Source: Xiphophorus maculatus (lineage: Eukaryota > Chordata > Actinopteri > Cyprinodontiformes > Poeciliidae). From it: a stretch of 64,000 nt of DNA. The notes under the pieces are model-generated. The model was given only the letters and a program-made list of their open reading frames with translations, was not told the DNA's origin and did not search any database. Each line of letters starts with the position of its first letter. Positions within the stretch are counted from its first letter, which is position 1. Below are positions 1 through 64,000 of this stretch, one piece after another. The stretch lies in NCBI RefSeq assembly GCF_002775205.1, contig NC_036446.1, positions 16,678,565 through 16,742,564 of the forward strand, in the 5' to 3' direction. The position numbers and the translations under genes were made by a program.

Positions 1-2129
1 AATATAAAAATAAACTGACATGGATTATAAGAAAACATAAAAAAGAATATTATACCGACCTATTAACAAAAAGTAACGGTGACACAAAAGCAATATGGAC
101 AGTTATACATAGTGTTTCTACAAAGCATACAATAAAATCTGGTATTGCAACACACTTTTTAAAAGAAAATACTGAAATTTATGATCGGAATGAAATAGCA
201 AACGAATTCAATCATTATTACGTAAATGTTGGTCCAAGACTTGCTGCTCAGATACCAAAAGATGATAGCGATGTTACCCAAAAAATTGGGAGTTGTCCAA
301 ACAGCATCTTTCTTGGAGAAACGGATGAGAAAGAAATACTGAGTATTGTAAACAAAATGGCGGATAAAAAATCAAAGGATTGGGTAAATATGGATATGAA
401 ATTTGTAAAGGAAATTATGTCTTATGTAATTAAACCATTCACCTATATCTGTAATTTGTCATTCTCATCAGGAAAATTTCCAGACGCCATGAAAATAGCA
501 AAGGTAATTCCCATTTACAAAAATGGTGAGAAATGTATGTTTAGTAATTACAGACCGATATCGTTGTTGCCACAGTTCTCAAAAATTTTGGAGAAACTAT
601 TTGTAAATAGATTAGATACATTTATAGATAAAAATAATATATTAAGTAGTAGTCAATATGGATTTAGAGCCAAAAATTCGACATCAATGGCCCTTATGGA
701 ACTGATAGAACATATAACAAATGCTATTGATCAAAAACAATATAGTGCTAGCATTTATGTCGATCTAAAGAAAGCATTCGACACGATTGACCATAGCATT
801 TTACTCAAAAAACTTATTAAATACGGGATTAGAGGGCCGGCATTACAGTGGATTTCGAGTTACCTGGAGAATAGAAAACAGTTTGTACAAGTACATGATA
901 CTAGATCCGAATTTTGTGAAATTACATGTGGAGTTCCACAGGGCTCAGTACTTGGACCAAAGTTGTTCATTTTATATGTAAATGATTTGGTAAATGTATC
1001 AGGGTTTTTCAAATGTATACTATTTGCGGATGATACCACTTTTTTTTGTCAGGGCAATGATATAAAAGGGATGTTAAAAGAAATGAAAATAGAATTTATG
1101 CAAATACATAAATGGTTCAAATTAAATAAATTATCTTTAAATTTGGATAAAACAAATTATATGTTATTTACAAGGAGACAAAGAATTGTAAATACTCCAT
1201 TTAAAGTTGATGGTGTAGAGATTTGTAGAGTTAGTGAGGTGAAATTTTTGGGTGTGATAATTGACGAGAAATTATCATGGAAATCCCATTTGAATTATTT
1301 AAGAACAAAATTAGCAAAATCAATTGCAGTGCTTTATAAAGTACGGAATTTTTTGAATGATCATGCACTATTTATGTTGTATAATACACTAATTGTTCCA
1401 CACTTGGTTTATTGTGTTGAGGTATGGGGAAAGGCATGTTATACTAGTATAAAATCTGTTTTTGTTTTGCAAAAAAGGGCAATAAGAGTTATTGCTCGAA
1501 AACATGGTAAATATCCAACAAATACATTATTTTGTAATTTGAGGTTTTTGAAATTCAATGATTTAGTTGATTATAATATTTTGTTGGTTATGTATAAGGC
1601 ACACTTAAAAACATTACCCTTAAACATCCAAAAAAATTTTGAAAAGAGAGAGAGTGGTTATAACCTTAAGGGGACACAGATTTTTAAGAAACCTAAATTC
1701 AGAACTTGTTTGAAAGAACGATGTACTTCGATACAAGGAGTCAAACTGTGGAACGACCTGCAAAACGATGTTAAAAATGCTAAATCATTACACATGTTTA
1801 AAAGAATGTTAAAGATTGTTTTTTTGAAGAAGTATGAAATAGTATAAAGTCAAAGTATAGTATTGTTCAGTTGAGATTGATGATTGACCTTGTTTCTTTG
1901 TTTTTCCTTTGTTTTCTTTTTTTGTCACATAAGACAAATCAAAAAAATTTTAGTTTTTTTTTTTTTTGTTTGTTTGTTTGTTTTTTGTTGTTTTGATCCA
2001 TAGTTGAGAAAAAGGGGCTGATATTATAAGATTATTTTCTTCTTTCTGCTACCTTTCATTTCATTTTTTTAAATTATTTTATTTTTTTCTTTGTATTAAA
2101 AATTTTTTTATTTGTATTGAATGAAATGA

Positions 2130-2160
<31 letters not shown>
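1..2160 (+). mobile_element. Non-LTR (LINE) retrotransposon, 3' part, cut by window edge
   Basis: The segment is an AT-rich retroelement. It has an open frame running in from the left edge, a stop at 1845-1847, about 280 bp of T-rich 3'UTR, and a poly(A) tail of about 29 bases at 2132-2160. The poly(A) end and the absence of LTRs mark it as a non-LTR retrotransposon. Reverse-transcriptase motifs resemble the jockey/CR1/Rex1 group, but the clade cannot be fixed by eye. The 5' end, and any endonuclease domain, lie outside the window. The frame is intact for over 600 codons, so the insertion is young or the element recently active. Target-site duplications cannot be tested because the left end is missing. 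Confidence 0.9.
3..1847 (+). CDS. LINE ORF2 reverse transcriptase (5' partial)
   Basis: The frame is open from base 3, upstream of the first in-window ATG at 357, so the true start is left of the window; about 614 codons are visible. RT landmarks in order: the YRPISLLP motif near 552-580, the QYGFR segment near 654, the catalytic palm motif YVDLKKAFDTIDH near 756-794, GVPQGSVLGP near 930-960, and the FADD catalytic aspartates at 1023-1034. A thumb/C-terminal region follows with the WFKLNKLSLN and FLGVIIDEKLSW motifs. The protein would copy its own RNA at the target site (target-primed reverse transcription). No stop or frameshift interrupts the domain, which is unusual for a random LINE copy. 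No endonuclease is visible. It is not a host gene: codon use is AT-rich and a poly(A) tail follows. Confidence 0.88.
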   Translation, partial: YKNKLTWIIRKHKKEYYTDLLTKSNGDTKAIWTVIHSVSTKHTIKSGIATHFLKENTEIYDRNEIANEFNHYYVNVGPRLAAQIPKDDSDVTQKIGSCPNSIFLGETDEKEILSIVNKMADKKSKDWVNMDMKFVKEIMSYVIKPFTYICNLSFSSGKFPDAMKIAKVIPIYKNGEKCMFSNYRPISLLPQFSKILEKLFVNRLDTFIDKNNILSSSQYGFRAKNSTSMALMELIEHITNAIDQKQYSASIYVDLKKAFDTIDHSILLKKLIKYGIRGPALQWISSYLENRKQFVQVHDTRSEFCEITCGVPQGSVLGPKLFILYVNDLVNVSGFFKCILFADDTTFFCQGNDIKGMLKEMKIEFMQIHKWFKLNKLSLNLDKTNYMLFTRRQRIVNTPFKVDGVEICRVSEVKFLGVIIDEKLSWKSHLNYLRTKLAKSIAVLYKVRNFLNDHALFMLYNTLIVPHLVYCVEVWGKACYTSIKSVFVLQKRAIRVIARKHGKYPTNTLFCNLRFLKFNDLVDYNILLVMYKAHLKTLPLNIQKNFEKRESGYNLKGTQIFKKPKFRTCLKERCTSIQGVKLWNDLQNDVKNAKSLHMFKRMLKIVFLKKYEIV

Positions 2161-2163
<3 letters not shown>

Positions 2164-2750
2164 TGAGCCAAAGGCAAAATCTAAGGAGAAAAAAGACTGG
2201 ACTCTGACTTGGGGGCTCAAAGTACTCTTTTCAATTGAAATTAAATTTAAAAAGTTGAAATGCTATGTTTAACCACCATGGTATCACTGAGCTTCATGTC
2301 CAACACAGCATTGAGCTGCAAGACGCTATAAAAGCAATACGGATTTTTACTAACCCCTCAGCAAAGCTACAGGCTGATACCTTCCATGCTATGCTGCATT
2401 GATGCAATAATTCAGGAAAAGAAGCCCCCAGTCAAGCGTACTCTGGGCATACGTTTCAGTGGACTTTTTAAAATCAGTCTTATTCAATTTTTAGGAACTG
2501 AATCTGGTGTTTTCTTTATCTGTAAGCCATAATCATCAAACCAAATCACTATCCATATAATCTTTGAGTTTTCACTTTCAGAGATGAATTACTGAAATAA
2601 ATGATATTTTTGGGAATTCTATAAATATATGTATAGTAGAGGATTAGCTTAATAAGAACATGTAATATATAACTATTTAACCAACTCGCCCCAACAGCAG
2701 TCCCTCCCTGCTGTTTATTTGATCTATTTATTCAAGTGGCGATAGAAAGA
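2161..2750. other. Intergenic sequence, nothing recognised
   Basis: This is AT-rich unique-looking sequence between the LINE poly(A) tail and the probable atxn1l 5' region. I see no ORF, RNA gene or repeat structure in it. Confidence 0.5.
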
Positions 2751-2755
2751 GTGAC

Positions 2756-3100
2756 TTCATTTTACACCTGCACAGTAGACAGTTACTGCCTCGTCCTCAC
2801 GCATATTTGGACTACAAATGCTTCTACTTAAATAGACATTACACACCACTTGCTTGGAAAAACAGGAAATTGAATCAAGCAGTGACATCATTCGCGAGCG
2901 CCTCTGCTGGCCTTTGAGATGGGCTTCACTCGTTAGCCTTGATTTTTTATTTTTTTTTTTCTTCTTCCAATCATTCCCCCCTCGCATATCCACTTTTATT
3001 TTTATTACAAAGAAACGCCCGTCCGCGATGACATTAGAAGGTGAGTGTGCAGAATGAGACACATTTGTGGTGAATGTTGCGCTTGTTGCCATCTTAGCTG
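2756..3100 (+). promoter_or_regulatory. atxn1l: Probable atxn1l promoter and non-coding exon 1
   Basis: Local GC rises relative to the flanks, with several CpGs (for example 2893-2900 and 3016-3028). A strong splice donor (AG then GTGAGT) sits at 3039-3046, so a non-coding first exon could end at 3040 and join the acceptor at 5205-5206. A GCCATCTT box at 3088-3095 matches the reverse complement of a YY1-type core, common at vertebrate promoters. Position and strand fit atxn1l, whose start codon lies in the next exon. The transcription start itself is not visible, so this is inference. Confidence 0.35.
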
Positions 3101-4405
3101 TGAGTCAGACTCTTGTAGCTATGCTAGCCATGTAGCTAACTAGCCTCCTCCTCGATGTTGCCAGATAATAAATAGTTGCATTAATAGAATGGACCGATAT
3201 TAGAAAATGTACGCATTAGAAACACGTTGAATGTTTGTTGTTGGAGGAATAATTGTCACGGTGCCAGCTCTTAATATTTAAAGAGGAAACTATATATATA
3301 TATATATCCAGGTAGCTAGCTAACTTTAGCCAAGTGAGCCAGGAGTCTAACGATTAAAACTGACTTTGATATAAAAGTTAAAACGAACACAAAATTTTGG
3401 CGTTAGTATCGATTCCTGTCTTCTTTGTGTTTTTCATTTTAGATGAGAAGTTTTCGATTTTCCTGTCAAGAAAAATCAAGAATGTGGATATAGATAAATA
3501 AAAAAAAAGCTACTAAATTAATAACTGATTCTAACCGCAGATCAACATGCCTGTTTTAAACGCTTCGCTCTGTTTAAACGTGATTTTACTTTTATTGAAG
3601 CTGACATGTTGCAGAGCGATTCAATGACCACAGATCCCCCCTGACAGGAGGCAACACTGGAAATTATTCATGTTATAAAATAGCTCAGAGTCTCTGGTGT
3701 ATTTCTGAAGATGCGTTCATTTGTTTGAGTTTTTATAATTTAAGCAAATTTAGTTGTAATTTAAGTTCTTTGGTAGGTGTACGTGTTTGACTTGGATGCC
3801 TCTATTGTTGTAATGCTTTTTTAATATGCAGGTTTTCTGCAGCCTCACAGAAAGTCTAAATTGTAGGCCTTTATAAAGTTTTGAATGTGTCCAAATTTTA
3901 CCCCGCAGGTCTTCGGTTACATTTACATGCATGGTAGCTTTTGTTAAGGGATCATCAGATTTGGCCGTGTGATGGACTGGCGAGCTGAATTTTCACCAAG
4001 TTTTAGCTTCAAAGACATGGAATTCAATAGAAAAGTCAAACCTGTCATCAGTACCCATTATGAAATTTACTCTGTACTGTGTGGTTAAATGGTTTTTAAA
4101 AACATCTAGAAGAACAATCATGTAAGTAGTTATGTCCTCCTTAATTTATGTAGATCCTAAAATTAAATCCCAATGGTCTTAAAACGTCCAAAATTTAATT
4201 TAATGAAGATTACAGAAATCTGAAAATGGTTGTCCTTATCATCAGGTCAGTGAGTTTTCTTGTATTTATTTCAGTCCTTGTTTCTTTTCTTGCTTTGAGT
4301 CTCATACTGACCCCAAAACCTTTACATAATTATTTAGGCGTTTTTTTGGCTTTAGGAAATTTCCAATTCTTTTTATGTTACAAATTAAGCCACAAAGACC
4401 CATGT

Positions 4406-4919
4406 AGGCCTGTCATGATAACAAAGTTTGCTGGACGATAAATTGCTCCAGAAGTTATTGCGATAAACAATAAATATTGGTTTGAGACCATTTCCAAGCA
4501 ATATAATGGTAAAATAACACAAATTCACATTTCCCAAAGATCAATAGACTTTAAGTTCTAATGAACATTTGACACTAGAACTGGAAGACATTTTAAATAT
4601 CAAAAATGAATGAACAAAACAACAGAAAACGATAAATAAAATGAATTTTAAAGTGTTTGTGAGCAAAATTGTCCTTCACAAAAGGGCTAGTTGAGACAAA
4701 AGCACCAGACTGAAGACTTTTGTCATCCAGTTTTTGGTAGAAAGAGAAAAATTATAATTTATGCAAATAGAAATTATTGAGTTGGTTTGAATGTGTCATG
4801 CTATTAATTGATTTATGCTTAATGGCGGCGATAAAGAGCAAGGAGTCAGGGAGGTCCTGCACGACTCTGCCTACACTTCCAGAAATGCACATTATTGCTT
4901 ATTGTGTTGTGACAGGCCT
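4406..4919. mobile_element. hAT-like MITE carrying an atxn1l exon fragment
   Basis: The element is about 514 bp. It opens with AGGCCTGTCATGATAAC and closes with the inverted partner TGTGACAGGCCT, giving a terminal inverted repeat of about 10 bp (AGGCCTGTCA). The internal sequence (TTGCTGGACGATAAATTG, then TTGCGATAAACAATAA) resembles an abundant fish family of non-autonomous hAT elements, recalled and not searched. No transposase is encoded. The flanking 8-mers (4398-4405 and 4920-4927) are only weakly alike, so any target-site duplication has decayed. Its unusual feature is the 76-bp segment at 4817-4892, which copies coding sequence of the neighbouring gene. Confidence 0.7.
4817..4892 (+). 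repeat. 76-bp duplicate of atxn1l coding sequence inside the MITE
   Basis: This stretch matches 6171-6246 in atxn1l coding exon 1 at 75 of 76 positions, in the same orientation. The single difference is C at 4865 versus G at 6219. Similarity stops sharply at both ends. The left flank is MITE body (ATTAATTGATTTAT) and the right flank is the MITE terminus (TATTGCTTATTGTG). Confidence 0.95.
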
Positions 4920-5328
4920 CGACCTGTGAGTTTTTTGATGCTCAGAGCAGCAAGTTTTGAGAAATTGGATGGATGGGATTTATAAGTTATTTAATCTGCA
5001 CCAGCCAAGCTTTTGATTGCATGCATTATTTTTTATTTACAAACTTTTTCAGAGAAGTGCAGTTATACTTTTTTAGACACAACTTATAGAACGATGTGTC
5101 TACTGTTAACTCCCCCCCCAAAAAAACAGTTCTCTTTTTCTCCTTTTAGGTTGAGTTACAACTTAGACTTACACATCCTGAGTGTGTGTGTTGTGTGTCT
5201 TCCTAGGTGAACTGGCAGACAGGGTCAGCCAGGTGATTTCAGAACTGGTTGCGGTGCGGGCTGGCTGGCTTGCAGGTTTCAGTTCCTGTGCTGTGCAGTA
5301 AAGCAACTTGGTTGGTCAAAGGATTGCA

Positions 5329-6369
5329 ATGAAGCCAGCTCAGGAGCGCAACCAGGAGAGCCTGCCTCCTAAGAAGAGGGACCTCCCTCTCAGCAACAGC
5401 GGTGGCGGCGTCGGTGTCGGAGGGGCGGGTGGGGTCGGAGCTACGGGAGGCGCCGGCAGTGCTGCTGGAGGAGGTAACGGAGAAGCTGAAGTTGTTTCCA
5501 TCCACAACTGTGCAGCCGGCAGTGAGACTCAGGGAGGGAACCCATCAGGAGAGTGGCCACGAATTCATCCAGAGCATCACTATGGGGTGGACAATTCAGA
5601 GAGCATCTCAGCAGGACCTGTTGATCAGTACAGTATGATTTACAAAGTGGCTGTTCCTTCTGTTACCTACTCGCCCACTAGCCTGCACCCAGTGCTAAGC
5701 CACATCTCGCCCACATACACCGTACACTCTCCTCTCCTGCAGCATCCAGGCCTTCCCTATCCTCCCCTGGGTTACGCTCACATCCCTCATCCGTCTCTCC
5801 AGTTTGTTAGTTCCCCGTACGCTGCGGTTCCTTATGCCGTCCCGTCCGGCTTCGTCCCTGGATCGCTGATTTCTCCGTCAGGCGCCATCTCTCAGCCTCA
5901 TGCCATGTCCCACCTGGTTCCCTATCCATCCGTCATACAGGACGGAGTTGTTTCCCCGCCTCCCCAGGCCCAGGCTCATACATTTACCAAAGTTGCAGCG
6001 CCAGGTGGCGTCCCGCTGATGATTCCTTCAGAGCAAGCTGCCCAGCAGCACATCGGTACTATCGGAGTCATACCTGCCCCAGAGATCAGCTCCAGGGGGA
6101 TGCCAGTCTTCTACCACCCCCAGAGCAGCCGGGGGTCGTCCGCCCCTGGCGACCTACACAACGAAGCAGAGCTTAATGGCGGCGATAAAGAGCAAGGAGT
6201 CAGGGAGGTCCTGCACGAGTCTGCCTACACTTCCAGAAATGCACATCTGCAGCAGGTAGTGTCCATCTCCGCGGCGCAAGAGCACAGCCAAGAAAGGGCC
6301 CTGCAGAACCGACGCCTGGAAGGCCGGAGCTCTCCTGGTCAGCGCAGCACTCCGGACAGCGATCTGGAG
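5329..6369 (+). CDS. atxn1l: atxn1l coding exon 1
   Basis: The exon encodes residues 1-347. It probably begins at 5207, after a TTCCTAG acceptor, giving 122 bp of 5'UTR before the ATG. An in-frame TTG upstream at 5308 is not needed, because the ATG at 5329 matches the conserved N-terminus. It ends ...SDLE before GTAAGA. Bases 6171-6246 are the source of the copy in the upstream MITE. Confidence 0.93.
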
Positions 6370-8280
6370 GTAAGACATGCTCACGGCTCAATAATGGAGC
6401 CTAAAAATTAGAACCGGCACGAAATTTCAACCATGTTGTTGAATTTATGAGATGATATTGATTGGAATTAATGCACATTTTTCTAACTACTCGGTTTCTT
6501 TTCCATCTTCACCATAGCAGGCTATACTGAAAATGTATTAAATTTGTTTAAAAAAAATTAAGTTGGCCATAATTATGTCATGCACAGGTTGTAAAATTAG
6601 TCGTCGTAGGACTTTTATTTGGTTGTTGTTTTGTTTTTTTAGTTAATTTGTATAGTTTTGGTTACAAAGTGTAGTTTGAAGACTTAAATTGAAAATGCTT
6701 GAAAAGGGCTTGAATTCTACTGAGGGAAAAAGAGTACGAAGCCTGTAAAAAGTTTTGTGAATGTATTTCAAAAGGCAACTTTTAAACATTTAAATGTTTG
6801 TTGCAATGAAACTCAAAATGTCCCCACATTGATTCCTCGGTTTGCCTCCCAGGTGCAGCAGGTCGTTGGCCGCCTGGCTACCTCGAGTCAAGGTGTTGGC
6901 GGGGTGCGGAAGGAGGTCTCGTTTGCCCCCTTGAATCTCTCTCAGGGGGTCCAAAGAACCAGAGACGTCCACGGGGAGAGCCCGGCTGTTACCAGCAGGG
7001 CTGTGCATTCGGCGCAACCGCTGAGTTACGTTGAACACAAAGTCGGCGGTCTCCAGCAACAGCCGGGTCACGCCGTCATGCTGACCAACGGGCAGCCGGT
7101 GCTCGTTCCTCTCGACTATCACTTGCAGCATCAGTCCCAGCCGCAGCAACACTACCCAGGACAGGCGAGCGACGCCGCAAAGGCCTCCCTTAACCCAAGC
7201 TTTAAAACCTCTGAGTCTCCAGGCAGAGCCGGCCTCCCTGAGAAGGTGGAGCCAACCACAGCTAAGCAGCAGCAGCAGCATCATCATCATCAGCAGCTGC
7301 CTTCTCTACAGCCATCAGTCCACTCTGCAGCAGAACTAACTCAGGCCTCAGGCGTCCCGGCGGCGGCGGCGCCTGGCAGTAACCCGTCACATTTCATGAA
7401 GGGGGCGATTATCCAGCTGGCCACCGGGGAGCTGAAGCGTGTGGAGGATCTGCAAACTCAGGATTTTGTGCGAAGCGCAGAGGTCAGCGGAGGGCTCAAG
7501 ATCGACTCCAGCATGGTGATGGACATCCGGTCCAGCCAGCAGAGACCGGGTCTGGTGTCTCTGCATTTCACGGTGGGGGAGCAGCAGAGCAAGGTGACCA
7601 TCGACGTCCCGCCAGAGCACCCGTTCTTCGTGTTCGGCCAGGGTTGGTCGTCGTGCAGCCCCGAGCGCACGGCCCAGCTGTACGGCCTGGCCTGCCACCT
7701 CCTGCAAGTGGGGGACATGTGCGTGTCCATCACGCTGCAGCAGCAGCAGCTTCAGCCGCAGCTGCAGAAGCAGCCGCAGCATCACAACTCGCAGCAGAAC
7801 GTGTCAAGAACTTTAGGCAAAAGCAACGCGGCATCGGGACCCGGTCACCAGCTCATGGGGCCTCCCGCGCCCCAACAGCTGCGGCCGCAGGCTCATTTCA
7901 GGATGGATCGCGTCCACAGAGAACGGCAGCGGGACGGCGAGGGCGGCGTGCTGGAAAAGGACGAAGCACATTTAGCGGTTGTTGGACACACTGAATCCCC
8001 CGTCCGGCGAGGTCGGACCTCCACGGAGCATCCCAGGAGTCAGAGCAGCTACCACTTGCACACAGAGGGCTCTGCTTTCGCCGGGACCGGCATGCCCACC
8101 ATGCAGGCCGCGCTCAGCGCTTCTCAGAGGCGCTGGTCGTCGCCCGGCCTCCAAAGATACAGCATGAAGGGAGACGAAGGGCCACGCCCTCAGATAATCG
8201 CCTCTGGCCACACGAGGCCTTCTTTCATCCCGCAGGAGGTGAAACTGTCCATCGAGGGGCGCTCTAACGCAGGGAAGTAG
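5329..8280 (+). CDS. atxn1l: Ataxin-1-like protein (brother of ataxin-1), two coding exons
   Basis: Joining 5329-6369 and 6853-8280 gives 822 aa (human is about 689). The ATG at 5329 starts MKPAQERNQESLPPKKRDLP, the family N-terminus. A Gly-rich tract (about residues 25-52) and a DQYSMIYKVAVP block follow. A Gln/His run (486-495) precedes the AXH domain (about 527-643), which opens FMKGAIIQLATGELKRVED. The protein ends SFIPQEVKLSIEGRSNAGK, diagnostic of ATXN1L over ATXN1. ATXN1 and ATXN1L bind the repressor Capicua through the AXH domain and act as nuclear co-repressors. Donor GTAAGA at 6370 and the acceptor AG at 6851-6852 join in phase 0 inside DLE|VQQVVG, as in the human protein. Odd features are the expanded Gln/His tracts and an RRWSSP motif at residues 773-778. 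The gene is convergent with znf821. Confidence 0.95.
6853..8280 (+). CDS. atxn1l: atxn1l coding exon 2 with AXH domain
   Basis: The exon encodes residues 348-822 and the TAG stop at 8278-8280. Codons lying upstream in the same open frame (from 6757) are intronic read-through. The exon holds the Q4H4Q2 run at 7267-7296, the AXH domain at about 7390-7738, a second Gln/His-rich stretch at about 7735-7800, and the RRWSSP motif at 8128-8145. Confidence 0.93.
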   Translation: MQQVVGRLATSSQGVGGVRKEVSFAPLNLSQGVQRTRDVHGESPAVTSRAVHSAQPLSYVEHKVGGLQQQPGHAVMLTNGQPVLVPLDYHLQHQSQPQQHYPGQASDAAKASLNPSFKTSESPGRAGLPEKVEPTTAKQQQQHHHHQQLPSLQPSVHSAAELTQASGVPAAAAPGSNPSHFMKGAIIQLATGELKRVEDLQTQDFVRSAEVSGGLKIDSSMVMDIRSSQQRPGLVSLHFTVGEQQSKVTIDVPPEHPFFVFGQGWSSCSPERTAQLYGLACHLLQVGDMCVSITLQQQQLQPQLQKQPQHHNSQQNVSRTLGKSNAASGPGHQLMGPPAPQQLRPQAHFRMDRVHRERQRDGEGGVLEKDEAHLAVVGHTESPVRRGRTSTEHPRSQSSYHLHTEGSAFAGTGMPTMQAALSASQRRWSSPGLQRYSMKGDEGPRPQIIASGHTRPSFIPQEVKLSIEGRSNAGK

Positions 8281-8899
8281 CATCACATTTGGTAGCAACC
8301 GTAGGAGAGACTGCCAGGAGCGAGAACGAGTCTGACAAGGAGAGAAAGAGGAAAAAAACAGTGTGAATGTAGCCTCAGAATGTTTGAGATTTTGCACACC
8401 TAAAAGTATACAAAGACACATGATTTTGTTGATCTTCTTGAGAAGGTTTGCTTCAATGTTACTCAGCCACGAAAAACAGAAACCTTTGGTTTCCCAGCCT
8501 GCTGAGGTCTGACAGGAAAATGAAAAGCTAAGTAGAACGTATGTAGCTTATAAACGCCTGCCATAGTCCTTACACACTGCTTTTCTCTTCCTCGCTCCCT
8601 CCTTCGTCTCCACCTCCTTGTACCCACACCTGGACATTTTCCCAAAAAACACTTTGGCTTTACCTTCTGACTAAAACTCTCTCGATGGGGAAACGCAACA
8701 ATGTGTGCAGCCTCAAAGCACAGCTACTAACTCTGATGTTAAAAATCACAGCCAGCGATCTTTAGATGTCAACACTCCTACATTTTTTTATTTCTTTATA
8801 TGTATATTTATAAAGCATTTACCCCCCAAAAAAGTGGAGCTACTGACATCAGCAGGGCCTGTGATGTCGTCAGTTAAAACCTCTGCTGTCAGCAGGAAA

Positions 8900-8933
<34 letters not shown>
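8900..8933. repeat. (CT)n microsatellite
   Basis: A CT dinucleotide run with one CTTT interruption, in the probable atxn1l 3'UTR. Confidence 0.9.
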
Positions 8934-11147
8934 CAAGTCATTCATTTTCAGTAAGTCAGTCTCCAAAGATAGATGCAAGATTCTGTTTCAGGCCAAAAAT
9001 TGGTGCCTGTCGCATGTCTTACAATCGAGTAGTTCACCAATCAATTTCCTGTTCCTTCATTTAGCGCCACAATGCCACTGCGGCAGGAACTGAAATGATG
9101 CCTTTTTCTCTCTGAAACGACAAAGTTTTGCATTCCAGTGTGATTGTGTCATTTAGAGTACATTTCTTTTTCCACATAGGGAGTAATTGCTGCTCCTCTC
9201 TGAACCTCTCGGCTTTCTCGACCAGGTTGGTGAACTTCGGTGCATTTTAATGTAATTTACTGCAGGAGGCGCTGGCTGCTTCTCACCAAAGCCGTCTGGG
9301 GGAATGTTTGAGAGAAACATCCATCTGTTGCAATCTTGCAATTTGCCCTGAAAGGAGAATATGTGAGTGTGAGTGAGGCAGTGTTGAAGCTCCAGTGTGT
9401 CTTTCCTCAGTTCCTTTAAAGAAAGCAATAGTTTTTTTTTTGTGTGTTTTTTTTTTTTTTAAGCCTTTGGCTGTCCCGGGAATTTCATTTTCTGGTCCGC
9501 TTCAAGAAGCGATGCATTAATTTAGTCTTCATTTTCAGCACATTCTTCTATTAATTCAGACAACATTTAGCCTAAATTATTGACTCATTAATTTTCCAAA
9601 ATGCAACTTCAGGAGGCTCTAGATTAACAGATTGCTTGTGTATTAATTTAAAGTATTCAGTCATTTTCTAATGTCTTCTGTCGCCCATTGTGTTCATTCA
9701 GTCCATCCTAAGTTGGGATCTCAGCGTAACCGTGCTTTCTTCATGTTTTTATCTCGTTGATTGAAGGGAATTTGTTTGAAGTGTTGTTGGAGTTTTGTGG
9801 CAAGCGGAAAAAAAACAACAACCAACTGACTTGTATTTTTCTTTTTTTTTTTTAAAACTGTTTACAAATTAGCCGAGATGAATGCTGCAGCTTCTTCCTT
9901 CTGACGTATTTCTATCTTGAAGAATTGAAAGTGCAATTAGATCATCCATAAATCACCCAGAGGTTTCTAATCAGACGACATTCCTCATGCAGACATTCCC
10001 ATCAGAAAAGCGACACATTAATAGTTTCTGGTCCTTTTTATGAAACTTGAATATAATGCGATTATTCACTTTAAAGCATTTTCATCTTTGCCCGAAAGCT
10101 TTAGGTAATTTTCTCTTGCACACACAAAGCTACTGCTTTTACTGGTCCATATTGGCTGTATGGCTTTTCCTTCTTGACCTTCAAACAATTTAAAGAAGTA
10201 GTTGCAGTAAAGCATAAACATAGTATGAGGTTCAAGAATGGACAATTCGAACCTTTTTGGTATTAAAACAAATCAATTTTTTTTGGATGATACTGAAGTG
10301 TATCATCCAAATTTCTGAGTGAATTTTTATGCGGAAGGCATTTCTGTACTGCCATGATGGACGAGGGCAAAGAGGGTTTAGCTTTTCCTACCATCCAGCA
10401 TGGTGTTCGTCAAAACACGTGTTCGTCAAAACGTAAGCAATACTCATTCATCATGAGTCGATAACTTTATGTGGTCTTGGTGTTTTCTATGCAGTAATCT
10501 CAGTACAACGTCCAGGATTGTCTTCAGTGTAGTTGTCTGCAGCAGCAGCTGATTGTTGGATGCAGTCTTTGAAACGTTTCTTTCGCTGATGTCTGGGTTT
10601 GGTATTTTTGACTGACCTACTTTATAGGAATTAAAAGCAGTGTTTTTGGTTTACCTCTGTTGTTCTTATTTTAAATTTTGTTTGTATCCAGCAGTTGTCA
10701 GCTTTCTGAATGCCGAGTGAAACCGCTTTCATCTTCCTTCTTTGATGCCGCGCATTTTAAAGCCACATCACTCGAGACGCGCCACTTGGACCGTTTGTCC
10801 AATGTTGTTTTGGGCGAGGTCACAGTTTAGTGGGGTTTGTTGTCTGGTGTAAGCTGTGCCAGTTATGGTTTAAACCCCCAAGCAAGGCCATCCTGTGCCG
10901 ATGCTTTCCTCTTTGTTTTCATCCTTCGCTTTGAGTGGCATGTGCTGTTTTTAAAAATTAATCCTCCACCACGTTGTTGTATAAAATTGCACTAAATGTC
11001 GTCCTTCAGTGTTCTCAAATGAAATCTGTTGGTAAACTGAAGACTTTCCAATTGTAAAGCACACAAAATCATGGAGAAATCGCAGGTTTTGTGTTTCTGT
11101 AGATAGGTGTATTTTTTTTCCCCCTGTGTAGATAGCTTTGATCGAAG

Positions 11148-11582
11148 ATGATGGCGATGATGATGATGCTTGTTTATAATGCCTTAAATTCAGCTTTGTA
11201 CAATGTGTCCAAGCGAACAACGGACTCTGTGTTCTCCGTTCAGGTTGTACGAGAGCATATCAGAAAGGTCGGGCTTGACGAGCAGAAACTTGCGCACGTC
11301 CATGTCGATGAGAGTGAGTTTTGTGGAACTCGTTGCCTCCCGTTTTTTATTATTGTTTTTTTTTTTTTTTTATACCTATCTCTGACTTTTTAATCTGTAG
11401 ATTTTCAGTATGTGGAAGAGAAAGCGAAAGAAGCTTTCCTCAGCACTTTTTTACAAGATGAGTTCAAGAGCGTCAGCCGTGGAGGAGAAATCCTTCCACT
11501 TAACACATGCATAGACAGATGCACAGAGCAGATGTTTTTTTTTTATTATTATCGTTGTTGCACAAGATCAGTAGGTTTTTAA
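11148..11582 (+). CDS. Candidate two-exon small protein of unknown identity
   Basis: I do not recognise this protein. Exon 1 (11148-11313) opens with an ATG-rich start and reads to ...REHIRKVGLDEQKLAHVHVD. An 87-bp interval follows, running GTGAGT to TCTGTAG with a long T tract. Exon 2 (11401-11582) continues in phase as NFQYVEEKAKEAFLSTFLQD and on to TAA, 115 aa in total. Exon 1 may instead begin at 11244, after a TTCTCCGTTCAG acceptor. The segment 11244-11313 is richer in CpG and more codon-like than its flanks. The last 15 or so codons read through a T10 run and look like UTR. It could be a remnant or terminal exon of another gene, or an alternative atxn1l 3' exon. The opposite strand is also open over exon 1. 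Confidence 0.3.
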
Positions 11583-12400
11583 TGGCCAGAATCATCGGGC
11601 TGTGAAAGGTCCGGCGCTGCGTCCCAAAGTTTCTGGACAGCAGAGTGGAAAAGTACGAACTACGTCCATCTTTTATTAAACTGCTAACATGAACTTAGTA
11701 AGATTGTGGTGTTGCTGATGTCAAATCAAATCAGGAGAATGCAAATGGTTAAAAGTTTTAAAGAAGTCTGTATTTTCAGATTTGACATGATTTTTATTTG
11801 TATTTTTTTTTTCCTCTGCACAAGGTGACATTGCTTTTTGTGATGTGAAACTTAAAAACTGAACAGCATCTTCTTTTCTATTTTCTTTTAAAATGCCTAA
11901 ATCTGCAAAATATATGCAATTATGTAAATGTAACATTCAATCCTCAAGTATAATCCAGGTTGTATGAACTTTGTATAGTGAGTTTTAATATTGTATGGCC
12001 GTACCAATATGTATTGATCTCGTATCAGAAGCCTTAGAGTTGTTGACCCAAAGTGCTCCCTTAGGAAAAAAAAACCCACACCTACCTGACTTTAAGAAAG
12101 CATTAATATCTCTATTTTGTTGCATTTTTATTTGTACCCTTTTTTTTTTGGAATAAAATAGATTTGTACTGTATATTTGTACCTCTGTGAACTTCTTAGG
12201 GCGTTTTTTCCTTCTTTTTTTTTTTTTTTTACTTGTTTTGCTGTTTTAATTTGACGTACTTTAAGGACACAAAGATATTGTATTTTTATTGTTACAGCTA
12301 ACATGGAGACGTTGCATTTATCATGTTTAAGTAAACACAATATAATATATATAAATATATATACAAATATAAATAAAATTGATAAACCCAAATTGCTTGC

Positions 12401-13940
12401 CGTGTGTTTGTGACTATTTAACATGTTACTATTTAAATATCTTTGCCTGACAGCCACTCCCAACAGCAAGTATGGTTCCTCGGTTTATGAAATTTGTGAA
12501 GACTTAATTAGTTTTCTGGAATTAAAACAAATTAAATCTTGAACAAAATGGTTAAAAGCATTAGCTGGCAAGTATTTTTACATTTTCATGCAAACTAGTA
12601 AAGACATTTGTGTACTTCTACTACTAAAATGTGTTTTTTAATGCTTTAAATTAGTGTGTATAGGTTGCAGCTCGCGGGCCGTTTGGGGCCCTCGAGATGT
12701 TTTTCCGCAGCTTGCAACTGATTCAAGACTGTTATGGCTGCTACAGAAATGACACTTAAACTTTTTTAGTGTAAGATTTTCGATGTCGAAATCATCAAAA
12801 TTAAAAAATGCTGTATTACACAATACCACAAACAACCAGCAACTACTAGTACATCTAAAAAAATGAGAGATATTGCATGAGAGTGCAATATTTCTTGCAC
12901 TCTTGATTATGAAACGATTATTTTATAGAAATTAATTTGAGTAAAATATTTCAAACTTGTTTTTTTGTTTGCAGTTTGAATTATTGTGGCTTATAAAGAA
13001 AACCAAAACATTTAGCGTCTCAAAAAATTGTCTTGAATTTTGGGTTTTCTTCACGTGTAAGCCACAATAATTAATACTGCAAAAGAAAGAAAAAGAAATG
13101 AAGCTTGAAATATTTTACTTTATGTAATGAATCTCTCACTTCCTGAACTTACTGTGAAGAAATATTGCACTTTCACACAATATAAAATTTTTTGAGCTGC
13201 ACTTTTATGACTCAAAATAAGACAGAAAAATACAGCAATTATTTCCTCTGCTGAAAAAAATTTAAATGTTTTTCTTTTACACGAGTTAAAAAAAGTAAAG
13301 CCTCCAGTAATATTATGACGTTGTATGCCTTTAATTTAGATTTTTTTTTTCTGAGTTGTCTTTCACTTCTGTGCAGAACTTCACATAGGGTCAGTGACGT
13401 CCATGCAGAGTCTTGTAACCAAACAGAAGCGGTTTGGAGGTTTTGGCCAGTTGAAACATTTTAAACTCTGGATCACACGAGAAAAAAGGACTGTAGAAAA
13501 TTAGGAAAAACTTGCATCTTGAACACCTGTTTGTTATGCGGGTCGGATATTTGCCTTGATCTCACATATCGAGGCAAATATGCGAGATCCTTTTCACATT
13601 ACTGGTCCTTTTATCTACAAAAGTGACTATTTTGTTCATTAAAATAGTGTTTTCACTGGTGAGCAGCTAAAAAATTGCTTCCTCCACCCACGCACACTTT
13701 CAATATGACAAATTGGGCTTCCTTGGCGAAAAGCTAAATGAAGCATTAAATACGAGTGCAATGGTTTAGAAACTATACTATCTAAAATAATAAATCAGAA
13801 CACATTTTTAAATTTTTTTCCCAATTCAGATTAACTGATAATTTGTTCATTATGTAATGTAACAACTCGAGGACCTACTGATGTGATATTGAGTATGAGT
13901 GACTGCCTAAAGAGCAACAGAAGGTAAACACTTGCTCTAT
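12401..13940. other. Intergenic gap between convergent atxn1l and znf821
   Basis: AT-rich spacer between the two predicted poly(A) sites. Apart from the MITE at 12849-13202 I see no feature in it. Confidence 0.4.
12849..13202. mobile_element. Palindromic mariner-type MITE
   Basis: The element is about 354 bp and folds back on itself. The left end GTACATCTAAAAAAATGAG pairs with the right end TTTTTTGAGCTGCAC. GTGCAATATTTCTTGCAC near 12882 pairs with GAAATATTGCAC near 13159. An inner pair (TTATTGTGGCTTATAAAG near 12983, AAGCCACAATAA near 13060) extends the palindrome. The ends resemble a common fish Tc1/mariner MITE whose terminus reads GTGCATCTCAAAAAATTAGA (recalled). No coding capacity. Confidence 0.7.
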
Positions 13941-16646
13941 ATTAAACTTGATGTTTATTTCCACATTCTTTACCAGGTTTCGTTATGGTCTGTACATCTT
14001 TTGAGTCAGTAACAGAGGACGGTGTCCCTGAAGGGCCATCCAGTCAGGATACATTGATGTGACAACCAGGCATGTTGTTGCAGTTTAGCTCATTCATTTG
14101 GCCTTTTTCAGAGATACAGATTTTGTAAACATGGACATTGAGAGAAAAATCCTGATAGCATTAATATCAAAAGGCCAACATTTTAAACTTTAAAAAAAAA
14201 AATTAAACTGTTTAAAAACAATAAATAAATAAAAAGCAGGCATAAACTAACAGAACACAGGCTCATACTGAACAACTCTAGTACTAGTGCAGTTTCAGGG
14301 ACATGCAGTGTTAACCTAAACCAAAGTGAGCGAACTGCTCCAAAGGACAAAGTGACACCCCAGAGTCCGCAGTCGTCCTGCTGCTGGTTCACAGCAGACT
14401 GACGGCGTCACCTCTGAAAATACCCAGTATTCATAGGCTGAGACAAAACCTGAAGCCTTCGCTTTCAGCAGAGAACGTCACTACGGGATGGCAGTGAGAT
14501 CTTGTTGCTTTAATGTGCTGAACTTTGAAAAATAAAACCGATGTAACGTATTCTCCCCCAAACGTGATGCGATCGGTTTATGAATTAATCTTGACGTTCT
14601 GGGCTCTGGGCCCTCTCACTGAGTTGAACTGCCTGAGAAAGCAGAGCTTCTGATTCTGAATTTCGATGAAACATTTTGAAGTTGCGTTCTGCATAGTTTC
14701 TTTGAGAAGTGAAATCGTTTTCCTTCACAAACAATAAATCTGTTGCATAGAAGTTTGATGCACGCCTAGGAAAGCCAAAAGTCCCGACCCAGATCCGCGT
14801 CTCATGCTTTCTTTAGGCAGGACGGCGCTCTTCTAGGAGTGACTCAAACAGAAACACTACTTGGAGAGACTGAAACTGCTTGTTTGACGATGAAAAGTTT
14901 TGCATCTAGAGAAATCAAGAGGAGTGGAAGTAACAGTACAGCTGTAAACAACGCGGGGATGATGCAAACTTGGCCTCTAACGTAAATATGAAAGAGATTA
15001 TACCAGCAAAATACGGCAAACACTTTTACAAGAAAACAAAATATCATGTTGCATAAATATGTGCTGGAATGAGGATCAGTAATATAAAAACACATCCTGG
15101 AAATAAACAAGCCTCAGTGCTAACAAAGGGGTGGACTGCATCATGCAGGTATATCTCAATAAGGTAGATTGTTATTGAGCAATTCATTTATGTCAGGAAT
15201 TAAAAATGAGTTATATCAAGCATTTAGTTTAATTAATTTGGATAACTAAGACACAAAAGATTAAGTAGCTAATAACTGTATTCTAGCACAATAATGGAAA
15301 ATTGAGTGGAAGGAAAAAATGTGGGAGAAAAAAAAGCAGTAATTATAGCCACAACCTTGAGAGGATTTAGAAATACTTTTAAAAGTTTGAGGGAGATAGT
15401 GGATGGTCAGCAGTTCTAGTGCCACCTCACCGAAAACTTGAAATATATCACTCTGTTATGAATCCAACTCTTGAATTAGATAATTGAAATAAATTAACAT
15501 TCAAACTACATCCTATTTTTTTTTATTTAGATATACCTGTAAATGATTCTCACCTCTTAACATGACTTTTTTTTTTCTCCAGACGTGTGGATGTAAAAAA
15601 AAATATATATAAAAATTTAAGTGGTAATAATAACATAAGATACTGCAGACTCACGGAGAATGTGAATGCTACAGGAATTGCACAAAGCAGGTTAAAATGA
15701 AGCATGACTTTCTATACAACACTAACATGTTTACCAATTAGCATAAAACACAAATGCTTCTTCGTAGACAGAATTCAAGTAATGCGACAAAATCAGAGGT
15801 CAACAGGTAACATGTTGGGTTTTCTTTTTCCATGTAATGAGACCAAAATATATAAGAGGTAAATAATGTAGTGTACAGTACAATAACAGCAGCAGAGACT
15901 GAGTTTTTAAAAAACAATAAATTACACACAGTGTTTATAAAAAAAAAAAAAAAGACGACATGAATGAAGATAATTACGACAGGAATGCTTTTCAACACGG
16001 GGCACGCTCAATAGGGACAATCATTCACAAGTGAATGCATGTGTCCTATTAAAGTGCCATAAAGAGGAATATCAAAACTTAAAAGTGTGGGGAAACGACC
16101 TGCGTCTTCTGTAGTATTGTATAGTGTGTGTGTAGCTTTGGAAGCTTGGAGCTGGTAAGCCACAGGACAGAGAGCGACCGTCCACGGCGCCGGATGAGGT
16201 AGTAGTTTTCACATGAATGTTCCACGGTAGCAGCTAGGAAACAGAGAGAGGCGCAGCTACCGGAGTCTGAGTTACTGGGCTGGGAGGACCAGGGAGAGAG
16301 GGTCTGCAGCGACAGGGTCCACGCTCCCCTCACTGAGGATCCATGTGCAAATGATTTGTTTTGTTTTGTTTTGTTTGTCAGTTGAAGCAAGAATAACTGC
16401 TCCCACCAGAATGTACTATTACCTCTGAGAGTCCACTGAAACACGGATAAATCTCTTTACAGCATGCTCTTAGAATAAGAAACATTCTCAACCCTGTTTC
16501 CAAGGTTTAATAGACTGTAATAAATTAGAAATCGAAGAAGTTTGCATGAATACAAAGGAATAGTATAGCAAGAGTAGGACAGGAATGGTTCGCTGTGGTA
16601 ATGGGAACCTGATGGCTGGGGGGAGTTTTTATAGGGTCCCCAGGGA
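13941..16646 (-). other. znf821: Probable znf821 3'UTR
   Basis: A reverse-strand poly(A) signal (TTTATT on +, 13954-13959) could end the znf821 mRNA, giving a 3'UTR of about 2.7 kb. No other gene is visible between it and the stop codon at 16647-16649. The limits are inferred. Confidence 0.35.
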
Positions 16647-17619
16647 TCATGGCAGCTTCATGAAGAGACCATTATCTATGGAAGGAACCGGCATGGGACA
16701 GGGGAACTGAAAGAGACTCATGTCCGCTGTGAGAGCGGCCATTGCGGCGGGATCGTGCTCGATCTGTGTCCTGAGGGCGGGGTCAATCTTCTCCAGCCGC
16801 CGCTTGATCCGCTTGGCCTCCCTCTCGCGGATCAGCCGGGCCTGCCTCTTCTCCGGAGTCTCGTTGGCCCTCTTTAGCCGCATGGCCTCCCGGTCTCTCT
16901 GCAGCCGCCGCGCCCTCTGCTCCTCCGTCTCCTGCATCCTCTGCATGCGCTTGGCCTCGCGGTCTCGCAGCCGCCTCAGCTCCTTCTCCTCGTCCGTCTC
17001 GCAGGCGCGCTTGTTCTTCTTTGCGGTGCGTTCGCGCTCCAAACGCTGCAGGCGAGCCTCCAGGGGCTCGTTCTTGCGACGCAGGGCCCACTTCCGCATC
17101 GGAGACTGCGCCTCCACCAGCTGCTGGTAGGCCACGCAGCTGTTGCACACCAGCAGGACTCCGGCGGGGTAGACGGGCATCGGGCTCATGATGTCGGGAA
17201 TGGGAGGAAGGGCTGAGGAGGAGGAGTTGAGGGCGTCAGGGATGGACGCGAGCGACGGACCTTCAGACAGGAGCCCGTCGGGCAGCGAAGGAAAGGCGGG
17301 TCCTTGTTCGGACCCCGAGCAAGGTCCACAACCTGGGCTTAACGCGTGGCACGGCCGGGGTCCTTGACACTGGTTTGGGATGTGGCTGGAGGCCTGGCAG
17401 GAGCGATGGGCCTGACAGAGGGTGGATGTCGGATCGGGAGCCTGGCAGGGAGGCGGGCCCTGACAGGAACTGGGACTGGGACCCGCTCCGTGGCAGGAGT
17501 GCGTGCTGGAGCCCGGGCTGCTCATGGGGCTGCTGGAGAGGGAGTGGGACATGGAGCAGGATTCCCGTCCACCAGTGATGTCAATCCTGCTTGTGTCGAG
17601 GACATCTTTTAGCTTTTCC
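16647..17619 (-). CDS. znf821: znf821 terminal coding exon: low-complexity insert and STPR repeats
   Basis: 973 nt from the TTATTACAG acceptor to TGA at 16649-16647. It starts EKLKDVLDTSRID, matching human EKLPEVLN. A Ser/Pro/Cys-rich stretch follows (about 17560-17200) with repeated CQGP and CQAP units. The conserved VYPAGVLLVCNSC block, the RKWALRR motif, the STPR repeats and a Met-rich tail complete it. Frame upstream of 17619 is intron. Confidence 0.93.
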
Positions 17620-20600
17620 CTGTAATAAGACAGAAGGTTAGCTGAAACAAGGCCTCGACTTTCGATCTCTGAGATGATTCTTCGGCTACGTTCACACACA
17701 GCAAGTCTTGATGATTTCAAGGAATTGTTTTGGCTCTTGTGGCCTTTTTTCCACAGTAGCTTGACAGGAAGTTAGATTATGAGAGAGCCACGCCCAATCT
17801 ACAACTTTTTGCTGAGGTCTGATTTGTTTTGCTTTGTCGTTCATAGCTGACCAGCCTTATCCATGTGCTTTAAACGTTTGTCTTCAACCATTTCTCAAAG
17901 GTTTCTTCACTGACTCGCAGGTCAAACTACTGCACTGTAACTGTTGATTTAATTTCTACTGCATATTGCTCTGCTTTCATTATGCTTTGTGATATTTTTA
18001 TGGCAAAACGTCTCTTTAGATTGTAAAGGCTGCAGATCCCTGACATACACAGTTCTTTTTAAGAAGGTAGATTTTCATAATGATTAACAATGAAACTGCA
18101 GAGTTACTGCGTTGACATGCTTTATAAATGACAGACTATCTGAAGAGAGTAGAACTGATTTTACAGAAAAGTCTGGTAGTTTTAAATTGCTTATATATTT
18201 TGTAACTTTTCTGTGTTGAGTTTTATAATTTATCCCTCCCTCTCTTTCCACTGTGTATTCTGACCTTGAAAGAGCTGTTTAAATGGAAAAAAGAAAAAGA
18301 AAACGAGCTAATGGCAGTTGCTAAGCAACGTGCAAGTTTATTTCCTATGGATCTGTCATTGCAGGACTAAATGTATTCATCCCTCATGTTATACAGTCTG
18401 GTTCATCTCTCACTGGGAAACCACTTCTTTATTTATTCTGATGTGCTCAGCTGGAGACGCATCACCTAAACGTCATTCAGCTTTAGGAAACTTTTTGGTC
18501 TGCCATGTTTTATGTCTTCCCCACATCCTTGCCTGGTAAGAATTTGACCATCAATGGGAAGAGTAAAAATGCAGCCTTGGCATACAGCTTATATATGTGT
18601 TGTTTTTTTTTTAAAAGTGTGCTATTCTAGTAATAAAATCCCATCGCATTCAATACAACAGACATCAAGTTCCTTGCAAACTTGTGCATAGAAGAGCCGA
18701 GCAGCAGCAGCAGATCTGGGGTGAACCTGTTAAAGTTGTTGGTGTCTGTGAAGCGTGCGCCACAGACGGCGCAGTTGGAGAGGCGGTCCTCAGAGTGGAT
18801 GAGAAGATGCCGTCCAAGCGAGCCAGGAGAACTCAGGGCTCGCCCACACACCGGGCACACGTAGCTCTTGGTGTTGCTCATCATGCTTGTATGCTGGGAA
18901 AGACAGCGGAGAAAGATAAACATATAAACTTACCGTGATAAACTGTAAAAGGCAGTTGTTGTTGTTTTTTTTAATCTATTATAAATTTAGGAGGAAAGAT
19001 GGATAGAATGTATCATCGTGACTGGATTAAAGGGAGTCAGTTATGAAAGGAAGTAGCTTTTAAAACCACGTTTAACTCCACACTTAATGTTATAAACCTG
19101 TAACAGATTGTTCTGTCATATTTATTTATTGAGTGAAAGTGCTAAATTCTTATGAAGATTTCCAGATTTCGTTGACCAGCTGATTCTGAGCAACTGTGAT
19201 TTAAATTGAGTCTGACATATAAAATCAAGAAAAAGATCATAGGTGTTAATCCATTAAATCATGTGTATTTAACGTTTATCAGATTTTTTTTAATGGAAGA
19301 AGTCTGAGTTTTCGTATCATTTTTTCGTGTTTCTCTTGCAAAGCTCCTCGCTGTTTGTATTCATCAAACTTGTGTGCATCATCCCGGAGGTTTAATGTTG
19401 AAAACTAAATATAAATACCTTTGGTAATTAAAATGAAAGAAGCACATTGAAGTTGCTGCAATTGGTTGACGTGTTTATGCACTGACATGGTAGAAATTAA
19501 TAGATGTGAACCATTTAATAGTTCTTTCAGCTAACAAGATGGGATTGATGTCTGGCAGAGCCATCTGTGTTTCTGTTATAACAACAACATAAAATATTAT
19601 TACTATTCAACTACTATGTGTTTACTTTAATGTAGATATAACTGTACTCACATATAGCAGTATTTTGACATTTGTCACTTCAAATGAAAACTTTATTAGT
19701 GTAACATAAACAACTGGATTACAGGAGAATTGTAATCACCAAAAAAAAAAAAAAAAGCTACAGTTTTAGAATTTGCTCTGCATTTTTCTCAGCATGACAT
19801 TGACCTGAATTTACTGGATTTATTACCTCTAACAAGCTGTTTTTGTTAAAACAGACTCTAAAATGTTGGACGGCGCAGCTGCTAATTGACTAGTACGCAC
19901 TAATTGAGACAAAAAATGCAAGATGCTGCAACAGTTTCCAAAGTCGTCCGTGTTTTTATAGTTGGAAAAAAATGCAGTCCTCACCTGGTAGACATGTGAA
20001 ATGAGTCTCTCAGGGCTGCTGAAATCCAGCGTGCACAGAGGACAGACAAAGTTGTTGCCGTGGTCAGCCCCCTCGTCACTCTCCTGAGGAAAATAAAAGC
20101 ACATTTTTAGAGTAGATTTATTCACGCATATGGTGTGGGTGGGCGGTAAAAGTAAATCCACATTAAAAAACCGTATGTGCTTCGGGTGTGCAATGAAGCT
20201 CACCCTTTAGTGATTTAAGCGAAGGCATTGTTTGTATCAAGCTTAACGTCAGCCTGCGTGGAAGCTATTTCTAACTGTAAGTGTAGGATGATGTGTTGAG
20301 TGTGTGACTGTGCAAAAGTCAGTGAGTCATTACTGGTCACATGACGCTGTCACAGATGTTACTCATGCACAAGTTGAAATGTAGAGCACTTGGAAACAGA
20401 AGGTACCTCCACAAAACATATTGGTAGATAGCAGAGCTTTCACACCTTGAACTGCTCAAAGACTTAAAAAAAGAAAAAGTCTGCCAACAAATTAGCTCAT
20501 TTGATCCATGTAATTCTGATGCATTTTACAGGCATGTAGTGACATTTTATAGCAGAATCAAGTAATTACACTACCTTCATTTAAAAAAATTTGATTAAAA

Positions 20601-23600
20601 TTCAGCTAATACTTTGTGTAAGAAAACCACAACAAAGCGTAAGGTGTTGGGTCTCCACTTGTTCAACAAACATTCGTTCTGAAAGCACACACTGCCTGTT
20701 GATTGATCATCTGTAGGGTCTAAGAGTGAGCTTTTTACAAACAATTGCACAATGGGAAATAAAGAATGAACATATGGAAAAGCGCCTCATGTCCACAGTT
20801 AAGTACAGTGGAGGATCTGTAATGCTGTGGGTTTGTTTCCTGTCCAGAAGCCGTGGAAATCATTTTAGAGTGCATTTAAATCAAAATCCAATGGGCTCTT
20901 TCATAAAGATAGGGATCCAACATCTACGGCCTAATTAACACAGAAATAGGTTATCAAATACAAATTTAACCTTCTTCTGTAACCTTCTGACCTCTACACC
21001 TGAATCCAAGAGTTGTGCAACATATGTAATGATATGTTACTTGAAGTTTTGCTGGCTAATTCATTCCTGGAGACATGAGTTCCTTAGAAGAGAAACTGAT
21101 AGAAGATGCAGGACTTTGGATAACCAAGAAGACATTTTCCTATTTGCAGCTTGTGCAAACAGTTGAAGATCCAACTGTCTGTAGTTTTTTTTTTAAATCA
21201 CGTGAGTTTATGTTATAGGAGTAAAGAAAAAGGATTCAATCAAAGAGCTTTCATGACTCTTTTCTAGTGTGCAAATACATCTGTTCATATCTGTATATAT
21301 TTATAAAAAAAAACTCTTGTCAAGTGCATAAAATAATACATAAAAGAAAAGCTTCACCTGTCAGGTTTAAGACTTTCACAGATTCTTAAACTACATCGTG
21401 TGGCTTCAAACCAAATAGCTCAAAATGAAGGTGGTGTTGTAGACGGAGATGCTCTGAGCTCTGTGAGGTTTGGTTTGAACGCTCCCCCGCCCTCTTGACA
21501 TGTGGCAAAACCCAAAATGAGGAATAATCTGTAACAAAACGGTCACGACAAAAGAGGCCAGCTAACATGCAGCCGACTCACCACTTTGACACCCGCCCCT
21601 TGAAGGCGGCACTGCGCTCGGTTGGCAGTCATGTGGTCGTCAGCAGACGCGTTGGAGGACGAGTCTTCGCCGTGGTTGTCGGGGTCGCTATCGCTGTCTT
21701 CTATGGAGGCAAACACAGCCCTATCAATACAGACAGACAACAGAGCACAGAGCAGGGCTTATTCTCACTCACACCCCTCAGTCCGAGGACGTTCCCACAG
21801 AGTCCGCCTGGCCCCTCCGGCCCGTACCTGTGAGGCTATCCTGTCCTTGGACTTCTTGCGAGTTGTTGTTGCAGCATTCGCCATCCTCGGTGAATTCATC
21901 CCTGCCGTCCATGTTAATGGTGTGCTGGAGTCCAGATAAGCCCAAAGTGTGGAATGGCCCTGGGAAATTAGAACAGCAGAAATTTGGTGAGGTTCAAGTA
22001 TGCAAATTGTGATGCTCAGACTTTCTAGTAACTATTCTCTTGTAGATTTCTGCTATTTCAGACATGATGAAAGCTGAACTTAAATGAAAAGCTATCAGCG
22101 ATCTCAATCGTTCTCTTTATTGTGCAGGTGAGACCAAGACATGCAGCAGAAAACGGACACCATTTTCTAATTTGCAGGTTTAAATTTGTATTGCTTAAAT
22201 TTTTAAACAAAGTCTCTCAATCACAGTTCAGTATTTTGAAGGTAATTTTTAGTGAGCTCACCAAAAACCATACAATCGGAGACCAGGTGTATGTACACAC
22301 TGACGTCACTGCAATGATTATAATGACATATCCTCCACAGACTTTTACAACCAAAACAACTCATAAAACCCACATTTATAGAGCTTCTATCAGTAGACAG
22401 TAAAAGCCTGTTTTCTATCTTCAAACTGTTGGAAACAGGAGTATTTTACTTTTCCAAAACACAAAAAAGCAACCCACGCAATAAAGAATGAACCTTTACC
22501 ATAAAATATATGGGCTCCTAAGCATACCTAGGATTATAATGCTGTCTTTGAGTTATTGTTACAAGATGAAAACCTACGAATGAACTTGTGCATGGAGAAT
22601 TTTACAATTAAAACAAGAGAGTTAAATGGTTACTAATTATTAAAAGCCTCGTTGAGGTTCTAGGCTCAACGCAGAATTTTTAAATGCTATCTGTCCTCAT
22701 GAAGGATATCCTATTAAGATAGATAAGAATATAAACAATCTATGCAGAGACAGAGATGATAAGCAAAACTTTCACCTAATTTAGTAAAATGTTTCAGGAT
22801 AACATAATTTGTGTTTAAAAGTTTGGCTTCAGAACATTTCCCTATTGGAGTAAGTAACAACTATTTCTACTAAACAAAAGGTTGACTTTAATAAAACATT
22901 GCACAGCAATAAAAAAAAGATGTTAAACTCTTTTTTAATTGATTGAAGATGTAGAGAAATTTCTTATTAGTTTAAAAGTATGAACACTACATAAAGTCGG
23001 TGAGGTGAGGCCACTCATATTTATGCATCAACGTTAAGTTCATTAACATCCCAACCCCCACTGTTCTTACACACCAATGCATACTGGCTGCTCGTACAGC
23101 AATGCTGCAGTCCCTCAGGAGCAGCAGCCTCTCTTCCTGCTTTCTGCCGAGCTACAAACTGTGTTTCTCCACGTCTCTCTCCACACCACCCACACGCCGA
23201 ACAGCCTGGCTCGCCCTCTGTCTTCCCTGCTTAAATGTAGCGAGTACTTCCATATCCATACCATCGCCTCCAAGGGGGGTGGAAGCAGCTCTGCAATGGC
23301 AGCCCATATGTCTCCGCTCTGTGGATGTACTTTTAGTTGTGAGGTTTGGTAAAACTCCTCCACTTTTTCTATTTTTACACTTGACCCCGCAAAAGCTGAA
23401 TTTGACTCCGAGCTTTTGCCTCATTAGAGGTGTTGGCGAGAGTTCCTCCTGTACTCTGAAATAAGACGGGATTTTACTTTGGAGTGCAGTAACTCGGGTC
23501 AGAGATGGGAGAGATAGGCTCCGACTTTGGCTACCTGACACTGACAGTACCACGCCCCTCATCACAGTCCGTTACCAGCACTTTCCCTCTCAGTCTGTCC

Positions 23601-24967
23601 AAACGTGAAGCTGAATCTTCAGGTTATTTTTCTATCGTCTGGCTTCTTTTACTTGGCGTGCGGATGCAGTTTGGGCCTGAGCTTTCATTAGGAGTGGCAC
23701 AGTGGGTCCGGGTATTGAACTACTACAGCGAGCTGGCTTCTCGGCACATGGCCAATGATTGATGTGTGAGAAATACCCATCCCCCCTCCCACCCCATTGC
23801 CAGAGCTCTGTCTGTACATCTGTCTCTCCTTGCTCCCTCCCTCCCCCAGTCTCTGTGCCACTGTGATGTTATCTCCGAGTCTGTGTGTCTGTAGGCAGGA
23901 GGTGACGCAGTGTCTGACTGAATCCAGACAAAGAGACAAACTCATCAGTCAACAGACACACAGAAGAGAGAGAGAAAGGGGAGTGGGTGGTGGCGGCGGC
24001 AGTGGTGGGGGGTCAGGGTGGTGGAGGGCTAGCGTGCTAAACAAAACAGACAAAAGACAGAATGCCAAAACTCTACTCAAACACCAAGCAATGGGGGTCT
24101 TTTTGTTTTTTTTATTCAAAAGCCCCTCCTTCAGCTTTCCAGCCGCCGTCCCCTCGAAAACACACACATGAAGTCACACAAGCCAATGTCTGAATGTGCA
24201 GGAAGTGCTGGGGCCCTGTCTTCCATCCACACACAGACAGGAGGGGAACAAGGATGCTGGGCCAGACATCTGATCAGTTCTCATCTGCCTCCCCAATATC
24301 ACACAAAAGATGAAGTGATAAAACCCTTCTAATGAAGAGGACCACTGTCTGGCTACTTAGGCGCCTGAAGTTAAGGTGAAATGTCGCTCATTAACATAAG
24401 AAAAACCAAGCATATACAAGGAATTAAGTATTAATAATTAAAGGTTAAAGATTGCTTTCCCATACAGACTGCAGAAGTTTTTTTTGCACCTGTTGGAGGG
24501 AAGTTTTCTTGTTTGTATTCAGCATTTGTTTTCTTGCACAAAATTTTACATTTTACTACATTGTGGTTGCATATTTCAGGATTTTACAACCTGTCACTTT
24601 GTATTTTCACCTTATTGTTGTTTCTAATGTTTTTATCCATGACTACTCTACTGTTTCTACACTGAAATGTTCCTACTAAAAAGTGGTAATATAAGGCTAA
24701 TCTTATCTAGTGAAAAACAAGTTCAAATACTTCACAGAACTTTAGAATATTAAAAAATGATCAGAGTTGAAATAGTGCATCATGTTAAGCATTAAACAAC
24801 AACAATATCTTCATATTTAACAGTAGAACAAACTAAAAGACTTAATTCAGTTAATTTCACTGCAGTTTTTCTGGATTGTAATGTTCATCAAGACATTTGC
24901 ATGGAACATACTCTTAAATCATACCGTGGAACTCCCTTTGTGTGTGTGGGCAAGCATATACATAAAA

Positions 24968-25036
<69 letters not shown>

Positions 25037-27111
25037 TGGCTGCCTGTCTCCTTGCTGTCTAGTCTGTCAGTCAGTCTGACTGCGTTAACCTCTCAGCTCT
25101 GGGCAGCTCTCTGCAGGCCATTTAGACTTCACAGGAAAAGACAGGTGAAGCAGCCAAACCACAGGAGGGCTGAAGTACAAAACTCACCGCATCTGAAGTC
25201 TGTCGATGACGATGGAGATTGTAGTTAAACGTATTCAAACAGAACATAGAAAGTTCCCTCTTCAACGTCAACTTGTTTTTGGTCATCCTTTTCGGTTTCT
25301 AGCTCTGATTTTGGTGTTCAGTAACAATATATGGACTATTGAGCTTTTCAGGGATTACTGTAGGTGCAAAAGTAAGATGCATTTCTACAGTTTAACCAAA
25401 CTATATTTAGAAAGGTGAGCTGCGCAGGTCCTGACTTCAGTAGATTACACAGGGCAATCTTCTTCTTTGGTGGGAGCAACTTCTTTAAGATATCTGCAGA
25501 CAGACCAACCAGGAGATCCTGGCTGGAGGACAGAAGTAATGGATATACAAGGACATCAACTGGATGTCAACACAAACCAACTTCCACCAATTATTGATAG
25601 CTTACTCATTAATTGACATTTTCTTTTTAAAAATCCATTACCACGCTTTAAAGTTTAAAACAGACCCAAAAGCTACTCCAAGTCATATTTCTGTACAGAC
25701 TGTAGCTTCTGTCTCATTTTTACTCCTAAATTAAAAAGGGAAAATATAAAGATTATCATTTATGTGGAACAGATTAGTAAAAACACTGCTACAAAGTTTC
25801 ACGATGGATATTTTGACAAACATATGTACTCTTAACTCTCTTCTCTTAAATCTCACAAAACCACCAGCAATCTTCCCAAGATTTAAGATCTTGATCAGCA
25901 GGATTTTTATTAGGTGTGGACGTCCCTACAAGAGGTTGAATATATTACTGGCAAGCAGTTATGATGCATGTTCCTGAAATCTTATAGCCTATAAAATATT
26001 GCACTGAAGCAGTCGTTTGAAATTGCTATATTGACACCAACACTGCGATGAGGACTGTGATTGTATATATCATGGCAGCTTCAGCATCTAACAGAGATTG
26101 TTTGCAAAGAGAGTGACATTTTGTAGAAATGTAATAAGCACAAACAGCTGAGGCTTTGCTTGGCATGCTGTGTGATTTGTGTTGCTTTCCAGTAATTTTA
26201 TATTAATGTGAATGGTTTAGATGAAAACAAAAAATGCATACACACTGGCAGGGTAAAAGCTCAAACAGGGGTTCCATATATTCGCATTTTACTAATGTAT
26301 CGGCTTTTAAAAGCAGTGCTTCTGTCAAAGTATAAAACAATCCTGCTACACTAACAAAAAAATAATAAAAAAAATAACTGAAGGGGAAGCCACCTGTGGG
26401 AAAGCTTGCTCAAGTTTCCTGTATATTATGGCTCTGATTCCTCCTAGGTATTAAACTCAGCAGTTATTTCCTTATGACTAACAAAAACAGTTGCACATGT
26501 TAGACATGGAAAAGAAATGAAATAGTTTTGGTTACCTGGTGTGTTTTTAATCAATAAACAGAAATAATGATAAAAATGATGAGAAGAGATCCGAGGATAT
26601 CAAAGTGTAATTACTATCATTCCTCATGTACGTATGTGCATTTAAGTTATGCTACTCAGAAAGAAAACATATCATACTTTAATCAAGGAACTGAAATACT
26701 TTCCACGTATGCTTTTGCATATTACGCATTTAATTTTGACTATTGAGTTTTCAAGTTCAAGTTGGCACAACATTAGATTTCATATATGACATTAGTCTTG
26801 ATAATGTTGTCTTTAGATCATTGCGAAGTAAAGTAGAGTAGAAAGTACATTCAATAATTAGGATGCCAACACAAACATTTATGAGCTGTGCCACATTTAA
26901 ATGCAAGCAAATTGTAAAAAGACTTTTTTTTAATGAACTGACTGCGATCATACAGTATAAACAAAGGCAAGTTAAACACTTCACGCAGGAATTATAGTTT
27001 TGTCAGAGAGGATCAGACTATGTGAAAAAGAAACTCTTAACACAGTAAAATGTAAAACCTGCGATACCTACAGTCAACTTTGAAGGGGTTGGTTTGTTTT
27101 CGTCTGGACAT
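16647..27111 (-). CDS. znf821: Zinc finger protein 821, six coding exons
   Basis: Exons on the minus strand in coding order: 27111-27072, 21959-21828, 21700-21582, 20083-19985, 18893-18727, 17619-16647. Together 1530 nt, 509 aa (human about 412). All junctions are GT-AG and in phase. The protein starts MSRRKQTNPFKVDW and has an acidic Ser/Asp-rich segment. Finger 1 (CPLC...HVYQH) is split across an intron and finger 2 is CPVCGRALSSPGSLGRHLLIH. A third, CAVC..., lacks the histidines. The C-terminal STPR region has about 23-aa basic repeats (RDREAKR, RDREAMR, REREAKR). STPR repeats bind DNA in the silkworm protein FMBP-1, so a nuclear DNA-binding role is likely. The extra length is mostly a Ser/Pro/Cys/Gln-rich insert in the last exon. 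Confidence 0.93.
18727..18893 (-). CDS. znf821: znf821 coding exon 5, zinc finger 2 and degenerate finger 3
   Basis: 167 nt after CTTTCCCAG. The exon starts with the His that completes finger 1, carries finger 2 (C2H2, 12-residue loop), and ends with CAVCGARFTDTNNFN, which has the cysteine pair only. The last two bases combine with G of the final exon to code Arg (FNREKL). Confidence 0.92.
19985..20083 (-). CDS. znf821: znf821 coding exon 4, zinc finger 1
   Basis: 99 nt, 33 codons in phase 0, after TTTTCCTCAG and before GTGAGG. They encode ESDEGADHGNN, then CPLC and ...RLISHVYQ. The second zinc-binding histidine is the first codon of the next exon. Confidence 0.9.
20560..20960 (+). mobile_element. 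Degenerate Tc1/mariner transposase fragment
   Basis: Translation of about 20726-20938 gives KRLMSTVKYSGGSVMLWVCF. The Tc1 transposase family has a VKYGGGSxMLWGCF block at the matching place. Flanking frames are broken, and neither terminal repeat nor a complete DDE catalytic set is visible. It lies in a znf821 intron and is dead. Confidence 0.7.
21582..21700 (-). CDS. znf821: znf821 coding exon 3, acidic Ser/Asp segment
   Basis: 119 nt between a CTCCATAG acceptor and a GTGAGTC donor. The residues EDSDSDPDNHGEDSSSNAS correspond to the DSSSSDSEGDEEE-type stretch of the mammalian protein. Confidence 0.8.
21828..21959 (-). CDS. znf821: znf821 coding exon 2
   Basis: 132 nt follow a TTTCCCAG acceptor and end at GTACGG. 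They encode an acidic linker (HTINMDGRDEFTEDGECC and on), weakly conserved. The exon enters with two bases and leaves with one, matching both neighbours, which is the main support for it. Confidence 0.75.
21960..27071 (-). other. znf821: znf821 intron 1
   Basis: A 5.1 kb intron. It contains a G-rich tract at 23978-24028 and a (TG)n array at 24969-25035. The GC is higher at about 23080-24250, with no supported exon there. I see no other gene. Confidence 0.7.
24969..25035. repeat. (TG)n microsatellite
   Basis: An uninterrupted TG dinucleotide array of about 67 bp in znf821 intron 1. Confidence 0.98.
27072..27111 (-). CDS. znf821: znf821 coding exon 1
   Basis: The 40 nt encode MSRRKQTNPFKVD plus the first base of a Trp codon completed by GG of the next exon (KVDW; human KVHW). 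The donor is GTAGGT. The frame is open upstream of the ATG, but this ATG matches the family start. Confidence 0.9.
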
Positions 27112-27199
27112 AGTATCACCCTCTCGACGGAGGGGGGTTAAAGGTCTCCCCGAACCACTTAAGGTTCCCCCTGCAGTCCAGGTGAAGTCCGAACCGAGC

Positions 27200-27560
27200 C
27201 GATGGACCCAATTACCGGACAAACTCTCTCCAAATCATCCGCTCCATCGGAAGAAACGTAAGCGCTACCGGAGGTGGAAACAAGGAGAAATCCAATTGTG
27301 TGTCACATTCTTCCGGATTTAGTTTGAAAAATGTCCCCTTCCAGGCGCTGAGAGGGGTTTAAAATGATGTCCAAGCCCGACGACAGACGGACAGACGGAC
27401 GGCGAGCCGAGCCGACCCGAGCCACTCCGACCCAGAGCCGCTGGGAGCTCGCAGGAGCGAAGCGCGAGCTCAGCTGATCCCGTATGTAAAATATCTGAAA
27501 GCGCGCCGAACTGCATCATGGGACGTGTAGTCAGGACGGGCAAAGCGCGTTAAAGCTGAG
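27200..27560 (-). promoter_or_regulatory. znf821: Probable znf821 promoter with ZNF143-type site
   Basis: A GC- and CpG-rich island just upstream of the znf821 start codon. Bases 27531-27513 on the minus strand read ACTACACGTCCCATGATGC, matching the long ZNF143/THAP11 promoter consensus (ACTACAnnTCCCAnnATGC). Such sites usually sit within about 100 bp of a transcription start at TATA-less promoters. Confidence 0.6.
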
Positions 27561-27715
27561 GATATGATTACGTATAAGACAGGAAGACAAACGGAGGTGT
27601 AGAGAAACATTAAGGCAATATTTTCAAACCCATTTCAAATTACTCATATTAAATATTCAACATAAAAAAACAACTCTATATTGTTTTCGTGACTTTTTAT
27701 TTTTGCGTTTTTATG

Positions 27716-27762
27716 ACGCAAAGCACTTTGAACTGCCTCGTTGCTGAAATGTGCTATACAAG
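27716..27762 (+). repeat. Interspersed repeat tail, copy A
   Basis: CACTTTGAACTGCCTCGTTG and the following ATGTGCTA match an abundant fish SINE/LINE 3'-end motif. The segment is an inverted copy of 29866-29910 (32 of 33 core bases). Confidence 0.6.
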
Positions 27763-28917
27763 TATTGACTGAATTACTGTAGACAGTAAATTACAAATAA
27801 AATCAATATTATGTAGTTATACAAGCATTATTATCCACATTGCACTTATTGATTCCAATAAATATTATTGTTTTCTTTAAATACAACTTTTAAAATTGTC
27901 AAGATGTAATGATGGCACAATTTTCTTGAATCATGTTTAATAAGTAAACATGACCAAAGATGACATTGTCACTTGTTGACGAAATAACACACGGACAGTA
28001 ACACTAGGCAGACATCAGATGCATTCTGTCAAAGACTTGAATAACTAAAAATAAATAACTAATTCAATAACTAACATTTGAATAAGATAACATATTTTCT
28101 GTGTTATAAAATAAATAAAAATGTTATAATTTCCCAATCTTAATACATAAATTAATTTATAATTCAAGTTATAAGTTAATGAGGTCATTTGATATGCAGA
28201 AAACATGTTAGCGCTCCCTAGTGGGCAAAATATGCAATTTACACAGCGAATCATTTCATATCTTGCAATCAAAAACTGTTTACATCGACTCTTTTTACAA
28301 TGCAGCTTCTTTTTATTCTCTTTAATTTTTTTTAACCATTACTAGTATTTTTCAGCATGAATTTCACCTTCATTTAAACCCCATCATCTTAATGGATTAT
28401 TTGTAAACACTCAGAGAGACTGGCCCCCCTAACTAATGCCTGACTCCATTCACATTATAAACCACCAGAAAGGTTGTGAGTCAACAATTATATTGTTATA
28501 GTAATAAGTGGTTATTACTATGGTTCCAAAACATTTCAAATGTAAGTTTTGGTCTTACAGAGCAAAGTTTTCTGGATTTCTTAGAGGGAGAGCTTTTAGG
28601 TTGGCATGTTAAACGCTGAAAATGTGTCCTGTAGATGTGGACACGTGAAAACTCAAATGCAAAACCTTAATTGATCATCCATTAATTGAAGAACTGACTG
28701 TTTTAAATAAAGAACGACCGTCATTTGCAAATATACCAAAGGGTACTAAGATTTCACAAAAAGAAAGAGCTTGCAACAGTTTCTGTTTAAAAACACTGAT
28801 TGTATCTTTACATCTGATCTGCAATTGTTAAAATACGGAATAAACGTTCACAGTCCATAAAGCAAGAAGGACGATTTCCTGGATAGCTCAGTAACAACAC
28901 TGGGTGGTGCTACATAC

Positions 28918-29112
28918 CAATGTCATAGCAGCGCATGTAGTCGTCATCACTGAATGCCACGAGTAAACTGACCGCAGCACGACACTGACACGGTTAAAAA
29001 TGTACTCATCCGCAAGGTTAGGCGAAAATATGCCATCTCAACAAAATAAGCTCACCACACCGTGAAATGCGTGAATTTCCTTACAAGCAATAGCTGAAAC
29101 GTCTCCACTCAT
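28918..29112 (-). CDS. Candidate 5' exons of an unrecognised small gene
   Basis: I do not recognise this gene. On the minus strand an ATG at 29112 opens MSGDVSAIACKEIHAFHGV and runs to a GTGAGC donor (exon end 29056). A 71-bp interval ending GTGTCAG leads into 28984-28918, which reads in phase CRAAVSLLVAFSDDDYMRCY, then DI plus one base before GTATGT. Both splice pairs are canonical, and the sequence just upstream (29150-29400) looks like a promoter. No convincing third exon is visible below 28918: the acceptors tried lead quickly to stops. It could be a short protein, a 5' alternative of znf821, or chance. Confidence 0.25.
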
Positions 29113-29525
29113 AGTTTATAGTGACGTCAATTCCAAACCAAAAGCAGATCGACGACAGCTAGCTGGCTAACAAGCCGAATGTTAGCCCTTTATATCAATG
29201 CAACAACGATGGAACCTGTCAAGCTCACAGAGCACAAAGTAAATAAGAAAAATATTCTGGGAATAAGAACCCAGACGCATTTATCATGGCAATAAATTAA
29301 AAAACGGAACTATTACCCATGGCGTCCAGTGAACACTGGCATATCAGGTGAGAGTCTCGCTCAGAGGCAGATTGTGATGGGCTCCTCTGGTCCAAGCTAA
29401 CGTTACTGTAGGCTTTAGCTTGGGACGAGCGTTCAATATGGCAAGCTGTTGTAGCACTTAAAATAGAATAGTAAATGTCTTTATTTACTTACATTTTTTT
29501 TAAAAAAAAGCTTAAAAATATAAGC

Positions 29526-29705
<180 letters not shown>

Positions 29706-29865
29706 TTAATAATTTCTCCTAAACGGACTGATTTTTGAGTCAAATTTTGACTGTATTAAGGTTTTCCCAGATGTTCCTGGTGTTATTTTAGATTAAAAAC
29801 AGTTATTTAATATCTCAAATTTATAGCAATCATCAATTCTTAAAGTCAAGTTAAGTTTTTTTTTC

Positions 29866-29910
29866 CTGTAGCACATTTCAGCAACAAGGCAGTTCAAAGT
29901 GTTTACACGA
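29866..29910 (-). repeat. Interspersed repeat tail, copy B
   Basis: The inverted partner of 27716-27762; both derive from the same fish SINE/LINE tail family. Confidence 0.6.
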
Positions 29911-30199
29911 TAAACACACAATACAATCAACAAACACAAAAGAAGCAACACTTTATTTATAACGAAGCGAAATAAGGAGAACATAGTAGTTAATCTATGT
30001 TCCGGTTATTAATTAAAAGCAGCTCTAGTCAACTTTTTAGCCTTGATCAGTGTTTCAGCATTTTTGCAGTTTTATGGAAGTGGTCACTTTAAACTTTAAA
30101 TACATACGTTGTTTTAATGGTCATTTATTCAATTCTAAATGGCAAAATCGGAACTTTGAAGTACTGCTGCTGATTATATGCCACATCCACCTGCTCTAC

Positions 30200-30650
30200 G
30201 CACTTCTTTGGCCAACCTCTGTCAGCGTAATCCTCCGCCTGCAGTAGATGTGCTGAGGCTGGAGTAGCCACCATTTTGCATGTCTAGTGTGTTCCTCCCT
30301 CCATTGCTAATAGAGACGATTCCAGTTCTTTTCTGGCATCATTACGGCTCGTAAGTACACTTAGAAAGTACCATATTGTCACAAATATGTGGAAGTGTCT
30401 CTACTTGTACTTGAATACGAGTGCTTTTGATTGTACTTGCGATGTCAACTGACAGTTAGGCGCTGCATAGGAAGTCGCAGCCCTCAGTGCACCCGGGTTG
30501 CGCCTGTCAGCAGCTAAGTTGCTGGGCTAGGTGTGTGCACTGCTGTGGTGTAACTACTGACTAAGTCATACAAGTCGTAACAACTTAAAATGGTAGGATA
30601 TAGTGATTCTTCTCTCGATAAGTAAGAAAAACCCTTCGTCGTCTTTTGAT
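30200..30650 (+). promoter_or_regulatory. ap1g1: Probable ap1g1 promoter / non-coding exon 1 region
   Basis: A relatively CpG-rich patch about 5 kb upstream of the ap1g1 start codon. It has possible donors at 30350 (GTAAGT) and near 30622 (GTAAGA). The ap1g1 start codon lies only 3 bases into its exon (35576), so an upstream 5'UTR exon must exist. This is the best candidate but not proven. Confidence 0.35.
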
Positions 30651-46161
<15,511 letters not shown>

Positions 46162-49100
46162 TGACCGGCTCCTGCTGCCTCCAAAAAGCCCCACCAAGGG
46201 AACTATGAAAACCTTTTTTTTTTTTTTTTCCCCTCCTCCCACACGTTTGCCTCCCACCTTTTCTTCCAATGGACCGCCCTGTGACATCACTGCAGATCGC
46301 TGCCCTCGAGTTGCATGGGAAGCAGCAGAGCATCAACCACAGGAGGATAGAGCAGATGTTATGAAGACCCTGTTGGCATTACAAGAGGAATTGGGGAAAA
46401 AAACATATCAATCATTGAACTTTCTCTTTTCGCTCTTAATTGATCTCTTAGTATGCTGATGTATTTTTCTCACACCCCTCTGTCACCACACCCAGAAGGA
46501 TTCATGCGCACCGTCCACTGTGGCACACTTTACCTCTGAAAAAGTGTTGCCCCCTTTGGGCTCTTTCTTTCTTTCTCTCTTTTTTTTTTTTAAATCCTAA
46601 AATGCAGTTTGAGGCATTTGCTCCCTTGATCGGTAGGATCGGCTTTGCTTTCACAAGCCATCATCCCTATGATGGCAGCAGAAAAAACTTTGAAAACTTT
46701 TTCTTTCTCCACACTGTCAACAATATAACTTCAGAGTTGTATTCATTCTGAATTACATTAATTTGCTAAATGCATGTGTGCTGGGGTCACAATCACATCT
46801 GGACTTTAAGCTCCGAGGGGGGATTTTCTGATTCTGTTTGTAGACCACTTCATCCAACTCTGTTTCTGGGTTCAGAACATTTCCCCTCATCCAACACCTC
46901 ATCTGTAGGGAATCGACAGCTTGTAGATCTGTACAAAACAGCAAGTTTGATGTACTGCAGTGAATACGTTATCGCTCTGAAACTTACCTGAAAACAAGTT
47001 GCGTTTGTGTGAGAGAGAGATCTGCATTTTAAACTTTTCCTGCATCTGTGTCATCAGCCGGGATTGCATTTTGACTTCTATTTCTGATTTGTTTAACCTG
47101 ATTGAACTTGGTCACCATGCTCACACATGTAAATGAAGCTTGTCATGAATGTAGTAACTTGCACTGAATGCTTTTCTTTCCCCTCTCTTAATTCTTCTTT
47201 CCAAGTTGTTTTTTTTTTCATCTTTATTTTGTCGGGGATGCTCATCTTATCGGCACTGATTTTGTGAGAGTTTGTTTTGTTTCTGCAGTAATTATGCCTG
47301 ATATCAAAGTGATGTGCCTTTCTGACTTAGCTGAGTTAAAATAAAATAAAGTGAGCGTCGTCTGTCGCTCTTGATGGATTTCAACTAAAATACCACTAAC
47401 TTGAGCAACAATTTTAGTCCAGGAATTTGTAAATTATAGTAAAATATTTCAAATTATATCTTGATTTTCTCAGATTTCTAATAAAAACGAGAGTCGATCA
47501 TATTTAAATCCTATAATCAAAACAAAGTTAATGGCAGCTAATGTGTGTAAACGTTGACAAGCAGGCGTCGGTTATTTTTCAGATCCTCCCCAAAATCCAT
47601 CAAGCAACAGAGACTGAATTATTAGTCAGAGCTAACGTAACTTTTTTTTGAAGCCGCCTTCACTCTCGTCAGAAGCATACCGTCATCGGGGATAGGAACC
47701 TTAATACCTCACACTGTTTTCTTTCTGTTAACTTTAGTGGCAGGACATCGGCAGCTTTTGTTTAGTCACCAAATGCAACAGAGGGGGAGTGTCTGCATGA
47801 AGAAAACTAACAGCAGTCTGTGCATCTCATTACTGAACTCACAGCCTCACTATGATCCGCCGATATAACTCCTCTCACTATGCTTCACTATCTTTTAACT
47901 TCTGTGACCAAATCAGAGATATACTATTAGCTTTGGAAATATTTTTGAGCTCATGATATGTGTATATGGAGAAATCTTTTTTTCTGCTGAACGTTTTTCT
48001 TCTGTTTGTTGATGAATGCTATATTGGCTTTTTTTCTGTACATACTGAGGGCTTTTACAAATGTTTGTCTATTGTACTATCTTTCATCCTTTTTTTAGAT
48101 ATCATTTTCTAAACAAAATTCCAACTACTCACAATGTACATTGTCTAAATAGATTTAGTCGGTCTATAATGAGACAAGTATGTATCATCACTCATTCATT
48201 GTAAAAGATTTATGATCTGCCTGTACATTGTATATAGTTGTAAAACAAAAACGCTGATCAGATTAAATAAAATCCACATAAAAGATTAGTTGGAAAGTAT
48301 AATTGTATACATATATGTACAAAAGTAATCTTAAAAGGATGCAATGGAGCTTCATTTGATTTCCCGTTGAGTCCTGATTGAACGTCACGCCCTGGCGTCG
48401 TCGGGTTTGGTGTCTCTGGATGGTGGGTTTCTAATGTGGCTTTAACACACACACACACACCCTCTGAATGATGCACTGTACTACTGAGGAGCAGCAACTT
48501 GAGTTCTGCTCCCTCGCCCTTCGAACACCTCACGCATCCACGGCCTCTTGCGGAGCGGCTCCCTTGCCGAGACGCATCTTTCATTCGGCCTTACATGCTC
48601 TCTTGATCTTCTCTTCAACCTACCTTTTGTTTTTGTGAAGCCCATTTTAGTTTTGGTGTGTTCTCTCTCTCTCTCTCTTGCACCATCCAAAAGCAAGGAC
48701 ACTACTACTGCCATGCCTGCATTTTTTTTCTCCCCCTTTTTTATTTTTTAAAGTTCTCTTTATGGTCAATTGGTTTGCTTTTAACCTGCATGGTTTGACT
48801 GCCCTTTACAATCCAAAATGATGCTGTAAAGTCCATGTGAAAGCTCAACGTTTTTGTTATGTAAATCAATCAATACAATGTTCTATTTCCTTTAGAGCTT
48901 TTTTTTTTTAGGTTTTATTTAATCTGCTTCTGTTTAATGGAGGCAAACCAGATGACGCATGTGCTACAAGGTAGTGAACACAAGGGGGAGCTGTGCAAAA
49001 TGGAAGGCTGGCAGGGTGAGAGGACGTTTCATACACCTATTCCTGAATGTGTTTTTGTGTGTGTGTGTAGTGTTATTCAAAATGTATGTTAATCACGCCT

Positions 49101-50040
49101 GATTAGTTCTTTCTATGAAGCTGTTAACATTTTACAAATGGAAGTGAGCCCAACATTAAAGCTTTGGACACTATAACTGAGGAGGAAGGAAACGAGCACC
49201 TGCCAGTGGTGTGGTCAGATCTGTGTGGGTTTTTGTGAAGAAAATCATCTTTGAGAGAGCCCGACGGTGTGCCATCTGTCTTTTATCTGCATAGGACGCA
49301 ATTCTTTTGGCTGCAATTTCAACTCTCAGCTTCTAAGCTGCATGTGAAGAACTGTAAATAAGGTCGTTCCTACTCTTGACGTGAAACCTCTTTTGCAAAT
49401 GCAAGAAAAGTTTAAATGTTCAAATCTGTCACGCTCCCATCGAGGGGCAGCTCAAATGTGCAATTAGAAATCATTCATCATGAGCTTACAACCTGGTTAC
49501 TGTTTTATTTTTTGTTGTTTTGTTTCACTTTGGGGGCAAAGAAAATGCAAATCCATCAACTGAATCCCTTGTGTGTTTTTTTTTTTTTTTTTTTTTTTTT
49601 GTTCCTTCCTTTGCTGGGATGAAGTTGTTTTGTAAAGGGCTTGAAAGAGCATCTAAATGCACATCATGGTCCTTTTCCATTTGTTTTTAAAAAGAGGGGG
49701 GAAAAAACTGATTTCACTTTGCTCTGCAAACATGACCTGTGACCTCCTTCCCTCATCCCAACGACCCGCCCAGCCCGAAAACATCTAAAAACGAATCAGA
49801 TTTTAATTTTGTGTTTTTTGTTGGAGAGGAGGGGAGTGGCGTGAGATTCACTGTTTTCCAGTTCCATGGCTTCAAGGAGTGTGAATGTCAGACTGAAAAT
49901 ATGAAATGATCTTTAACGATGAGAAGTTGTAAACTATTAAATGGATTATTTTCAATTTATGCTGTGTATTCTTGTCTTTGGGTTGGAGATGATGATCAAG
50001 CGAATAAAAAAGTGAAATAAAAATCAAGTTGAAGTATGGA
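46162..50040 (+). other. ap1g1: ap1g1 3'UTR with two candidate poly(A) sites
   Basis: AATAAA occurs at 48266-48271 and twice at 50003-50021; the last is followed by a GT-rich segment (about 50044-50060). The human gene also has a multi-kilobase 3'UTR. It contains pyrimidine runs, a (CA)n at about 48448-48460 and poly(T) at 49576-49600. No ORF in it is gene-like. Confidence 0.5.
49576..49600. repeat. Poly(T) run
   Basis: 25 consecutive T in the ap1g1 3'UTR. Confidence 0.95.
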
Positions 50041-52080
50041 AATTTGTGCCGTGTGTCTGCTCCGCTAAACAAAAGTTGGGTTTTTAACCTCAGCCAAAAA
50101 AAAAGTTTGTACCATTTGTGGTTTTTCTTTTCCTGAATGAAGTGTATTAATCAGTTGCTTTTGTTTCTACTTAAGTGTTCATTCAACTCAATTTGCTAGA
50201 ATAGGAAGTTCTACTGAAAACATTTGGATTTTACAAATTTGAATCACTGATTTTTACCTGCACAATGTCATCTGTGCTTATTGTCACCCCTGTTTAAAGG
50301 TTGGTGAGCCTTGAAGCAAATGGATTAAATCTTCACCTTTAAATGCAATTTACAGAACAAGATTTAAAAAGTCCCACATTAGGGGGGGGGAAATATCACT
50401 GATTCCCCACTGAGAACCAATCTTCTCTGCTTACCCGATCTACAGTATATCTAGAGTTTGAGATGAACATAGAAAAAGGTTGGTTTTGTTTCAGTCTTGT
50501 GTTAATTTGGCTGCCATGTAAGATTACTATCCAGTTTTAAAGCCTGCTTAAAACCCTATTTTTTTTCTGGGTGAGGAAGTCAGTAGAATTTAAAAAATGT
50601 GCTGTGATTTCAAAGAGTTTCTAGACTTGCAAAAAATACCACAAATGGTGTACACAAACTTCTCAGATACGTTGGGTTCAGCCCAAATCCGTTTCTGAAC
50701 AACACAGTATTGTTAAACATCGAAAGGCGTCTTACCGAGGGGATCCCAACTGCAACAGTGGAGCGGAGAACTCCAGCAGAACCAGACTGAGGACGGGCGG
50801 CCATCTGTCTTCACCAAATGGAAGGAGTTTATTTGAGTGAAAATAGCATATGCGGTCATGAGGAAGAGACGTGAGCGGGGAGGGATGTCCTCCAGCAAAC
50901 CATGACTACAGCAGGAATCTGTCATCTAAGACAGCCAGGCCACAACATAGGATCCATGAACACGTTTGGTTTTTCAGGCAGATGGTGAATCAGAATTGAA
51001 AGCACATCTAAATTTGAAGTTATTAGATGGAGAAATCATAATGAGCAATTGAAATGTTGTATAATTGACAGAAAACTGGTATTGTAGTTAGGATTCCCAT
51101 TTGAATGCACATTTTTCTCTACTATTATCATTGATCAGTAAAATGATGAGTAACTTTTCCTCAGAGGTAGAGTCTGAAATTGGTGTTTTGTTTTTTTTAT
51201 TGATTTGAAAATCCAGAATAAATCAGTAATTAAGTATTGATCGCTAATGTACTTGTACATTCATTTGTTCCACATTTCCAATCATTTAACAGGATGTTAC
51301 ATATTCTTACGTCTAAATAAAAATGAAATAACTTACTTTTTACCATTTAGTAAACTTCTAAAAGTGTAATCTGAGTAGTTTCTCAATAGTGCTTAAAATA
51401 TGATATAGTGCACCAAAGTCTAATAACTTGCCTTTCAATCTGAGTTTGGGCAAAGTTTTGGAAAAATAATGGCCAAAGACATACCGCTAATGATTTGCAA
51501 AGTTAGCTCTGCAAAAATGTCCACTCAGCAGGGGGGCTGAGCACAAATGCACTCCATAATTTTCACATTTCTATTCATAAAAAATTGAAAACTGTTCATA
51601 TTTTTATAAACTTCTCAGTGATTGCACATCACATGAACCATTTTACAAAACACGGTACAAATCTACGTTACCACTTCTCCAGTACAGCATGTTTGTTTCA
51701 CTTGATTTGCTTTTGTTTGTCGTCAGGTGTTGTGGTTGACATGTTGTTATTTTTACCCCGAGGAATGCGTGCTATGACAACTAAACTACTACAGCAGGAC
51801 AGCATGAGAACAGGAAGACACGCAAGCATCAGATGAGAAAAAAATAACTTAGATGTAACCTGAGTCCAAAAGAAGTTCACTATTGGTTCTATGCATGTGC
51901 AATAGGAAGTTGGCATCCTCTGCTTTAAAATAATGTTTTGCATTTAAGTTAATTGTTGCCTAAATACAGTCAGATCTTAAACTGTACCTCCACTTGAACC
52001 TTTTTTTTTTTTTTTTTTTTTTTTTGGAGTGGTACAACTCATTATTATTCACTTGAAGCCTCTCCCCTCTGACAGTACCA
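50041..52080. other. Intergenic, ap1g1 to phlpp2
   Basis: AT-rich spacer ending in a 25-base poly(T) at 52001-52025. I see no gene or structured element in it. Confidence 0.5.
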
Positions 52081-52305
52081 GTGAGAGTTAAAGGAAAGCC
52101 TGAACCCGCCCCTGTAATGTTTATTGATCAGCTCCCCGGCAGGCAGGCAGGCAGGCAGGCAGGCCTGTGTGACAGCGGTCAGATTAGTCGGGATATGGCG
52201 TCGCAGCGCCGACACAGGATGAATTTTCCTCTCTCTGTGGGAATTTACCAGCCGTGTTCCGGGGGCGCTCCTGCCTTTTGAGGCTGCTACCAGGGGGGGA
52301 CATAC
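52080..52305 (+). promoter_or_regulatory. phlpp2: Probable phlpp2 promoter / 5'UTR
   Basis: GC content jumps and CpGs become frequent (for example 52195-52215 and 52256-52270). A GGCA tetranucleotide run occupies 52138-52163. The island continues into the open frame at 52306. It is the only CpG-rich patch upstream of phlpp2 in the window. Confidence 0.5.
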
Positions 52306-52560
52306 ATGGCGATGGAGGAGGAGGATAACAACACAGCGGTCCCTGCGATCAACATCCGAGCCGACATCAAGAAGGGAGGCGATGCCGGAGACAACGGGGC
52401 TTGTGTTGACAGGCAGCCGGACACGGTGGTCCATCAGGCGGGGCTGAGCCGGACTGCGGGTCGCGGCAGCCGCAGCGGTCCCGGAGCTCACTCTGCAACC
52501 GGAATCCGAGTGCTGAAGGCAGGTCATAACGGGAGGGTTTGTGCCCCGGTGATACACTGG
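52306..52560 (+). CDS. phlpp2: Putative phlpp2 first exon with N-terminal extension
   Basis: An ATG at 52306 opens MAMEEEDNNTAVPAINIRAD and the frame stays open for 85 codons to a possible donor, CACTGG|GTGAAT. Spliced there, it would join the next exon (55751) exactly in phase (...[12 protein letters not shown]), adding 87 residues before the standard start Met. The sequence is basic, Gly/Arg-rich and unlike anything I recognise, so it may be simply 5'UTR that happens to be open. The known mammalian protein starts at MKRNGS. Confidence 0.4.
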
Positions 52561-54864
52561 GTGAATCCGGCAGCACAGAGCGCTGGTGACGGGGAAAGAT
52601 TTGCCTCATAGTCCGCTGCAGCGGATCACTGAACAGGGCAAAGTGCATGATTTCAAACGCATCCTTGCAATGTTATGTAACGCCTGTTATTATAAGTGAT
52701 GGCTGTCATTCAGGGAGGAGCAAAATCCAATTAATACCAACAATCCTCACAAACACACTGGGGTGTTTAAGATGTGTTACAGGAAGGCCTCTTCCTGCCC
52801 AGGTTTCTGATGATTTTGAAATGATGTTTCCCATAGATCTACAGGGAATTAGTCCTCCCTGGTGTGTTATTTTTATTAAATGTAGGTACCAGTTTAAATG
52901 TTCAGTAAAACAAGCCCAAATGTTAGCTATCTTCAGTGAAAGGGTAATATCTCTTGTCAGATGTGTACAATCAGACATGTCTCTTCAGTTCTAAGGCTAT
53001 GTAGTAATTGTATCAAATTTAGTAATTGTATCAAATTTCGCTGTGTTTGAAAATAAATTAGAGCTCAAGAAAAATGGACACATTTTGAATTTCTAGTCAG
53101 TATCTTCATTTACCTCAAAATAGGGTTGATAATTTAAGATTACTCCTCTCTGCGTTGCTCTTAATTTTTGATTTTCACCTCATAGTTGGCTAGCAAAATA
53201 GGAATGAACAAAATTAGACTTTTTTATATTTATATCTATATGTTGAATATGTTTCAAACATCAAAGCTGTTCAGAACAATCTTTCATAATATTGTAGTTT
53301 ACATTCTTATGTTAATCCAAGGCCCACAAAGGGGGGAAACAAACATCTAAACTGCTATTCTTTTCCCATTTGAACAATCAGGATAATGTTTACCAAAATC
53401 TCAAACTATGTTCTAACTCATTTAGTGGAGGTTTTTCCCCTGATGAGTAAAGAAAGGCCAAAGAATTGTCACATTGTATAGAGTTTAGGTTTGACCTGGT
53501 TGAGCATTTCAGATTTTGAACTGGAACTAGACTTCAGATTCCTTGAAAAACAGTGAAATGCCCCTTTAGTTGTTCGAACTTTAACCATTAACCATCTGTA
53601 GTGCATAGTCACATTTTCCTGCAGTGCTTAGCCTAATGTGTCGTTACGGTGCCCAACCGCTGTTGACTGGGTATCCATTAGTGTTAGAAGATGTGATCAG
53701 GGTGCAACTGAAGAGTAATCTTTTTCATTTTTATGTTTTTGGTGCTTTTGTTTCCCGTTGGTGAAAGGGCACTCTGGGCAAGAAGCTATGTTTCCATATA
53801 TATTTGCCAGCATGGATGACTCATATGGCTTCTTTAAATGGATAAAACAGAGGTTAGTTTCTCAACTAATTACTTGGTCAAGACAAAAGAAGATTGCTAT
53901 TCTTAAACAGCTGCAATCTCAAAAATATTATAAGAGTTTACTCAAATACTTTTTTTTGAACTTTTAAACTTCTGTCACATTTGAATTTAAAGGTTATTGA
54001 CAAAATGTGGTTATTTACAATGAAGTTCAAATGGGAAAGTTGTGATTATGGATCACACAGCAACATGAATACCTCCAAATTAACATTTAATGGAGTTGTA
54101 GATCAGTTCCTGTCCTGGGTTGGAGTCCTGCGTCTTTAAGATGTTTCCTTGTTCTGATTTAAATGGTTGCATTATCTCCTCATCCTGTTATTAGGTTTTG
54201 AGTTCTGCTTCTCCCTCATTTATTTGTATCCGGTGTGTTGAATCGGAGAAACTTCACAACTATGTTGGACTCCTTACTATAGAGCTGGAAATCATTATTC
54301 TAATGTGAATGCGACTGTATTAAAATTTTCATAAAATAGCATTTGTTTGAACGGCCGGGACAATTTTGGGGGTGGAGTTGCTTTAATATGGCAAAAATCT
54401 GCTTTTGAGGGTTTTTAAAAATCTGAAACTTATCTAAAATGAAAGAGAGTTATCCAGCGAAGGTGCGTTATTAAGTACGTTATTGACTAAATTAGCTCAA
54501 TTTTTGTTCTCACCCCTACAGCATCATCAACATGTTTTTCTTTTGTCAATTGGGAAAAATTCATCTTATCCTTGACAAAACATGGATTGTATGTTTGTTG
54601 GAAGTTTGTATTAAGAAAAGTCTAGAATATCTTGTACATACTCAGTGACACAAACATGCCTTATGATAAGAATATGTTAGAAACCATGATAAAGTGATAT
54701 ACTGTCTCTTGTCATATGCAGCTGGAATTATTGGAGTTTAATTATCTGAGCATCACATTGATTGTATAGCATCACAGTACTGGTTCGTAGTTTAGCTTTT
54801 TTTTATGAAACATTAGGCTGCAACTCATCTATCTAACACATGATAAGCAAAACACAACAATCAA

Positions 54865-54895
<31 letters not shown>

Positions 54896-55750
54896 ATGTA
54901 ATATTTGCAATAATTTTCCTACATTCAGTCAGTTTGTGGAGTTCATCACAAGGGAAGCAAAAATAGCTTGCAATCCAGTAACTTCTCTTCATGCCTTGAA
55001 ATCTGGTGATGTTGAAAAAATAAAGACAACAAAGACACGAAATGTTGGCGCAAAGGTGTTTGTGAGCAACTCTTTTGGTAATTTACTTTCTAACATGCTT
55101 TTTTCTTTTTACAAGAAAAAACATGTTAGGGAAGTTTTGTTTTAACCAAATAAAACATGAATCTATGAAGTGTTTGTTTGGTTGACGCCCACAGATGAGG
55201 TGCTGTTCCACATATCCATCCTTTCTTCTAAATCAAACCCACCTGAAGTATTTCTGCCTATATTCTCAAGCATAATCTCATTTATTAAAAATGCATGATT
55301 CATGTACAGCTAAAAAAAACTTAAAGTTTTACTGTTTGTGATGGTAGGACAGCGTAAGTTTTTTATTTTTATTTTTTGCAGTTTTGCCTCCTGCAAAATT
55401 AACGTATCAAACATGTGACTCGGTGACAACAAGATGCCACTCTTGTTACTGTTTGACAGCGACATTGAGGGGGAAAAAAAAAAATTAACTTCAGTTTTCA
55501 TTATTTCTTTGCTAGAGCAATGACAGATTAATATATGTAAATAAGGCTTTTTACATACGTTTTAGGTTTTCTTTTTCATTTGTTGCCTCTTTTATTTAAT
55601 TCAAAAAGCTGTGAAACTATATTTAAGAAAATGAATCAAACAAATCATCCAGTTGGTGAGCGGCAACTCGTGTTTTTGTCGTTGCTGGATTTTGAACCTC
55701 CTCCAAACTCTTTTGCAACATGTTTTGAAGAAACCTCCCTGTTTCCGCAG
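52561..55750 (+). other. phlpp2: phlpp2 intron 1
   Basis: Contains an 18-bp tandem duplication at about 53002-53038 and an (AT)n run at 54869-54888. I see no other gene. Confidence 0.5.
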
Positions 55751-55756
55751 CGCAAC

Positions 55757-56031
55757 ATGAAGAGGAACGGGAGCCGGAGCTGCGTGACGAGGAAAACCAG
55801 ATTCGGGTCACGAGAGCGGGACTGGCTGAAGGGGGACACCCAACGAGGCTGTGTGTGCCTCTATGGCGGCACCGTGGACCCCCAGCCGCCTGCTTCCGGC
55901 CCACAGGCCTCCTCCACCCCTCAGACGGACCTGCAGTTGGTGCTCTGCTCCACCAGCACCACCGTGGAGGAGCTCTGTGCTCAGAGAAACGGACAGGGAC
56001 TCTACGTTCAGCTGCATGGAGACCTTCTCAG
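55757..56031 (+). CDS. phlpp2: phlpp2 exon with standard start codon
   Basis: 275 coding nt after a TTTCCGCAG acceptor (exon start 55751). The end is in phase 2: the AG left over combines with G of the next exon to give Arg (LLRRLDP; human LVRRLEP). Confidence 0.93.
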
Positions 56032-59000
56032 GTAAATGCACTGTACAGTACATAAAGTGCAGAAAGCAGTTGCATGAAGAAGCCAAGCTGATGTTGTAGG
56101 GTGGGTCTTTTTCTTGGCAATGTCCTCAAAATCTGAATTAAACAACAGCAATTACTTTGCTGACATCAAGATCGAGCAGCTGCAGTCCTGCTGAGACGTC
56201 TTCTGTGGATCTGCTCCAAACAAAATCCTCACGTGCTCTAAAAGAACCAACCACAGTCTGATGTGAAATCATGTATAAGAGAAAGAAAAACAGAAACGCC
56301 TCGCATCTTAGCTGCGCAGCAGAACTGGAAGTGAAACGTGAGATGTTATAGCCTGTGAAGGAAGCGCGTCTCTTCCATTAGAGACACAGCAGCTATAAGT
56401 GTATTGACTCGCATTAAGATGTAGGCGATGCAGAAGAATTTTTAGCTAAACAGACATTTATCATTTTTATAGTTTGAGCAGAATGTCACAGTGAACTAGC
56501 CTGAGTGAATGCAAAACATCCCGTTTGATCCCAAACTCTCACAGCACCTCACCAATTTTACCCTCAAGGTGCACACACCCCCTTCAGACCCAGAGCAGGC
56601 TCTCTGAAAAACAGCAAATGACCCTCTGAGTGTCTGGTTCACTGATCCGTGACCAGGAAGGAATTTGTTCTTTTGCTCTTTCTTGGAAAACCCAATGTGG
56701 GAATATGATATTGTAGAAAATAAGCTCTCGGCTTTAGCTTAAATCTCAGCGCCTTATCTAGTGTGAGTGTGACGGTTCACTCAGTTTACTCGTGGACTGT
56801 CAGTGAAATTGTGTGGTAACAACAAAACTACTTTTATGCAATGTTCTCTACGGTTATTAGCATACCTGCTAAATATGTGTAGAATGGACTTTAATAAAAT
56901 GAAGCAAATTCACACTTAAAAGTTTAAACGCTCCCCTCCCCACTAATTTCTGTACATTTAGCTTGTAGAGAAAATGAACGATGTTAAAGATTGGGGTGTT
57001 TTTTTAGATCACCAGTGCTAAAACTAGTGAGGCTTCAACTGTACTTTGTAAAGCCTCATTTTGATAATAAAGCAGAATTTTCCTAGATTGACTCATACAA
57101 ATAGAGAGAGAGAGATTTATGACCATTTGTCTTTAAAAACCTCACGGTTTAGTGGGTTAGTTACTCACAGTTTGCAGTTTTGCAATCTACAAGACAATAC
57201 CAGGAGTGAAACTGGAGGCTAATGGAAAGAGCAGACCAGGAGTGACTAAGAAATGGATGTTGTTATGGCAACTAAAGAATATTTTGCTGAGGAGGCAAAA
57301 AATGTTAGTCAAATACGAATGATTTGGATCACTAAAAGAGTATATTGGTCTCTTAAACCTATAAGATATTTGACTTTGAACCCAAAAGTTTTTAAACTAC
57401 TTGTAGATTATTTTTCTTTGAAAGAGAAGCTTTCCTTCAATGCCTTTGATTTCCTTTAACAGTGTGTGATCATGTGCTGTTTTCAGGCAATCTTTGATCC
57501 TTTATAATGATATTTTCTGTTGGCAATCCTGTTTTTACACCAAAACCTAATAAAATAATAGGGTGAATCGTGTCGATCTGTGCTTTCCACTTTTGGACCG
57601 TCTATCCCTGTTCTGGTGGGTATCCCATTCCAAGAGGGTTACCGAGCCGGTCCAGGGTTCTGTTTTCCCAGCAGCTCACTCCTCCTCAGGGATCCATTAA
57701 TTGCTTTTTCAGGACAGACTGGGCATGTAATCCCTCCAACACGATGTGGGTATTCCTGGAGTTTCCTCCCAGCTACAGTCATCCTTTGGAAATGCCCTGA
57801 AAGAGACTCCCAGACCCAAAAATGGTTTTAAATGGTTTTTCCCTGGAGGAGAATGCAGTTTGATATCAGGGGCCTTATAAATCACTTTACCTTTCAATGT
57901 AAATATAAACTTAGTTTGCTCTTGAAGCTCATTTTTCCAGTCAGATATTGGAAAAAACCTTGCAGAGTTATGATTTTATGAGCTCACCACTGATAAGATG
58001 AGTAGTTAAAGGCCTGGGGGGAAAAAAATTCAAGGAGTTTGAAAAACTGTAAGGATTCAAAGAAAGTGCTAACATACCTTTCTGTTATGCAGACATAACA
58101 GGAACCCTAACCGTCGTAAAACAGTGTGCCAAGAGCTGTTCAATTCATCATCTGGAAATGGGAAGCGTATAGCAAAGATATGGCCGTCTACATAACAGGA
58201 AGAGAAAAAAGAGCATGAGTCACTGAAGTAGCCAAAAGGCCAATTGAAACTCTGGTATCAGTATCTATAAACATGATGTCTGTCAGGTGTGCACTCTGCA
58301 AATCTGGACTTTGAGTATGAATGGAGAGACGTAGAAAGTTCTGTTTGTAGTCTGGAGACACAGCAAATATTTGGAAGTAGGAGCTCTGATTGAGTGTCAT
58401 TTTTCTGGAGTCAAACTCTGTGCATGGCTCAAATCTAAAAGTAACATCACACTGATGTCCCACGGTGATGGGGATGCTTTTTTTTTTTAGCACAAACAGG
58501 GAAGCTCGTCAGAGTAGTTAGAGCTAAATACTGTACAGGAACATTCAGCTGTTTTGCAAAACCATTTTTTCAGACCATGTATATTTTCCTTCCACTTCAC
58601 CATAATGCCATATTTTGAGTTTGTCTGTCACTATAAGTCTCGACTAGCTGCACTAAAGCTTGTGCTTTGAATGTGACAAAATGTGATAAAGTTCTAGAGA
58701 TATGAATACTGTGAATCCCTGAAGGATAGCAAGGAATAAATATATTTATACCAAATGGAAGGGAGTCATTCCAAAAAGATGTAACATTTATAAATCATCA
58801 TGTAATAATGAAAGATGATAAATGAATTCCTACTTTTGAAACCCACTAATTAAACAGTGTTCTTATTTTTTGAGTTTTCTTCAGGGATTTATGATCAACT
58901 CTGGTTGCGTTGCTCTTCCAGGCAATTAAACTTTCCACAGGGCAAAGGATTTCTCTGAGCATTTGTTGGTGGCTCCAAAGCCCTGAAAGATCATTGCTTC

Positions 59001-59245
59001 TTACGAGTTTTTATTCAAATCCGTGGTCAGGTCCTCCTCTAGATATATATTTCACTCCAAAGCTGGTTGTCCTTGTTGTCACACCAAACCTGGATGCTAT
59101 CGATCCTGCAGGAGGCTGGACCCCAGCGAGCGTCCCCTCCAGATGGTTTACGATTACCTGACGTCGATGGGTTACGCAGACCCCGTGCGAGTGCAGCATG
59201 AAGCGGCCAACTCTGATCTCAGCTGCATGATCCGTTTCTACAGCG
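55757..59245 (+). CDS. phlpp2: PH domain and LRR protein phosphatase 2, 5' part (continues off window)
   Basis: Two exons are certain: 55751-56031 (ATG at 55757) and 59112-59245. The protein starts [20 protein letters not shown] (human MKRNGSRNCLNRRSRFGSRE) and passes through RGCVCLYGG and [11 protein letters not shown]. The second exon gives [16 protein letters not shown] and CMIRFYSG, the last codon being split. About 136 codons are present. The gene product dephosphorylates the hydrophobic motif of Akt and PKC, ending growth signalling. Its PH domain, LRRs and PP2C-type phosphatase lie in later exons that are not seen before 64000, so the annotation is 3' partial. Splices are GTAAAT at 56032, CCTGCAG before 59112 and GTGAGT at 59246. 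Confidence 0.93.
56032..59111 (+). other. phlpp2: phlpp2 intron 2
   Basis: 3.1 kb with a LINE-like fragment at 57590-57850; otherwise nothing recognised. Confidence 0.7.
57590..57850. mobile_element. Possible L2/Maui-type LINE fragment
   Basis: Phrases such as GACAGACTGGGCATGTAATC and the following CCCTCCAACA resemble the 3' part of fish L2-family elements (recalled). The reading frames are broken and the ends undefined. Confidence 0.35.
59112..59245 (+). CDS. phlpp2: phlpp2 following coding exon
   Basis: 134 nt encoding [20 protein letters not shown] through MIRFYS, nearly collinear with human residues before the PH domain. It ends one base into a codon before GTGAGT. Confidence 0.92.
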
Positions 59246-59989
59246 GTGAGTTCTCCGGCAGAAAGACAACTTTTTGTTAATTTCCTACTGCCTGCTTTAA
59301 GATGTGGTCTGTTTTTGTTTTTGTAAAACTGGCTTGAAACATGCTAAAAACATTCGGGAGCGGGTTAAACATTCAAAATGTAAATATATGTGTGCCACAC
59401 TGAAGTGAACTTTTAATACTGTCTTTAATGCTGTAAATATTGAAGCATGAAACAGACAAACACATAGCATGAGGGTTGTTGGCCGACCATCAATCATTCC
59501 AATATTAACATTACTGCTTACTTGACCTTTACTTGACTTTACTACCATAAATCAGTCGTAGCACCAATAGATGGTTAATCATTGTTTGCGCTTCTGCAGA
59601 GTTTTCTGGCTTATACATACAATTATTGGGCTAATTTGATGCATATTGAATCAATTAAATAAGTTTATTTCCAGCCCTTGAGTATATTTCTAATTTGTTA
59701 GTTCTTTATCTGTGTTTTAATTGAAGTAAATTATGAAATTAGACCAAATAATTGAAAATCACCAACTTTTACTGCAGTCGCCAATTAAAACAAAAAGAGA
59801 ATGCATAGGATTTTTCGCAAAATGGTTTAAAAATTCAACATTTTTGTATTTCCATTTGTGTCTCAACTGCTTTTAAAAACAGCCTGTAAGTACTTTAAAA
59901 ACCACCCGGATTTTTTTTTGACAATAAATGAATGTTCTTTGATTAAGTCACAATCGATGGGAACTGAGGCGTTACCTAACAACCCCAAT

Positions 59990-60330
59990 CGAGGCCAGTC
60001 CCCTACCTAGCAACCCGAGCCACGCCCTGGTTATCACCTAGCAACCCAAGCGGAGCACCAGCACTTTTGGTCAGCTGGTTTTACCGCTGTATGCACTGTA
60101 CAATGGCTGCTGGAAAAGATAAGTGTATTGTTATTGGCTTACTATTCAGAAACCACTTGCTGGATTCTTGTTGGTTGTGCAGGAGGCTCTGCTTCTGCTT
60201 TTGGGTCTGATTCAGGATCATAGATGTACGGTTGTATAACTGCGGATCTGTTTGGAGCCATTTTCAGGTGAGAGTGTAAATGTAGCGTTAGCAGCAGCTT
60301 ATTAGGGTTTAAAGTGACAATAAGCACTAA
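59990..60330 (-). mobile_element. Truncated transposon with P2X7-ballast-like N-terminus
   Basis: On the minus strand an ATG at 60262 reads MAPNRSAVIQPYIYDPESD and then an Ala/Pro-rich stretch ending VVSE, where it stops. Fish genomes have many copies of a mobile-element protein with a P2RX7 C-terminal (ballast)-like segment reading similarly, followed by W-C-x-C-G-x-C (recalled). The cysteine part is missing here. Two CCTAGCAACCC repeats at about 60005 and 60037 flank it. Confidence 0.4.
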
Positions 60331-61485
60331 AACAGCTGGTTCTAAAAGGAACTCAAAATAGGCAGAAATCTCATCATCTAAGAATGATTTTGTGCAAAAA
60401 CAATGTATTGAATATGTTTTGTTTAGCCCATAGACCAACCCTAAACTGTTCAAGGAAGCATACTAGGCCCTCCTTAGTAAATAGAGAATAAAAGTTTCTA
60501 TGAAATCAATCCCAAAGATTATTTTTTCAGCATTTTCTCTTGAACTAATTTAGTTCACTGTGCCAGTCCGTCTTTGCACCCACGTGTCCAGCAGCTTCCT
60601 GTTCTTTTCCCTCTTGCCAACATGAGAACTAGCCTAATTTGGCTACTATCGAACCACATTGGTCCAAGTTAAGCCAGGGCCCCTTGGAGACTTCCTGTCT
60701 TTATTTGTTATCTCATGGGAAAACGCTTCAAGGTCCAGGCATGGGATGCAATTCAGACCCTTAATACCCAGCTGAGGTGGAGAGAAAAACTTCCTTCTGG
60801 TGTATGTGAACTGATTAAGAAATACTTCAATAGAGCTTGTAGTTTGATGTATTTATGATTAATAGTAACCTCTCACACACCTCACTCATATTCATAGCTT
60901 TACACAGTGTACAGGATTTGTTTCAGAAAATAATAGTTTGAAATTGCATATTTGTGAGTTCTTACCAGCTTTCAAGCTCTGATTGTATCGTCTTTCTTTT
61001 GAATAACTTCATTGCATAAGCAGAACCAGCATAAGATGAACAAGTTCTGTTTATCTAGTGATCCAAATAGGTTTCATGTTGTGCTATTTATCGGATTGTA
61101 AAATAAAGAACACTTTCGTCAGGAAACAGTCTAATTTGAGATACTAATATATTCCTACTCATTCTGCAATTTAAAGTGTCTAGTTTATTATGCTGTGTTG
61201 GATATTTATTTATTCAGGTTTTCCCCTGGGAGTCCATCTGCAGAAGTGAAGCATCAGGTTTATTTAGGATATGCACAGTGACACATCCGATTATGAATTT
61301 TGTGCAAAGATGTGAGAATAATTTTCTCTGAAATTATGTTTGTACTTGTGCAGATGTGACTTTTCAGCGGAACAAGTTTGGATTTGATGTAAAAGTTTAC
61401 ATCGTCTTGCAGATCTCAGCTTGTTTTGTCCATTTAAATTGGGGAACAATTACCTGAAAACATATTTGCTTTGTGGAGGTTAGTT

Positions 61486-61930
61486 ACAGTGTCCTGGAAA
61501 AGTATTCACACACCTAGATTTAGTTGACCTTATATCAATTTTTATATGATACAACAACACAAAGTGATGCATAATTAGTGATGTAGCAGAGCCAAACTTA
61601 AAATTTTAATAATTATTTTCTGTGAAAATTGGAGGAATCGTTTCTGTGAGCAGTGTTTTATGTTATTTCACACATTCTTTTTTGGATTTATTTCTGTATT
61701 TTTGTGGGTTTTTTATTTTATTTTATATTTTTGCTGGGCTTAGTAAGACTTTGTCAGTTTTAAAGTTCACAGCTAAAAGCTGTAAATCATGTATCACTTC
61801 CCTTCTGTCTCAGAATTAGGCTTTTTGTTGGCATAGCAAACAAAATCTCTGTATAATACATCTTAGTTCGCTGTTGCAATGTGATGAAATGGGAGAATTT
61901 CAACGAGTCTGAACACTTTTGTATGGCAAC
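61486..61930. mobile_element. Tc1-type MITE
   Basis: The left end CAGTGTCCTGGAAAAGTATT and the right end CTGAACACTTTTGTATGGCA are imperfect inverted repeats. They resemble the fish Tc1-like terminus CAGTGCCTTGCAAAAGTATT (recalled). There is no transposase frame. Confidence 0.6.
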
Positions 61931-63828
61931 TTAAGAGGAGATGATGTCTGCTCATTGTTCAAACAGTGTTTGAAACAATGAAGTTTTGAAATTTGGATTA
62001 GTGGACCATGCATTTGTATTTCAAGAAATCTGTAAAGCAAAGATCATGTTTGTTAAGATCTTTATCTAAAAATCGATCAGATCATCCTCTTTTCACCAGA
62101 CAACTTACATCTATCTGCTTTCTGGTCATAATACGCATCGGTGCACACATGTCTTCTGTTTAATTTCTGAGCACATTATTTTTCTGCCTTATTTTCTACA
62201 GCTGTTGTGCTTCAAAGTTCAGAGCAGCAGGTGACCTGTGGAGTTTCACCATTATATCCTATTTATCCAGAAAGGCCCTCTGACACACACACACCCACAC
62301 ACACACCCTTATGCTGTGGCGCACAGATGAAATTAAAACAAACAAACGCAGGAGTAAACATTTCAGGGCTGTGACTTAATGAGGACACTCCTAGTGAAAA
62401 CAGCCGGAGTTCCGGTGGTCCTGTTTGTCAGCTCATGCAGCTGTGGATCAGATGAAGCCGGTTGTAGGTTCTGGCGCTGGTCCCCCCCGGGCCATATTCC
62501 ACCTCTGGCTTGGTGATGTCTCAGATCTTTGAGGTCATAGATGGAAAGCGGCTGTGTGGAGATCATAAGGTCTTCTGTCAGGGTTGGATCGGAGGGAAGT
62601 GCATCATCAGAAAATAGAGTGAGATCACTTTATGCTTTATTAAACTGAGAGGTGTTGATTTGTTAAGCTTTTTGATGTCCTGCACAGTGAAAAGTTTATG
62701 CTTGTGACTCTCTTTCCAACTGTTGGATCACAGTATCCAGAAATCATGTCCTCAAAGTGACTAATAACTCCCATGTTGCCTCTTCTTCTTCATGGTAATA
62801 TTTAAAGGAGTAAGATTTAGTGGCAAAAACACAAGAGGGATTGTAAGAGTTGAAGTAAAAATTAAATTCTGTTCAGATCCGATCTCCCGCAGTATTGCCC
62901 TGGGCAACAGAGCTGTGGAGAGAGCAGGCTCTCTGTGGTTTCCTGCCAGCTCCTCGTAATGTTCTGTCTCTGCGATCAAGTTAGTTTCTCCCAAGGATTT
63001 CCTCTTACCCCTTTTAGACCCGGTGTCAGTTTTTCATTTGGTACCAATGCCCAGCTTTCAGGTGGCACGTTTTATTGCTGCTGCTAAGAAGCCCCCATAC
63101 AAATAGCCTGTTTTCATGTCATCTGTATTCAAATGCAGCAAGCAACTGTTCCTCATGAGATCGGCACGCCAGGAGTTAGATTTTTTCTTTTTTTTACACA
63201 GAAAATTTGTCTATTTGTTTATCTTTTAAATATAGGCGTTTGAAACCCGCCAACAAGAGGCATCTGTGCTGTGGGTATAGAATCAGAGTTTGCTGTCGAA
63301 AAGAGCTTTCTGTTCTGAGTCAAATCAAACTGTTTCCGCCTCCACCGACCCCCTACTGCATGCTAATGCAATCTTGAGTAAGACAAAAGGGCTCTGGGAA
63401 ACAGAGAGTATTGTATTCATCTAAGTGCTTGAGAAATGGCTTGAAGTAATCCAATATAGGAATAAAAAATGAGTTTAGAAACTATGGAAGTCCTTCTTAC
63501 CAAGTACCGCAGCCTTAAACAGCTCCATAAAAGAGAAGAAGCCATTCCTATTCTGCCATTTGATTCTAAAGTAGAAAACAAACACACCAGTTTCATATTT
63601 TGGGCTCTTATTTGTTTCTTTGTGATCATTGTGAGGGTGTTTAACAGTAGACCTAAAAGGCCTACACAGTCCTGTTAAGATGCCAGGTTTTTGTGATGTA
63701 ACACATGTAGATAAAAGAAAAGCACTGCAGTATTTCTTCACCTCTGTGACATATAGCCAATTTAACTAAAAACAAAAGTAACCTGCTCCTGGGAAAATGT
63801 AAAAGAAAATAAAATAAACTGTTTTTCT

Positions 63829-63879
63829 AACATTTTCTCATTTGCAGCTTAAACCTAAAGCTGCAAATGAGGAAATGTT
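63829..63879. repeat. Long perfect-stem palindrome
   Basis: Arms 63829-63850 and 63858-63879 pair at 21 of 22 positions around a 7-base loop; the inner 14 bp are perfect. Confidence 0.95.
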
Positions 63880-63990
63880 GAAATAGGAGAATTTCAACAG
63901 GTCTGAACACTTTTGTGTGGCAACTGTAAGAGGATCTAATGGCTGCTTAGTGTTCAAACGTCGTTTGAAACTGTGAAGATTTGAAACTTC
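63862..63990 (+). repeat. Second copy of the 61873-61995 repeat
   Basis: GAGAATTTCAAC, CTGAACACTTTTGT and GTTCAAAC blocks occur in the same order and spacing at 61893-61995 and 63887-63985. The similarity extends about 65 bp beyond the MITE terminus at 61930. Confidence 0.8.
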
Positions 63991-64000
63991 ACAGTGATCA

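What the first reader, a model, noticed from the sequence alone, without database searches (positions are those of the whole stretch)
4406..4919. A MITE upstream of atxn1l carries a near-identical piece of atxn1l's own coding exon
Bases 4817-4892 match 6171-6246 of coding exon 1 at 75/76 positions with sharp borders. The copy sits between a hAT-like MITE body and its 3' terminus, 1.35 kb upstream of the source and in the same orientation. Gene-fragment capture by MITEs (Pack-type elements) is known in plants and rarely described in fish. Low divergence suggests a recent event or ongoing gene conversion. If transcribed in intron 1 the copy could also pair with antisense RNA or template recombination.
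Basis: partly seen in the sequence, partly recalled or inferred. Interest (0 to 1): 0.8.

Follow-up and report, generated by a model that had tools for sequence, protein, structure and literature searches.

The report
Repair-copied exon scrap in old transposon
A 76-base piece of a fish ataxin-1-like gene's coding exon has been copied about 1.35 kb upstream into what looks like an old transposon remnant, most likely as a patch made during DNA break repair, which is a known and ordinary kind of event.

Summary
In detail: 4817-4892 matches 6171-6246 at 75 of 76 bases, same strand, sharp borders. The donor lies in the first coding exon of an ataxin-1-like gene and is conserved in most aligned relatives, so copying ran exon to element. 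The acceptor looks like a small hAT-type MITE: 10-bp inverted termini plus an 8-bp target duplication matching at 6 of 8 (39 of 3000 random sequences do as well). Both duplication mismatches fit CpG decay, while the copy's three CpGs are intact, so the copy probably arrived after the MITE. The single differing base seems to have changed in the exon: the copy encodes Asp, as do 50 of 69 aligned relatives, the nearest included; 12 have Glu. Short tract, 1.35 kb distance, no poly(A) and junction GCTTA/TATT match 'repair-mediated duplications' (PMC2671141, 80 listed in zebrafish) and gap-filled single-copy Pack-TIRs (PMC8277862). Mobile Pack-type capture is not supported. Untested: family consensus, sister species, reads, transcripts; the own-genome search gave 13 busy replies.

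The parts
4397..4404 (.). presumed left target-site duplication GACCCATG
   Evidence: 6 of 8 match to 4921-4928; both mismatches fit decay of one ancestral CpG on opposite strands (inference)
4405..4415 (+). 5' terminal inverted repeat of the hAT-like MITE (TAGGCCTGTCA; 4406-4415 match perfectly, first base does not)
4416..4816 (.). AT-rich MITE body, no long ORF (4406-4816: GC 0.30)
4817..4892 (+). 76-bp copy of the atxn1l coding exon: last base of codon 281 plus codons 282-306, with GAC (Asp) where the exon has GAG (Glu297)
   Evidence: 75 of 76 identity; codon 281 start computed
4893..4901 (+). right junction: TATT then GCTTA; GCTTA also begins the copied tract (4817-4821), and TAT also ends the left flank (4814-4816)
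4910..4920 (-). 3' terminal inverted repeat of the MITE
4921..4928 (.). presumed right target-site duplication GACCTGTG
5329..6369 (+). first coding exon of the ataxin-1-like gene (ATG 5329; candidate splice donor GTAAGA from 6370, read by eye)
   Evidence: frame; Pfam PF12547 E 1.5e-7 over residues 1-243; homologues named Ataxin 1-like
6171..6246 (+). donor segment in the exon
6757..8280 (+). ORF with the AXH domain, presumably the downstream coding part of the same gene
   Evidence: PF08517 E 3.7e-41

Best explanation
A repair-mediated duplication. An old, resident hAT-like MITE upstream of atxn1l suffered a break or stalled fork near its 3' end. One 3' end primed on the atxn1l exon 1.35 kb downstream, copied 76 bases, came off and was rejoined to the other side of the break with a short filler or duplication. 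The copy stayed where it was made. Since then the exon, not the copy, has probably taken the one change that separates them. Shown: the duplicate, its source and direction, its borders. Inferred: the break, the repair pathway (synthesis-dependent strand annealing, theta-mediated joining or fork template switching, not told apart here), that the acceptor is a MITE, and that it was there first.
For: One donor in the window, 1354 bp away, same strand. The donor residues are conserved in most aligned ataxin-1-like relatives, and 76 is not a multiple of 3, so a move in the other direction would have shifted the exon's frame. Junctions: GCTTA at the tract start and again after 4 bases of right flank; 2 of 967 exon positions have their 5-mer within the 12-base right flank, 0.5% for random break and donor points in 100000 draws; TAT is shared by both flank ends. 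No poly(A) beside the copy. Target duplication differs at 2 of 8, copy at 1 of 76, Fisher p 0.023; three CpGs shared by copy and donor are intact. Fits PMC2671141: inserts of >=50 bp in transposons, 824 human cases with donor within 5 kb, average distance 1.2 kb, 39 of 39 inspected proximal cases with microhomology, filler, deletion or TSD and none with poly(A). Fits gap-filled single-copy Pack-TIRs of PMC8277862.
Against: No family consensus and no sister species could be read, so the pre-insertion site is unknown, microhomology and filler are read from the product alone, and two parsings remain. The junction test was chosen after seeing the sequence. The age contrast rests on 8 presumed TSD bases at fast-decaying CpG sites. 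The MITE reading itself has a chance rate of 39 of 3000. The break lies close to the element's end, whereas breakpoints in PMC8277862 lean inward. The part of the element before the copy (4406-4816) shows no unusual folding that would explain a break (z -0.42). Glu at codon 297 recurs in 12 relatives, so the polarity of the one change is likely but not certain.
Confidence: 0.83

Rival explanations
1. RNA- or LINE-templated insertion: reverse-transcribed atxn1l RNA patched a break or was inserted by a LINE enzyme.
For: The copy is entirely exonic and from one exon, so splicing cannot exclude it; an ORF with a reverse transcriptase domain lies at 357-1847; LINE-mediated and RNA-derived insertions are described (PMC5110952, passages); GCTTA at both ends could be read as a 5-bp target duplication.
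Against: No poly(A); with a 4-base filler between copy and second GCTTA the duplication reading is strained; nearness to the donor has no ready explanation unless nascent RNA was used; 0 of 39 inspected proximal cases in PMC2671141 had poly(A), 17 of 29 distant ones did.
Confidence: 0.07
2. True Pack-type capture: the MITE took up the fragment and then transposed with it.
For: The fragment lies between both inverted termini.
Against: The source is only 1.35 kb away; the target duplication looks older than the copy; no second copy in the window. Genome-wide copy number could not be tested.
Confidence: 0.05
3. Assembly artefact.
For: No reads were available; the two copies are nearly identical.
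Against: The copy differs at one base, and its residue there is the one that 50 of 69 aligned relatives have, which a mis-assembly would not be expected to produce; sequence differs on both sides of the copy.
Confidence: 0.04
4. Ongoing gene conversion keeps an older duplicate similar.
For: High identity at close range.
Against: The tract is short, the borders sharp, and the one difference is not erased; not required by the data.
Confidence: 0.02

Closest known systems
Repair-mediated duplication (RD) by capture of proximal DNA, Pace et al. 2009, PMC2671141
   Same: Insert of at least 50 bp inside a transposon, donor within 5 kb, junction features, no poly(A), exons among donors; 80 cases listed in zebrafish
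   Different: Here uniqueness in the genome and the empty site are untested. Exon pieces are rare among donors there (4 'partial exon/intron', 2 full exon, 2 intron/exon/intron of 824).
Single-copy Pack-TIR by gap filling, Tan et al. 2021, PMC8277862
   Same: hAT-type element (208 of 370 there), donor under 15 kb away (160 of 281 there), both termini kept
   Different: The 76-bp insert is below that study's 100-bp cut-off; the element's consensus is unknown here
Class 2 templated sequence insertion polymorphism, PMC5110952
   Same: Templated patch at a break with microhomology or added bases (passages)
   Different: Templates there come from distant regions; polymorphism is untested here

Membership tests
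Repair-mediated duplication (PMC2671141) | insert of at least 50 bp | tested here: met
   76 bp
Repair-mediated duplication (PMC2671141) | insert interrupts a recognisable transposon | tested here: inconclusive
Repair-mediated duplication (PMC2671141) | one donor only; nearest within 5 kb and more than 50 bp away | tested here: inconclusive
   one donor at 1354 bp within the window; rest of the genome not searched (13 busy replies)
Repair-mediated duplication (PMC2671141) | microhomology, filler, deletion or TSD at breakpoints | tested here: inconclusive
   GCTTA and TATT, or a TAT duplication, but no empty site to compare
Repair-mediated duplication (PMC2671141) | no poly(A) or poly(T) tract | tested here: met
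   sequence at both borders
Repair-mediated duplication (PMC2671141) | empty site in relatives or consensus | not testable with these tools
   no fish genome could be read; three pattern scans gave 0
Pack-TIR (criteria of PMC8277862) | internal sequence longer than 100 bp | tested here: not met
   76 bp; cut-off
Pack-TIR (criteria of PMC8277862) | both flanks cover at least 10 bp of the consensus ends | tested here: inconclusive
   10-bp perfect termini but no consensus to check against
hAT MITE | 8-bp target duplication and short inverted termini | tested here: inconclusive
   6 of 8 with a CpG-decay reading; 10-bp termini; chance 39 of 3000; the hAT label is recalled
hAT MITE | multi-copy family | tested here: inconclusive
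   no further copy in the 64-kb window; no answer for the genome

The most novel reading that the evidence does not exclude
The copy is a young molecular fossil in a gene's own upstream region: it preserves the exon's earlier Asp codon, sits in sense orientation, and as a 76-bp direct repeat could mediate deletion of 1354 bp including the start codon, or act as a regulatory or conversion donor for atxn1l.
Probability: 0.04. Interest if true: 0.45.

Novelty: new member of a known kind. Interest (0 to 1): 0.22.

Why it matters
It is a clean, young example of a known vertebrate process that scatters short pieces of DNA, now and then exon pieces, into nearby old transposons. Because the copy seems to hold the older state of one codon, it could mark when a change in the gene happened. 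It does not show a mobile, gene-capturing fish MITE.

Tried and rejected
The search of the window's own genome with window:4780-4930 was sent 13 times and never answered. Terminal patterns gave 0 matches in viral contigs and genome contigs, collections of viruses and prokaryotes where a fish element was not expected; BLAST of 4406-4925 gave no match in phages or plasmids. Two searches with frames read from the element, in the hope of family copies among predicted proteins, found no candidate. Folding of 4406-4816 as DNA was unremarkable. A first idea that the mismatch arose in the copy was dropped. Gene conversion and Pack-type transposition were considered and put low.

Results against the reading: the inverted termini alone are not significant (1670 of 3000 random sequences), termini plus target duplication 39 of 3000. 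The same scan of the whole window listed 12 hits at 6 or so places, several overlapping or made of A/T runs, but three places other than this one are not plain runs (32476, 44865, 57818). A pattern search for the 3' terminus found 2 matches with 1.62 expected by chance. Some rows in the count are poorly aligned at that spot (for example P0060, P0061, P0074, P0076); none was dropped.

Full report
Observation. Bases 4817-4892 and 6171-6246 agree at 75 of 76 positions on the same strand, 1354 bp apart, and the match stops sharply at both borders. BLAST within the window gives E from 3.9e-31 to 3.7e-34. The finding is real and not chance.

Donor. The frame from ATG 5329 matches Pfam PF12547, Ataxin-1 like, E 1.5e-7, over residues 1-243; the donor segment (residues 282-306) lies outside that stretch. 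A further ORF, 6757-8280, carries AXH. A protein search, in which only the 7986 candidates sharing most words were scored, returned 79 proteins. That the window is from a teleost is inferred from these. The donor residues LNGGDKEQGVREVLHESAYTSRNAH lie in a stretch that aligns in most of them (query plus 29 of the 79; all 79 pairwise). Hence the exon is the source. A 76-base insert would also have shifted the exon's frame.

Who changed. The single difference is 4865 C against 6219 G: GAC (Asp) in the copy, GAG (Glu297) in the exon. Of 79 proteins, 69 have a residue there: Asp 50, Glu 12, others 7; 10 are gaps. The best hit, P0002, has Asp. The simplest reading is that the exon changed after copying and the copy has no change in 76 bases (95% upper bound 3.9%).

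Acceptor. The copy lies between inverted termini AGGCCTGTCA (4406-4415) and TGACAGGCCT (4910-4919). After one more base on each side stand GACCCATG and GACCTGTG, 6 of 8 alike. Both differences could come from one ancestral CG that became CA on one side and TG on the other (inference). Termini plus a duplication of this quality arose in 39 of 3000 random sequences, termini alone in 1670 of 3000, so the MITE reading is likely but not certain. The hAT label is recalled knowledge of 8-bp duplications and termini of that type. GC is 0.30 in 4406-4816, 0.53 in the copy and 0.59 in the exon.

Order of events. The presumed target duplication differs at 2 of 8 bases, the copy at 1 of 76 (Fisher p 0.023; CpG sites decay fast, which weakens this), and the three CpGs that copy and donor share are intact. 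So the element probably settled first and the fragment came later.

Junctions. The copied tract begins GCTTA; the right flank reads TATT then GCTTA. Either GCTTA guided the switch and TATT is filler, or the site once read ATTTATTGC and TAT was duplicated (for the shared TAT). Without an empty site this stays open. A 5-base agreement of this kind is found for 2 of 967 donor positions, and in 0.5% of 100000 random draws of break and donor point, but the test was chosen after the fact.

Comparison with what is known. PMC8277862 was found, PMC2671141. Of PMC2671141 I read the outline, parts 1 and 2 of 8 of the text, sections 10, 12 and 21, and passages: repair-mediated duplications in transposons, 824 human cases with donors within 5 kb, average distance 1.2 kb, 80 in zebrafish, exons rare among donors. 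Of PMC8277862 I read the outline, parts 1 and 2 of 10, sections 12 and 14, and passages: 370 Pack-TIRs in 100 animals, 208 in hAT, 160 of 281 within 15 kb of the parent, single-copy ones explained mostly by transposition-independent gap filling. Of PMC5110952 I saw the listing and passages. The present case agrees with the first in the features I could test, with several left inconclusive, and falls under the 100-bp cut-off of the second.

What is not known. Genome-wide copy number, family consensus, sister species, reads and transcripts could not be reached; the genome search was busy 13 times. In the open-access library the term 'Pack-TIR' occurs in 1 paper, and a search for at least 5 of 6 terms on MITE, hAT, teleost and gene capture listed 9 papers, none of which is about such a capture in fish as far as title and start of abstract show. 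I make no claim that the fish case is absent from print.

Verdict. An ordinary, young, well-delimited duplication of the repair-mediated kind; interesting as an example and as a small fossil of the exon's earlier state.

Noticed in passing
window 357-1847 (+): Open 496-aa ORF with a reverse transcriptase domain (PF00078, E 2.9e-37) and no other Pfam match, LINE-like.
   Followed up: partly
window 16647-17720 (-): ORF with repeated REAKR-like units and no Pfam match; resembles ZNF821 (STPR repeats), a neighbour of ATXN1L in mammals as I recall it.
   Followed up: partly
window 61882-61994 and 63876-63989; 27703-27756 and 29869-29921; 12940-13119; 63824-63883: Other repeats: a direct pair at 83%, an inverted pair at 85%, and two imperfect palindromes at 68% and 85%.
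   Followed up: no
P0079, P0080: Database proteins named human annexin A8 isoforms carry an ataxin-1-like Pfam domain beside annexin repeats; perhaps a read-through or mis-predicted isoform.
   Followed up: no
window 4817-6246: As direct repeats the pair could recombine and delete 1354 bp, including the start codon and the first 280 codons (sizes; the event itself is a guess).
   Followed up: no
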